Assembly: GCA_015232575.1 (NCBI GenBank)
Contig: JADFZL010000013.1
Span: 62,001-126,000 of the forward strand
Direction: 5' to 3'
Length of the DNA stretch: 64,000 bases
From: Candidatus Rifleibacteriota bacterium
GTDB taxonomy: Bacteria > Muiribacteriota > Ozemobacteria > Ozemobacterales > Ozemobacteraceae
Part shown: one piece after another, positions 1 through 64,000 of the stretch
Layout of the letters: each line of letters starts with the position of its first letter
Position numbering within the stretch: the stretch's first letter is position 1
The notes under the pieces: model-generated
What the model saw: only the letters and a program-made list of their open reading frames with translations
Told to the model about the DNA's origin: nothing
The model's database searches: none
Position numbers and translations under genes: made by a program

Positions 1-2
1 TG

Positions 3-449
3 GCAATGGGTAAATCTTACGAAAAACTCGACAAACCTGAAGATGCCCTTATGACCTATCAAAAACTTCTTTCAATAAAACCAGATTCAATTGAAGGTCT
101 GCTTGCTTATGCGAAACTCCTTAAAACCAGAGGGAAACTCAAAATGGCTATGCGCTGCTATAAGGAAATTCTCAAAATTCAGCCTGAACACGCAGACGCG
201 AGACTTCAACTGGTTGTTGGAAATTTGAACATGGGTTTTGTAAATGAAGCTCTGCAGCACGCTACAAAGGCACAGAAACTTCTTCCTGAAGACCCCGAAC
301 TTCACTTCCTGCTTGGAAAGATTTATTTTGCCAAGGGAATGTTTCCACGAGCATTAAAAGAGTTCACCTTTGTCGCAGATTTCTCTAAAGACCCTGACAT
401 GGTGAGCTGGTCAGAAATTATGCGAAGGCGACTTGCAAAAAACCAGTGA
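3..449 (+). CDS. TPR repeat protein, 5' end outside window
   Basis: The visible part is built of tetratricopeptide repeats: helix pairs with the YEKLDKPEDALMTYQKLL, AMRCYKEILKIQPEHADAR and LLGKIYFAKGMFPRALKEF patterns, about four units. The reading frame is open to the first base and the first repeat begins in the middle of its helix A, so the apparent ATG at position 6 is probably internal and the gene starts upstream of the window. TPR proteins are protein-protein interaction scaffolds; no specific partner can be named. Its stop overlaps the GTG start of the next TPR gene (GTGA), so the two are translationally coupled and probably act together. Confidence 0.8.
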   Translation, partial: AMGKSYEKLDKPEDALMTYQKLLSIKPDSIEGLLAYAKLLKTRGKLKMAMRCYKEILKIQPEHADARLQLVVGNLNMGFVNEALQHATKAQKLLPEDPELHFLLGKIYFAKGMFPRALKEFTFVADFSKDPDMVSWSEIMRRRLAKNQ

Positions 450-1621
450 AATCTGAATCCAGAAAAACAGCAATTCCTTTAAAATGCGGTATCATATTTC
501 TGTTTCTTCTGTCAGAGCTGAATTGCAGCTTTGCACAGAATGATACATCTTTTACGTTTGTAAAACCAACTGGCACTATTCAGGAATTGCTGGCTGCACC
601 GCAAAGTAAGCCTAAAGCCAACACTTATTATCTACTTGCACTTTCTCAGGCACAGAAGGGCAACAACCGTCTTGCCCTTACTACCGTTGAACGCGGACTG
701 CAGATTGAACCTGAAAATATTTCTCTTTTGAAGCTTCGCGGAGGAATATTTGCTCGTACAGGAAATGAGGCTGAAGCCGTAAAAGATTTTCAGAAAGTTA
801 TCGAACTTGATCCCTATGACGACTATGCCGTAAAATCACTGAAACTTTTACAGCCAAAAATTGCATACACAGCTCCCAGGGTCATTCCGCCGAAACAATC
901 TTCAGAATCACCCGTAAGCACCCCTGAAGGCCAGAATTCTTCTGTTAAAAAAGATACACCCGAGAAAAAAATTCTCGAATCGTCTTATTTTGAAACAATT
1001 CGAATCAAGCAGAAGTGTTTTTTCGGACTTTCAGCACTGAAACGCGCTTACGAATCACTGGTACAGGAAAAACCTGATGAAAAAGGGAAACTGAATATCA
1101 ATACCATGATTGAAAAGAAGTATCTTTCTGCTTCCCCTATTTGCCCTGAGGCTGGTGAATTATCAATCCAGGGAGATGTTCCGGCGTGTTCAAAACACGG
1201 TTCTTTCAACACCCTTGAGTCTGAGGTAACAATGGTTTTTTCAGATTTCAACAAAGGTATGCAGGCCAAATTCGGACGAGTACTTGTTGAAGCCCAGAAA
1301 TCTTTTGAGCAGGTCATAGTTCAGTATCCAAAATGGGCAGAAGCACGCTATCAACTTGCTGATACGTATTTCAGGCAGGGCATGGATGAAAATGCAATTT
1401 TGGAAGTTAGAAAATGCCTGGATATTGATCCAAAAAACATTGATGCAAAGATGCTTCTGGCGAACCTGTATTTTAAAACTGGCAAAAAGGAAGCGGCATT
1501 GAACATTCTTGAACAGGTCCAAAAAAGCAATGGTGACAATGTTTACGGGCTATCCGCGCGCAGCCTTACCTCGGCAATTAAATCAGGGCGACTCTATTAT
1601 CAGATTTTCCCACCCTACTGA
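446..1621 (+). CDS. Exported TPR protein with pilin-like cysteine motif
   Basis: This 391-residue protein starts at a GTG that overlaps the stop of the preceding TPR gene. Residues 15-31 are a hydrophobic export signal ending in a plausible signal peptidase I site (NCSFA|Q). TPR units lie at about residues 60-125 and again at about 285-370. Between them is an unusual segment, residues 188-255, with C191, then CPEAG (C233), C248 and a KHGSF tail, which resembles the C-terminal cysteine layout of some prepilin-like proteins; this comparison is mine from memory. A Ser/Pro-rich linker (about 145-170) separates it from the first TPR block. Likely a periplasmic scaffold; function otherwise unknown. 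Confidence 0.75.
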   Translation: MKSESRKTAIPLKCGIIFLFLLSELNCSFAQNDTSFTFVKPTGTIQELLAAPQSKPKANTYYLLALSQAQKGNNRLALTTVERGLQIEPENISLLKLRGGIFARTGNEAEAVKDFQKVIELDPYDDYAVKSLKLLQPKIAYTAPRVIPPKQSSESPVSTPEGQNSSVKKDTPEKKILESSYFETIRIKQKCFFGLSALKRAYESLVQEKPDEKGKLNINTMIEKKYLSASPICPEAGELSIQGDVPACSKHGSFNTLESEVTMVFSDFNKGMQAKFGRVLVEAQKSFEQVIVQYPKWAEARYQLADTYFRQGMDENAILEVRKCLDIDPKNIDAKMLLANLYFKTGKKEAALNILEQVQKSNGDNVYGLSARSLTSAIKSGRLYYQIFPPY

Positions 1622-1668
1622 GCATTTTTCAAACAAAAAAAGAAAAGACAAGAACAGAAAAGATTTTT

Positions 1669-1870
1669 TGTCCGCAGATTGCGCAGATTTTCAAGATTTA
1701 GGATTTAAGATTAGGATTTTTGATTTTTGATTTAATTAGGATTAGGATTAGGATTCGGCTGAGGAAGTCTGTTAATTGATAAAATGAAATAATTATTTGT
1801 TCTTCAAAGTTAAATTCCGTGTTCTTCCGTGTTTTCCGTGGTTAAACTCCGTCCTCTTCCGTTCTCTTAA
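1669..1870. repeat. Low-complexity intergenic repeat block
   Basis: The 269-base gap before nadK has no convincing gene. It contains a TCCGCAGATTGCGCAGATT segment (compare TCCGCAAATTACGCAGATT near 60837), a run of ATTAGG units at 1735-1755, and a series of CCGTGTT/TTCCG units around 1816-1865. Similar short units recur between genes elsewhere in the window. No function is evident. Confidence 0.5.
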
Positions 1871-1890
1871 GTTGTTTTTCCGAGGTTGAA

Positions 1891-2766
1891 ATGAAATCGA
1901 ATTTTCCGGTGCTTACAAGAGTGGGAATACTGTGTCATCCGACCAATCCGAATGGTCCGGATATCACAGCAAAGCTGCTTTCATGGGCTGCAAGACGCAG
2001 CATTAAGATATTCATGGAACCACCGATGGCAAGAAAAATTGGCAGACCCGAGACTGGTTATCCGCGGAGAGAGATCGGCGAACTCGTTGAACTGGTAATA
2101 GTACTGGGCGGTGACGGCTCAATTCTTGAAGCAGTCAGAGCATTTGCTCGAGGAAAAATTCCTGTTGCCGGAATAAATCTCGGACACCTTGGCTTCCTCA
2201 CACTTGGCTCTCTGTCTGAAGCTGAAGAGATCGCAGAAAAGCTTTACAGAGGCGAATTTGAAATTGAAGAACGTTCAATGATCAGAGCACTGGTAAAAAG
2301 AAATGGACGTGAGGTATACTGTAATATCGCACTGAATGATTTTACAATTGTAAAAGAACCAATAAGCAGAGTTATCGAACTGGATGTATCCATTTCAGGA
2401 ACTTATGTAAACTCATTCAGAGGCGATGGTGTTATTATCGCCACCCCGACCGGCTCGACTGCATATTCGCTCTCTGCCGGAGGTCCGATAATTCCGCCCT
2501 GGGTGGACGCCATGTTGATTACACCTATTTGTCCACATACTTTGAATGCAAAACCGGTTATAACTTCCGATAAAGCCGAAATTTCAGCTATTATCAGGTG
2601 TTCACATTCGCAGGTTGATCTTGTTACTGATGGACAGGAAGGCTTCAGAGTACATGACGGTGATATGATTGAGATTCATAAGGCTCCTAATATGGCTAAA
2701 ATAGTCGTATTTGAAAAAAGAGCTTTTTTTAATGTTTTGCGCGAAAAAATGAAATGGGGGAAGTAA
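1891..2766 (+). CDS. nadK: NAD kinase
   Basis: The protein phosphorylates NAD to NADP using ATP or polyphosphate in the cytoplasm. At 291 residues it has normal NadK length. The family signatures are all visible: the LGGDGSILEAVR loop with catalytic D75 (GGDG, residues 73-76), GINLGHLGFLT, ALNDFTIVKEP with N149-D150, and the GDGVIIATPTGSTAYSLSAG block of the substrate site. The ATG at 1891 follows a weak GAGG-like ribosome site. The hybrid kinase gene follows after one base, so the two may be cotranscribed, although no functional link is obvious. Confidence 0.96.
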   Translation: MKSNFPVLTRVGILCHPTNPNGPDITAKLLSWAARRSIKIFMEPPMARKIGRPETGYPRREIGELVELVIVLGGDGSILEAVRAFARGKIPVAGINLGHLGFLTLGSLSEAEEIAEKLYRGEFEIEERSMIRALVKRNGREVYCNIALNDFTIVKEPISRVIELDVSISGTYVNSFRGDGVIIATPTGSTAYSLSAGGPIIPPWVDAMLITPICPHTLNAKPVITSDKAEISAIIRCSHSQVDLVTDGQEGFRVHDGDMIEIHKAPNMAKIVVFEKRAFFNVLREKMKWGK

Positions 2767-2767
2767 G

Positions 2768-5725
2768 GTGAGACAGTTCAATTTTTCCGAAATAATCTAT
2801 TTATCAGAAATTGAAAAAACTCTAAGACTTCTTTCGGAATTGTTTTCAATTTCAATTGGGATTTTCAACAACGATGGAGAATCCATATTTTCGAATAGTG
2901 AACTCTTATGCCCGAGTGTCTTCAAACCAGGCAGCAACAACAATTCTGACTGTTTCCTCTGTAATGGCAAAATTAATCTGATCGACCACACGAAAAAGCC
3001 ATCTCCAGCCTGCGAACCTTTTCACACAAGATGTCAGAAAGGCTTTCATCACATAGTATCCCCGATTTTCTTCCAGGATTCCCGCCAGGCAAACCTGGTT
3101 TTCTCGTATTTTCTGACTGAAGACGATGAATGCAAGCTGCCTGACATAAAACATTATTTTGAAATTAATATGTGCGATATTGACAAATTATGCTCAAAAA
3201 TTCACAACTTTCCAGTTTTCTCTTCTGAAAAGATCAACCTTCTGTCAAACCTTTGTCAATCACTTGCACAGGATTTTTCGATACGTGCAAGCAGAAATAT
3301 GCGTCTGATCAATGAAACCCGCGGGCATATCCACAGCCGCAGCCTTCTGAAAGATTCACGTGAAAGTCTGGACAATTTTCTGAATGCCTCAAGCATTGTC
3401 AGTTATGAGCATAGCTTTCTTACCGGAGAAATGAAAACCAACGGAAAATGGGCTGAAATGCTTGAATACAGCAATGACTCTTACCCGAAAACGGTTGCGG
3501 CATGGAAAGAAAACATCCATCCATCAGATTTGTCCGATACCATTAAAAATTTCAATGATCATATAAGCGGAGTTACAAACATCTTTGAAGGCATTTACCG
3601 CTTTCAGAGCAGAAATGGAAAATGGAAGTGGTTTCTTGACAGAGGCAAAATTATCTCCCGCGATGAGCATGGAAAAGCATTATCAATGCTGGGTGCAAGA
3701 ATTGAAATCTCTCAGCTTAAAGCAACACAGAACGACCAGTTCCAGGCAAAATTAACACTGGACGAAGTTCAGCAGATAAAAGAAAGATTCCTGGCTAATG
3801 TTACTCACGAAGTCAGAACCCCTTTAAATGGTATCATAGGAATGACAGGACTTCTGCTTGACAGTGAACTCGACCAGAAACAGCATCAATACGCAGATAC
3901 AATACGAAAAAGCTCAGAAGCGCTACTTTCTCTGATGAACGACCTGCTTGATTTTTCTAATTTTGAAACAGGTACAGTTGAGCTTGAACAATTCTCATTT
4001 GATATCAGGAATATGATCGAAGACATAGCAGAAATGCTGGCCGCAAAAGTTCACCGAAAGGGACTGGAACTTAACTGTCGTGTTAATTCAAACGTTCCGG
4101 CAATGGTTGAAGGCGACCCCGGAAGAATAAGACAAACCCTGACCTGCCTTGTAGATAACTCAATAAAATTTACTGATGAAGGCGAAATTTCCATTTTTGT
4201 CAGACTCGAAAACGAGGACGAAAAGGTAGCCAGCATAAATTTTTCAATAACCGACACCGGCCTTGGAGTACCGCTGGAAAAACAGGAATTTTTATTTCAA
4301 ACTTTTTCACAGATCGATCCTTCAAGTACAAGACGCTATGGCGGAATGGGTATGGGCCTGTCACTTGCGCTGGGAATCGTAAAACGCATGAATGGAAAGA
4401 TGGGATATGAAAAACTTGATAAGGGTGGTTCAAATTTCTGGTTTACCATCCCTCTGAAAAAAGTTCCAATCGCAGATTCACACCAACCATTCAGTGAGCT
4501 TCCTGACAATCTGAAAGATGTCAGAATTCTTCTGATTGACGACAATGTCACTTCCCGTCAGATACTCATGGAAATGCTTTCTGGCTGGAAATGTTTCTGC
4601 GACAATGCCGATAGCGGCAAGTCTGGCATTGAAGCCCTCGAAACTTCTCTCGGCAATGGAAATCCATATAATATTGCAATTCTCGACATGGTTCTTGGTG
4701 ATACAACAGGCGAAGCAATAGGAAAATTTATCAGAAGCAATAGAGGTTTCGACAACACGAAAATTATTCTTCTGACCTCACTATCAATGCGTGGTGACGT
4801 TAAAAGAGTCAAGGAAATCGGCTTCAATGGATATCTTACGAAACCTGTAAAAAAAGCTCTTCTTTTTGATTGTCTTCTCTCAGTTCTTCGTGATCACAAA
4901 CCATTAATTCCCGGTGAACAGAATATTGTAACAAGACACTCGCTGGCAGAAAAGCGAAAACATAAAGCAAGAATACTTGTCGCTGAAGATAATCCGACAA
5001 ATCAGAAAGTTGCACTCGGAATTCTTGAAAAACTTGGTTTCAGAGCTGATGCTGTTGCAAATGGAATTGAAGCAATCAGAGCATTGTCAACAATTCCCTA
5101 TGATCTTGTTTTTATGGATCTTCAGATGCCTGACATGGATGGAATTGAAGCAACTTCACTGATCAGACAAAAAAATTCGCCGGTAATCAATCACGAAGTT
5201 CCCGTTATTGCTATGACAGCACATGCACTTAAGGGCAATCGAGAAGAATGTCTTGAAGTTGGTATGAATGACTACATTTCAAAACCGGTATCACCAAATG
5301 AAATAATGAATGCAATTAAGAAATATCTTTTTCTTGAACAAGAGGAATTCCCTGAAAAAGAATCTCTCAAAGATAAACAGATTAGTGATCTGCTTATCTT
5401 CGACAAAAACACACTTTTTGAAAGACTAGGGGAAGACAACCAGCTCTGTTCACAAGTTATTAACGTATTCATAAGCGACGCCCCGAAACAAATCGCCTCA
5501 ATCCTGGATGCCATAGAACAAAACAATCTTGAACAGGTTTTGCTTCGTTCCCACACATTGAAAGGAGCTTCAGCAAATGTCTGTGCTGTATCACTCAATA
5601 ATTTGATCAGCAAGATTGAAGCAGCCGCTAAATCCGACGACATTTTTGAAGTTCGTGCATTATCTGCACGGCTCGACGACGAAATCAAACAGTTTACAGA
5701 AACAGCTACAGGAACAAAACGCTGA
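2768..5725 (+). CDS. Hybrid sensor histidine kinase with two receivers and HPt
   Basis: This 985-residue cytoplasmic signalling protein begins with GTG one base after nadK. In order it holds: a Cys-rich sensor of PocR type (about 1-170, with a CFLC pair and further Cys before FHTRCQKGFHH), a PAS domain (about 205-315, ending WKWFLDRGK), a HisKA dimerisation domain with phospho-acceptor H347 in THEVRTPLNG, an HATPase domain (about 430-570), receiver 1 with D640 (ILDM), receiver 2 with D784 (FMDLQMPDMDG) and an HPt domain with H929 (SHTLKGASANV). It can therefore run a complete internal phosphorelay; no separate output regulator lies beside it. No membrane segment is seen, so the ligand is cytoplasmic, possibly a small molecule or metal bound by the Cys-rich domain. 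Confidence 0.93.
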   Translation: MRQFNFSEIIYLSEIEKTLRLLSELFSISIGIFNNDGESIFSNSELLCPSVFKPGSNNNSDCFLCNGKINLIDHTKKPSPACEPFHTRCQKGFHHIVSPIFFQDSRQANLVFSYFLTEDDECKLPDIKHYFEINMCDIDKLCSKIHNFPVFSSEKINLLSNLCQSLAQDFSIRASRNMRLINETRGHIHSRSLLKDSRESLDNFLNASSIVSYEHSFLTGEMKTNGKWAEMLEYSNDSYPKTVAAWKENIHPSDLSDTIKNFNDHISGVTNIFEGIYRFQSRNGKWKWFLDRGKIISRDEHGKALSMLGARIEISQLKATQNDQFQAKLTLDEVQQIKERFLANVTHEVRTPLNGIIGMTGLLLDSELDQKQHQYADTIRKSSEALLSLMNDLLDFSNFETGTVELEQFSFDIRNMIEDIAEMLAAKVHRKGLELNCRVNSNVPAMVEGDPGRIRQTLTCLVDNSIKFTDEGEISIFVRLENEDEKVASINFSITDTGLGVPLEKQEFLFQTFSQIDPSSTRRYGGMGMGLSLALGIVKRMNGKMGYEKLDKGGSNFWFTIPLKKVPIADSHQPFSELPDNLKDVRILLIDDNVTSRQILMEMLSGWKCFCDNADSGKSGIEALETSLGNGNPYNIAILDMVLGDTTGEAIGKFIRSNRGFDNTKIILLTSLSMRGDVKRVKEIGFNGYLTKPVKKALLFDCLLSVLRDHKPLIPGEQNIVTRHSLAEKRKHKARILVAEDNPTNQKVALGILEKLGFRADAVANGIEAIRALSTIPYDLVFMDLQMPDMDGIEATSLIRQKNSPVINHEVPVIAMTAHALKGNREECLEVGMNDYISKPVSPNEIMNAIKKYLFLEQEEFPEKESLKDKQISDLLIFDKNTLFERLGEDNQLCSQVINVFISDAPKQIASILDAIEQNNLEQVLLRSHTLKGASANVCAVSLNNLISKIEAAAKSDDIFEVRALSARLDDEIKQFTETATGTKR

Positions 5726-5751
5726 AAGTTTTACAATAATCACTCTAAATC

Positions 5752-5838
5752 GGTGCATTTCCGAAAAAATGTAGTTGGTTGAATGTTACAACTTTGCTGT
5801 CATTTGTTATATCGACGCTCATTGAAAAATTTCTATTC
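5752..5838. repeat. Dispersed intergenic repeat (blocks B-inverted and C)
   Basis: Positions 5752-5804, read on the minus strand, match 42352-42402 read on the plus strand with about 45 of 53 positions equal. The adjoining 5808-5838 (ATATCGACGCTCATTGAAAA and following) matches 42414-42445 in the direct orientation. Thus the two blocks have the opposite relative orientation at the two loci. No coding potential. Confidence 0.6.
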
Positions 5839-5931
5839 TTTTACTACGCAAATAAACAAATCTGTGCTCTTTCTCGTGAAAAAATAGGAACGCATCGATG
5901 TGCTTTTATATAACACGTCCTTTCGTTAACA

Positions 5932-5995
5932 TGTCATTTCAATCGAAGTGAGAAGTCTTGTATTTGTCAGATTTCTCACCTTCGTTCGAGATGAA
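5932..5995. repeat. About 65-bp palindromic repeat, copy 1
   Basis: Two inverted arms of about 24 bases (TCATTTCAATCGAAGTGAGA and the complement of ATTTCTCACCTTCGTTCGAG) surround a short centre. It belongs to the family also seen at 8122, 11185, 40946, 41124 and 42294. It lies 20 bases upstream of dsbD and would form a hairpin in that leader. Confidence 0.75.
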
Positions 5996-6015
5996 AAATT
6001 GTGAGGTCATAAAGC

Positions 6016-8106
6016 ATGAAAACCAGATTTTTTATCATTTTAACGCTTATAGTATTCTGTTTTAGGTTAAATGATGTTCAGGCATTGCAGAAAGGATTTG
6101 ATTTTTCTCTTTCAGAGCCTGCTGTTGTAACAGATAAGCAAATCGCTTCACAGTCAAATGTTTTTGCAGCAACATTATCGATTAACATTTCTGATGGATA
6201 CCTCATATACAGAGAAAGCAGTTCAGTTTCAACAAAAAATCTTAAACTGCTTGATCAGAAATGGCCTGTTCAGGTTTACAAAAAAGACGTATTCACAGGA
6301 GAACAGGTTTCTGTATTACCATCTGGAAAAAATGATATTTATCTTGAATTTCTGACTGAAGCCGTTTACGGTGCCAATTCATCAGAAGCTATGTCTAAAG
6401 CGAGTTTCACATCTGTTACTTTTTCATATCAGGGCTGCTCAACACAAACCTGTTTTTTGCCCGACGAAAAGGAATTTCATCTCAGAATCCCCGTTCAAAA
6501 AAATATTCTGCCGGTTTCAAATGAATACCCAGATTCATACAATCAAACGGCACATCAGAAATCTGTTTCTCTAACAGCATCTCTTACCGCCACTATTACC
6601 AGCTCAACTACTGGCTCTAATACTGCTTCTATTACTTCCCCTGCTGCTGTTACTTTTTCCTCTGTCAACAATTCTGCCGCTGATTTGTCATCAAAATCGC
6701 TTTCAACGAGTTCTCTTGAAAACAATTCTGAATATACTTCTACTTCTAAATCAGCTTCTGAGTCAACCTCTGAGTCAGGTTCTTATCAGACGCCAGCCGG
6801 GAAGACTGATTTTTCGACAATAATAAAGCAGGAAGGGTTGTTAAAAGCCGTTCTTATGGCCTTCTTCGCCGGACTTCTTGTAAGCCTTACTCCGTGTGTT
6901 TATCCAATGATTCCTATTACACTTTCGATAATAGGCGGGCGTCGCGAAAACACGTCTGTCTTTCGTGGAGCGATTCTTTCAACAACTTATGTGGCAGGAT
7001 TGTCAATCACTTACGCTCTTCTTGGCCTCATTACTGCAAAGTTCGGGGCACATATCCGGGGATTCCTTCAGGGTCCGGTTTTTCAACTTTTCATTGCACT
7101 TATATTTGCATTACTTTCGTTATCAATGTTTGATGTTTTTATGCTGCAAACGCCAGCATTTCTGCGTGATAAACTTCCGATCGGGAAAAAACAAGGGTTT
7201 ACCGGAATATTCTTTCTCGGAATGCTATCAGGTCTTCTTGCATCTCCGTGTGTAGCTGCACCTCTTGCAGGAATCCTGGCTTATATCGCTTCTACAGGTA
7301 GCCTGCTGCTTGGGTTTTCACTTCTTCTGGCTTTTTCATGGGGAATGGGCGTTTTGCTGATTGTTGTCGGAACATTTTCCGGCACAATGAATTCACTGCC
7401 AAAAGCCGGTGCCTGGATGGAAAAAGTGAAGGAATTCTACGGCTTTCTCATGGCAGGCACAGCCATTTATTTTGCCCATCCGGTAATTGGAACAGCATTC
7501 ACCAATCTTGCAACAGCAGCCCTGCTTGCAGCGCTTGCAGCATTTTTTGGTCTGTTCAGAAATGATAATGATAATACTTCCCCGGAAGCGAGTGAAAGTA
7601 TGTTTCCCCGCGTAATGAAATGCTGGGGAGCAGTAATACTGGTTGTCGCATGCGCTTTCGCCTTGAACTCAGCAGCCGAATGGGGCGGCCTGGGCTGCAT
7701 AAGATCGTCTCCGGAAAAAAACTTCAGCGAAACTGCAACTCCCATAAAGTGGGAACACGATTATAAATCGGCTGTCGAAACAGCCCGCATCAGGAATATT
7801 CCAGTATTAATTGATTTTCGTGCCGACTGGTGCTCTATCTGCAGAGACATTGAGAAAAATGTATTTCCAGACCCAATGATAAGCCAATTTTCAGATAAAT
7901 TTGTCTTTCTAAAGATAGATCTTTCAGAGAATTCTCCAGAAAAAAAGGAAATTTCAAATAAATTCGAAGTAATCGGATTACCAACTCTGATATTTTTGAA
8001 GCCTTCCGAAGAAGAAATTCACAATCTTCGTATCACCGGCGGAATCTCAGCAAAAGAGCTTGCTGAATCCCTTTCAAACGCCCTGAATGTACAAAATAGC
8101 AAATAA
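6016..8106 (+). CDS. dsbD: Thiol:disulfide interchange protein DsbD
   Basis: DsbD carries electrons from cytoplasmic thioredoxin across the inner membrane to periplasmic thiol enzymes. The 696 residues show a signal peptide (1-24), an N-terminal alpha domain with its cysteine pair C141 and C146, a very long Ser/Thr-rich linker (about 180-270), a membrane domain with the two buried cysteines C294 (TPCVYPMIP) and C412 (SPCVAAP), and a C-terminal thioredoxin domain with C606 and C609 (DWCSICR). All six redox cysteines are present. The linker is much longer than in characterised DsbD and resembles the Thr-rich linkers of the large exported proteins here. A TGAGGT ribosome site precedes the ATG. 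Periplasmic clients may include the Cys-bearing secretion and prepilin-like proteins in this window. Confidence 0.94.
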   Translation: MKTRFFIILTLIVFCFRLNDVQALQKGFDFSLSEPAVVTDKQIASQSNVFAATLSINISDGYLIYRESSSVSTKNLKLLDQKWPVQVYKKDVFTGEQVSVLPSGKNDIYLEFLTEAVYGANSSEAMSKASFTSVTFSYQGCSTQTCFLPDEKEFHLRIPVQKNILPVSNEYPDSYNQTAHQKSVSLTASLTATITSSTTGSNTASITSPAAVTFSSVNNSAADLSSKSLSTSSLENNSEYTSTSKSASESTSESGSYQTPAGKTDFSTIIKQEGLLKAVLMAFFAGLLVSLTPCVYPMIPITLSIIGGRRENTSVFRGAILSTTYVAGLSITYALLGLITAKFGAHIRGFLQGPVFQLFIALIFALLSLSMFDVFMLQTPAFLRDKLPIGKKQGFTGIFFLGMLSGLLASPCVAAPLAGILAYIASTGSLLLGFSLLLAFSWGMGVLLIVVGTFSGTMNSLPKAGAWMEKVKEFYGFLMAGTAIYFAHPVIGTAFTNLATAALLAALAAFFGLFRNDNDNTSPEASESMFPRVMKCWGAVILVVACAFALNSAAEWGGLGCIRSSPEKNFSETATPIKWEHDYKSAVETARIRNIPVLIDFRADWCSICRDIEKNVFPDPMISQFSDKFVFLKIDLSENSPEKKEISNKFEVIGLPTLIFLKPSEEEIHNLRITGGISAKELAESLSNALNVQNSK

Positions 8107-8121
8107 TATGTAATGATTCTA

Positions 8122-8198
8122 TGTCATCCCGACCATAGGGAGAGATCTCGCTGATAGGCATAAGCAGCAGCGAAGCTCTCTTGGATTGGAATTCGAAA
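8122..8198. repeat. Palindromic repeat, copy 2 (degenerate)
   Basis: The left arm (TGTCATCCCGACCATAGGGA) matches the other family members; the right arm (AGCGAAGCTCTCTTGGATTG) is degenerate but still pairs in its inner part. It lies between the convergent dsbD and the minus-strand gene at 8215 and could serve as a bidirectional hairpin. Confidence 0.55.
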
Positions 8199-8214
8199 AA
8201 GTCTGAATTTAAGG

Positions 8215-8442
8215 TCAAGAGAGCTTTTCATGCCATTTTCGAAAATATTTCTGCATCTCAACAAGCCCTGATGTAACACGGATCTCGGCATGTAAAAGCC
8301 CAAGCTCAATCATTGAATCAACAATTTCAGAATCATACACGTAGTTCTGCAGTTCTTCATCATGTATTTTCTCAAGCGCTGAGCCAGCATTTTTCCATTG
8401 CTGAACAATGCACTTATTAATTTTGCGCTCATTATCTGTCAT
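8215..8442 (-). CDS. Small conserved-type protein, partner of nucleotidyltransferase
   Basis: A 75-residue acidic/basic helical protein without signal or membrane segment (begins MTDNERKINKCIVQQWKNAG). I do not recognise a named family, but small helical proteins with a WxxA...L pattern are often encoded beside nucleotidyltransferases of the AbiEii-like superfamily, and here it lies 17 bases downstream of such a gene on the same strand. It may be the partner of that enzyme. Because the nucleotidyltransferase is broken, this gene may be a remnant too, although its own frame is intact. Confidence 0.55.
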   Translation of the reverse strand: MTDNERKINKCIVQQWKNAGSALEKIHDEELQNYVYDSEIVDSMIELGLLHAEIRVTSGLVEMQKYFRKWHEKLS

Positions 8443-8459
8443 AAATATTTTACCTGCAT

Positions 8460-9021
8460 TTATTTGTATTTTCTCAGAATTTTCTCTGCTTTTTCAACAA
8501 TCTCAGGTTCATCCTTCAGTTCAGCAAGTTCGGTAATCCGTGATATAATTCTTGAAACATCAAGTTTACCTTTTTGTCTTACTGCAATTGATTCAGCATC
8601 TATCCAGTCTTTCGGACGCGACGCAAAAGCTTTCATAATAAATAAATCATCAGCGCTGCACACTGGAAGTTCCGCACCTTCTGCAAAAGCATACAGAGAT
8701 GCATTTTTCATCATTTCCTATTCAAACGGCAATGCTGCAAACGTTACATCTATTGAAACCCTGCTGCTGCTTTTGATAAGAAGCACTCTGTTTGACACTG
8801 CAAATTCAAGAGCCCCTGAAATTCTGCTTTCAAAACGTTTCAAAAGTTTTTCGGCAAACACTGATTCATCACCAAAAGATACAAGCACCGCAATATCTGC
8901 ATCCTGAGTAAACCTGACTTCTCCCCAGCGAATTACAGCAAGTCCGCCAATAACACAATACGTCAAGTTCATTGACGATAAAATCACACACTTCTTTTGC
9001 GGCATCAAATAATTTATTCAT
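8460..9021 (-). pseudogene. Nucleotidyltransferase (AbiEii-like superfamily), frameshifted and interrupted by a TAG
   Basis: Three pieces of one protein are visible. The N-terminus (MNKLFDAAKEVCDFIVNE) starts at 9021 behind an AAGGTGG ribosome site. The fold then continues in another frame from about 8960 with YCVIGGLAVIRWGEVRFTQ and DADIAVLV, the nucleotidyltransferase core with its G-G and DxD-type motif. At 8718-8720 an in-frame TAG falls between LPFE and EMMKNAS, after which the C-terminal part (LPVCSADDLFIMKAFASRP, then KDWIDAE) continues in the same frame. Family members read through this point without a break. Two lesions, a frameshift and a nonsense codon, make a pseudogene the simplest reading. 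Confidence 0.75.
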
Positions 9022-9064
9022 AACCACCTTATTCATTTCAGTACACCTATTATATCACACAATA

Positions 9065-9182
9065 GAGCTTGTTGCACAATCCGGAGATTTGAATATTTAT
9101 GATAAGATTCAAGCACATTTAGGTTGCCCAATAGACATTAATATTTTGTATTTGATCAGACTTGGAATTGTGCAACAGGCTC
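9065..9182. mobile_element. MITE-like 118-bp element with terminal inverted repeats
   Basis: The left end GAGCTTGTTGCACAATCC and the right end GGAATTGTGCAACAGGCTC (9164-9182) are inverted repeats of about 18 bases with two or three differences. The centre is AT-rich and has no gene. This is the layout of a miniature inverted-repeat element or the residue of an insertion sequence. It lies just upstream of the decayed nucleotidyltransferase. A target duplication is not clear. Confidence 0.6.
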
Positions 9183-9203
9183 AATATTCCGTGAAATAAA
9201 AAA

Positions 9204-9224
9204 AGCCCGGTTTTTCGCCGGGCT
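9204..9224 (-). terminator. Rho-independent terminator for the gene at 9260-9988
   Basis: A perfect 7-bp stem AGCCCGG / CCGGGCT with a TTTTTCG loop. On the minus strand the stem is followed by a run of seven T residues, so it terminates the secreted-protein gene that ends 35 bases away. Confidence 0.85.
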
Positions 9225-9259
9225 GACCTTTTGGATTGAGATATTGTTAAGAATAATCG

Positions 9260-9988
9260 TCAGATATTAATAAATGGTCTCAAAGCAAGCAATAAGGCAA
9301 GACTTTCATCCGAACCAGAACCCTGGATATCAATTACATCACCTGAAAACGAATTGATCTTGAAATTAACTTTTCCAGCGGCATCTTTACCTTTCAGAGT
9401 GTTGTATCTGCCTGTTTCAACTTTTAAACCGTTAAAATCGGATATTTCTGAAACGCTTTCAAAAGCGAGTTTTGTCTTTTTATCTTTACTGGTGAGAACA
9501 TTCCAGACATCGGTCTGAACATTGATTCCACCCATATTTGTAATGGTTTCTTTTTCGTCAATCTGGTATTGAACTTCTTTAGCCCCAAGCTTTCCGGAAA
9601 CATGATAGATAACTCCGGTCTGAACATTCATTCCGCCAACGTTTGCAATCAAATCTTCAGATTTAACTTCCAGATTCAACGGCAAAGTACCAAAATCGCC
9701 TGCAATCTTAAAAGTCGGGTTGGTCTCGACCATAAAACCACCAGCATCTACATAACTTGAAAAACGTTTTATCGAAATATTTACAGACTTTCCATTGTGT
9801 TCGCCGAGAATCTGTTTATAAAATGCGCCCTTCGCATTTCCAACAACACTGAATTCATATTTTTTCGAGGTCTGTTCGCTCATAGAAACCTGCGAACCAG
9901 CAAGATCATCTGCACAAACAGGAAGGGAAACAGTCGAAAAATTCAATCCCAGAAGCAACGCGCCAATCAAAGCCAATTTTATTCTCAT
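9260..9988 (-). CDS. Secreted protein of unknown function
   Basis: The preferred ATG at 9988 has a GGAGG ribosome site eight bases upstream, better than the in-frame TTG five codons earlier. The 242-residue product starts with a signal peptide (MRIKLALIGALLLGLNFSTV, cleavage near VCADD). The rest is beta-rich with repeated phrases: NVGGMNVQTGVIYHV and NMGGINVQTDVWNVL, then FNGLKVETGRYNTLKGKD. These look like three copies of a beta unit of about 45 residues. No cysteine remains after the signal region and no known family is recognised. A terminator follows the gene, so it is a single transcription unit; role unknown, probably periplasmic or surface. Confidence 0.7.
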   Translation of the reverse strand: MRIKLALIGALLLGLNFSTVSLPVCADDLAGSQVSMSEQTSKKYEFSVVGNAKGAFYKQILGEHNGKSVNISIKRFSSYVDAGGFMVETNPTFKIAGDFGTLPLNLEVKSEDLIANVGGMNVQTGVIYHVSGKLGAKEVQYQIDEKETITNMGGINVQTDVWNVLTSKDKKTKLAFESVSEISDFNGLKVETGRYNTLKGKDAAGKVNFKINSFSGDVIDIQGSGSDESLALLLALRPFINI

Positions 9989-10362
9989 TTTAAATTCCTC
10001 CAATTATTTTTGATTAATATAATCCGGGAGATAATCTGTAAAGTGACATTTCCGGATTTTTAATTAAACTACTTTAATGACATTATCTAAGCATTTTTTA
10101 TGCCATTTCCTAAAGCGCTTTAATATTAAGTTTCTCAATTTTGGATAAATATCACTGCCAACTTTTATTCCTTTATTGTCAAAAAACTGTTATATTAGAA
10201 TGGCGGATATTTTGTACCACCAATTTCAAGGTTTGATGTCCTAATGCCCCCGAAATAGGTTATTGTCCCCAGAAAACAACTCTCTCAATGGGTTAATCAA
10301 TACTATTTTCTTGAATGCCGCTCTCTGACTCCAATGTATAGCTTGATTATAACCAATAATAA
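9989..10362. other. Intergenic region without recognised features
   Basis: This 374-base stretch between the secreted protein and the PIN toxin gene is AT-rich. Apart from the ribosome site of the gene at 9988 and a probable promoter region for it, I see no gene, tRNA or clear hairpin. All six frames are short. Confidence 0.5.
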
Positions 10363-10815
10363 CTAATTTTCAAGCTTAGTACCAGCTGAGGCGCTAGAAT
10401 AAAGAATATTGGAAATAAAGACTTCCGGTAACATTACGGGAATGTCGCTTTTTGAAAAATCCTTTACATTTCTGGACACAATGATAGAAACCTTTTCTTC
10501 AAAGGCGGAGTAATAACTAACGGCATCTTCAAAGTCCTTAAATTTGCTGTCAACTGCCTGTTTTATTACTTTGCCGGTTACAGGTGCTACAGAAAGAGTG
10601 TTTAAAAGTTCCGAAATAACTTCCTTTGATTTTTCTGTCGAAATTTTTTTTGATAATACATAGAAAAGAGTTGATATTGCATGTGCTGAAACAAAACCTG
10701 AAACTTTTCCCTGTGAGGCTATATTTAAAGCTATTGTTGATTCAGAAAAAAATGGCTGACGCTCCAAAAGAAAATCCAGAATAATATTGGTGTCAAAAAG
10801 AACTCTTTTCTTCAT
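10363..10815 (-). CDS. PIN-domain toxin (VapC-like)
   Basis: This 150-residue protein is a PIN-domain ribonuclease, the toxin of a type II toxin-antitoxin pair. The conserved acids are visible: D8 in LFDTNIILDFLLER, E in the SESTIALNIA helix, and the central FEDAVSYYSAFE acidic pair, followed by VSRNVKDFSKSDIPVMLPEVF, typical of PIN proteins. Its start overlaps the end of the antitoxin gene by four bases (ATGA), the usual coupled arrangement. Targets of such toxins are RNAs such as tRNA or mRNA; which one is not deducible here. Confidence 0.88.
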   Translation of the reverse strand: MKKRVLFDTNIILDFLLERQPFFSESTIALNIASQGKVSGFVSAHAISTLFYVLSKKISTEKSKEVISELLNTLSVAPVTGKVIKQAVDSKFKDFEDAVSYYSAFEEKVSIIVSRNVKDFSKSDIPVMLPEVFISNILYSSASAGTKLEN

Positions 10816-11069
10816 TTATACTTTTTCTCAAGGTAATCAGCATAGTCTTCTCGGATTTCTGAATCAGTAAGAGATTTTTGGTTCTTATCAGCAGCAATTC
10901 CCATTAGTTTCTTAGTCCAAAGCGTTAAATCTGATAAATCTCTTTTTCTTTCAAGGCCTTTGAAAAGCATAGAAACCAACTGAGACAAGGAAATTTGGTT
11001 TTCTTCTGCCCATGATTTAGCATTCTCTATTAAACTTTTTTCAAGTCTCAACGTAAGCTTTGTAAACAT
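10812..11069 (-). CDS. Antitoxin of the PIN pair (DUF6364-like)
   Basis: The start at 11069 has a strong AGGAGG ribosome site six bases upstream, so the longer reading from 11156 is not used. The 85-residue product opens with MFTKLTLRLEKSLIENAKSW, a ribbon-helix-helix-type N-terminus (TKLTLRL strand, then helix-turn-helix with the SLSQLVSMLF helix), as in small antitoxins such as the DUF6364 group. The C-terminal tail (about 50-85) would neutralise the PIN toxin encoded immediately downstream. Such antitoxins usually autoregulate the operon; an operator was not identified. Confidence 0.82.
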   Translation of the reverse strand: MFTKLTLRLEKSLIENAKSWAEENQISLSQLVSMLFKGLERKRDLSDLTLWTKKLMGIAADKNQKSLTDSEIREDYADYLEKKYK

Positions 11070-11184
11070 GCACTCTCCTCCTATACGTATTCTTCTCTTA
11101 AAGATATACGGGTCCGCTGAAAGTGTCAAGAACATTAAAGGGAAACTGTTATCCACTCAATAATTCGGGGCAAATAGTATTTGC

Positions 11185-11253
11185 TGTTATTTCGACCGAA
11201 GGGAGAAATCTGTTTACACCGGGGAGTTCCCTCCCTTCAGCCGAGACGACAAC
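11185..11253. repeat. Palindromic repeat, copy 3
   Basis: Left arm TGTTATTTCGACCGAAGGGA and an inverted right arm ending GCCGAGACGACAACA. Same family as 42294 and others. It lies between the antitoxin gene and the 3' end of the Nif3-family gene. Confidence 0.7.
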
Positions 11254-11318
11254 AGATCGATTGTTTTCAGATAAAATGCTGGTCAGAATTATTGAAAAGA
11301 TATGAAAAATTGCAAAGG

Positions 11319-12083
11319 CTACAAACCTGTCGGAAGGTCTATAAATTCGTGCTGCAAGTTGAATTTTTCTGCAAGATGGTCACCGAGAGCCTTAACTCCG
11401 AATATTTCTGTCAGATAATGACCGGCTGATACTGCATGAATTTTTCTTTCTTCTGCGGAGAAATAGTGCTGATGATGAATCTCTCCTGTGAGAATCAGAT
11501 CGATATTTTCTTCACAGACAATGCGGTCTGAAATTGCCGAACCACCGCCGCCTGATACAATTCCGACTCTGGATATTTTTTTCTCTCCAAAATTCAAGTG
11601 GCAGGAAATTTTGCCAATCTTTTTCTCGATATCTTTGAGAACATCGCCAATTTTTTTCGGTGATTCATATTCGCCATAGACGCCGACTTTGCTTCCCTGA
11701 TAATCGCAGAAGTTTCCAATAATCTTAAGTCCGAGAAGACGCGCAAGAATTGGATTATTACCAAAGTCAGCATGCAAATCAAGCGGCAGATGAAGAGCAA
11801 ATAGATTAATATTCCCGGAAATCAGCTCTGAAAATTTATTTTTCCAGTATTTATCAACAAACGAAACTTCGCCGCCTTTCCAGAACATTCCATGATGTAC
11901 AATAGCAAATTCAGCATCTCTACGCCGTGCTTCACGCAAAAAATCAATGCTTGCGTCAACGCCTGATACGATCTTCTTAACCTTATTTGAACCAGTAAAC
12001 TGCAATCCGTTGTATGAAGAATCTTTTATCTGCTCATAATTAAGCAATTCTTTAATATGTATTACCAAATCCTTTACCTGCAT
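11319..12083 (-). CDS. Nif3-like dinuclear metal centre protein (YbgI family)
   Basis: The ATG at 12083 is preceded by AAAGGAGC five bases upstream; a longer reading from 12110 runs into a repeat element and is unlikely. The 254-residue protein shows the family metal ligands: FAIVHHGMFWKGG (first His pair), ALHLPLDLHADFGN (Asp/His) and HAVSAGHYLTEIFG near the C-terminus, with GEIHHQHY. Nif3/YbgI proteins form hexameric toroids with a two-metal site and are annotated as GTP cyclohydrolase I type 2-like, but their physiological role is unsettled. The GC-rich three-hairpin repeat begins directly upstream of the ribosome site and so forms the 5' leader. Confidence 0.9.
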   Translation of the reverse strand: MQVKDLVIHIKELLNYEQIKDSSYNGLQFTGSNKVKKIVSGVDASIDFLREARRRDAEFAIVHHGMFWKGGEVSFVDKYWKNKFSELISGNINLFALHLPLDLHADFGNNPILARLLGLKIIGNFCDYQGSKVGVYGEYESPKKIGDVLKDIEKKIGKISCHLNFGEKKISRVGIVSGGGGSAISDRIVCEENIDLILTGEIHHQHYFSAEERKIHAVSAGHYLTEIFGVKALGDHLAEKFNLQHEFIDLPTGL

Positions 12084-12099
12084 AGTTGCTCCTTTTTTT

Positions 12100-12314
12100 A
12101 GAGGGGGCACGCGCCCCCTCTCGGCATTCGAACAAGTTCGAATGCCTCACTCCCCGCGGGCGCGCACTTGTGCGCTCCGCAATGTCCCTTACCATTCTTT
12201 TTGCGAGTATCCAAAGCCCCTCTCGGCATTCGAACAAGTTCGAATGCCTCACTCCCCCGCGGGCGCGCACTTGTGCGCTCCGCAATGTCCCTTACCATTC
12301 TTTTTGCGAGTATC
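12100..12314. repeat. GC-rich three-hairpin element, copy R1, with a 102-bp duplication
   Basis: Hairpin 1 is at 12100-12121 (9-bp stem AGAGGGGGC with ACGC loop), hairpin 2 at 12123-12146 (GGCATTCGAAC, AA loop, GTTCGAATGCC), and hairpin 3 at 12162-12175 (GCGCAC, TT, GTGCGC). A direct repeat with a period of 102 bases follows, so hairpins 2 and 3 occur again at about 12225-12278. It is far more GC-rich than its surroundings. Related copies lie at 36017 and 61339. Confidence 0.85.
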
Positions 12315-12358
12315 ATGAACATCTCTTTGCATGGACATTAGTTTCCTGAACAAAACAA

Positions 12359-12378
12359 CCGGAAGAATATTCTTCCGG
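12359..12378 (-). terminator. Probable terminator of the lipoprotein gene
   Basis: A perfect 20-base palindrome CCGGAAGAATATTCTTCCGG 32 bases after the stop of the lipoprotein gene. On the minus strand it is followed by a T-rich tract (TTGTTTTGTT), fitting intrinsic termination. Confidence 0.65.
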
Positions 12379-12409
12379 CTGTGCAGTTATTTCAGAACTT
12401 AATTAAAAA

Positions 12410-15286
12410 TTAATTCCCCATGATAACATTTTCAATATATTGTGAGGTTTCTTTATTATACAACCGAATATAAGTACCATTGGGAACAAGCTTATTGAAT
12501 GTTAAAGAAGCGATTCCACTCTTGAATGCTAAACCAGAATCACCATAAGTATCCAATGAGAACTTTTTCGAGCCTGGGACATAACTGTAAATTACTGTTT
12601 TTTCTGTTGATCCATCCAATACCGGAAGTGAGAAAGTAAACGTTTCATCCATTGTGAAATCTACTGGCAAACTTGCAACTTTAACCTCAAAGTTACCTGC
12701 TGCAAGGGTTGATGGAACATTGCTGGTAAGATTTGCATAATAGGATGCTGTTGCAAGACCCACACCTGTCAGACTCAACACAACACTTGGGGTTGCTGAA
12801 TCGTTTGTGAAGGTAATAGTAGCATTAGAATTGCCAATAACATTACCTGGGGTGAAAGTAATTACAAATGTCTGACTTGCACCGGCTGCAACAGTTGTTG
12901 CTGAATTTGGAAGAATTGTAAAAGAAGCATTTGCTGAGCGCACGATATCACTAATTGAAAGAGTTTCTGCACCAGTGTTATTTACATACAGATATGTCGA
13001 AGTAGATAACCCTGCCTGAGCTCTTAAAGTAATGGTGTCGGTGCTTAACTGAAAGATCTTACCGCTCTGCAAAACTTTACCTGTTACTGTCAAAGCAGAA
13101 GTTCCAGAATACGCATTGGTTGTAAAGGTTACTGTTCCTGAATAATCACCAAGAGTTGAGCCATTCAATGTAACCAAAACAGTTCTTGAAGCACCCGGAG
13201 CAATATCTACCGGTGTAGTAAGGTCGGTTAAAAGCGAAGTGCTTGTCGCAACTGAAGAAATTGTCAATGTTGTATTTCCTGTATTTCCAATTTCTATAGT
13301 CTTAGAGCCTGTAGAACCGAACGCAACATTCCCCAGAGCAACAGTGTTAGTGCTCAATGCAACCACTGCACCCAATCCTGTTCCGGTGAGAGAAACTGAG
13401 TATGAGTTTGTACCTGCTGCATTTGAAGATGATACGGTCAAAGTTGCAACCTTGTCACCATAAGAAAGTGGCTTGAATACGACACCATAAGTTGCCGGAG
13501 TATTAACACCGAGTGTCAGATTTGAACTCAGAGTCTGTGAAGCACCATTTGAATCAACAACATAGAAATCCGATGAAGCACCAGAAATTGCAAACTGGAA
13601 AGTCAAATTATCTTTTCCAGCATTGCTTACTACGAAAGTGCTTGCGGTAGCTGCGCTATTAACACTGGTAGAGGGGAAAGTAATCGAAGCTATTGTACTG
13701 GAACCTGTTGCAACGCTGAGGGTTGGATATCCAACGCCTGTTCCAGTGAGAGAAATCTCGGAGATTCCTGTTGAAACAGTATGTGTTGCATTATGGGTAA
13801 TTGTAACTTTGCCTGTATAGCTTCCAGAGGCAACCGGAGTGAAAACTACATTGAATGTATAGTTAGAACCAGCTGCAATTGTAGTAGTTGGAACTGTTGA
13901 CGGAGATAAAGTATAACCTGTTCCTGAAACTACTGCTGATGCCTGAATTTCTGATACAGGGGATGTATTGGTAATCTTTATCGCCAACGATTTTGTCTGA
14001 CCAATTTCGACACTTGAAAACGCAAGCTCTGATGCTGGATCAAGAGACAGAGTTTTTGTTGCAACAGTGACGGAAGTATCAGTTGCTGTTGATGTTGTCG
14101 TTGATGTAGAAGTGGTCGTGGTTGTGGTCGTGGTTGTAGCTGTAGATGTAGCTGTTGTGGTTGTTGTTCCGGTAGATGAGCTGGTAGATGTACCAGTGGA
14201 AGTAGTCGTGCCAGTTGAGGTAACTGTGGTTGTTCCAGTCGCAGTACCGGTGGTTGTTGATGTTCCGGTAGTTGTGTCTGTAGTCTGGGTTTTGCCTGTA
14301 CCTGAAAGTGTTACCTGTGACGGGCTGCTTTTTCCGTTATGGTAAACTTTAAGTGTTCCAGTGATTGTTCCGCTGATTTTTGGTGTGAAAACTACGTTAA
14401 GAGTAACTTTAGCATCTGTCGCTATTTCTGTTGAAAAAGTTGTTGCAGAAGTAAAGGAATAATATGAACTTCCTGTACCAGAAATCTCTACAAAATAAAT
14501 TTTAACTTTTTCATGATGTGACGAATTGGATATTACCAATTCTTTTGAACTTGAATTGCCGGAAAGAACTTCACCGAAAGCAAGTTCTGATGCTGAAAGG
14601 GAAATCGTTTTTGATGCAGCTGCCGGATCAGTTGTACCGGATGTTGAAACTACGAATTCTTCAACCTGCTTGAATTCGTCTTTTCCAGCAAGTACTGTTC
14701 CGAGATCGGTTGTAACAGAGGCATAGTTAGTAAGCTGCTGTTTCAGAACATTTTCAAGTTCGGTAATTTTTGTTGAAAGCTGATTGGCTAATGAAAGAAC
14801 ATCGTTGTAGACTGCGGTTGTCTGTTCTTTCAAAACCTGCTCGAAAATGAATCCAATAACAGTCGAACGTTCATTAACTACGACGCTGCTCAACACCGGA
14901 GTGGTATCAGCACTTAGATCCTGAAGGTAAGATATAACTCTTACATTCGGAGAATCATTTCTTCGTACTTCAACCTTAGGCTTAGAAATGAAAGTTCTGA
15001 ATACTGTGAAGCTGAAGGCGCCGGTACTTGAAATTGCTGAAGGGTCAGCAATTGAAACGTTGTCAGATAAAAGATATGCAGTCCATGAACCTGGATTTTT
15101 TACTGAAGCAAGCATTGAAGAGCTTGTAGTTTCATCCAGATCAACCTGTCCCTGTACAACTATTTGGGCGGTTTGAGTCGAAGTTTCACCTTCATAATCG
15201 CCAAAAAAGCGGCAGCCAAGCGGAAATAACACACAAACAAGACAAGCAAAAAACATCGGAATCAAAATTCGTTTTGTTGGATTCAT
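12410..15286 (-). CDS. Choice-of-anchor-D type lipoprotein with Thr-rich linker
   Basis: This 958-residue protein begins with a lipoprotein signal ending LFPLGC (lipidated C25), so it is anchored in a membrane. ATG 15286 has an AAAGGAG ribosome site. After a region of about 170 residues come ASPM/SPD-2/Hydin-like beta domains, each with the pattern LAFGEVLSGNSSSKELVISN, then VTLNVVFTPKISGTITGTL, and SGTG closing. About five to six copies lie at residues 230-340, 420-515, 520-625, 630-720 and 725-830. Between the first and second is a Thr/Ser/Gly-only linker (about 335-410). Such domains are found in choice-of-anchor-D surface proteins. A terminator follows. No enzymatic site is visible; a structural surface or periplasmic role is inferred. 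It is adjacent to, but separated from, the giant exported protein. Confidence 0.82.
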   Translation of the reverse strand: MNPTKRILIPMFFACLVCVLFPLGCRFFGDYEGETSTQTAQIVVQGQVDLDETTSSSMLASVKNPGSWTAYLLSDNVSIADPSAISSTGAFSFTVFRTFISKPKVEVRRNDSPNVRVISYLQDLSADTTPVLSSVVVNERSTVIGFIFEQVLKEQTTAVYNDVLSLANQLSTKITELENVLKQQLTNYASVTTDLGTVLAGKDEFKQVEEFVVSTSGTTDPAAASKTISLSASELAFGEVLSGNSSSKELVISNSSHHEKVKIYFVEISGTGSSYYSFTSATTFSTEIATDAKVTLNVVFTPKISGTITGTLKVYHNGKSSPSQVTLSGTGKTQTTDTTTGTSTTTGTATGTTTVTSTGTTTSTGTSTSSSTGTTTTTATSTATTTTTTTTTSTSTTTSTATDTSVTVATKTLSLDPASELAFSSVEIGQTKSLAIKITNTSPVSEIQASAVVSGTGYTLSPSTVPTTTIAAGSNYTFNVVFTPVASGSYTGKVTITHNATHTVSTGISEISLTGTGVGYPTLSVATGSSTIASITFPSTSVNSAATASTFVVSNAGKDNLTFQFAISGASSDFYVVDSNGASQTLSSNLTLGVNTPATYGVVFKPLSYGDKVATLTVSSSNAAGTNSYSVSLTGTGLGAVVALSTNTVALGNVAFGSTGSKTIEIGNTGNTTLTISSVATSTSLLTDLTTPVDIAPGASRTVLVTLNGSTLGDYSGTVTFTTNAYSGTSALTVTGKVLQSGKIFQLSTDTITLRAQAGLSTSTYLYVNNTGAETLSISDIVRSANASFTILPNSATTVAAGASQTFVITFTPGNVIGNSNATITFTNDSATPSVVLSLTGVGLATASYYANLTSNVPSTLAAGNFEVKVASLPVDFTMDETFTFSLPVLDGSTEKTVIYSYVPGSKKFSLDTYGDSGLAFKSGIASLTFNKLVPNGTYIRLYNKETSQYIENVIMGN

Positions 15287-15341
15287 CTCAATCTCCTTTC
15301 GAGTTTGAGGTAGATGTTACAGAATTTTATTGAAAATTTCA

Positions 15342-15373
15342 AGTTATTTTTTCCGACAGTTATTTTATCCGAC
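15342..15373. repeat. Tandem 16-bp repeat upstream of lipoprotein gene
   Basis: AGTTATTTTTTCCGAC (15342-15357) is followed directly by AGTTATTTTATCCGAC (15358-15373), then a partial third unit. It lies 56 bases upstream of the lipoprotein start and could be an operator. The rest of the 15287-15543 gap shows no supported gene. Confidence 0.4.
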
Positions 15374-15543
15374 AAAGTTATAAGAAATACGAGATTTTCA
15401 CTGTCAAACAAATAGCAATTTGTCATAAAACGCTCATCCTTGCTATTTCCAACGATAACACGAGTGATTATTAATTCTCCTAACAATATTATTATATACT
15501 TTATTCTTTTCAAAACTTGATTTTAAAGGCTCAAATAAAAAAA

Positions 15544-15574
15544 AGGCTCCAGAGGTTTTGCGCCCCTGAAGCCT
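15544..15574 (-). terminator. Terminator of the giant exported protein gene
   Basis: Stem AGGCTCCAGAGG / CCCCTGAAGCCT with two mismatches and a TTTTGCG loop. The minus strand continues into a run of T residues (the A-run at 15535-15544), 16 bases after the stop codon. Confidence 0.75.
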
Positions 15575-15589
15575 TTGAACTAACTGATT

Positions 15590-25534
<9,945 letters not shown>

Positions 25535-25577
25535 TTAACACAAAAAATTGATTTCAGTCAATAATCTGTTTTTTAAT

Positions 25578-26108
25578 TCAGTTCTTCCCAATTTCAGCCT
25601 TTTTCCATACGACGAGAGAACCGTCGAAGTTTTTTTTATCAGGAGAAGGAAACAAGTCTGCTTCAGCAATCAGATAATTTCCTGAAAGAATTCTGGTGAC
25701 TATTCCTGAAACCGAAGAAACCGAAATGCCCTCAAATTTTATCCTTGCAGCATTAACACTTTTCTCTCCCACAAATAGATCTGTAGGATAAACCTTTGCA
25801 CTATCTCTTTTATTTGCTGATTTTCTAACTATCTCTTCAATCTTTGGAAGAATCCCTGTAACCCCATCAAAAACAGATTCCTTTATTTCTTCATTAAGTG
25901 TCTTAGATCTGTCAATCATGCTGGCGAGCTTTTCAGAGTTGTCAAACAAAACTCTGTTGCCTCTTTTCAAAGCGTCTATTTTATCAAGCATGGGTCTGGT
26001 AAAGAGAAACCACGAAAGAATAAACGGAACAAAAACTGCAAGAAAAACAAGCAGTTTCTTCTCTCTCTGGCTTAAAGCAGCGGTCCATTGGCTTAAAGCA
26101 ATTCTCAC
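25578..26108 (-). CDS. gspM: GspM-like type II secretion protein
   Basis: GspM is a small inner-membrane component of the type II secretion platform that partners GspL. The 176 residues show a short cytoplasmic start with SQREKKLLV, one membrane helix (about 21-39, LVFLAVFVPFILSWFLF) followed by a periplasmic coiled-coil (DKIDALKRGNRVLFDNSEKL) and a C-terminal ferredoxin-like beta region. The start ALSQREKKLLVFLAVF is typical of GspM. It follows the GspL-like gene by 48 bases in the same direction. Sequence identity among GspM proteins is low, so the assignment relies on architecture and gene order. Confidence 0.75.
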   Translation of the reverse strand: MRIALSQWTAALSQREKKLLVFLAVFVPFILSWFLFTRPMLDKIDALKRGNRVLFDNSEKLASMIDRSKTLNEEIKESVFDGVTGILPKIEEIVRKSANKRDSAKVYPTDLFVGEKSVNAARIKFEGISVSSVSGIVTRILSGNYLIAEADLFPSPDKKNFDGSLVVWKKAEIGKN

Positions 26109-26156
26109 ATCTTCTCCAAAAAAATCTATTTCTCTTATTATTGCAAACAGAGCAAA

Positions 26157-27293
26157 TCAGTGTTTTACAACCTGTCCCTCGAGTGAAAAGGAAAGAATTT
26201 CTTCTTTACCTCTGCCTGAAAGAGGCCTTGCATCTGTATACTTCGCGTTTTTAAAAGCAGATTTGCCGTTCCAGGTTTTAACAAGTTCCTCTAATACCTG
26301 ATACCCCGAAGTTTCACCTTGAATTTTCCAGGTTGGACCCGAAACAATAACTCTGGTTACAGACGCATTCCCCTCAAAAATGCTTCTCATATCAGAGAAA
26401 AGAACTGCCAGATCGACCATTAAGGGCGGCTTCCGCAAAGCAGAAGTTTTTTCAAGCTCTGAGAGAATTTTCTGGGATTGCAGAAGCGGCTCAACTGATT
26501 TCTCCCCCGGAAATGACGTCTCAAAAGCCTTTTTTAGATGCGACGCTAATTCTCTTCGATTCCTCAACAATTCTTTCTCTTCAAAAAATATTAACAAGTT
26601 TAATAAGAATAATATTCCAATTATTAAAAAAAGCAAATAAAATTTTACAGTATTTTTTATATGTTCGCTTTTTTTAATCCTCCAGCCTGAAACATCAGTG
26701 TATTGTGAGTTTTCAAATAATTTATCCAGTTCCTGCAATACAAGTTTTCCAGACAAAAGAATATTTATGCATGACAATCTAGATGAATCTGGTACCAGAT
26801 ACGGGATCCCTCTGTCCATGAAGAAATATTTTCTAAAACCTGTTTTTTCATCAACACTTTGAATAAATTTTCCTGATGGTGATTCCATCTGAATCAGCCT
26901 ATTTTCATTCCGCTCCGAAGAAATATCCTGCGGGAAAATATATGATTCCGGAATAGCAATACGCCAGTCAAAGCCTTCAATAACTTTTATCAAATTCCCG
27001 TCAGAAAAGAGCAAACCGGAAACAAGAAGTTTTTCATCCTTTTGGAGATATTCCCAGGAAATTTTAGAACCTTGCGGAACATTTGAAAAAACATCACACA
27101 GCATTTCCGGAAGTATTCTTGAAGCTTTCTCCGGATCTGGAAAAGGAATTTCAACCTCAAAAGGTAGTCCCGATGAAACCGGCAGAAGCAAAATACTGTT
27201 CTCATCAGGAATATCAGTAACCTGAGTGAAAACGCCATCTGAAGACAAGAGATACCCTTTCAGCAGGTTCTCTTCAAAGAAGAATATTTTCAT
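26157..27293 (-). CDS. gspL: GspL-like type II secretion protein
   Basis: GspL couples the cytoplasmic secretion ATPase to the inner-membrane platform. This 378-residue protein has an N-terminal cytoplasmic domain (1-215, actin-like fold expected) with the VEIPFPDPEKASRILPEML element typical of GspL/PilM proteins, a membrane helix at about 220-240 (FYLLFLIIGILFLLNLLIF), a coiled region and a periplasmic ferredoxin-like domain (about 310-378). It overlaps the GspK-like gene by four bases and is followed by GspM, giving the K-L-M order of classical operons. No GspE ATPase or GspD secretin lies in the window. Confidence 0.78.
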   Translation of the reverse strand: MKIFFFEENLLKGYLLSSDGVFTQVTDIPDENSILLLPVSSGLPFEVEIPFPDPEKASRILPEMLCDVFSNVPQGSKISWEYLQKDEKLLVSGLLFSDGNLIKVIEGFDWRIAIPESYIFPQDISSERNENRLIQMESPSGKFIQSVDEKTGFRKYFFMDRGIPYLVPDSSRLSCINILLSGKLVLQELDKLFENSQYTDVSGWRIKKSEHIKNTVKFYLLFLIIGILFLLNLLIFFEEKELLRNRRELASHLKKAFETSFPGEKSVEPLLQSQKILSELEKTSALRKPPLMVDLAVLFSDMRSIFEGNASVTRVIVSGPTWKIQGETSGYQVLEELVKTWNGKSAFKNAKYTDARPLSGRGKEEILSFSLEGQVVKH

Positions 27294-28339
27294 GGAGACT
27301 CTATTGTACGCTCAACCTTACACTTCCCGTATCGGTCACGTCTTATTAGAACAACGATCCTGCTCTCTGCACCTGCATATTTTCCGACTGATTCTATTCT
27401 GAACCATGTTGAATATATTATGAATTTTTCATAATAACTTTTTGCAATGAATTTGTCAAAGCCTGCGAGAAAAATTGGAAATGCAAGCATTGTTGTATAC
27501 GGAACATTCTGAACAAGGCCGTCAAAGTATTTTCTTCTTCTTTCCTCATTATACCCAGGTGGGCCTGGAATTGCCTCAAGAACCTCTCTGCGCGCTGTGT
27601 TTATGTTAATCAGACCATCTCCATAAACGGTAAGTATTTCACATAAACCAGGTCTTGTACCACTTGCTGTTAACATCTCACGTGTAACACCCGGAATATT
27701 GAGAAGTTCGTTAATATCAAGCATTGATGAATTCCGCGGCCGCCCGCCCGGAAGCTTCTCATAGCCGGAACTCTCAGTTCCCATCGGTCTGGACACCTCA
27801 TCGGGATCTGTATAGTCAAGAATTCTTTGTGCCAGCCTGGCAGCTGCTGCTTTGCCCATTTTTTCGCCAATAATTGTACCATATTCATCAATACCATGGA
27901 ATGTCTTTTCAAAAAGATTTACAAGCGTCTCTTCATCAGCATAATTTACATTTATCTTTGCCATTTCATCTGAAATTTTCAGCTTAAATGAGCTCATTTT
28001 AAGTTTTACCGGATTCTTTGCAGTAGCAGAACTTACCTGCGACCATTCTTCCATCAAATGATCAACCAGATTCGTGTCCTTGAATAACAATGCTATTCCC
28101 AACGATGCACCAGCTCTTGCTGCCATTTTAGCATGAAATGCATCTTTCTGGCGCGAATCAATCTTTATCTGAAGGCCGGCTTCCCCACTCATTTTTATAA
28201 AAATTCCAACCAGCAGAATGAGAAAAACCACCACCGTCAGCAAAACCATGCCACGCCTTTTTTCCGGTGATGGAATGCAAATCCTCTCTCTAATAACATC
28301 TTTCTGCATGATGTATTTATAACCTGAACATTGTAACAT
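27290..28339 (-). CDS. gspK: GspK-like minor pseudopilin
   Basis: GspK is the large tip pseudopilin of type II secretion systems. The protein has a basic leader (PSPEKRRG) before the hydrophobic MVLLTVVVFLILLVGIF helix, as expected for a GspK prepilin, followed by QIKIDSRQKDAFHAKMAARAG. The SAM-like insertion with YTDPDEVSRP, MLDINELLNIPGVTREML and GLININTARREVLEAIPG is the helix-hairpin module characteristic of GspK. The start is uncertain: ATG 28339 or ATG 28309, neither with a clear ribosome site. The usual hydrophobic-helix glutamate at +5 is absent, as in GspK generally. Confidence 0.83.
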   Translation of the reverse strand: MLQCSGYKYIMQKDVIRERICIPSPEKRRGMVLLTVVVFLILLVGIFIKMSGEAGLQIKIDSRQKDAFHAKMAARAGASLGIALLFKDTNLVDHLMEEWSQVSSATAKNPVKLKMSSFKLKISDEMAKINVNYADEETLVNLFEKTFHGIDEYGTIIGEKMGKAAAARLAQRILDYTDPDEVSRPMGTESSGYEKLPGGRPRNSSMLDINELLNIPGVTREMLTASGTRPGLCEILTVYGDGLININTARREVLEAIPGPPGYNEERRRKYFDGLVQNVPYTTMLAFPIFLAGFDKFIAKSYYEKFIIYSTWFRIESVGKYAGAESRIVVLIRRDRYGKCKVERTIESP

Positions 28340-28397
28340 ACTAAAGCATAATCTCTCAAACCCGCCTAGTAAACTGCATTTTGATGCTGAAATACAC

Positions 28398-28919
28398 CTA
28401 CTGATTCGCAGGATTAATTATTGATGAAATGTAATACTTACCAATTTCAGCTTCAAATATATATTCTTTTGATGAAATGTGCAAACCTGAAAAGTTGACT
28501 GTTCTGGAATATTCGCGAAAATCAAGTTTCTTTTTTCCCTTCAAGTCGAATTTCTGCTCATCCAGAAGCTTTCCATTTTGTATATTGTGACGTAAAACAA
28601 CATCATTGTGCAATAGATAGGTTACTTCATAATTAATGCCACTTTTAATCATTTTTAGCCGCAATATTTCATTTTTACTGACACCAGATTTCAGTATAAT
28701 TCCAGATTTTTCTGAGCAGAACATATCTGCACGAAGATTGCCGAGAAGATTCCAGACGTTATCAACATGTATGCTTATCGCCTCAGAGTGCCTGACCTGC
28801 TTGAAAATGATAGCATAAAGCCGGTAAAAGATGAGAAAACCCAGCGAAAGAACAGCCAGAGAAACTACCACTTCTACCAGACTAGTACCAGTCTTTTTCT
28901 TCCCATTTTTTCTTTTCAT
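28398..28919 (-). CDS. Pseudopilin-like protein (GspJ-type)
   Basis: This 173-residue protein carries a type IV prepilin N-terminus: a basic leader (MKRKNGKKKTG) then TSLVEVVVSLAVLSLGFLIF with cleavage after Gly and Glu at +5. The remaining domain is beta-rich without cysteines beyond one. Position between the GspI-like gene and GspK suggests GspJ, but the sequence is too divergent for certainty. It has no clear ribosome site; its ATG follows a TATAAATAAATA sequence. Confidence 0.7.
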   Translation of the reverse strand: MKRKNGKKKTGTSLVEVVVSLAVLSLGFLIFYRLYAIIFKQVRHSEAISIHVDNVWNLLGNLRADMFCSEKSGIILKSGVSKNEILRLKMIKSGINYEVTYLLHNDVVLRHNIQNGKLLDEQKFDLKGKKKLDFREYSRTVNFSGLHISSKEYIFEAEIGKYYISSIINPANQ

Positions 28920-28963
28920 TATTTATTTATACACTGTAGCAATGTTGTTGAAGAAAAGATATT

Positions 28964-29227
28964 TCTTACGCAGAGGCACAGAGAAAAACAGAGAGAAAAT
29001 CGTGTTTTTTTATATCTGCTCAGCAACATTTTTACAGTCTCTTTCTTTATATAAATAGGCACAGAAACGTTCCGGTGTTCATCAAAAGAACCCTCTCCAA
29101 TCCTCTCTCAGGCCGACTGCGTGTAGAGGGGTTGATATAATGCGGCAATATTTTCGAATGGATACATTTTTTCCTACTTTTCTCTTCTTTTCTCTGATTT
29201 TTTCCGCGCCTATGCGTCTCTGCGTGA
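28964..29227. repeat. Inverted pair of ACGCAGAG repeats in a 324-base gap
   Basis: CTTACGCAGAGGCACAGAGA (28964-28983 and beyond) reappears inverted at about 29180-29227 (TATGCGTCTCTGCGTGAG region). The gap 28920-29243 between two pseudopilin genes contains no supported gene; this pair of inverted copies about 250 bases apart is its only visible structure. Confidence 0.5.
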
Positions 29228-29243
29228 GATCACTCTTTTCTTT

Positions 29244-29762
29244 TCATTTTTCCAGCAGCAGCGGCATTGAAGTTGAATAGTTTCTAATAATTCCATTCGC
29301 TTCCTTCCAGGAAATATCACAGGTTATTCTGAAGATTTCTGCATTGAAAACATTTGAATCAGAAACCTTTTTAATTGAAAGAACTCTCTTTTCATTCTGA
29401 AGACCTGTTGGAAACACAGGAAATTTCCATCCGGAATTGCCGATTGGAATTTCAGCAAGAGCACTTTGAGAAGGTCCGGAAAGCTTCTCGTTAAATTCTG
29501 CAATCACTTTTTCCGGATTATATCCTGCAATGTTTAGCATCCCGGGCTTATGAGCAGCTTGTTGAAACTGCTGAAGAATTTCTACTGAACGCAATGCAGC
29601 AATACGCGATGAAAAACTTAACGTTGATCGCATATTTTCAAAATAGAAAAAATCAATCAATGGAATCACAGCCAGAAGAAAAATTAGCAATGCTAACATA
29701 ATTTCAACCAGCGAAAGCCCGCTGCAAAATGGCATTTTTCTTAACTTATTCAACGTATACAA
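29244..29762 (-). CDS. Pseudopilin-like protein (GspI-type)
   Basis: The protein has a short prepilin leader ending SG followed by LSLVEIMLALLIFLLAVIPL, with the required Glu at +5. The remaining 130 residues contain QQAAHKPGMLNIAGYNPEKV and a beta C-terminus. It overlaps the upstream 824-residue gene by 17 bases if translated from TTG 29762; ATG 29735 gives a six-residue leader (MPFCSG) and avoids most overlap, and is equally possible. By position and size it is a minor pseudopilin, GspI or GspH-like. Confidence 0.7.
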   Translation of the reverse strand: MYTLNKLRKMPFCSGLSLVEIMLALLIFLLAVIPLIDFFYFENMRSTLSFSSRIAALRSVEILQQFQQAAHKPGMLNIAGYNPEKVIAEFNEKLSGPSQSALAEIPIGNSGWKFPVFPTGLQNEKRVLSIKKVSDSNVFNAEIFRITCDISWKEANGIIRNYSTSMPLLLEK

Positions 29763-32220
29763 TCCTGTATGATTGCGGTTTAGATGGCAGAGATGGATTA
29801 AAATTTGGATTATACCGTATTATTCCGCCGCCGCCAAACCATTTTTCCTTTGCTTCTGAGATTGAATTATTCATATTATTCCGCGAAAAACCTGAAAACG
29901 CGACGCCACCGCTTACGAAGATTCTTGAATCATCTTCCTCATAGCCCTGATGAACGGACTCAATTGTTGACAGTTTTCCATTTTCAAGATTCCCTTTAAG
30001 TGCAACAAGATATGCATGTACAGCTTTATGAGCCTCGCCCATGCGTTTGGGATAAAGTCGAATGTTGCCATTCAAAGCCACAATTGAAAAAAGGTATGGA
30101 GAGATGCCACAATCCTGTAATTCTGAGTCTTCCACCTCAATTCCCTTAATTGAAAAATTTCCGTTTTCCAGAATCAAAATTCCCGATGATTTAAGCATTA
30201 GAGGCTTATCGAAAACAAAATCATCGCGGCGTTGCCTTTTAAATAAATAAATTCCGGGTTTTCTGAATACATAATATTTTCCACTCTGATCAGTTCGAAG
30301 AATGTTTTCTGCCATCAAACGTACAATTGCTTTGCTCTCATCGCCAGAAAACGGATTCAGATCTACTTCATGCGTAACACGGCTAAGCAGGTTTTCTTTA
30401 TTAAAAGATTCCTGACAGAGATACTTCAAATCACCGGAAAAATACAAACAAGGGTCTTCACAATTGGCACCGACGCCCCCAGCGGCTTCAAAACCGGCCT
30501 TACCAATTGCATTCCAGAAACCTTTATCAGATCGAGGATTTCCTTCAATTTGAGCAACATTTTCTTTCTGAGCAGTGCTTTCATTTTTAATCTCGTTGCC
30601 GTCGTGTCCAAGCCAGATTGAAATATTTCTGTCAGATTGAATACCTCTGAAAGGTTGTGCATCGTTTAATCTTCCGCCCGGAACAAGCTTTTTATCGGAA
30701 ATATCTCCAATACCGCCCGATGGACTTTTCCATTCCAGGATATCAGGAACACGGTCATTGAAACTCATGAAATCGAACACAAGATTCACTGGAAAGCCAT
30801 CATAATGGTTCTTCAGAGGAAAACCTGAAAACAAAGGAAGCGATGACAGGTATCCTGCCCCACCCGGCTGATCAAAAACATCTCTGTAAAACTGCGGCAC
30901 TGCGCCGGCAGAATAAGCGAAATCGAAAGGTAAATCATTAGAAAATGTTCCGCCTGTCAATGGTTTTGGTACAAATTGTGAATTTCCGCTTTTTTCAATA
31001 AGTTGAATGTAAGATAAATATCTCGCAAAAACATTTCCAAAAAGCAAGGTTCTGGAAATATAATGTCTTGTTCCATAAGGAAGAATAAAGCTTGTAAGAC
31101 AGTCATCTGGCTCAATTGCACGCATAGTCAAATTTGATTTATTAATTAAGCTGACTGGCTTATACCACATCGACACCTTTTCTGCCCCTGAAAATACACC
31201 GTTCAGAACTTGCCTGGCTTTGAAATTTTCCTTTAATTCCGGGCACTGAAAATCATATCCACGCGGAAAGAGAGAACCTTTAATAAACTCCGGCCATCCA
31301 AAATAAATTCCTGCTCCAAGAGCTTCAGATAAGCCAATTCCATAAGACGGATCCTTCCAATCCGGATATTCCAGAAAAGGATCTTTTGAGAGACTTGTAT
31401 TTCCCAGTGGTGGGTCGAATCCAGAAGGTATATTTAAAAATAGTTTTTCACCACCAAGATAAACCCATCCATTTTCAGAAAGTATTTTTGGCGTTGAATT
31501 CTTTTCTGCAACGAGTAAATCTTCAGAAGTATCAAAAGTATCTGTACCATTAATCAGAATGATTCTCTTCGGAGTTTTTCCCTCATAACGTCCAGAAATA
31601 GCTCCTTTAATGGTGTTCAGACTATTACCCGGAAAAACTTGTGGTACAAAAAAAGTAAACCTGCAGAATGGACCAGGAATCATCCCCACTAGTTTAAATT
31701 TTCTTTCTATTACCGAAGTTCTTCTGATTGAAGAAAAAGCTGATACAGAAAGAGATACAGTACAGGATATTTCTGCTATTCCCTCTTTTTCAGTCAGATC
31801 GTGCCCGTATTTCAGCATTTCTGAACGGGATTTTCTTGACTTCGAATAATTGCGCAGAAACTTTATTGAATGAAAACGAATTGAAAGGCTTTCACAAAGA
31901 GGTTTTCCCGGAAAGGTTACAGTTTCAAGAAATTTTTTCTGATATTCAGCTGAAACGCGCGAACAGAATCTGCTGGAAGAATCGGACAATTCTATTTCAG
32001 ATGCAACATCACAGGTTGGAATGAAAAGATTTCCAGCTTCACTTCTCAGATCAGAAAAACAGGAATCATTGGCAAAAGCGATGGCGTCTGCAGCATAATG
32101 AGCACCGTGCAGCGAATAATTCAAAGCAACAGAAGATAATTCCTCATGCCGGCCTTCAATGTATCTGCCTTTTGAATAAACGCTCCATGCAAAAACAGTG
32201 AATGCAATAAGGGCAATCAT
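29746..32220 (-). CDS. Large PilX/GspK-like secretion-associated protein of unknown family
   Basis: The 824 residues counted from ATG 32220 begin inside a hydrophobic helix (MIALIAFTVFAWSVYSKGRY). The frame is open 17 codons further, and adds KSSSRGVVIPVVLA, which completes a prepilin-type N-terminus; the probable start is then CTG at 32271, whose last two bases fall in the TGA of the preceding gene. A helix of ALNYSLHGAHYAADAIAF follows, as in PilX/GspK proteins, then a large beta-rich region (about 150-780) with no recognisable family. It is encoded in the same run as GspI/J/K/L/M-like genes. It may be an oversized minor pilin at the tip of the secretion pseudopilus. Confidence 0.65.
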   Translation of the reverse strand: MIALIAFTVFAWSVYSKGRYIEGRHEELSSVALNYSLHGAHYAADAIAFANDSCFSDLRSEAGNLFIPTCDVASEIELSDSSSRFCSRVSAEYQKKFLETVTFPGKPLCESLSIRFHSIKFLRNYSKSRKSRSEMLKYGHDLTEKEGIAEISCTVSLSVSAFSSIRRTSVIERKFKLVGMIPGPFCRFTFFVPQVFPGNSLNTIKGAISGRYEGKTPKRIILINGTDTFDTSEDLLVAEKNSTPKILSENGWVYLGGEKLFLNIPSGFDPPLGNTSLSKDPFLEYPDWKDPSYGIGLSEALGAGIYFGWPEFIKGSLFPRGYDFQCPELKENFKARQVLNGVFSGAEKVSMWYKPVSLINKSNLTMRAIEPDDCLTSFILPYGTRHYISRTLLFGNVFARYLSYIQLIEKSGNSQFVPKPLTGGTFSNDLPFDFAYSAGAVPQFYRDVFDQPGGAGYLSSLPLFSGFPLKNHYDGFPVNLVFDFMSFNDRVPDILEWKSPSGGIGDISDKKLVPGGRLNDAQPFRGIQSDRNISIWLGHDGNEIKNESTAQKENVAQIEGNPRSDKGFWNAIGKAGFEAAGGVGANCEDPCLYFSGDLKYLCQESFNKENLLSRVTHEVDLNPFSGDESKAIVRLMAENILRTDQSGKYYVFRKPGIYLFKRQRRDDFVFDKPLMLKSSGILILENGNFSIKGIEVEDSELQDCGISPYLFSIVALNGNIRLYPKRMGEAHKAVHAYLVALKGNLENGKLSTIESVHQGYEEDDSRIFVSGGVAFSGFSRNNMNNSISEAKEKWFGGGGIIRYNPNFNPSLPSKPQSYRIVYVE

Positions 32221-32267
32221 CGCCAGAACAACTGGAATAACAACGCCCCGCGATGATGACTTAAAAA

Positions 32268-32885
32268 TCAGCTTTCCCTGCCATATTCAGCAATTTCCCC
32301 AAGAAACTTTCCAGCAGAATCAAAAATTTCAGGGAATTCATATTCAAGAATATCTGCCATTGTCACCCAGTCTTTGTTTTCGCAGGCAACGCACAAACCA
32401 CCCATCTGCTCAAGAAATCTTGAAAGAAGCAATTTTCGCGATTCTTCGGTGGTCTTCTGAAGAGTTTTTCCCGCATAACCAAGGGAAAGATACTGAAGAA
32501 TCATGGAAAGCCAGGTCAAACCTTCAATAAAAGGCATATAGTTATCCATGGCTTCTTTAACATTGCCTAACCGCAAAGCATTAATAATTTTATCAGAAAT
32601 CCCTTTAAAATAAGGTAACACTTCTGAAGAAGTCTCTACGCCTTCACGAACTATTTCCATGGGATTCTGAGCTTCGATTTCGACCTTTTCATGATCGAGA
32701 ATTTTTACCTTTTTCAGTGATTCTTTATCCTCTGGTGAGAACGTATTTCCATCAACTATTATTTTGACAATGGTTAAATCATTCCTGCCGCACTCTGCAT
32801 CCAGGAGCTCAACAAGTTCAGCCAGATCAGATTCGCTGGTAATTTCATCTACTGACAAAGGCTGCCCATTAAGAAGTAAGTCCAA
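32268..32885 (-). CDS. Unknown cytoplasmic protein in the secretion cluster
   Basis: A 205-residue acidic protein with no signal peptide or membrane helix and no family I can name. The N-terminal third is ubiquitin-like in length and pattern (MDLLLNGQPLSVDEITSESD, then VKIIVDGNTFSPEDKESLKK). The rest is helical (GISDKIINALRLGNVKEAMD, FLEQMGGLCVACENKDWVTM). Its stop couples to the following 824-residue gene. A regulatory or chaperone role in assembly of the secretion machinery is a guess from position only. Confidence 0.6.
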   Translation of the reverse strand: MDLLLNGQPLSVDEITSESDLAELVELLDAECGRNDLTIVKIIVDGNTFSPEDKESLKKVKILDHEKVEIEAQNPMEIVREGVETSSEVLPYFKGISDKIINALRLGNVKEAMDNYMPFIEGLTWLSMILQYLSLGYAGKTLQKTTEESRKLLLSRFLEQMGGLCVACENKDWVTMADILEYEFPEIFDSAGKFLGEIAEYGRES

Positions 32886-32983
32886 GTTATTTCTCCAGAT
32901 TTATCTATTTTATTTTATAAAAAAACTACTGCCCCTGAATTCATCGACATAAAATAAAAAAAAATTAAGCAATATTTTCGATT

Positions 32984-35440
32984 TTATTCACGGCGCTTTT
33001 CGATAAGAGACATAAGAACTACTGCCATCTGCTTTACGCCTGCATCTGGATCATTCACAAACCCTTTTATATAATCCTGGGGCTTCAAATCAAGTGGGAA
33101 TTTCGCGATACTTTTCAGCGTACTTTTCCTCAATACCGGGTCCGGATTTCTAAGTAATGGCTGAAGAAGTTGAAAGAATCTGGCTTCCTTGAACTCTCCC
33201 ATTGCATATATTGCCGCAAGTTGCATGAGCTTGTTCTGCGGTTTCAGCATCTCATAAATTGCCGAATCGGGCCGCTGCGAACCGAAGTTCCACATGGCAA
33301 TCAAAGCATTGGCTCTGATTCGATGGTGTGGATCAGCAATCATAAGTTGTAGCCTTTGTACAAGATCCTGCATTTTCAAAGATGTAATAACTTCGATTGA
33401 ATTTGCCCTGACTCTCGGATCCGGGTCGTCAATTGTCTTTGCAATTATTTCAGGAGCTTTGTCACGATAATATTGTCCGACAATTTTTACAAAAACCGAA
33501 CGCACCCACGGATTCTCGTTTTCAATTCCCTTTTCAACAGGAAGTTTATTTTCTTCGGGAATTTTCGACCACATGATACGCAAAATTTTTGCTGCCATTT
33601 TTCGTTTTTCGGGATCTTCTGAATCGATATCAGCAGACATTTCGTTGATAAAATTTGTATCTATTTTCAGAAGCGATGAAAGAATAGCCTGCTTCGTCAT
33701 ATCATTGACCTGATCAAATGTTTTGAAAAGTTTTCTTCTGGTAATATTTGAAACTGCTTCAGCAGTAGCCTTTTTTATTTTCTCATCAGAAGTTGATACG
33801 AGAAGCTTGTTCAAAAGAAGCAGTGCATTCTGATGCTCTGAGTCTTTTAATATTAATACAGTTTCGAGAACGGTTTCCTGATTTGGATCATTAAGGAAAT
33901 GCCCAAGTATCTGGCTTGTTACCTCAGGTGGAAAAGCCGCAGAAGAAAGAACTTTAAAAATTGCCTTCCTGACAGCCTGATCAGGATCATTTTTCATTTT
34001 AATAATGAGCGGGAAAACATCTGGAATGCCTGAAGATGAAAGAATTTCAACAATTCTGGCTCTAGCTTCCGGCGGAGCAAGCTGAATCGAAGCTTCAACA
34101 TCACTTCTTGAACGCACAGCAAAAGCAGTTTTCAATAGTTCCTTCAGGACTTCGTCTGGTAAACCCGAGATATCAGCTCGAAGTAACTCATCAATAGTTT
34201 CAACAGTATAATTTTCTGCTTTAAAGCTTGTGATAAAAGCGAGAGCTGCTTTCGCATTCTCAATTTTTTTATCACATACTGCCCGCTTCATAATAGCTTT
34301 TCTTTTTGTTGCTTCAACTGATCTAATGTATGAAAGAAAAGCGCCCTGAGAAAGCTCTACTATCCAGAAAAAACTTCTTATCAGAGTATCTTCGTGAATT
34401 ACTCCAAAACGAAGCAGAGATTCACCAAGGAATGGGAATGGCCTGACTTTTGGCTGTTCAAGAAAATCCAGTATTCTGTCAGTAAAAAAAGCAATTTTCT
34501 CAGCAATTTCGGGTCTATCCCTCTCTACAGGATCAAGTGCCTCTATTTCTGAGGCATTTTTTCGAACAATTTCTTCAATTGCCTTCTGTGTCGCATCTGG
34601 AATGCGTTTTGCTTTGTCAAAAAGGATAGGTAACAGGTATGGAAAGCACAATGGATTTCCAAGTTCCTGAAGAACCTGCATGGTCTTCAATTTAAAAGCG
34701 TCTCCACGCTCAGGAAGACCTGTGAAAAGGGCTTTGAAAAATGCTTCTCCATGTTGCTGAAGACACTTAAACAAAGTGCTCCAGACATTCTGATCGATGT
34801 TTGGAAGTTTTCTTATAGCTAGTTCGAGAAACGCAGGATCTTTGATAACAGTGAAAAGGGTTGAAAGTTTAGTCTGAAGAACTTTCTTATCTTCGCTTTT
34901 CTGTGGATCATCCTGAATTATTTCAAAGAAAATAGGATACAATTTGGTGCTCTGCAAACGCACCATTTCATCAATATGCTGAAGCTTTTCAGGAAGAGAA
35001 TACGTTTTCCACTTTGAAATATGCTTGTCAACTATTCCGGTTGCCTCAATTGCACTCTGGAGAATGATATGAATTTCCGGATCAGTTGTGGAAGCCATGC
35101 ATTCCTGCAAAGGTCTGAGTCGATTTTCATCAAGATGTCCAAATACATCTTTAAATGCTTCACGATATTTTGGACCCTGAATTTTTGTTAATTTCAGCAA
35201 TTCAACTAAATCCGGGTTCGTAAAAACTGACGATTTTGCCGCAAAAATCTTGAGAATTTTCAGGCGTATATCCAGAGTTGTTTCCTCCAGAAATTTATTG
35301 CAGAGGAAAGCGATAAGTTTAGAATCAAGATTGCCCTGAAATTCTTCAAGCGCCGACACCGAAGCTTTTGCATCCCCGGATATAAGCCTGGAATATGCCT
35401 CTTCAGGATTCTCTATTTTTTTTGCGAAAAAAATACCCAT
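32984..35440 (-). CDS. HEAT-repeat protein
   Basis: ATG 35440 is preceded by GGAG nine bases upstream, so the 17 extra residues from 35491 are not used. The 818-residue product consists of HEAT-type helix pairs over most of its length, for example DPDQAVRKAIFKVLSS, ENPWVRSVFVKIVGQYYRDK, DPDPRVRANSIEVITSLKMQ, DPHHRIRANALIAMWNFGSQ and NPDPVLRKSTLKSIAKFPLD, all with the D-x-x-x-x-V/I-R pattern. There is no signal peptide. HEAT proteins are flexible scaffolds. Gene order ties it loosely to the secretion cluster downstream; a 98-base gap separates the two. Confidence 0.85.
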   Translation of the reverse strand: MGIFFAKKIENPEEAYSRLISGDAKASVSALEEFQGNLDSKLIAFLCNKFLEETTLDIRLKILKIFAAKSSVFTNPDLVELLKLTKIQGPKYREAFKDVFGHLDENRLRPLQECMASTTDPEIHIILQSAIEATGIVDKHISKWKTYSLPEKLQHIDEMVRLQSTKLYPIFFEIIQDDPQKSEDKKVLQTKLSTLFTVIKDPAFLELAIRKLPNIDQNVWSTLFKCLQQHGEAFFKALFTGLPERGDAFKLKTMQVLQELGNPLCFPYLLPILFDKAKRIPDATQKAIEEIVRKNASEIEALDPVERDRPEIAEKIAFFTDRILDFLEQPKVRPFPFLGESLLRFGVIHEDTLIRSFFWIVELSQGAFLSYIRSVEATKRKAIMKRAVCDKKIENAKAALAFITSFKAENYTVETIDELLRADISGLPDEVLKELLKTAFAVRSRSDVEASIQLAPPEARARIVEILSSSGIPDVFPLIIKMKNDPDQAVRKAIFKVLSSAAFPPEVTSQILGHFLNDPNQETVLETVLILKDSEHQNALLLLNKLLVSTSDEKIKKATAEAVSNITRRKLFKTFDQVNDMTKQAILSSLLKIDTNFINEMSADIDSEDPEKRKMAAKILRIMWSKIPEENKLPVEKGIENENPWVRSVFVKIVGQYYRDKAPEIIAKTIDDPDPRVRANSIEVITSLKMQDLVQRLQLMIADPHHRIRANALIAMWNFGSQRPDSAIYEMLKPQNKLMQLAAIYAMGEFKEARFFQLLQPLLRNPDPVLRKSTLKSIAKFPLDLKPQDYIKGFVNDPDAGVKQMAVVLMSLIEKRRE

Positions 35441-35634
35441 TGAATATTCTCCATGCCAGCAGAATAAATAAAGTCTGTGAAAACTATGCAACTACTACTT
35501 TCACAAGAAATCCTTTTCCTCTAACACGGTGATGCCGCGATAAGGGAAAAACCGATTTCTCAAGTAGACACTCATAATACGTAAAAACTCAAAAATATTC
35601 AAGCAGATAAATAATGTTTACTTTTCAGGCTCAA

Positions 35635-36000
35635 TTATTGCTTTGCAGAAACGATTTTTTCTGAAACTCCGTTCTTTTCATCTACCAGAATGACAACAGG
35701 CTTATGATTCTTCAACTCGTCCTTAGTAATATAAGCAAAGGTGACAATAATAAGTTTGTCACCAGCAAGAGCAAGACGTGCGGCAGCACCATTCAATGCT
35801 ATTTCTCCAGGTTTCCCTTCAATTATATACGTAGAAAACCTTGCACCATTGTTAACATTGTATATATCAACTTTTTCAAATATATTCATTTCTGCCGCAG
35901 AAATTAATGAAGGACAGATAGAAATAGAACCCTCATAATTAAGATCAGCACCGGTAACCGTAACCCTGTGAAGTTTCGACTTCATAACGTTAATCAACAT
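35635..36000 (-). CDS. panD: Aspartate 1-decarboxylase
   Basis: PanD makes beta-alanine from aspartate for pantothenate synthesis and is a self-cleaving pyruvoyl enzyme. At 121 residues it is of normal length. The start MLINVMKSKLHRVTVTGADL matches the family; the cleavage site is G24-S25 in YEGSIS, and FSTYIIEGKPGEIALNGAAA matches the core with its conserved NGAAA. It is the last gene of the pantothenate/CoA run but is separated from coaX by 428 bases filled with the GC-rich hairpin element and a 51-base tandem array, so it may be separately controlled. Confidence 0.95.
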   Translation of the reverse strand: MLINVMKSKLHRVTVTGADLNYEGSISICPSLISAAEMNIFEKVDIYNVNNGARFSTYIIEGKPGEIALNGAAARLALAGDKLIIVTFAYITKDELKNHKPVVILVDEKNGVSEKIVSAKQ

Positions 36001-36016
36001 ATATGCCTCTTTTTAG

Positions 36017-36093
36017 AGAGGGGGCACGCGCCCCCTCTCGCAGGTCGAACAAGTTCGACCCGCTCACTCCCCGCGGTCGAGCACTTTGTGCTC
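36017..36093. repeat. GC-rich three-hairpin element, copy R2
   Basis: Hairpin 1 at 36017-36038 has the same 9-bp stem as in R1. Hairpin 2 at 36040-36063 has GCAGGTCGAAC pairing with GTTCGACCCGC around an AA loop. Hairpin 3 at 36079-36093 is GAGCAC, TTT, GTGCTC. The element starts 16 bases upstream of the panD start, so it lies in the panD leader. Confidence 0.85.
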
Positions 36094-36384
36094 TCCGCTG
36101 CTTTTGCCACACTGACTTTCTCACTGAACCAGCACTTTGTGCTCTCCGCTGCTTTTGCCACACTGACTTTCTCACTGAACCAGCACTTTGTGCTCTCCGC
36201 TGCTTTTGCCACAATGACTTTCTCACTGAACCAGCACTTTGTGCTCTCCGCTGCTTTTGCCACAATGACTTTCTCACTGAACGAGCACTTTGTGCTCTTC
36301 GCAACGATAGCCATTCGAAATTTTTTGCTGGTCAAACACTTGTGGTCTACAACAACCATAGTCCTCCAAATTTTTTGCAGGGGC
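36080..36384. repeat. Tandem array of 51-bp units
   Basis: Units begin at 36080, 36131, 36182, 36233 and 36284, each with AGCACTTTGTGCTCTCCGCT and all exactly 51 bases apart; the first four are almost identical (one C/A difference). The fifth and a sixth at about 36335 are degenerate, sharing AAATTTTTTGC. Each unit restarts with hairpin 3 of the element. A further palindrome GGGCTTGA...TCAAGCCC lies at 36381-36400. Open frames through the array arise because 51 is divisible by three. Confidence 0.85.
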
Positions 36385-36428
36385 TTGATTTATCAAGCCC
36401 GAACTTGCCTACTAATTTAATGGGCTTA

Positions 36429-37202
36429 TTAAGGCTGATTCATCATCAGGCACTGATAAATTCCCCAGAGAACCAGGTCTGGAACAAGTTCGTCGTATAG
36501 TCCGCACTCTGAATACATTCCGGCAAATCCACCTGTTCCAATTACCAGAGGTTTGCTTTCCCCAAAACATTCTTTTATAATGCCTGACGATATTTCTCTT
36601 GCTGCGCCAAGTGCGCCATAAAAAATTCCAGATTGTATCCCTTCAACTGTTGATCTTGCACAAACCACAGCCGGCTTAATAATCTGAACCCTTGGAAGCC
36701 GTGCAGCATTTCTTTCCAGGGCTTCCATGGATATTCTCAATCCAGGCATTATTGCTCCGCCAAGGTATTCTCTCGCTGAATTGACAGCGCTGAATGTCGC
36801 TGCAGTTCCAAAACCCATAATGAGAACATCTCTTGCAGGAAACATATTCAAAGCGCCTATCGCATCTGCAATCCGATCCGGGCCAAGTTCAGTCGGGTTT
36901 TTATATTTTATTTTCAGTCCGGTCTTAACTCCGGGCTCAAGAATAAATGGATTAATGGTGAAATATCTCTGGCAGGCATTTTTCAATGAATGAATCATTT
37001 CCGGAACTACTGAAGAAAAACCGATTTTTTTAATTAAATCAGGTTCAATTCCGTTTTCTTTCAAGACAGTTCTGAGAAAAATTCCGTGCTCATCTGATGA
37101 AGCTTCAGGACCGGTGTGCTTTCGAAACTGAAGCTTAAGCCTGGCATTTTCATATAATCCACCATAGATTTGAGTATTACCTACATCAAGGCATAGAATC
37201 AT
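36429..37202 (-). CDS. coaX: Type III pantothenate kinase, atypical active site
   Basis: CoaX phosphorylates pantothenate, the first step from pantothenate to CoA. The 257-residue protein has the N-terminal DVGNTQIYGG phosphate loop (D6), the ELGPDRIADAIGA pantothenate-site block (about 105-117), YLGGAIMPGL and TVEGIQSGIFYGALG. However, the usual D-x-G-T-A motif reads LIMGFGTAATF: the Asp normally proposed as catalytic base is G130, and the following TTFD is ATFS. The gene overlaps coaB by four bases, and the context is a full pantothenate/CoA operon, so loss of function would be costly; either the residue is replaced in this lineage or activity is reduced. Confidence 0.88.
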   Translation of the reverse strand: MILCLDVGNTQIYGGLYENARLKLQFRKHTGPEASSDEHGIFLRTVLKENGIEPDLIKKIGFSSVVPEMIHSLKNACQRYFTINPFILEPGVKTGLKIKYKNPTELGPDRIADAIGALNMFPARDVLIMGFGTAATFSAVNSAREYLGGAIMPGLRISMEALERNAARLPRVQIIKPAVVCARSTVEGIQSGIFYGALGAAREISSGIIKECFGESKPLVIGTGGFAGMYSECGLYDELVPDLVLWGIYQCLMMNQP

Positions 37203-37894
37203 ATAGATTTAATCCCATCTGAAGATTGAAAAAGAAGATCGAAAAGAGCTTCAGCCATTTCGGGCTTGTTCTTTGCCGTTCTGACAAGACCAGTCGGCGA
37301 ATAAATCTTTGCTGGATGCCTGTCTGCAGAAATATCAGTCAATTCATTCTGAACTATGAAATCGACTTTTTGAGAAAGAAAAGCTTTCTTAACTGCAAGA
37401 TCACACTCTTCGGAAGTTGCACGATTAGTCAGCTTGAAACCTACTACCTTTATATCCTTATTAGAACTGTACATTTTCAATCTGTCGAGTATTTTAAAAT
37501 TTCTTTTCAGACGTATAGTAATTTCCTCATGAATTTCAGAATTAATTTTTTCTGCAGATCCTCTTGAATAGCACTTTTGGCCAGCTGTAACAGTGTCTAC
37601 TGAATAATCACTGACTGCGGCAAGATGAACAATGCAGTGAAAATAATTCTCAGAAAGAAGTTTTTTCAGAAGCGAATCAAGGGAAGAAAAATCAGTGAAA
37701 GGAAATCTGATAACCGGTTTTTCAGGCAATTTTGCACGCTTTGCGTGGACTGAAAAAACCTCAGCTTTTCTTCCTGCAAAGTAATCGCTGATAAATGCAC
37801 CGGTAGCACCAGTGCTGAAATTTGATATAGATCTTACGCCATCAATAGGCTCTTCAGTTCCACCGAAAGTTACAATTACTTTTTTCTCAGACAT
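37199..37894 (-). CDS. coaB: Phosphopantothenate-cysteine ligase (CoaB domain alone)
   Basis: CoaB joins cysteine to 4'-phosphopantothenate. In most bacteria it is fused to CoaC; here it is a 231-residue separate protein. Visible signatures: VIVTFGGTEEPIDGVRSISN, FSTGATGAFISDYF and IVHLAAVSDYSVD, then VGFKLT near the nucleotide site. The ATG of coaB lies inside the end of coaC (19-base overlap) and its own end overlaps coaX, so the three are tightly coupled. Confidence 0.9.
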   Translation of the reverse strand: MSEKKVIVTFGGTEEPIDGVRSISNFSTGATGAFISDYFAGRKAEVFSVHAKRAKLPEKPVIRFPFTDFSSLDSLLKKLLSENYFHCIVHLAAVSDYSVDTVTAGQKCYSRGSAEKINSEIHEEITIRLKRNFKILDRLKMYSSNKDIKVVGFKLTNRATSEECDLAVKKAFLSQKVDFIVQNELTDISADRHPAKIYSPTGLVRTAKNKPEMAEALFDLLFQSSDGIKSI

Positions 37895-38478
37895 TTTTCT
37901 ATTTCCTGAAATATGATTTCTGGTGAAAGAAGACGGCCACTGCCAGTAACTCCGCAGGCAAGATTACCCTCTTCAGTCGGAAGAACTTTTACACCCCAGT
38001 TTTCAAGTTTTTTCAAAGCATCCTGAGTCGCCGGATGCATGTACATGTTTGTGTTCATTGCCGGAGCAAGAAGATAAGGTTTTCTGAAATTGTTCGCAAG
38101 AAATATTGCACCCGGTAAATCGCTTGCAAGACCAGCTGCAAGTGAGTTTATTGAATCTGCAGATGCTGGACACATAATAATCAGATCTGCCCATTCAGCC
38201 AGGTCAATATGTGCCCTTGGAAGCTGGCAATCAAACATGTCAACTGAAACCCGATACGCCGTAAGCCCTTCGAGAGTGGCTTTTCCGATAAACTCAAGTG
38301 CTGCATCAGTAGCAACAGTTTTCACTTGATATTTATTCTGTACAAGTTTCGAAATAATATTACACGCCTTGTAACACGATATTGAGCCTGTAAGCTGAAA
38401 TAATACATTTCTGGAAACCTTTTCAGCATTTGGTAAACATTCAGAACCCATACTTTTCTCAGAGCTGGACATTATCAA
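37876..38478 (-). CDS. coaC: Phosphopantothenoylcysteine decarboxylase (CoaC domain alone)
   Basis: CoaC is the FMN-dependent decarboxylase of CoA synthesis. The 200-residue flavoprotein shows VLFQLTGSISCYKACNIISK, catalytic H90 in PRAHIDLAEWADLIIMCPAS, the substrate clamp PAMNTNMYMHPAT and the C-terminal NLACGVTGSGRL with its cysteine. It overlaps panC by 20 bases if ATG 38478 is used; later in-frame ATGs are possible. Split coaC and coaB is less common than the fusion, but the neighbouring order leaves little doubt about both. Confidence 0.92.
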   Translation of the reverse strand: MIMSSSEKSMGSECLPNAEKVSRNVLFQLTGSISCYKACNIISKLVQNKYQVKTVATDAALEFIGKATLEGLTAYRVSVDMFDCQLPRAHIDLAEWADLIIMCPASADSINSLAAGLASDLPGAIFLANNFRKPYLLAPAMNTNMYMHPATQDALKKLENWGVKVLPTEEGNLACGVTGSGRLLSPEIIFQEIEKCLRKK

Positions 38479-39220
38479 TCAACCTCACATTCTCAAGAAT
38501 TACTGCTGCAAATCTTCTTCCAAAAAGATCTTCAAGATAATCTACCTGAAAACCTTCTGCTTCAAGGGATTTATTAATTTCACTTTTTTCTCTCTTTTCA
38601 GACAATAGTTTGTATAGTACAGATGCTTTTTTACGACCTTCCTCTGACAGTCGCTCGTTTCTCGAACTCATTGCCAGACCGCTTGATTCACGCACAATCG
38701 GACACCCGATCACTTCAATATCGAGAAAGAAACTTTCTGCCATTTCCTTTATCAACATCAACTGCTGATAATCTTTTTCTCCAAAATATGTTCTTCGAGG
38801 TTTTACAATATTAAACAGTTTCAGAACAACTGTCATTACGCCTTCAAAGTGGCCCGGACGGCTGAGCCCGCATAATACTTTGCTGACATTGTTTTCAACA
38901 ACACGGTAATTGAAATTATCTGAATACATTTCTTCCTGTGTCGGATAAAAAAGGCAATCTGTACCACTCTTTTCGAGCATTTCGTGATCACGCTCGTAAG
39001 TTCTGGGATAATTTTTCAGATCATTCTTATCATTAAACTGAGTTGGATTAACAAAAATACTTGCGACTGTAATCTCATTTTCCCTGCAGCAACGCCTGAT
39101 TAGTGAGATATGTCCCTCATGTAATGCCCCCATTGTTGGAACAAAGCCAATCTTTGCATCAGGAAGATTTCTGCGATATTCGCGCCATTCAGAAAGCTTT
39201 TTAAATACCTTCATACTCAT
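38459..39220 (-). CDS. panC: Pantothenate synthetase
   Basis: PanC condenses pantoate and beta-alanine with ATP. At 253 residues it is slightly shorter than typical (about 280). The class I nucleotidyl-transfer signatures are present: FVPTMGALHEGHISLIRRC with HxGH-type EGH, SIFVNPTQF, YFGEKDYQQL and the second motif AMSSRNERLSEEGR. Its ATG overlaps the stop of panB (ATGA). Confidence 0.95.
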   Translation of the reverse strand: MSMKVFKKLSEWREYRRNLPDAKIGFVPTMGALHEGHISLIRRCCRENEITVASIFVNPTQFNDKNDLKNYPRTYERDHEMLEKSGTDCLFYPTQEEMYSDNFNYRVVENNVSKVLCGLSRPGHFEGVMTVVLKLFNIVKPRRTYFGEKDYQQLMLIKEMAESFFLDIEVIGCPIVRESSGLAMSSRNERLSEEGRKKASVLYKLLSEKREKSEINKSLEAEGFQVDYLEDLFGRRFAAVILENVRLIDNVQL

Positions 39221-40011
39221 GAATAACTCTCGCTCTCGTCAGGAAATTTCCGGGAAACAACATCTGAAGCATATTGCTCAAGGGCTTCTGAAATCATCTT
39301 TTCACCATTCATGAATGTTCGCAGAAATTTCGGTTTAAAAGCGCTGTCCATGCCAAGCATATCCTGTAAAACCAGAACCTGGCCATCAGTGTCGGAACCC
39401 GCACCGATTCCAATTACAGGAATTGAAAGAGAGCGGCTGATTTCGGCAGCCAATGCCGCTGGAACACACTCAAGCACCAGTGAAAAAACACCAAGTTGTT
39501 CAAGATTCCTGGCGCAGGCGGCAAGATGCTTCTTTTCGTCAATTTCTGTAGCCTGAACTCTGTAGCCGCCAATAGTATGAATTGACTGCGGCGTCAGACC
39601 AAGATGCCCCATCACAGGAATACCAGACTGAATAAGATGCGTAACAACATCCTCATGCCCCTCGATGCCCTCAAGCTTAACCGCTGATGCTCCGGCTTTC
39701 ATAAGAATGCCAGCATTTTCGGCAGCTTCAGCAACACCTTTTCTGAAAGACAAAAATGGCATGTCAGCGACGATAAATTTGCCGGGCGCTCCTCTGAAAA
39801 CAGCAGAAGTGTGAAATGCCATCATTTCTGTATCGGCCATAAGCGTTGATGGATGCCCGTGCATGACCATTGCAAGACTGTCACCGACCAGAATTGAATC
39901 AATGCTGGTTTTGGCTATAATTTTCGCCGACCAGAAATCATAACAAGTCACCATTGATATTTTGCTTTTTTCACGCTTTTTCTTATAGAAATCCCGAACA
40001 TTCTTAATCAT
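39217..40011 (-). CDS. panB: 3-methyl-2-oxobutanoate hydroxymethyltransferase
   Basis: PanB makes ketopantoate from ketoisovalerate and methylene-tetrahydrofolate. The correct start is ATG 40011, overlapping the preceding gene by eight bases; a longer reading from 40158 runs through the upstream gene and is spurious. The 264 residues show SMVTCYDFWSAKI, ILVGDSLAMVMHGHPSTL (metal ligand Asp), KLEGIEGHEDV, HLGLTPQSIH, the catalytic Glu in LVLECVPA, and IGIGAGSDTDGQVLVLQDML, matching E. coli PanB throughout. Confidence 0.96.
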   Translation of the reverse strand: MIKNVRDFYKKKREKSKISMVTCYDFWSAKIIAKTSIDSILVGDSLAMVMHGHPSTLMADTEMMAFHTSAVFRGAPGKFIVADMPFLSFRKGVAEAAENAGILMKAGASAVKLEGIEGHEDVVTHLIQSGIPVMGHLGLTPQSIHTIGGYRVQATEIDEKKHLAACARNLEQLGVFSLVLECVPAALAAEISRSLSIPVIGIGAGSDTDGQVLVLQDMLGMDSAFKPKFLRTFMNGEKMISEALEQYASDVVSRKFPDESESYS

Positions 40012-40756
40012 TTTTCTTCTCCAGTTTTTTGCCGAACAGCTCTGCAAAGGCAGAATAAACACCACAGAAACTGTCATTTCTAAGTGCCGCAAAATGCTTT
40101 TCAATAACCCTGTCGTCGCCTCTGGCGAAAGGTCCGGTGAGAGCCTTTTCAGGCGCAAGGATTAAATTCTCAGCGATTTTCTGCATGTACAAATGTGCCG
40201 ATTCATGTGGTATGCCCAGCGAGATTTCAAACCCGCGAAACAATTTCTGCCACAGAAGAGTTGTAAAATTTCCCGCCATCACACACAATGCATGGTAGTA
40301 AGTTTTTGATTCGGAATCGATATAATGCACAGTATTTTGCAACGCAGGAAAAAGATCAGTAAATCGAGTTTTATTTTTTTCACATACGAATGGTATGCGT
40401 TTGTAAAATTCAAGATCATAAAGTCCATCTGCAAATGTCATTAGCGGATGTGCGCTTTGAATTCCGGGAAGTGAAAGACAACCGGAAAAATGAACAATTG
40501 CTGATTTTGGATGAAAACCCAGTTTAGTTTTTATGAACTCTTCAATTTGATCATCAGAAATAACCACAAGAAGGATTTCGCACTCTGAAAATGTTGAAAT
40601 TATTTCCTGAGATGAAAGATCTCTGCAGCCCTTCTGAATATATGGAACGCCGGCAAGATCAAAATATCGCGAAATATGCCTGGCAATACGCCCTGCACCA
40701 ATTATCCCATAACAAAATAGAGAAAGAGAATCTCTGTTACAAGGTACCTGTCGCAT
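40004..40756 (-). CDS. Rossmann-DUF2520 protein, probable alternative ketopantoate reductase (PanG type)
   Basis: The 250-residue protein has an N-terminal Rossmann fold (YGIIGAGRIARHISRYF), LLVVISDDQIEEF and SAHPLMTFADGLYDL, and a helical C-terminal DUF2520 domain (YYHALCVMAGNFTTLLWQ). No panE is present in the window, and this gene is the first of the pantothenate operon. PanG, described as an alternative ketopantoate reductase in Francisella, is to my knowledge of this kind, so reduction of ketopantoate to pantoate is the likely role. The pathway panG-panB-panC-panD with coaX-coaB-coaC would then run from ketoisovalerate and aspartate to phosphopantetheine. Confidence 0.8.
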   Translation of the reverse strand: MRQVPCNRDSLSLFCYGIIGAGRIARHISRYFDLAGVPYIQKGCRDLSSQEIISTFSECEILLVVISDDQIEEFIKTKLGFHPKSAIVHFSGCLSLPGIQSAHPLMTFADGLYDLEFYKRIPFVCEKNKTRFTDLFPALQNTVHYIDSESKTYYHALCVMAGNFTTLLWQKLFRGFEISLGIPHESAHLYMQKIAENLILAPEKALTGPFARGDDRVIEKHFAALRNDSFCGVYSAFAELFGKKLEKKND

Positions 40757-40945
40757 AGGATCAAGTCCTTTCGTAAGATTGAATATTTATACACTATTTT
40801 TGCTTTTTTTGCAACAATTATTTTATCCCATGTGCATTAGTCACTATTAGCCATATTTTAAGAGAACGCCCGTGTTGCAACGCAAAACAAGACATCCTGT
40901 GTCAGTTTTTAAAGGCACATTCTGGAAAGATAGTTTTTAGTATGC

Positions 40946-41011
40946 TGTCATTTCGACCATAGGGAGAAATCTCAAACCCTTTGGAAATCTCTCCCTTCTG
41001 GTAATATGACA
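40946..41011. repeat. Palindromic repeat, copy 4
   Basis: TGTCATTTCGACCATAGGGA and an inverted right arm AAATCTCTCCCTTCTGGTAA ending TATGACA. It stands in the 522-base gap between the pantothenate operon and the glycosyltransferase gene. Confidence 0.75.
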
Positions 41012-41123
41012 TGGAATAAGTAGTTCCAATTAGAAAATTACCCCTGATTAATGAGAAGATCCGTTTTTTGTACATTAAAACTTAAATGAGGGGTCAAATT
41101 TGCGTGTTAACTTTAGGGTAAGG

Positions 41124-41188
41124 GTCATCTCGAACGAATCTGAGAGATCTGACAATAGCAAGATTACTCCCTTCGGTCGAAATGGCAT
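41124..41188. repeat. Palindromic repeat, copy 5
   Basis: Left arm GTCATCTCGAACGAATCTGA, right arm ACTCCCTTCGGTCGAAATGG. Inverse orientation to copy 4. The remainder of the 40757-41278 gap shows no supported gene. Confidence 0.75.
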
Positions 41189-41278
41189 AGTCGAAATTAT
41201 TAAGTTTGCTGTTCTTAGTTTTTGCATGTTAGAATATTTCACCTGAATTCTTCTGAAATTTTTTCCAGTGAGCATTTT

Positions 41279-42253
41279 GTGCAAAATACGACCATAAACT
41301 CCTCAAAAGCTGATATATCGGTTATTATTCCAGTTTATAACTGCCGGTTTCTACCTGAAGCAATTGACAGCGTACTCGCTCAAACAGTTCTTCCATCAGA
41401 AATTATCGTCGTCGATGATGGTTCAGATCCAGCTGTAAGACTTAGCGACCGGCATAGAAATCACGTAAAAGTGTTTTATCAAAAGAATTCCGGGCAGGGA
41501 ACCGCCAGAAACAATGGCGTTTATCATTCAAAGTGCGACTTGATTGCATTCCTTGATTCAGACGACATCTGGCATCCGCGGAAAATTGAAGAGCAGTTGA
41601 ATGCGATGTTAAAAAATCCCGAACTTTCCTGTGTTTCATGCAGAAATATTCTTATTGATAACGAAGGAAAATACACAGGAGTTGGACCCGGAAACTTTTC
41701 TGATTCGACATCTCAAATCTCAAGAATAGAATTCTTAAGATTTTCTCCGCTGGCAATTCTTGTCCCAAGCATGATAATGATGATGAAATCAGCTTTTCTT
41801 AAAACTCCCGGCTTTGAAAAACAGTTTCCGGTAGTTGAAGATCTGGTTTTTTTTGACTCACTGTTAAAAGAATTCCCGGTAATAATAGTTGAAAAGCCCC
41901 TTCTACTGAGAAGAATGCATGGAAATAATCTTACATTCAAATATCGCAAAATGCTGAATTGTTATTTAAAATGGATAAACAACCGCCTTGAAGAAGAATG
42001 CGATAAATCACTTTTGATAGAATTAACTTCACTTGTTTATAAGATAAACGCTCTCTCAGCCTATTTTCTGCACAAAGATGCTGACAGCAGAATAATGATG
42101 AAAAAATCATTTAAACTCTTTCCGGAACTGAAAACACTTTTTCTGTTTTTTCTGACCGTTTGCGGATCAAACCTCGGAAGCATCTTCAGAAAGATTAAAA
42201 GGGAATTTTCAGCAGGCGAACCTCAGAAAATAATGATGCGTTTTAATTCTTAA
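41279..42253 (+). CDS. Family 2 glycosyltransferase
   Basis: This GT-A fold enzyme transfers a sugar from a nucleotide donor during surface-glycan assembly. It shows ISVIIPVYNCRFLPEAIDS, VVDDGSDPAVRL, NSGQGTARNNGV and the metal-binding DxD block LIAFLDSDDIWHPRKIEEQL. GTG 41279 places the catalytic domain about a dozen residues from the start; an upstream TTG at 41222 lacks a ribosome site. The C-terminal 100 residues are basic and may contact the membrane. It stands alone on the plus strand at the edge of the glycan cluster, flanked on both sides by palindromic repeats. Confidence 0.87.
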   Translation: MQNTTINSSKADISVIIPVYNCRFLPEAIDSVLAQTVLPSEIIVVDDGSDPAVRLSDRHRNHVKVFYQKNSGQGTARNNGVYHSKCDLIAFLDSDDIWHPRKIEEQLNAMLKNPELSCVSCRNILIDNEGKYTGVGPGNFSDSTSQISRIEFLRFSPLAILVPSMIMMMKSAFLKTPGFEKQFPVVEDLVFFDSLLKEFPVIIVEKPLLLRRMHGNNLTFKYRKMLNCYLKWINNRLEEECDKSLLIELTSLVYKINALSAYFLHKDADSRIMMKKSFKLFPELKTLFLFFLTVCGSNLGSIFRKIKREFSAGEPQKIMMRFNS

Positions 42254-42293
42254 TCACACGAGGGCAACTTTGCATTTTGACTTTGGTGTTGGT

Positions 42294-42358
42294 TGTCATC
42301 TCGAACGAACGTGAGAGATCTCATACATGCGAGATTTCTCCCTTCGGTCGAAATGACA
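42294..42358. repeat. Palindromic repeat, copy 6 (best preserved)
   Basis: TGTCATCTCGAACGAACGTG and inverted TTCTCCCTTCGGTCGAAATG arms meet around a CATACATG centre. The two arms are distinct (CTCGAACGAA against TTCGACCGAA) and define the family's left and right ends. Confidence 0.8.
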
Positions 42359-42445
42359 GCAAAGTAGTAACATTCAAATAATTACCTTTTTCGAGAATGC
42401 ACCCATACGTTTTTTATATCAACGCTCATTGAAAAGTTCCTATTT
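42352..42445. repeat. Dispersed repeat blocks B and C, second copy
   Basis: 42352-42402 matches the reverse complement of 5752-5804, and 42414-42445 matches 5808-5838 directly. It directly follows palindrome copy 6. Confidence 0.6.
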
Positions 42446-42492
42446 TCTACCTCTACACGGCGTCAGCGTGGGTAAGAGTTGGTGGCTCAAAT

Positions 42493-43593
42493 TTAAGTTT
42501 TGACTTTGAGACTGTTTTTCAGATATATAAAGTCAAAATTATAGATATCGATAGCTGTTGAGAGAATGAATTTAAAAAGGTCTAGTACTGCTTTCAAAAA
42601 TGAATTATTTGCTGAATCATCATTTTTCTGCAAAGATTTACCGGAAAACCACGATGAAAGCATCTGCTTGTATCTTACTGGCAAAATGGGCGGTCTAATG
42701 TGGTTTCGAAGGTCACAGGCTTTTTGATTTGGCATAAAAGCTTCGTCAATCCTTAACAACCCTTTAAGATACGGATAATAGATCTTATTGCGAAGCAGGC
42801 GACCCATGGGGATTTCGTAAAATCTTAAATTTGCCTTGAACGTCTGCCTCGAAACTTTTTTCAAATGCGCGAAGTGAAAAAATATCAAGGGATAATCTCC
42901 GGCAAACAACGTGGTTCCCTTCATCGACAGAGGAAACCTGTAAATATTCCAGGGCGCAACGTTAGCACCTGAATTCTTTATGATACAGACATCACGATAA
43001 AGATCCGGCCATTCGTCAAGATATTTCTGATCGGCATACTTATTGTTTTCACTGTAATCGTAGCACCATTCAATGCATTGCTGCCGCCATCGTTTCAGGC
43101 ATGCAAGTCCGGTTTCATCTCTGCGAAAAGTGTTCCATCCAACATTAAATTTTCCGTGATTCTTAATTCTGGATGTATCTTTGCAGTTATGAGGTATCAC
43201 TGCAATCGACGCATTTCCAATTTCACTGAACAAAGGTTCGGGAGAAGAATAAAAGTACAGATCAGAATCAAGATATGTGACCATTTCAACTCCGGAATCT
43301 TTATCAAGTACAAATTGAGGAAGAAATGGTGTGAGAGTAAAATAATACTCCACTTTACTTCGGGTTGGCTTCACCTGAACCAGTTCGGGAAAAAACTCTT
43401 CAAACTCAGATATCGAAACTGGAAATACGTTATTCAGATTCTGTTCTGAAAGGGAAAGATACGCCTTATCGTCGAGACATAAAGCCCATATCTGACAATC
43501 TTTCGAGTATTTTTTCAGAGATTCTATGAGACATAAACCTCTCGAATAATATCCTGAATCAAAATAGGTACAATAATTTCTTGCGGGATACAT
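42493..43593 (-). CDS. GT-A type glycosyltransferase (GT8-like)
   Basis: The 366-residue protein has no signal peptide and the sequence layout of a GT8-like enzyme: YCTYFDSGYYSRGLCLIESL at the N-terminus, MVTYLDSDLYFYSSPEPLFS (DxD donor/metal site), FNVGWNTFRRDETGLACLKR and YADQKYLDEWPDLYRDVCII (NxD/QK element). The family (hypothetical sugar transferases of surface clusters) is known, but the donor is not deducible. It shares one base with the aminotransferase stop (TAATG) and is the last gene of the minus-strand glycan operon. Confidence 0.83.
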   Translation of the reverse strand: MYPARNYCTYFDSGYYSRGLCLIESLKKYSKDCQIWALCLDDKAYLSLSEQNLNNVFPVSISEFEEFFPELVQVKPTRSKVEYYFTLTPFLPQFVLDKDSGVEMVTYLDSDLYFYSSPEPLFSEIGNASIAVIPHNCKDTSRIKNHGKFNVGWNTFRRDETGLACLKRWRQQCIEWCYDYSENNKYADQKYLDEWPDLYRDVCIIKNSGANVAPWNIYRFPLSMKGTTLFAGDYPLIFFHFAHLKKVSRQTFKANLRFYEIPMGRLLRNKIYYPYLKGLLRIDEAFMPNQKACDLRNHIRPPILPVRYKQMLSSWFSGKSLQKNDDSANNSFLKAVLDLFKFILSTAIDIYNFDFIYLKNSLKVKT

Positions 43594-44702
43594 TACTCAA
43601 AAAACTTTCTTATTATCGATACAATTTCGCTGACCTGTTCTGTTGAAAGCTGTGGAAACATTGGAAGACTGAGAATTTCGCCTGCAACCATTTCTGTCTG
43701 CTTGAGGCCGCCATCTCCGCATAGCGAGTTCAAATAAGCCGGTTGAAGATGCACAGGCACTGGATAATGTATAAGCGTGTCCACTCCGTGAGTTTTTAAA
43801 AATGCTTTCAGATCATCACGCCGGGATGTTCTTATCACAAACTGATGAAAAACATGAGACTCAGCGATTCCCCAGACAGGCAAAGTAACAGGAAGACCAC
43901 CCAAACCATTAATATACATGCGTGCAAGGTTTTGACGTGTACTATTTTCTTCCTGAAGATATTTCAGTTTAACACGAAGAATAGCAGCCTGAATTTCATC
44001 AAGCCGGCTATTTTTTCCTGCAATGTGACTGACATAGCGTTCTTTCCACCCATATTCACGCAAAAGCGTAACCTGATTTTTCAAATTTTCGTCCGAAGTG
44101 ACCACTGCTCCGCCATCCCCAAGCGCTCCAAGATTCTTTGTCGGATAAAAACTGAAAGCAGAAATTACTCCGGAAGTTCCCGCAAAACGGCCATTCATTT
44201 TTGCTCCATGAGCCTGAGCACAATCTTCTATGACAGGAATTCCGAATTCGGAGGCTACTTCAAGTATTTTAAAAACCTCAGAAACATTACCATACAAGTG
44301 CACCGGAAGAACGGCCTTAACAGACGCGGAACGATTATTTGTCAATGCAAGTTTGAGTTTTTCAGGATCCATGACAAATGTATCTGGACGAATGTCAATA
44401 AACAAAGGTTTTGCGCCGGACAATTCAATGGCAGCCACGGTTGCAACTGCCGTGTGCGCTACTGTTGCAACAACATCACCTTGCCCTATTTTTAATGCTC
44501 TCAGTGCAAGTTCAACTGCATCGGTACCATTTCCAACACCAATTGAGTATTTCGCCCCAAGAAAAGCTGCGAACTCTTCTTCGAATTTTCTCACCTGTTC
44601 TCCGAGAATATATCTGCCAGCATCAAGCATCGCGGCGATAGCCGTATCAATTTCATTTTTATGAGCAATGTATGACAACTTAGGGTTGGTTTGAGGAATC
44701 AT
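43593..44702 (-). CDS. DegT/DnrJ/EryC1 sugar aminotransferase
   Basis: A PLP enzyme that aminates a nucleotide keto-sugar. The 369 residues are typical, with GVGNGTDAVELALRALKIGQ (PLP phosphate site), PVIEDCAQAHGAKMNGRFAG and the Schiff-base lysine in FSFYPTKNLGALGDGGAVVT, followed by SRLDEIQAAILRVKL. The start NPKLSYIAHKNEIDTAI and overall pattern resemble QdtB/FdtB-type enzymes that make 3-amino-3,6-dideoxy sugars. With the next gene upstream it probably builds a nucleotide amino-deoxy sugar for the glycan. Confidence 0.92.
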   Translation of the reverse strand: MIPQTNPKLSYIAHKNEIDTAIAAMLDAGRYILGEQVRKFEEEFAAFLGAKYSIGVGNGTDAVELALRALKIGQGDVVATVAHTAVATVAAIELSGAKPLFIDIRPDTFVMDPEKLKLALTNNRSASVKAVLPVHLYGNVSEVFKILEVASEFGIPVIEDCAQAHGAKMNGRFAGTSGVISAFSFYPTKNLGALGDGGAVVTSDENLKNQVTLLREYGWKERYVSHIAGKNSRLDEIQAAILRVKLKYLQEENSTRQNLARMYINGLGGLPVTLPVWGIAESHVFHQFVIRTSRRDDLKAFLKTHGVDTLIHYPVPVHLQPAYLNSLCGDGGLKQTEMVAGEILSLPMFPQLSTEQVSEIVSIIRKFFE

Positions 44703-44711
44703 AAAAATCCT

Positions 44712-45701
44712 TCAAATATATGATTTAATATTTCTGGAATAATATTCCAGAGTTTTTTGCAATGCGCACTCAATAGTAGTTTCAGGTTCCCATCCGATGG
44801 TGTTTTTTATCAATGAATAGTCTGAATAATAGTCACCGATGTCTATTTTCTTTCTTTCTGCCGGAAAAGAGCACTTTTTATATGATCCTTTTCCATTAAT
44901 ATTTACAAGAGTTTCTGCAAGTTCATTAAGCGATATTCGCCGGTTCCCGCCCAGATTGAAGATCTTTCCTTCTGCCATTGAATTCTCTGCAACAAGAAGA
45001 AAAGCTTTAACAACATCATCGACATAGGTAAAATCCCGCAATTGTGAGCCTTCCCATACCTCGAATTCCATGCCTTCAAGAATTCGCCGCACCCAGATTC
45101 CTACAAATGTCTGTCTTGCGTCTTTTATTCTCATTCGGGGACCAATAGTATTTGTAAGTCTGAGAGAGCTGCATTTGATAGAATATACGTTATTATAAAG
45201 AATATGGTACCATTCTCCTGCCATTTTATTAATACCATTTACGTCAACAGGTCTCAATGGATGCTTCTCGTCTACGGGCAGATAGTCGGGTTTTCCGTAG
45301 ATTTGTCTTGTACTGGCAAAAACTACTCTTACACTCTGATTAAATTGCCGGCATGCTTCAAGAATCGACAGCTGAGCGCGGCAATTAATGTCAAGATCGG
45401 TCGCGGGATCAGTCATTGAATCAATGTGGCTGGTCTGGCCGGCAAGGTTAAACAAATAATCGCGTCCTTGTACAAGGTATTTCATGCTATGTGGATCACG
45501 GACATCGGCAATATTAATTTTAAGTTTCTTCTCATAGCCCGAAAGATTGAACAGATTACCACCATATTCAGGAATAAGGCTGTCGATTACAGTAACATCA
45601 GCACCCAATTCCAGAAGTCTGATGGCCAGATTTGAGCCGATAAAGCCCAATCCTCCAGTAATAAGAACATTTGAACCAGAAAATGAAGAAAAATCAGACA
45701 T
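44712..45701 (-). CDS. NAD-dependent epimerase/dehydratase (extended SDR)
   Basis: A nucleotide-sugar SDR of 329 residues: NVLITGGLGFIGSNLAIRLL binds NAD, VFASTRQIYGKPDYLPVDE and SLRLTNTIGPRM follow, and FNLGGNRRISLNELAETL closes the substrate domain. The usual YxxxK pair reads N155-G-I-N-K159: tyrosine is replaced by asparagine. The surrounding block (PVDVNGINKMAGEWYH) looks like a distinct SDR subgroup rather than a decayed copy. It ends nine bases from the aminotransferase start, so the two are cotranscribed. Confidence 0.88.
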   Translation of the reverse strand: MSDFSSFSGSNVLITGGLGFIGSNLAIRLLELGADVTVIDSLIPEYGGNLFNLSGYEKKLKINIADVRDPHSMKYLVQGRDYLFNLAGQTSHIDSMTDPATDLDINCRAQLSILEACRQFNQSVRVVFASTRQIYGKPDYLPVDEKHPLRPVDVNGINKMAGEWYHILYNNVYSIKCSSLRLTNTIGPRMRIKDARQTFVGIWVRRILEGMEFEVWEGSQLRDFTYVDDVVKAFLLVAENSMAEGKIFNLGGNRRISLNELAETLVNINGKGSYKKCSFPAERKKIDIGDYYSDYSLIKNTIGWEPETTIECALQKTLEYYSRNIKSYI

Positions 45702-45703
45702 AT

Positions 45704-46441
45704 TTATTGTTCCTTTTCAGCCAGGATTACATTGTCAAGAAAGAACGACTGATTCGCCGGAAGCAACTTACTTCCAATTATTCCCAGAATTGTTACAGGA
45801 GCAATCAGACACGCTACTAACGGCAACTTTCCATGATGGAAACGAGAAATAAACGTATCAAAAAGATACCAAGCCAGCATCTGCATAGGAGCCCTGATAT
45901 CATTGCAGGTGGTTTTTGATTCAATTATTGTAAAACCAGATTTTTCAAGTAATAATTTAGTCGCATACGTTGAAAATCGCCAGAAATCATACGGAGCTTC
46001 ATGTTCAGCCCACACGAATGGACAAGTAATAAGAATTGTACCAGATGGTTTCATTACACGCCTGATTTCATTCAAAAAAGGCAGCGGATCTGCAACATGC
46101 TCCAGAACTTCATTGCACAAAACATGATCGAATTCTTTTTCCCCGAACGGAAACACCGTACCATTGTAGAAAAAATCAGCCGCTTTGTTTTTCCGGTTTT
46201 CCGGAGTATCAATTTCAAGTCCAACAAAGGTGGTATTTGGGAAAAGCCTTCTATAAGGTTTTTTTCCGCATCCAACATCAAGTATTTTTCCCGAAAAGGT
46301 ATGATTTTCGGAAAAGTACATCATATTTTCAAGAAGAGCTCTGCGGGTAAGATAAAATGGATTGGAAAAAATGCATAGCAGATTCGGGTAAAAATCCCAG
46401 TTTTCAATGTATTCTTTAATATTCAAAATTAATCTTTTCAT
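45704..46441 (-). CDS. SAM-dependent methyltransferase (class I)
   Basis: A Rossmann methyltransferase of 245 residues with the SAM loop KILDVGCGKKPYRRLFP, acidic motif TFVGLEIDTP, and VLCNEVLEHVADPLPFLNEI then IRRVMKPSGTILITCPF, typical of methyltransferase type 11 enzymes in glycan clusters. A C-terminal hydrophobic segment (LVACLIAPVTILGIIGSKLL) may attach it to the membrane. It overlaps the upstream TIGR04325-like gene by four bases and precedes the SDR by two. The acceptor, sugar or phospho-group, is unknown. Confidence 0.88.
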   Translation of the reverse strand: MKRLILNIKEYIENWDFYPNLLCIFSNPFYLTRRALLENMMYFSENHTFSGKILDVGCGKKPYRRLFPNTTFVGLEIDTPENRKNKAADFFYNGTVFPFGEKEFDHVLCNEVLEHVADPLPFLNEIRRVMKPSGTILITCPFVWAEHEAPYDFWRFSTYATKLLLEKSGFTIIESKTTCNDIRAPMQMLAWYLFDTFISRFHHGKLPLVACLIAPVTILGIIGSKLLPANQSFFLDNVILAEKEQ

Positions 46442-47280
46442 GAAAAATGAAGCTTTTTTCGGAAAAAGAATCCCATAAAACGACCATCTACTTTAGACCA
46501 GACGGTATCCTGCTCAGATGCTTGAAATTCGAAAACAAGTTCGTATCCGTTAAGAATATTCATAAATGCATTCTTTTTCAAAAACCACGCCGGGTAACTT
46601 GCCTCATAAAACATAGGGTGTACTTTCTGAACGGTAAGGCGCTCCTGAAAATCAGAAAGCATAAACGCCGTCCGGTCAAACAGAAGAAAAGGGAACCCAT
46701 ACTCTGCAATCCGCTCAAGAAAAGAATATGGCTCTTTCAAATATTGCAGAACACTTGACAATATAAAAACAGAAGGCTGTGTCTGCTTTAGACATTCGTC
46801 TATTGAATAATGAAATTTGATTATCTCGTCTTCAACGTTTTCTCTGCCACAATCTACGAAATGTGGCTGCTCAACAACGTTCCAGTTTACACGTTTCAGG
46901 TCACGAAAAAACTGGCGATGCAAAAAATATGTCGTTCCAAGAGAACCTCCGTAATCAATTACTCGAAGTTCTCCGTCATTGGCTGCGGCGGCAAGTAAAA
47001 GTCCCGAAATGAATGGATAACTGAAATCGAATGAATCATAAATAACTGAATCGCGTTCATATTTTGCCTTGCCACTTTTTACAAGCAATGTTGAGTTTTT
47101 GACTTTTTCCAGTATTCTGGGTGAATTATAGCCTGAAGAGTCTTTTAACGCATCTTCCCAGGTCGCATAATTTCCAAAGCAACCGTAGGAATCTTTGTAC
47201 TTCCGCAAAATTTTCAATAATGCAGGTGGGATCAAACTTTTTATGACTGGCCATACTTTATGCAAAAATTCTTTGTTCAA
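46438..47280 (-). CDS. TIGR04325-like putative methyltransferase
   Basis: The 280-residue protein has YATWEDALKDSSGYNSPRIL near the N-terminus, a SAM-type loop LRVIDYGGSLGTTYFLHRQF (DYGGSLGT instead of DxGxGxG), NWNVVEQPHFVDCGRENVED and VFILSSVLQYLKEPYSFLER. This pattern is that of the TIGR04325 family, putative methyltransferases in lipopolysaccharide and capsule clusters. Substrate unknown. It starts after a 105-base gap from the radical SAM gene, and its end is coupled to the next methyltransferase. Confidence 0.85.
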   Translation of the reverse strand: MNKEFLHKVWPVIKSLIPPALLKILRKYKDSYGCFGNYATWEDALKDSSGYNSPRILEKVKNSTLLVKSGKAKYERDSVIYDSFDFSYPFISGLLLAAAANDGELRVIDYGGSLGTTYFLHRQFFRDLKRVNWNVVEQPHFVDCGRENVEDEIIKFHYSIDECLKQTQPSVFILSSVLQYLKEPYSFLERIAEYGFPFLLFDRTAFMLSDFQERLTVQKVHPMFYEASYPAWFLKKNAFMNILNGYELVFEFQASEQDTVWSKVDGRFMGFFFRKKLHFS

Positions 47281-47385
47281 AATTCAAATCATCCATTTCT
47301 TGAAAGTTTGAATTACAGCGAGTTTTCACGATGCTTCCATCGGTAAATATAATTCTTTTGCCGATAAAAGTCAACACAACCTGAA

Positions 47386-48981
47386 TTACTTGTTTTCTCC
47401 AACTTTTCGATTAATGCAATTCTTATATCTGATAAAGAAAATATCGCGGATAAAAGCTTTAAGACCTTCATTCAACAAAGCTTTATGTGGTTTTTTGATA
47501 AATGCATCAAATATTCTGGTGAATAAATAAGAAGGGTGAAAAAGGAAATATTTTAATGCAAAAATGACTCTGGACAAACCATGTTTTATTTTATAGTTTC
47601 GCAGCAGTTTTTCAATGTCTCCGGGCGTAAAATCCTCGGTAGCAATCATTCCTTCGCCTTGAGTTGATGTGGCAAAATTTTCAGGCAGAAGATCCTTTGA
47701 AATATAGCCATTTTTTCTGACGATTTCGTACAAACGCGTTCCCAGCAATGGAGTTGCTGTAAACATGTAAGGAAACAGTCCATACTTTCGCTCCTGAGAA
47801 ACTGCAAAATTGATTGTTTCGCGCATTTGACGGATTTTTTCGCCAGGAAACCCAATGACATAAAATGCATCCAGATCAATTCCAACTTTGTTAGACGCTT
47901 TCGCTATCTCAGTGACTTTTTTCAGATCAAGGTGCTTTCTTATAATGTTTTTGCTGACATGCTCGTTGGCCGATTCTACTCCGATTCTCAGGTATGTACA
48001 ACCACTATTTTTACACTTTTCAAGAATACTTTCGTTCAGATAGTCCGCTCTGACTCCATTCGGCGCATCCCAGGTGATTTCAAGTCTGCGTGAAATAATG
48101 CCGTCCAGAATTGCATTGAAACGGCTAATATCAAAACTGAAATTATCATCTTCAAAATGAATATGTGCAACCCGATATTTATCTTTCAACAACTGAATAT
48201 GCTTCAGAACATGATCTGCTGAATTTGCACGAAACCTGTGTCCCATAACAAGATGTATTGAACAGAAAATGCAACTGAAAGGACAGCCCCGACTTGTAAT
48301 CATTGTAACAGATCTTTCTGAACCCGGGTAAAGATATCGCTCTCTGGTGTCTTTGCCTTTCAGATTAAAATAAAAATAACGCTCCATATCCAGCAATTCA
48401 TAAGCCGGCAATGGGAGAACATCAATATCAGAGATATTTCCGGCTGGCTCATTATTTATTATCTTTTCACCACTGCGGTAAGTAACACCTTTAACTGATT
48501 CTATATCCCGAAGACCTGAAAAACACTCAAGCAGAGCAGGCATAGTAAACTCGCCTTCGCCACGGACAACATAATCAACCGATTGATCATTCTGAAAAAA
48601 AGAATCGGGCGCAACTGTCGCATGCGGGCCACCGACAACAACCTTAATTGATTGATTTACTTTCTTTACTGTTTGAGCTATTTTTATGACATTTCCGACT
48701 TGAGAGGTAAATTGGCTGGTAACTCCAACAACATCTGGATTCGCTTCAGCAACAACGTCTGCAATCTCGTCAAATGTTGCTCCCAGGCAAATAATATTTT
48801 CAGATTCCCGGCAATCCCAGCGTTCTTCTGGTGCATTTACAATTGCATCATAAATACGAACATTATGTCCGGTGGCTTTTAAAGATGATGCAATATACGC
48901 TAATCCAAGCGGAATACCACTTACTGGAGGAGCAGTATTCTTAAAATGATTTGTCGGGGGCTTAATCAATAATATCTTCAT
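47386..48981 (-). CDS. B12-binding domain radical SAM protein
   Basis: The 531 residues hold an N-terminal cobalamin-binding-type domain (1-150: KILLIKPPTN, GIPLGLAYIASSLKATGHNV, DVVGVTSQF, VVVGGPHATVAPD) and a radical SAM core with C233, C237 and C240 (SRGCPFSCIFCSIHL), then AHIHFEDDNFSFD and YVIGFPGEK. Class B radical SAM methyltransferases have this design, including Fom3, which C-methylates cytidylyl 2-hydroxyethylphosphonate; general glycan-cluster enzymes do too. Its ATG-side coupling with licD (four-base overlap) in the same operon makes a role on the phosphonate possible, not proven. The classic DxHxxG cobalamin motif is not seen. Confidence 0.88.
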   Translation of the reverse strand: MKILLIKPPTNHFKNTAPPVSGIPLGLAYIASSLKATGHNVRIYDAIVNAPEERWDCRESENIICLGATFDEIADVVAEANPDVVGVTSQFTSQVGNVIKIAQTVKKVNQSIKVVVGGPHATVAPDSFFQNDQSVDYVVRGEGEFTMPALLECFSGLRDIESVKGVTYRSGEKIINNEPAGNISDIDVLPLPAYELLDMERYFYFNLKGKDTRERYLYPGSERSVTMITSRGCPFSCIFCSIHLVMGHRFRANSADHVLKHIQLLKDKYRVAHIHFEDDNFSFDISRFNAILDGIISRRLEITWDAPNGVRADYLNESILEKCKNSGCTYLRIGVESANEHVSKNIIRKHLDLKKVTEIAKASNKVGIDLDAFYVIGFPGEKIRQMRETINFAVSQERKYGLFPYMFTATPLLGTRLYEIVRKNGYISKDLLPENFATSTQGEGMIATEDFTPGDIEKLLRNYKIKHGLSRVIFALKYFLFHPSYLFTRIFDAFIKKPHKALLNEGLKAFIRDIFFIRYKNCINRKVGENK

Positions 48982-50003
48982 AAAACCTGAGGCTGAGAAG
49001 CCCGATCTGAGATATAATCAGCAATTCTTTCCGGCATAATATTGTACAATGGTTGCCAGAAAAAATACTTTCGATATTTTTTCAGAAAGATTTTAAGAGA
49101 CGGCGGAATCGCTTTATAACCATGTTGAGCGAAGTTCTTTAAAGTAAACTGAAACAATTTTCGCATTCCCTCGAATGAACCCTCAAAGTAAGGCGTTCTT
49201 TGCGAAAGTGGCGGAAAGCCATTATACTTGTACAATCTATTCAGTATTTCAGCTGGACAACCGGGAACTGACAATGTGATCCCCTCAAATTGCATTTTTC
49301 CAAGGGGGAAAATATGATTGTAGCGAAAAGGTTTTCTTTTCAAATCAAAGTTGTCGTTCTTCATGCTTACCAGAAAATCATGGGCAGCATAGACTACAAC
49401 AGCCTTCTCTGGTGTTTCAGCAAGACTGTCATACTTCGTCAGATAACCAGGTTGAATAAATTTTTCTATTTCACTTTCCGAAGAAGAATCAGCCCAGCGA
49501 GGAAAGAAATGTGGTGCCATGGCCTTAAAAGCAGTATTGCGAGTCGATTCTATAAGTAAAGAATCATCAGGAAGTATTTGCATATTTTGAATATCTATTC
49601 CGGAATTCGCAAGTTCATTACCAGCAATTCTGAAACTATTGACATTATTAATTGAATTTATAACCAGATCAGCAACGTTTCTCACCCTTTTTGAGTTTGA
49701 TGTTAGAAAGAAGTCAGAATGTTTGCGGGTCTCCTGAAAAATAATTTTTATCAACTTTTCGTAATGCTGCGCAAGAACACAGACATCAGCATCGTCATCC
49801 CAGGGAATGAAACCACCATGTCTTATAGCGCCCAGAAGCGTGCCTGCATCAATCCAGTAAGGAATTTCATGTTCAGAGCAAACACGATCAAAAAATGAGA
49901 GAATTTCCAATATATGCTTGTGAACACGACTTAATCCAGGATAGGTGTAGAAAGCAACACCTTTTTTCTCAGTCAATTGAAAATTATCCTGATTTGCTAT
50001 CAT
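48978..50003 (-). CDS. LicD-family phosphotransferase
   Basis: LicD proteins (nucleotidyltransferase fold, fukutin-related) transfer phospho-alcohols such as phosphocholine from their CDP ester onto glycans. The signature is complete at residues 49-77: YWIDAGTLLGAIRHGGFIPW then DDDADVCVL, with catalytic acids at 69-73. The 341-residue protein has no signal peptide or clear membrane helix. It is the first gene of the minus-strand operon. No licA or licC choline genes are near; instead a phosphonate-CMP-forming module lies 1.6 kb away, so the donor is likely the CMP-phosphonate (inference). Confidence 0.9.
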   Translation of the reverse strand: MIANQDNFQLTEKKGVAFYTYPGLSRVHKHILEILSFFDRVCSEHEIPYWIDAGTLLGAIRHGGFIPWDDDADVCVLAQHYEKLIKIIFQETRKHSDFFLTSNSKRVRNVADLVINSINNVNSFRIAGNELANSGIDIQNMQILPDDSLLIESTRNTAFKAMAPHFFPRWADSSSESEIEKFIQPGYLTKYDSLAETPEKAVVVYAAHDFLVSMKNDNFDLKRKPFRYNHIFPLGKMQFEGITLSVPGCPAEILNRLYKYNGFPPLSQRTPYFEGSFEGMRKLFQFTLKNFAQHGYKAIPPSLKIFLKKYRKYFFWQPLYNIMPERIADYISDRASQPQVL

Positions 50004-50201
50004 TTTTCAGCCATCGTCCTTTTATTTAATTCGGGCTATATGTTACACTACTCCAGTAAAAATATACAGTTTTTAGTATCTGCTCAATAAATAATGGAAA
50101 GAAAAGTCACCCTCATTCCAGAGCCGCCGTGGAAGCTGATTGGGGGTATTCCCGCATCAAATGACGGTTACATCAGATAAGATGTAATAAAGAGGTATAA
50201 C

Positions 50202-51635
50202 TTGAAAATATTCGGGTTTGATCTGAACAATGCAAGGTTCATAAATGCGAACCTTATATTGTTTTTTGCGTTACTGCAAAAATCAGCCAGCGTGTTGCTT
50301 TTGCCGCTCTATACGCGATATATGAATCCCGAACAATATGGAATTCTAGCGGTTTGTATAACCTTTTCCATTCTTTCATGGTTGATTCCCTTCCTCAGCC
50401 TTCAGGATGCGGTTTATTTTTCAACTCTTGAAAAGAAGAAAGAACAAAGTGAAGTCCTGGGAATTGCATTCGCTTTTGAGGGCTTGATTACATCAGTGGG
50501 TTTAATTCTTCTAGGAATCATCTGGTCCTTTGTTCCGAATCGCAGTATTTTTGGCATTCCATGGTATCCATATCTCTTTTTTACTCTTGTGGGCGGACCA
50601 TTCTTCATTTTCCTTCATACATGTCTTGAATATTTGCGCGCTGCAGAAAGAATGAAAGAATACTCAACACTGAATTTTTCATTTTTTATTGTACTTACAT
50701 CGTTTACTATATACTTTTTGATTGTAGATGAAATGAAAGCATTCAGCTTTGTATTAGCCAATCTTATAACAAATATTCTTTTTGCAGTAATCTCTGTTTT
50801 CTGGCTGAGAAAAGACATCACCTGGACTCTCAAACCATCTCTGCTGATATCATGCTTAAAGTTTTCTATTCCACTTGTTCCTCATAACGTGTGTTTCTGG
50901 GTAAAAAGTTCTGCAGACCGAATCATTCTTTCAAGTTTTATCAGTAGTGAAGTTGCTGGAATCTACCACATCGCAGTTTCATACTCTCAGCCTCTTTTTC
51001 TGGGAGTTACTTCATTTGCCTCGGCCAATAATCCAAGGTTTTTCGGGCTAATTAATGAAAAGAACAATGAAAAGAAAATTACCGACGCATTAGATTTTTC
51101 CATGGGAATTTTTGTTATTGGAGCTCTCTTCATGTCTTTCTTTTCGAGAGAGGCGCTGCACCTCTTCACAACACCCGGATTTTATTCAGCCGAAAAATAC
51201 ATTCCCTTCATTCTTTCAGGAGTTCTTTTTTTCCTTATTTATTCAAATATAATTCAATTGATTTATCATAAAAAAGAGTCTCACACTCTTCCTTTAATTT
51301 CATTCACTGCAATAACAATATCAACTCTGATTTCAATTCCGCTCGTGAAGTATTTTTCAATAGAAGGAATTGCCGTTTCTAATATCATTGCAAACGCGCT
51401 GCTGGCATTTTTTGTTTTCAACCGATGTCAGAAAATCATGCCTCTTCCATGGCCAATAAAACGTGCTGTCATTCTATGCTTTTTCCCACTTGTTCCGTTA
51501 TTGATCAATTCATGGATTTCTTCAATGGGAAACCTTGGACAGATAATAATTAAAAGTACCTGTTTTTTCCTGATGACTTATCTTTTGTACAATTTCCACA
51601 TCCGTCACACATCTTTTGTTTCAAAAAGAATTTAA
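50202..51635 (+). CDS. Wzx-type polysaccharide flippase
   Basis: A multi-spanning inner-membrane protein of 477 residues of the MATE/MOP flippase family that moves lipid-linked glycan units to the periplasm. It begins NANLILFFALLQKSASVLLL with PLYTRYMNPEQYGILAV, the usual Wzx start, and has about twelve to fourteen hydrophobic helices. TTG 50202 is preceded by AAAGAGG six bases upstream and is the best start. It is divergent from licD and converges on the phosphonate genes, overlapping the reductase by 15 bases at the 3' ends. Its presence implies a Wzx-dependent polymer; no Wzy polymerase is recognised in the window. Confidence 0.88.
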   Translation: MKIFGFDLNNARFINANLILFFALLQKSASVLLLPLYTRYMNPEQYGILAVCITFSILSWLIPFLSLQDAVYFSTLEKKKEQSEVLGIAFAFEGLITSVGLILLGIIWSFVPNRSIFGIPWYPYLFFTLVGGPFFIFLHTCLEYLRAAERMKEYSTLNFSFFIVLTSFTIYFLIVDEMKAFSFVLANLITNILFAVISVFWLRKDITWTLKPSLLISCLKFSIPLVPHNVCFWVKSSADRIILSSFISSEVAGIYHIAVSYSQPLFLGVTSFASANNPRFFGLINEKNNEKKITDALDFSMGIFVIGALFMSFFSREALHLFTTPGFYSAEKYIPFILSGVLFFLIYSNIIQLIYHKKESHTLPLISFTAITISTLISIPLVKYFSIEGIAVSNIIANALLAFFVFNRCQKIMPLPWPIKRAVILCFFPLVPLLINSWISSMGNLGQIIIKSTCFFLMTYLLYNFHIRHTSFVSKRI

Positions 51636-52706
51636 TAATATTGCTCGAACCATTTCAGTTGTGGGAATATCAAGGAAATTATTTCCTCTTTCAGTCAGGA
51701 ACATTTCCGGAAGGCACTTCTCGGCATCATCGAAACTGAGATACTGAAGAATTCTTTTTGGAAGATCATATTTAGAAAGCAATTGAAGTATTTCTTCAAT
51801 GCGACCTTCTGAAACAAATATATCTGTCTTAATTGATCGCAATATTGCCTTCAGAGTAAAGCTGGCTGCAAGTCCATGAGGAATATTGTAATAAAGAGTT
51901 AATGGATATGAAATAGAATGCGCGATTGCTGTTTTTGTCTGACTGATCGCCAAACCAGCTAACAGGCTTGCATGCTGAAGATTTCTTCGCGCGTCCAGAT
52001 CACCCGGGTTTTTCATAGTTTCAGGAAGACTCTTCAGAGCCAGTTCCAGGCTGAAAAGAGCATTGGCAATACTCGCGGCGGTCCGGTTTTTATTCCAGAG
52101 AGACTCAAGTGAATGCGAAATACAATCCAGGCCGGGGTAAAGTCTATTGTCTTCATCCAGAGTAGCTGTAAGCGACGGATCAAGCAAAGCATATCTGGGA
52201 AACACAGATTCACCATAAACAGAATGTTTCCGGCCAGATTTTTTATCCCAGACAGTCGCAAAAGGAGTGACCTCGGCACCGGTTCCCGACGTTGTAGGAA
52301 CACATATTACAGGCAAACTCTCATTCCAAAGCTGAGATTTACCATCTTTTAATGTCTCAGTAAGCGGATTTTTATAAGAACTTGGAATAGCCACAGACAA
52401 AACTTTAGCCGTGTCAAGAGCGCTGCCACCGCCAACTGCAATGATGGTTTTTATATTTAAAGGTCGGTATTCATTAATCAATGATTCCAGATCTGTTAAA
52501 TCTGGATTTGGCGTAACATTATCGCAAACCAGCATGCGGTCTGAATCAATTTTATCAACAAGCAATTTTGTCAAGCCACGGCGGGTAAATCCGGGGGTTG
52601 TTACAAGCAGCAATGCACCATTTGCAGGCAAATATTCCGGAAGAACTTCAAACAAGGAAACATCAGCAAATATTTTAACCGGGTTGAAGTGTGACCACAT
52701 AGTCAA
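51621..52706 (-). CDS. Iron-containing alcohol dehydrogenase, probable phosphonoacetaldehyde reductase
   Basis: A 361-residue group III alcohol dehydrogenase. NAD(P)-binding AVGGGSALDTAK (91-101) and TTSGTGAEVTPFA are clear; metal ligands are D194, H198 (GLDCISHSLES), H263 and H277 (TAIAHSISYPLTLYYNIPHG). Being coupled by a four-base overlap to phosphonopyruvate decarboxylase, it should reduce phosphonoacetaldehyde to 2-hydroxyethylphosphonate, as PhpC and FomC do in phosphinothricin and fosfomycin pathways. This pulls the PEP mutase equilibrium forward. Start could be M1 or M3. Confidence 0.9.
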   Translation of the reverse strand: MTMWSHFNPVKIFADVSLFEVLPEYLPANGALLLVTTPGFTRRGLTKLLVDKIDSDRMLVCDNVTPNPDLTDLESLINEYRPLNIKTIIAVGGGSALDTAKVLSVAIPSSYKNPLTETLKDGKSQLWNESLPVICVPTTSGTGAEVTPFATVWDKKSGRKHSVYGESVFPRYALLDPSLTATLDEDNRLYPGLDCISHSLESLWNKNRTAASIANALFSLELALKSLPETMKNPGDLDARRNLQHASLLAGLAISQTKTAIAHSISYPLTLYYNIPHGLAASFTLKAILRSIKTDIFVSEGRIEEILQLLSKYDLPKRILQYLSFDDAEKCLPEMFLTERGNNFLDIPTTEMVRAILLNSF

Positions 52707-53839
52707 AACCCGTTTTTCTTTCTGATAAACTCCATAAAAGCCAACTTGTTTTCCAACGGAGATTTGTCGGGTCTGCCGAGATTTTCTCTGGAACCTGTAC
52801 GAACTCGAATTTCCAGCAACACCGGTCCTTCAAGCTTTTGAAGCTCATTCCAGGAAGAAACGATGCCTTCCAGAGTGTCAGCAAAAAAATAATGTGTGTA
52901 ATTACATGAAGCAGCCAGAGATCTGAAATTGATTTTATCTGCAATAGTAGGCTGCCCGCCAACTGAATCATGCGCAGAATTATTCAGTAGTACATGAACC
53001 AGATTCGTAGGCGTAATTCCGCCTATTACAGGCAATGATCCCATGTGCATCAAAAGTGAACCATCACCATCGAGGCATACAACGCGTCTTTCAGGACAAC
53101 CCAGCGCTATACCGCAAGCCATGGACGAAGTATGCCCCATTGAACCAACCATCAGAAAATCTTTATTAGATTCGCCTCTGGCTTTCCTGAGCTCATAAAG
53201 CTCCCTTGAGGTTTTACCGGTTGTTGAAACAAAAACATCTTCCGGCGCACTTAACTCCAATAGCTGCTTAATGGCTTCTTCCCTCATTAAATGTGCACTC
53301 TGTGGCTTTACATTTTGATCTGCCTTCTTTGAAAAAGTATTTTTTCTTACAAGCAGAGCGACCGGCGAATCAGCCTTTTTCAATGCAGAAAAAACATCCT
53401 TCAGAATAGAAGAATAATCTGAGTCGGAATTGATTATCCAGTATGGTATTTCTAAAAGCTTCATTTGCGATTCAGTAATTCTACCCTGTTTGATGTGCTG
53501 TGGTTCATCTTTAATGCCGGGTTCACCACGCCAGCCAATCATCAGCAATACTGGAATGGAATAAATTTCGGCGTCAGTTAATGATGTCAAAGGGTTAACA
53601 ATATTTCCGAGTCCGGAATTCTGCAGATAAACCAGGGAAATTTTTCCAGTCGAAAGGTAATAACCTGCAGCGATAGCCAGAGCATTTCCTTCATTCGCTG
53701 CGGTAATATGCTTACAATGGGTTGTACTGCTGATAACATAGTCTGTGAAATTAGAAAACAGTGAATCAGGAACACCTGTAAGCAAGTCAACACCGGAATT
53801 TTGCAATTCATTAAAAAAAAGTTCCGGATCAATCATCAC
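52703..53839 (-). CDS. ppd: Phosphonopyruvate decarboxylase
   Basis: A thiamine diphosphate enzyme converting phosphonopyruvate to phosphonoacetaldehyde, the irreversible second step of most phosphonate pathways. The 378-residue length is standard. ThDP activating E50 lies in [17 protein letters not shown]; the ThDP-Mg motif is D257-G-D-G-S ([20 protein letters not shown]) ending [15 protein letters not shown]. The start [19 protein letters not shown] and [16 protein letters not shown] are specific to the Ppd/Fom2 family. It is coupled to the mutase upstream and the reductase downstream by four-base overlaps. Confidence 0.96.
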
Positions 53840-55143
53840 TTTGTGCCTGGAATCAACTCAAGCAATTCCTTTATTGGAAGCAGTTCTGGGTCACACTTTG
53901 CAGAACAGTGATTTTTCAAAATGGATTCAGCTGTCTTTTTCATTGCCGGATAAGCACTTCGAAGCAGATGATTGGCATATATTACCAAATTCACGCCATT
54001 TTCAATTAACTGATCTTCTGTAACATAATTATATGTCGTAGGAACTGCAATCAAAGGCTTACAATTATCAAATTTTTTATAGCTGCGGCAAAATTCAGCA
54101 ATTTCATCAAAAGATTTTGATTTACTGTGAATCATTATCGCGTCGGCACCGGCTTCTATGTAAGATTTTGCCCTGGACAAAGCGTCTTCAACGCCACTTC
54201 CGAGAATCAGGCTCTCTATTCGGGCAATAATCATGAAATCATCTGTAGCCTGTGCTTTTTTTCCCTTTCGAATTTTATCGCAGAACAAGCCTACGTCTTC
54301 CTGCATCTGATGAACATCAGTGCCAAGCAGGGAATTTTTTTTCAAACCGACTTTATCTTCTATAATAACCGCCGAAACCCCGAGTCTTTCAAGAGTTTTA
54401 ACTGTAAAAACGAAATGTTCGGTTTTCCCACCTGTGTCACCATCAAAAATTATTGGTTTTGTTGTAACTTCGAGAACCTGATTTAAAGTCATCATGCGCG
54501 ATGAAACATCGACCGCTTCGATATCAGGCATTCCACGTGCGGTCGAATCAGTTAAACTACTCGCCCACATACCATCGAATTCACAATTTATTCCTTTTTC
54601 ATCTTTATAAGTTGTATTCTCAACAACAAGGGCACTCAAACCATTATGTACTTCCATAAAACGGCATAAAGGCTTAACATTTAGCATGCGTTTAAGAGAC
54701 TTAAGACGAATATTTGGAGTTGTACCAACTTCTTTAAGCGCTGCGTGAAGTTTTGTAGAAGAAATATTCTTCGTATAAGGAACCTCAACAAGTTCTCCGC
54801 CCCAGGCTTTTAATGCGTTTATAACCTGTTCCCGGACTTTTTTCTGAACACCCTCACGCCAGTCATCACCATGTACAACATAATCAGGCTTTATTTTTTC
54901 CAGGTTTGGAACATAATCAAGAGTGCTCTGTTGTACAACGCTACTGACACCTTTAATATTCTCAATAATCTCTTTGCGCTGTTCATATTCCATGAATGGA
55001 ACACGCTTGTATGTTGCAATTGCCTGGTCAGTCAATAAACCAACAACAACTTCCCCAAGCTCAGCAGCTTTTTTAATAATATTCAAATGTCCTGGATGAA
55101 CAAGATCTGCACTCATTCCGACATAAACAATCTTATTTTTCAT
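53836..55143 (-). CDS. pepM: Bifunctional cytidylyltransferase / phosphoenolpyruvate mutase (Fom1-like)
   Basis: The 435-residue protein joins two enzymes. Residues 1-135 are a nucleotidyltransferase with H16-P-G-H19 ([18 protein letters not shown]), [23 protein letters not shown] and ISSTKL (127-132), as in glycerol-3-phosphate and ethanolamine-phosphate cytidylyltransferases. Residues 160-435 are PEP mutase with the diagnostic E262-D-K-V-G-L-K-K-N-S271 motif and [12 protein letters not shown] (metal site). The domain order equals Fom1, whose N-domain makes the CMP ester of 2-hydroxyethylphosphonate. Mutase makes phosphonopyruvate from phosphoenolpyruvate. It is the first of three tightly coupled genes. 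Cytidylyltransferase activity on hydroxyethylphosphonate is inferred from the fusion and the adjacent reductase. Confidence 0.95.
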
Positions 55144-55175
55144 ATATAAAAGGCACCTTCAAAATAGTTTTTTTT

Positions 55176-55913
55176 CTAGTCTTCCTGTGAAAAGGTAACA
55201 TCGATGGGAAGATCTTTTTTCATCGCCTCTGAAATTTCTGATAAAGACCTTTTAATCATTTTCTCAGCTTCTTTACGTGCTTTAACAAGAAAATATTCAT
55301 CCCTGCCTTGCTCAATAACAGCATTTCGAAGTTCTCTTGCCGATTCATCACGCAATTTTTTCCCGGAAAACTTGTCAAATCTCGCCCATCCAAGACTGGT
55401 CATAATTTCGATTTTCGCCGGATCAGTCTGAACTTCGATCAGATTTTCATCAAGTCTGGGCTGAGGAATTTTAATTGAAAGTCTTCCATTAATTTCATCG
55501 TATATCAAGCTTTCCCGGGAAATCTTGTCAAGTGGAATATAGTACTGAACCTTATTATCTATTGCGCGTAAAGTTACAATTGTATCGCCAAGTGATACAT
55601 ATCCCCAGAATACACTTTTTGTGCTGATTTTTTTTGTTTCAACTCCAAATGCTGCAGTAAGAACGACAAGCTTTGGAGTTTTCTTCAGGCTGTTTACAGC
55701 AGCGTTCATAACTGTAGAAACGCTTACCTCTGGTTTGATAAGGTTAGCGATATGACGAAAGGGTTCAGAAAAAATCTCGCGCGGAACCTCAGCAAGGCGG
55801 TTAAGAAGAAGAAATGCACCCAGCAAGGCCACAGAAATCACTACAGCAGATGCTTTAATAAAAGTTACAACACACCCTGGACCACCAGTCGCGGATTTTA
55901 TTTCCTCGGACAA
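55176..55913 (-). CDS. DUF4230-like membrane-anchored protein
   Basis: The 245-residue protein starts with TTG behind an AAGGAAAAG site, has one N-terminal membrane helix (about 19-41, TFIKASAVVISVALLGAFLL) and a periplasmic-side domain with VVLTAAFGVETKKIS, YYIPLDKISRESLIYDEING and RLSIKIPQPRLDENLIEV, the layout of DUF4230 proteins. The C-terminus is a charged helix. The function of the family is unknown. It follows the small gene at 55916 by two bases and precedes pepM by 32 bases, so all could share a promoter; a role with the glycan is not otherwise supported. Confidence 0.72.
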   Translation of the reverse strand: MSEEIKSATGGPGCVVTFIKASAVVISVALLGAFLLLNRLAEVPREIFSEPFRHIANLIKPEVSVSTVMNAAVNSLKKTPKLVVLTAAFGVETKKISTKSVFWGYVSLGDTIVTLRAIDNKVQYYIPLDKISRESLIYDEINGRLSIKIPQPRLDENLIEVQTDPAKIEIMTSLGWARFDKFSGKKLRDESARELRNAVIEQGRDEYFLVKARKEAEKMIKRSLSEISEAMKKDLPIDVTFSQED

Positions 55914-55915
55914 AC

Positions 55916-56203
55916 TTACTTTTCCTTTTCTTCAAACCTTCCGGAAACATAGCCTCTCAGAAGCATAAGCTTATCATCAAGATCAAACCTGATTTTAAAG
56001 CCCGAATTTTCAAGCGTCTGAAGCTCTTCTATTGTTGCATCAACCACAGTACAATGCCTGAGAAAATCTTCACCTGCAGAAACTTTGTCGCCATTGTCAA
56101 GATTGAGCATAAACTTTCCGTAGTCATCAGGTTTAATTTCTGCTTCCATAATTAACCCGCGTATTGCTTTATTAGTGCTTTGATGTGAAACAGATATTTT
56201 CAT
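55916..56203 (-). CDS. Small unknown protein
   Basis: A 95-residue soluble protein (begins MKISVSHQSTNKAIRGLIME) with no signal, helix or motif that I recognise. Segments MLNLDNGDKVSAGEDFLRHC and NSGFKIRFDLDDKLMLLRGY suggest a small alpha-beta fold. It is transcribed with the DUF4230 gene (two-base gap). Confidence 0.55.
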   Translation of the reverse strand: MKISVSHQSTNKAIRGLIMEAEIKPDDYGKFMLNLDNGDKVSAGEDFLRHCTVVDATIEELQTLENSGFKIRFDLDDKLMLLRGYVSGRFEEKEK

Positions 56204-56361
56204 TTTTTCTCCGCTTGTATTGTTTTATATCTTATGTCATTTCTTAAGGATTTTATCTGAATACTTATGGATTGTCAATATTTGTGAGACAAAGCCAATA
56301 ATTCGAGTTGGATATGAAGATACAGCTTTGAGTATACAAAAATAAAACATGACAAAAAATG

Positions 56362-56370
56362 TGGTATAAT
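56362..56370 (+). promoter_or_regulatory. Extended -10 promoter of the gene at 56411
   Basis: TGGTATAAT is a perfect extended -10 (TGn plus TATAAT) with transcription expected to start near 56377, giving a leader of about 34 bases before ATG 56411. No good -35 box is seen, as is common with extended -10 promoters. Confidence 0.55.
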
Positions 56371-56410
56371 TGTCTGACTGAATTACATCAGAGTAGATGA
56401 TCAGATAAAA

Positions 56411-57127
56411 ATGAAATTTTTGAAAATATTCTCTTTTATACTGTTTTTGCAGGCATTTGAATTTGTTGAATTGAAGGCATGCAATCTTGTCAATCACGAT
56501 TGGCAAAGGCTATTTCTGTTTGAAACTCTACTTGAAGTGCCTGTTTTTCCTGCCGGAGAGGTTGACATATTGTCTAATATGAACATTCCACCTGATCCGG
56601 TGAATGTTTTCTGGCTTGTGAATAATCCATCGAAACTTCTTCCGGCAATGTTAATGATGCCTGTCTGTCAGAAAAAAGAATTTAAAATCAACTGGCTGCC
56701 TGTTTCTTCGAAAAAAAGCAGCATGCTTAACATGGTAAAGCGAAATTATGAAAATGCCACATCATCAATTATTCTATCATCCAACTCAATAAAATTTAAA
56801 GCAGCACTGTTTCATGATTTAAATTCTTCATGGCTTTGTTATAAATTTGTATTGGCACAGGACAATCGAATCAGAGCATTAAGTCTTATAAAAAACCATG
56901 AAGCCGCTGAAGAATTAAACTCTACTGTGTGTGTCTCTATTTCATTTTACCGCTTTCCAATTCCCGGACACATTTTTCTTATAGATTTTTATCCAGACAC
57001 AAAAACACGGATAAATTTATACGACTCTCCTTCACTTGTTGAAAAACTTCTGGTTGCGGGTTTTCTGAAACCATTCTTTGATTTGCGCCCTGCTTCTGAA
57101 CTTCCCGACTTTCCAGCTCTGAAATAA
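56411..57127 (+). CDS. Exported protein of unknown function
   Basis: A 238-residue protein with an N-terminal export signal (MKFLKIFSFILFLQAFEFVE, cleavage near LKA|C, with Cys after LKA that could also be a weak lipobox). The mature part is beta-rich, with NHDWQRLFLFETLLEVPVFP, SIILSSNSIKFKAALFHDLN and FYRFPIPGHIFLIDFYPDTK. No family is recognised. It precedes a second unknown exported protein on the same strand by 103 bases and may form a unit with it. Confidence 0.65.
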   Translation: MKFLKIFSFILFLQAFEFVELKACNLVNHDWQRLFLFETLLEVPVFPAGEVDILSNMNIPPDPVNVFWLVNNPSKLLPAMLMMPVCQKKEFKINWLPVSSKKSSMLNMVKRNYENATSSIILSSNSIKFKAALFHDLNSSWLCYKFVLAQDNRIRALSLIKNHEAAEELNSTVCVSISFYRFPIPGHIFLIDFYPDTKTRINLYDSPSLVEKLLVAGFLKPFFDLRPASELPDFPALK

Positions 57128-57230
57128 AACAAAATGATGCATATCCAAAAATGGGTAGTTCGGAGCTCGCATGATATCAGAGTTGCCTTAAGAGAAAAGA
57201 AAAGAAAAGATATGAAAGGAAAGTTTAGTA

Positions 57231-57929
57231 GTGAAAATAACTATTAATCACTCGAAGATGGTCAGTGCTCTACTTATTTTGCTTCTTTCATTTATTACCT
57301 CTTCACAATTGTCAGCGCATGATATAAGAGCGTTTGACCTCAACTCATATATTTCTTCTCATCCGATTTTTATAAATTTTAATCCTGAAACAAAGAAAAT
57401 GGCTGACAATAAATTTACCGAATCAGCAATAGCATCTCTTAATATGAAGCTTTCAAAGATTTCAAATGATCTGGAAGAAATTGATTACATGTTGAAGCCA
57501 GATCTTAATAAGCTCCTGTCTGATTTTCAATCCGATGATGAATACTGGAATCAACGAAATTCACTGCAAAAAAAGAAAAGTGACTTGCTGGAAGAATGGA
57601 AAAAAAAACGTATTGAGTTAGATGAAGCAGAAATCGAGCTTTACAATCCGCATATTTTTCTAAAAAACTCAATGAGGAAACTGGAAAATGATTTTCTTCA
57701 AATGATTTCTTCCATGAAGATCTCGTCTGATTCAATTTTTCTGAATTATTTGCCCGAAATCTCAGATGATCCTGAGATAAACTCATTTATTAACCCTTAT
57801 TATGAGTTTTTACTGAATGGTAATAAAGAAAAGATGGAAGAATATCTGAAAAAATCATATCATATTGGTATGTTCTTCAAAAATTCCAGATTACCGGTGT
57901 TGTACAATAAAAACATGACAAGTCAATAA
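57231..57929 (+). CDS. Exported coiled-coil protein of unknown function
   Basis: A 232-residue protein read from GTG 57231 (GGAAAG upstream) or ATG 57258. A signal peptide (MVSALLILLLSFITSSQLSA) is followed by a long charged helical part with heptad pattern (SLNMKLSKISNDLEEIDYML, NQRNSLQKKKSDLLEEWKKK, RIELDEAEIELYNPHIF), about residues 55-165. It is probably periplasmic. The SpoIIE-phosphatase gene starts 40 bases after it, so it may sense or stabilise that membrane protein; this is inference by position. Confidence 0.65.
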   Translation: MKITINHSKMVSALLILLLSFITSSQLSAHDIRAFDLNSYISSHPIFINFNPETKKMADNKFTESAIASLNMKLSKISNDLEEIDYMLKPDLNKLLSDFQSDDEYWNQRNSLQKKKSDLLEEWKKKRIELDEAEIELYNPHIFLKNSMRKLENDFLQMISSMKISSDSIFLNYLPEISDDPEINSFINPYYEFLLNGNKEKMEEYLKKSYHIGMFFKNSRLPVLYNKNMTSQ

Positions 57930-57969
57930 TAAAGGGACAAAACATAAACGAAAGCAGTAAAATCAGAAT

Positions 57970-60816
57970 ATGGGATTGATTGAGACTTTTGGTTCCAGAA
58001 TCAGATGGATGCTTGTCTGTCTGGTGTTTTTTGCTTTTCCATTCATTCTGATTGGTTACGGACTCGGAAACATCTGGAATAACCAGGAAGAAAGAGCTCT
58101 TTCAAAAGCTTTTCAGAAACTTGATTCTCTTCTTTTAACACTCAAAGCCAAAGATGTCCCTGAGATATACCTTGAAAGTCTTTTACAAAAAGCTTTTCCA
58201 ACTCATATTCAAACCCCTCCTGATATGAAAACTTTATCCAGAAGAATTAATTCGCTGAGAAAACGCTTTCCAAAAGTTTTTAATATCTATTTCGTTGATT
58301 CAAGTGGCAATCTGGTTACAGAACTCACAGATGGTCGCCCACCGAAAACTGTTATCAAAAGATTTTATACCATAATAAGAGATCTTACCTTCGGCAGTGA
58401 TGCCATGAAAAACGCCCTGAGGGAGAATTTTCCCATATTAAAAGCTTTTATTGGTGAAATCGCTTCACAGGAAGAAATGGGCAACGGAAGAACCAAATTG
58501 AAAGAAGTAAATCTCAACAGAGAGAAACGATATTTTTATTTTGCAGCTAACAAACATGCAGGCTTATTCGCTCACTTAACTCAGACCGCAGACTGGGAAA
58601 TTATTGCATTAAAAGACCTTTGCAGGCGATTTAACGTTTCCCACAATAATTCCTCTCTGAAATTTGGCTTGACATCACTTACCTCAATAAGTAATAAAAA
58701 TTTGTCTGAAGAATTCAGCAATATTCTCTCTGAAAATATCCGCACAAATCGGGCCCATTTTCAAACTCGTAATGCTCTTTATTCTTTAATGGCCATTTCT
58801 CCGACTCATCGCTTATGGATAAAGCAAAAAAACCCGGGTCTGAATAATTTTTCCCACAAAAGATTTATTTATTGTGCAATTGTTACCTTTCTTTTTGCGC
58901 TCTTTGCCTTCTTTTCCCATCTTGTTATTGTTCAGGAAAAACCCCTCAGAATATCAATCAGAACACAACTATTATTGCTTTTTGCCTTTACCGGAGGTGT
59001 TCCAATTGCTGTCGTAATACTTGCTGGCTGGGACTACCTGAACGATAAATTTGAATCCAAAGTTAGAATAGCACATGAAAACATACTTACAGTTCTTTCA
59101 GCTTTTGACGCAAGACTTCCTTTAAACCGTGGAAAAACTGAAGTTCAGATAAACAGACTCGTATCAAAAATTAACACACTTGACGGTCTGGCAATCGAAA
59201 AAAATGTTAAATATCTGAATTTTTTCAAGAAGAAATTTACGCCTTCAGAATTGGTAATTTTTACATCTGATGGCAAAATGGTTTTTACATGTGATCCAAA
59301 TCCTTCAGGAAAAACAGAAAGGTCCAGAAAGATCCTTTCCCAACTTGTAAAAACAATACTCTCCAGACTTAACAAAGATGAAAATATTAAAATAAATTCA
59401 GCTGAAATACTCCTTGAAACCATGTCAGGAGCAGATAGCCCCATTTTTGTTATCATTAGAAACCTCGGAAAGATTTTTGACCTTTCATTCGCCGGCACAC
59501 AACACACATGGACATACCTGAAACCTTTGAAGAGCAGAAGCGGTAATTATGGCCATCTTCTGGCATCATTCTGGCGTAAGACCGCAATGGACTTCTATTA
59601 CATAAAATCTTCACTCATGACGGCTCAGAGAGAGGTAAAATCAGCCCGTTTTTTTGCAGTAGAACGTGATTTTACTGAAATCAAGTCTTTTCCCGATAAA
59701 CCTGCGGTGATAAAAAGAATCTCTGGATTTATCAGAGAAATGAATCTCAGACAGTCTTCACTTTTTTCAACAGTACAAATAGGCGGAACAAGGTACCTTG
59801 TTACGGGTCTTAAAACTAAAGAACTGTTTTATCACAATATTATTTCTATGTTCCCTGACACTGAAATTCGCCTCGAAATTCAGTCCATGAAACAGAAACT
59901 TATACTTTTCTGCGTAGTTTGTCTGCTCATAAGCATATTTCTCGGATTCCTCCTTTCGAGGAAGCTTCTGGTACCAATTGCTGATCTGTCCCTTGGCGTT
60001 AAAGCCATTGAGGAAAGAAAATTCAACTACCGGGTTATAAAAAGTGCTGACGACGAACTTGGCGATCTTGCCACAACATTCAATAATGTTATGGAAGGGC
60101 TTTCTGATATGGAGATCGGACGCATTGTACAAGAAAGCCTTTTTCCGGAAAGAGCCCTTATCGTAAATGGCTATGAGGCATTTGGAAAGACTCGCTGTGC
60201 AAGTCAACTAGGTGGAGATTATTTCGACCTTCTTGATCTTGAAGATGGAAGGCTGATAATTCTTATTGGTGACGTTTCAGGCCACGGCGTTGCTTCAGCA
60301 CTTGTAATGGCAATGGCGAAGGCTATCGTTGAAAATGAATCGGCAGCACTCAGAAAAATCGAAGAGATAATGCTCTCGATGCATAAGGTTCTCTATAAAA
60401 CTCTCAAAAGAAAGCGAATGATGACATGTTTTCTTTCGGTTCTCAACACCAAAACCCATGAACTTGAATTTGTAAATGCCGGGCATAATTATCCAATTGT
60501 ATTTAGAAAGAATACTGAACCATTTTATATTTCAACAGCTTCATTTCCACTTGGAAGTAAGAAAAAAATCGAGTTTCATTCAGAACGCATAACTCTACAA
60601 CCAGAAGATAAAATAGTCTTTTATACAGATGGTCTTATAGAAGCCAAGCATGGCGGTGACATGATTGGCTACGAAACGGCAATTTCCCGCATAAAAGAAA
60701 AAATTGTCCTTCCACCTCAGCAGCTTTACGAGAACATAACAGACTGGCACCATGAATACGTTGATCCTGGACCACAGGAAGACGATATCACCCTTTTAAT
60801 TCTTCAGAGAAGTTGA
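57970..60816 (+). CDS. Membrane sensor with HAMP and SpoIIE-type (PP2C) phosphatase
   Basis: A 948-residue sensor. Membrane helices lie near 12-32, 298-318, 336-358 and 640-660, enclosing two extracytoplasmic regions. HAMP follows (about 660-712, LLVPIADLSLGVKAIEERKF), then a PP2C/SpoIIE domain: GGDYFDLLDLEDGRLIILIG (748-767), DVSGHGVASALVMAMAKAIV, NAGHNYPIVFRK and FYTDGLIEAKHGG, ending PQEDDITLLIL, with the metal-binding acids intact. Such phosphatases dephosphorylate a STAS anti-anti-sigma protein in partner-switching systems. A STAS gene follows 185 bases downstream on the same strand and is the obvious candidate substrate; no anti-sigma kinase is in the window. Confidence 0.92.
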   Translation: MGLIETFGSRIRWMLVCLVFFAFPFILIGYGLGNIWNNQEERALSKAFQKLDSLLLTLKAKDVPEIYLESLLQKAFPTHIQTPPDMKTLSRRINSLRKRFPKVFNIYFVDSSGNLVTELTDGRPPKTVIKRFYTIIRDLTFGSDAMKNALRENFPILKAFIGEIASQEEMGNGRTKLKEVNLNREKRYFYFAANKHAGLFAHLTQTADWEIIALKDLCRRFNVSHNNSSLKFGLTSLTSISNKNLSEEFSNILSENIRTNRAHFQTRNALYSLMAISPTHRLWIKQKNPGLNNFSHKRFIYCAIVTFLFALFAFFSHLVIVQEKPLRISIRTQLLLLFAFTGGVPIAVVILAGWDYLNDKFESKVRIAHENILTVLSAFDARLPLNRGKTEVQINRLVSKINTLDGLAIEKNVKYLNFFKKKFTPSELVIFTSDGKMVFTCDPNPSGKTERSRKILSQLVKTILSRLNKDENIKINSAEILLETMSGADSPIFVIIRNLGKIFDLSFAGTQHTWTYLKPLKSRSGNYGHLLASFWRKTAMDFYYIKSSLMTAQREVKSARFFAVERDFTEIKSFPDKPAVIKRISGFIREMNLRQSSLFSTVQIGGTRYLVTGLKTKELFYHNIISMFPDTEIRLEIQSMKQKLILFCVVCLLISIFLGFLLSRKLLVPIADLSLGVKAIEERKFNYRVIKSADDELGDLATTFNNVMEGLSDMEIGRIVQESLFPERALIVNGYEAFGKTRCASQLGGDYFDLLDLEDGRLIILIGDVSGHGVASALVMAMAKAIVENESAALRKIEEIMLSMHKVLYKTLKRKRMMTCFLSVLNTKTHELEFVNAGHNYPIVFRKNTEPFYISTASFPLGSKKKIEFHSERITLQPEDKIVFYTDGLIEAKHGGDMIGYETAISRIKEKIVLPPQQLYENITDWHHEYVDPGPQEDDITLLILQRS

Positions 60817-60965
60817 AAAACTAAAAGAACAAACTGTCCGCAAATTACGCAGATTAAGTTCTAAAAACAAAAGCTGAGAGTTGTAAATAGTCAAAACAAA
60901 CAAAAAGAATGGATTTTTAGGAATAAATCTTCCTGCAAAAGATAAATCTGCCAGACAAAATTTTG

Positions 60966-60995
60966 TTGACATGAACTCACAAAAGCCAATATCAT
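60966..60995 (+). promoter_or_regulatory. Promoter giving a possible leaderless STAS transcript
   Basis: TTGACA at 60966-60971 and TATCAT at 60990-60995 are separated by 18 bases. Transcription would start about seven bases after the -10, at or next to ATG 61002, and no ribosome site precedes that ATG. Two independent signs of a leaderless message. Confidence 0.5.
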
Positions 60996-61001
60996 GCTCT
61001 C

Positions 61002-61340
61002 ATGCCAGAAATAATTATTGAACAGATAAAATCGGGAACTACCGAAATTTTCCGAATAAACGGCTATCTCGACGAAACAGGCGGAGATAAGCTGAAATTG
61101 CTTTGTGAAAAGGCAATTTCTGATGGACGAAAAAATTTTCTATTTAATTTTCAAAACACTCCGGTAATAAATAGTAGTGGTCTCGCCATGTTTCTTGAAA
61201 TTGCAGTTAAAATAATTGATTATAAATCTGGAAAAATTTCCGTTACAGGGCTTTCTAAAATCACCAAAACGGCATTTCACATGATCGGACTTCTTGAACT
61301 TGTTTCTGAATACGAAACCGAAGAGCAGGGAATTTTTTAG
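61002..61340 (+). CDS. STAS-domain anti-anti-sigma factor-like protein
   Basis: A 112-residue STAS protein. The phosphorylation loop reads TPVINSSGLAMFLEIA with S58/S59 as the acceptor; the Asp usual before it (DSSG) is Asn here. The rest (IFRINGYLDETGGDKLKLLC, FLFNFQNTPV, ISVTGLSKITKTAFHMIGLL) is canonical. It probably binds an anti-sigma kinase when unphosphorylated and is reset by the SpoIIE-type phosphatase encoded upstream. The stop codon TAG (61338-61340) belongs to the GC-rich hairpin element that begins at this point, so the last residues may have been replaced when the element arrived. Confidence 0.88.
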   Translation: MPEIIIEQIKSGTTEIFRINGYLDETGGDKLKLLCEKAISDGRKNFLFNFQNTPVINSSGLAMFLEIAVKIIDYKSGKISVTGLSKITKTAFHMIGLLELVSEYETEEQGIF

Positions 61341-61520
61341 AGGGGGCACGCGCCCCCTCTCGACGATCGAACAAGTTCGACCGTCTCACTCCCCGCGGTC
61401 GAGCACTTTGTGCTCTCCTGCGCCTGAGCGTGCCTCTGGCTCTTTAGATAGCACTTTGTTTTCCCCGGCGTCTGAGCGTGCCTCTGGTTCTTTCAAAGGG
61501 GCACTTTTGAGTATTATTGT
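61339..61520. repeat. GC-rich three-hairpin element, copy R3, with degenerate tandem units
   Basis: Hairpin 1 at 61339-61360 is identical in stem to R1 and R2. Hairpin 2 at 61362-61385 reads GACGATCGAAC, AA, GTTCGACCGTC; hairpin 3 at 61401-61415 is GAGCAC, TTT, GTGCTC. Units starting GCACTTT follow at 61403, 61451 and 61501, sharing TGAGCGTGCCTCTGG. The rest of the gap to 61552 is empty. Confidence 0.82.
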
Positions 61521-61552
61521 GTAGAAAGCATTTCAGGAGTTTGATCGGATAA

Positions 61553-64000
61553 ATGGAAAGAATTTTTTTGGGATGGGATAGGCCGTTTCTTCATTCACTC
61601 ATTGATTTTCTGTTTGAGAAATATTCAGATAAAAATCAATGGGACCTATCGGAAGTGTCTATTTTTTTTGCATCCAGCAGATCAGCTAGAAGACTGCGCG
61701 AATTGCTGGCAGAACGAGCTGAATCAGAACGTTTATTAATGCTCCTTCCCAGATTTTATACCATGGGAGAGCTCCCAGAATTGTTTTATGAAGCTGAAAA
61801 GGCTATAGCCGGAAAAATTGTTTCAATTCTTGCCAGGATGCAAAGCCTTGAAGATACTCCACCGGAAATTGTTTCTGCAGTTTTTCCGGAATATTCATCT
61901 GAATCATCAACTCAGCAGCGCATGAGCATTTCAACTTTTCTGAACAACCTGGCAACTGAAATTTCATCTGGCCTTATCAGCTTTGAAGTAGCCTGCGAAA
62001 AACTTTCAGAAAAAATTCCGGCATTCCCTGATGAAAATCGATGGAAAGCCTTGCATCTTCTTCAGTGTAAATATCTGGAAATCCTTGAAAAAAATGGCTT
62101 TTATGACCTCAATGACGCCAGAATGCAAATACTTGAATGCAAAAGAAAAATCAAGACGCTATCTGGACAATTCTATCTGGCATGCCTTCCGGAATTGTCT
62201 TATATGCAGAAAAGATTCATTAAGCTTTCAGAAGATTCATTCATTCCACTCGTTTTTGCACCCGAAGAGTACAAGAATTATTTTGATGATATGGGCAGTA
62301 TTTTTCCTGAAAAATGGGCTGCAGAAACAATTCAGATAGATCCTGAAAATCTAAGCATTGTCGAAAATTCTGCGCGGCAGGCTCATGAAATTCTTTCTTT
62401 ACTTTCCGGCATGACCAGCAGTAATCTTTTGAAAGATATTACTGCCGATCGTATCACAATATCACTCGGCGATGAAAAAAACGGCCCGCTCATGGAGAAA
62501 TATCTTGAATTAGCGGGGTTGCCTGTTCATCCAGCATCGGGAATACCTCTCTGCCAGACTTCACCAGCGCTGTTAATTATGACTATTGCAGAATATGTCA
62601 GCAAATACGACTACAAGTCACTCGCCACGCTGATACGCCACCCGGCACTGGAATATTCTTTAAAGTGCACTGATAATCCTGTTGAAATGCTTGACAAGTT
62701 TATTGTAAGCCACATCCCAGATGAAATAAACTTTGAAGACCCTTTTCTGAAAACCGATGACGGATTAAAAATAAAAGATCTTGTCCTGCAAGTGAATGGG
62801 CTCGTCTACATTGATAAATACATGAAAATGCCAATAAATTCATGGGCTCCAAAAATATGGAAAATACTGGGCAGGCTTTTTTTCCCTGATGGAACAATAA
62901 TTTCACAGTTAAACGTAAGCTACGAAACATTTTCTGAAATGAAAAAAGCCCTTGAACATTTCTGGAAGACAAAAAACAGCGCTTCATTTATTCCTGAAAT
63001 TACCTTTTACGAAGCGTTATCGCTTCTGATAAGACTCATGTCCGAACAAGCCTCTCCAGTGGCTACTGAGACATCCGGAATAGAAATGCTCGGTTGGCTT
63101 GAAACTCCGCTTGATGATGCACCTTTGCTTTTCATTACATCATTCAATGAAGGAATGATCCCTCAAAATATTGACTTCGACCCTTTTCTGACCGATGGAG
63201 TCCGATCTATTCTTGGTTTGTCAAACAACACGTTCCGATACGCACGCGATAAAGCAAACTTCAAATCAATATTAAGCAGCCGCACAGTACGTCTTCTGGC
63301 TGCCAGAACCGGTTTACGCGGTGAGTCTCTGGCACCGTCAAGAATAATTCTTTCAGTTCAGGACAACATGCTTCCGGAAGTCATTCAGAAATTTTACCCG
63401 AAAGAAAAAATCGTACAAGGCGGCGATCTGTGGAAACCACTAAAGACATCTGAAACCATTTCGTTTCTTGTACCATTCCCGGGCAATCACATAGACCCCA
63501 ATACGGGTAAAATTCAAGGCAAAAATGATGACACATATAATGTCACCGAGTTCAGAGATTATCTTAATTGCCCCTATCGCTACTATCTCAAGCATATTCT
63601 TAAACTCAAACTGGTTAATGACCGCATCAATGAAATGGATGCGATGATTTACGGAAACTTCCTTCATAAAATTCTTGAAAACTTTTCTGCTTCAAAAGTC
63701 ATCAGATCAACTGACAGTTCGGAAATTTTCAATTTTCTGAAAAATGAAGCGGAAGTACTTTTTATTTCTAACTTTGGTAATGAAGCATCTGTAATTTTAA
63801 ATGCCCAACTGGACACAACATTAAAGCGTCTTGAATTTTTCGCTTCAGTACAATCAGAACTTGCCGCAGGCGACTGGGTCATTCGAAATGATTTTTCCGA
63901 AGCTCCCGGAGAAGCATTCCTTGAAGTTGACGGAAAAAAAGCCAGAATCTGCGGTAGAATTGATCGTATTGACGAACATCCAAAAGAGGGTTTCAGGCTT
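61553..64000 (+). CDS. AddB/RecB-like PD-(D/E)XK nuclease, 3' end outside window
   Basis: An open frame of 816 codons from ATG 61553 to the last base, cut by the window end. The middle part has GIEMLGWLETPLDDAPLLFI followed by TSFNEGMIPQNIDFDPFL, the helicase-like signature of AddB-type repair nucleases, without a complete Walker A at the start, as in inactivated helicase subunits. Near residues 660-700 is TEFRDYLNCPYRYYLKHILK with a cysteine typical of the iron-sulfur cluster of these nucleases, then YGNFLHKILENF and GRIDRID, the first nuclease acids (PD-(D/E)XK fold); the E-x-K part lies beyond the window. It likely acts in double-strand break processing with an AddA/UvrD-like partner further downstream. 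Confidence 0.85.
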   Translation, partial: MERIFLGWDRPFLHSLIDFLFEKYSDKNQWDLSEVSIFFASSRSARRLRELLAERAESERLLMLLPRFYTMGELPELFYEAEKAIAGKIVSILARMQSLEDTPPEIVSAVFPEYSSESSTQQRMSISTFLNNLATEISSGLISFEVACEKLSEKIPAFPDENRWKALHLLQCKYLEILEKNGFYDLNDARMQILECKRKIKTLSGQFYLACLPELSYMQKRFIKLSEDSFIPLVFAPEEYKNYFDDMGSIFPEKWAAETIQIDPENLSIVENSARQAHEILSLLSGMTSSNLLKDITADRITISLGDEKNGPLMEKYLELAGLPVHPASGIPLCQTSPALLIMTIAEYVSKYDYKSLATLIRHPALEYSLKCTDNPVEMLDKFIVSHIPDEINFEDPFLKTDDGLKIKDLVLQVNGLVYIDKYMKMPINSWAPKIWKILGRLFFPDGTIISQLNVSYETFSEMKKALEHFWKTKNSASFIPEITFYEALSLLIRLMSEQASPVATETSGIEMLGWLETPLDDAPLLFITSFNEGMIPQNIDFDPFLTDGVRSILGLSNNTFRYARDKANFKSILSSRTVRLLAARTGLRGESLAPSRIILSVQDNMLPEVIQKFYPKEKIVQGGDLWKPLKTSETISFLVPFPGNHIDPNTGKIQGKNDDTYNVTEFRDYLNCPYRYYLKHILKLKLVNDRINEMDAMIYGNFLHKILENFSASKVIRSTDSSEIFNFLKNEAEVLFISNFGNEASVILNAQLDTTLKRLEFFASVQSELAAGDWVIRNDFSEAPGEAFLEVDGKKARICGRIDRIDEHPKEGFRL

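Follow-up and report, generated by a model that had tools for sequence, protein, structure and literature searches.

Three copies of a GC-rich element of three hairpins lie in a 64,000-nucleotide stretch from the draft genome of a Candidatus Rifleibacteriota bacterium (the whole stretch is called the window here). They raise the question whether such a structure is kept by selection where it stands or moves as a unit, and by what means it could have reached its present sites. An earlier note, made from the letters of the window, had proposed that it was one or the other. The evidence gathered here favours a REP/MITE-like non-autonomous mobile element which is recognised in folded single-stranded form and whose insertion follows the polarity of replication, a reading to which a probability of roughly 0.55 is given.

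The element in the window

The core has a constant order: hairpin 1, hairpin 2, an unpaired TCACTCCCCGCGG with two further bases, and hairpin 3. The first copy (R1, positions 12100 to 12179, plus strand) is of full length and consists of hairpin 1 (12101 to 12120, GAGGGGGC(ACGC)GCCCCCTC), hairpin 2 (12123 to 12146, GGCATTCGAAC(AA)GTTCGAATGCC, the variant with all pairs formed), the unpaired linker (12147 to 12161, TCACTCCCCGCGGGC) and hairpin 3 (12162 to 12175, GCGCAC(TT)GTGCGC), all read on the plus strand. It abuts the Shine-Dalgarno sequence of a minus-strand DUF34/NIF3 gene (11319 to 12110) and is counted in the gene-start class. The listed GTG start of this gene at 12110 falls inside the core, and the likely start is an ATG with a Shine-Dalgarno sequence at about 12083. 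Also of the gene-start class is R2 (36015 to 36096, plus strand), which abuts the Shine-Dalgarno sequence of the aspartate decarboxylase gene (35635 to 36000, minus strand) and has its hairpins at 36016 to 36039, 36040 to 36063 and 36079 to 36093. R3 (61338 to 61419, plus strand; hairpins at 61340 to 61359, 61362 to 61385 and 61401 to 61415) belongs to the gene-end class, its junction holding the stop codon TAG (61338 to 61340) of a STAS-domain gene (61002 to 61340, plus strand). Hairpin 2 has one A.C mismatch in both R2 and R3.

The three copies thus exist as the earlier note had described them, with starts at 12100, 36015 and 61338, and hairpin 3 reads GCGCAC/GTGCGC or GAGCAC/GTGCTC as claimed. 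Hairpin 1, called invariant, is so in the window copies and covaries across genera. The description of hairpin 2 as a constant inner TCGAAC-AA-GTTCGA within varying outer arms also applies to the window; genome-wide, the AA loop is inverted to TT in five loci, as expected from template switching at palindromes. The supposed wobbles in GCAGG/CCCGC and GACGA/CCGTC are A.C mismatches on the plus strand that was read and become G.U on the minus strand only. The sequence TCGAACAAGTTCGA is found exactly at 12128, 12230, 36045 and 61367, and with up to two mismatches it has 9 matches against 0.76 expected.

Overlooked at that time were a partial second core piece (12218 to 12282, plus strand) and the tandem arrays at R2 and R3. 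Tandem Repeats Finder gives periods of 103, 51 and 48 bp for the arrays at the three copies. The R1 array (12115 to 12314, plus strand) has two units of about 103 bp, composed of the 3' part of the core, starting at the right arm of hairpin 1, and of local sequence; the partial core piece lies within its second unit. At R2 the array (36080 to 36348, plus strand) is built from 51-bp units of hairpin 3 plus local sequence, of which about 4.4 copies are near-identical before the array becomes degenerate, and at R3 (61402 to 61493, plus strand) 1.9 copies of a 48-bp unit are present.

Dispersal in the host genome

The host genome is a 7.05-Mb draft in 54 contigs. The genome-wide search which the earlier note had suggested was run with a covariance model (83 positions, 26 pairs) and gave at least 150 matches; at least 115 distinct loci, not three, were left once tandem units and duplicates had been removed. 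Several cores in unrelated flanks are identical over 82 nt, which is a sign of recent dispersal. The 300 nt to the left of the element and the 400 nt to its right hold no recurrent gene.

A comparison of orthologous loci had also been suggested. The model search found no match in the congener (G001), and all nine orthologous regions recovered there are free of the element. In one of them (L185 compared with L267) the distance between the matched flanks is about 20 nt in the congener and about 600 nt in the host, and in another (L218 compared with L268) the insertion has replaced the last few codons of a gene. That the element moves as a unit is therefore borne out by the dispersed loci with their unrelated flanks and by the element-free sites of the congener.

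Fold, covariation and the unpaired linker

The consensus core of this genome folds with -45.7 kcal/mol (z -5.4), a value equalled by none of 200 shuffled sequences. RNAalifold finds 26 pairs in an alignment of 26 sequences from three genera, ten of them with changes on both sides; when one copy linked to 5S rRNA and the copies from a genome outside the phylum (G269, described below) are added, 12 of 25 pairs have both-sided changes.

Uncompensated stem changes in further copies had been named as what would refute the structure, and the search for them had a mixed outcome. Hairpin 2 occurs in this genome with 39 distinct arm combinations, of which fewer than half are fully paired, most others having one mismatch. 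The arms are nevertheless paired far above what shuffled partners give: 169 of 195 outer pairs are Watson-Crick, compared with a mean of 110 and a maximum of 131 in 10,000 shuffles. The mismatches of the outer arms are mostly A.C on the plus strand (14 distinct combinations) and never G.T, and A.C on the plus strand is a G.T or G.U wobble on the minus strand. This excess has a two-sided P of about 1e-4 if the combinations are taken as independent, the copies being related to each other. The substitutions of the unpaired linker (6 C>T, 2 G>A) do not have this bias and so speak against a simple mutation bias of one strand. In G007 and G009, two genomes of other genera, G.U and A.C occur equally often when judged by eye (about 3 to 3).

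That the structure is selected, the other possibility which the earlier note had named, is supported by stem changes that are compensated in this genome, between three genera and probably also in a second phylum. Compensated stems can arise from template switching in replication too (PMC8794818), so that covariation by itself is not sufficient proof of selection. The better argument is the kept unpaired linker. Its sequence CT(T)CACYCCCCGYGG persists alongside the compensatory changes of the stems, the motif CACTCCCCGCGG of the R1 linker is among the best-kept parts between genera, and the linker together with the CGCG of the hairpin 1 loop is kept from this genome through G269. Another finding was that the linker reads GCGT (with a T as the base after GCG) in 14 of the 115 loci, and in all 14 CTCA replaces CTCC 3' of hairpin 3, as if the two were a covarying pair in a register one base off that of RNAalifold.

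Junctions, position at gene edges and orientation

On the left, positions -5 to -1 are T in 84 to 96% of loci, followed by AGA or AGAGA and then by GGGGGC; the T-run is also seen, less strongly, at gene-end copies. At the gene-start sites that were compared, the complement of the Shine-Dalgarno sequence is not followed by a T-run in the congener, so the run may partly be the element's own. The right end is sharp at CTCTCCG, beyond which the sequences diverge. In the host genome no terminal inverted repeat was present in the left flanks read, and no target duplication was seen in array-free loci.

About 85 of the 115 copies stand directly upstream of the Shine-Dalgarno sequence of an opposite-strand gene, which is left free, and about 30 near or at the stop codon of a same-strand gene; these classes were assigned by hand and a few loci are ambiguous. 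At gene starts, 14 to 24 nt mostly separate the left end of the element from the start codon. The right side has no such tight fit, the median distance from the end of the array to the next reading frame being 171 nt. Targeting of T-runs alone fails to explain this position, because gene starts hold too few of them: of about 190 non-coding T-runs in the window, 14 (about 7%) are found there, against about 74% of the copies. Either erosion of the flanks has stopped at the sequence required by the gene, or the insertion process or selection prefers gene edges.

Such a position invites the explanation that the element is a dispersed cis-acting RNA leader, the hairpins of a minus-strand transcript protecting the message or tuning its translation and being kept because they are useful. 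The large gene-start class with its narrow spacing to the start codon is what a leader would show, and so are the one-sided changes of hairpin 2, which are G.U on the minus strand, in the presence of a linker without a matching excess of G-to-A changes. The stop-codon copies speak against it, as their RNA sense is reversed while their orientation on the chromosome is the same. Further points against a leader are the genes of the window (NIF3, aspartate decarboxylase, STAS), which have no common theme, the lack of any copy in the congener, and G007 and G009, where the core sits in MITEs and the wobble count is even. A leader function is judged unlikely.

The orientation of the copies fits the mobile-element reading better. 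Neighbouring loci on a contig have the same orientation in 64 of 80 cases (P = 3e-8), and on contigs with a clear majority all 19 gene-end copies follow it. Gene-start and gene-end copies share the contig orientation though their genes are on opposite strands, so orientation follows the chromosome and not the gene. Insertion into single-stranded DNA at replication forks gives such an orientation (PMC6006769), and from the coherence of contigs in the draft assembly we infer that the polarity is probably that of replication. The GC skew of the plus strand is -0.067 and -0.057 for gene-start copies (C-rich, a weak signal confounded by gene strand) and +0.012 and -0.022 for gene-end copies.

Relatives in other genomes

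Among 40 genomes of the phylum, the model has at least 114 matches in G009, 29 in G007 and one each in G005 and G012 (fourth genus). An exact 22-mer scan of 84,980 species, a set from which the window's own genome may be absent, returned only bacterium CG2_30_54_10; this metagenome-assembled genome (MAG) corresponds to G009, and the core sequences are the same. The core of G007 and G009 is contained in MITEs with the terminal inverted repeats GTATCWTCTCAATAA...TTATTGAGNNGATAC, bounded by 8-bp target duplications such as ATGCATTC, CAAGATTT, CTTCAAAG, GAAAAACC and GGGCGAAT. G007 has a second type of MITE, with the ends ACCATTTAGT...ACTAAATGGT and the same core within. MITEs of the first type, with GTATCWNCTCAATAA ends, have 191 matches with at most one mismatch in the host genome and none in the control, and 669 looser matches in G009. 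This family is large in the host genome and carries several cargos there (for example L114, 1501 to 1601).

The core could accordingly be a mere passenger of ordinary transposons, spread by a transposase acting on terminal inverted repeats, the host copies having lost their ends later. The MITEs of G007 and G009 with their target duplications, the second end type in G007 and the abundance of the first family of inverted repeats in the host as well all agree with this. It is nonetheless held improbable: the host left flanks that were read contain no terminal inverted repeat, the junction there is a T-run with no target duplication seen, and every copy would have had to lose both ends at the identical point.

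The single copies of G005 and G012 are degenerate, and each stands beside a 5S rRNA 3' end and terminator. In G005 (L156, 1 to 330) this 3' end and terminator are duplicated and flank the degenerate copy on both sides. In a wider sample of 287 genomes, G269 is the only one outside the phylum with probable relatives of the element. Its two copies are 90.5% alike over 137 bp and have the same order of hairpins, with a hairpin 2 that is fully rewritten yet paired (CCAGCCGG/CCGGCTGG) and the linker CTTCACCCCCCGTGG. The model gives E-values of 5e-6 and 6e-5 per genome, the better one corresponding to about 1.5e-3 over the 287-genome sample, and the two copies are probably homologous to the element. 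After hairpin 3 they have a fourth long hairpin (AAGACCGCGTGGCGCG...; L293 about 1980 to 2110, L294 about 1960 to 2105), and one of them lies near a TPP riboswitch.

Tandem arrays

In 80 of the 115 loci hairpin 3 repeats downstream together with the sequence next to it, usually forming a tandem array; in G009 an array was present at one of ten loci inspected. The unit may start anywhere along the core and its start point varies by locus, the spacer is locus-specific, and units of full length are found when a T-run ends the spacer. Capture of donor DNA as the source of the spacers was rejected, as spacers are not common to loci except for unrelated repeats. The arrays look like local tandem duplication beside a hairpin and not like multiple insertions.

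The dispersed copies, and arrays of this kind with them, could also come from a process which needs no enzyme of its own. A T-rich nascent lagging strand would pair with the A-run beside a copy, copy its hairpins and return, and the same template switching, known to create and repair hairpins (PMC8794818), would yield tandem arrays and compensated stems. The T/A-rich junctions without target duplication, the locus-specific arrays with their varied start points, the inverted hairpin 2 loops and the strand polarity are all compatible with it. This account is improbable, since conservation of the linker and of part of the hairpin 1 loop reaches as far as G269, beyond what copying errors alone would keep, and since the burst in the host, with the congener free of copies, looks like the work of an enzyme.

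Search for the mobilising enzyme and for known identities

Matches to PF01797 (Y1 transposases) comprise one IS200 in the host genome and one weak match in G007, none being found in the MAG G009; the G007 and G009 MAGs are 64 to 67% complete. The host IS200 was rejected as the source, its ends differing from the core, and in the host genome, G007 and G009 no RAYT gene (PF01797) is flanked by the core. A TnpB/guide-RNA element was likewise rejected, as TnpB (PF07282) is absent from the host (G000), G007 and G009.

Reverse transcriptases of the host genome comprise one intact DRT9-type defence enzyme and one split gene; that of G009 is broken, and none was detected in G007. The DRT9-type gene is at L263, 922 to 2481 (about G000:C50:280322-280963; PADLOC Drt9, E 6e-197). 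A bacterial SINE-like cycle, in which the A-run of a minus-strand RNA pairs with T-rich primers at Okazaki-fragment ends and is reverse-transcribed towards the right end, would account for the fixed T-run on the primer side, the strand polarity and the wobble bias of the minus strand and could draw on the host's reverse transcriptases, but it is very improbable given that the sole intact enzyme found is one of defence, that G007 and G009 offer none detected and a broken one, and that the right end is sharp at CTCTCCG without variable truncation.

Several known identities were also rejected. No Rfam family matches at gathering score in the window or on the element in the G269 copies, ARAGORN finds no tRNA at the element, and there was no match to a plasmid or phage origin. 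Four viral contigs with a degenerate linker pattern fail the model (best E 0.34). An intrinsic terminator does not fit, as the T-run precedes hairpin 1 on the plus strand and on the minus strand the hairpin is followed by A's.

Proposed mechanism and comparison with known systems

In the favoured reading of a REP/MITE-like mobile element, the recognised form would be a folded strand of about 80 to 85 nt comprising hairpin 1, hairpin 2, the conserved unpaired linker CTCACTCCCCGCGG and hairpin 3, of which linker and hairpins may be read by an enzyme of the host or of a transposon. New copies would join 3' of a short T-run, without terminal inverted repeat or target duplication, and in one polarity relative to the chromosome, most likely by way of single-stranded DNA at the replication fork. 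They would persist where they are harmless, flush with a Shine-Dalgarno sequence or a stop codon, and after insertion the hairpins may promote tandem duplication of the 3' part together with the local sequence beside it. Two related genera differ in that the core is carried there by inverted-repeat MITEs.

Non-autonomous IS200/IS605 derivatives of the PATE-like kind resemble the element. The likeness lies in the hairpins, the T-rich target, the lack of duplication and the strand polarity: IS200/IS605 elements have hairpins, insert 3' of a short target without duplication and do so in a replication-coupled, strand-specific way (PMC6006769), and insertion of the element 3' of a short conserved sequence with no target duplication is what was found here. 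Unlike in such derivatives, TnpA or TnpB with matching ends were not found in the host genomes, and this counts against the favoured reading. The polarity also appears to be the reverse of what is expected, since IS200/IS605, the enzyme class that comes closest, should enter the lagging-strand template whereas the GC skew, weak and confounded as it is, puts the plus strand of the element on the C-rich strand.

REP and REPIN sequences with their RAYT (TnpA-REP) are short GC-rich palindromes which are non-autonomous and taken to move as single-stranded DNA (PMC2817692, PMC3116915, PMC8266576), and the element is like them: GC-rich, palindromic, non-autonomous and extragenic, with more than 100 copies (115 loci or more, almost all of them at the edge of a gene). 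A REP is one hairpin of 20 to 40 bp, in contrast to three hairpins and a conserved linker in about 80 nt, and it is defined by a GTAG or GTGG tetranucleotide 0 to 2 nt 5' of the hairpin (PMC6006769). No constant GTAG or GTGG stands at the foot of any hairpin in the host consensus or in alignment A1; CGTGG, and with it GTGG, is confined to the linker of the G269 copies. The element further differs from REP/RAYT systems in having no RAYT flanked by the repeat, in its mostly single orientation per contig and in tandem arrays with local spacers.

Other systems are less close. The CGTC-tagged palindromic repeats described by Di Nocera et al. (2013) occur in several phyla without a dedicated transposase (PMC3733652); the element has no constant CGTC tag and a much longer composite structure. 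MITEs of DDE transposons carry the core between terminal inverted repeats with 8-bp target duplications in G007 and G009; neither feature was seen in the window genome. The TAACTGA repeats of Beggiatoaceae are dispersed just upstream of start codons, suspected of being regulatory and patchy across phyla (PMC4679880). These direct repeats of a heptamer mostly have the orientation of the gene and overlap the ribosome binding site, which the element leaves free.

The element works like a REP or an IS200/IS605 derivative, yet it fails the defining tests of either, namely the tag tetranucleotide and the partner enzyme, and it is best filed with the small palindromic mobile elements as a new variant. 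A bolder proposal would be a widespread class of mobile DNA, found in at least two phyla and defined by the fold HP1-HP2-CT(T)CACYCCCCGYGG-HP3, whose copying needs no dedicated transposase and passes through single-stranded DNA or RNA at the ends of lagging strands, with minisatellites seeded at insertion; this is thought of as a long shot.

Small palindromic repeats fill many bacterial genomes, and the movers of many families are not known. This family offers clean clues in its kept unpaired linker, its main polarity per contig, its flush junctions at gene edges and its arrays at most copies, and a single core occurs on its own as well as within MITEs of two kinds. The core and its relatives in other genera, and probably in another phylum, may serve as bait for finding the mobilising enzyme.

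Further repeats

Another dispersed repeat, containing TTTCGACCGAAGGGAGAAATCT, occurs in many intergenic regions of the host genome, among them the right flanks of L006, L143, L151, L184, L191, L204, L206, L209 and L235. Within the window, minisatellites of the GTTCCAGTTCCAGTGCCA type are located at 22266 to 22360 and 25166 to 25342, in a minus-strand reading frame of 3310 codons.
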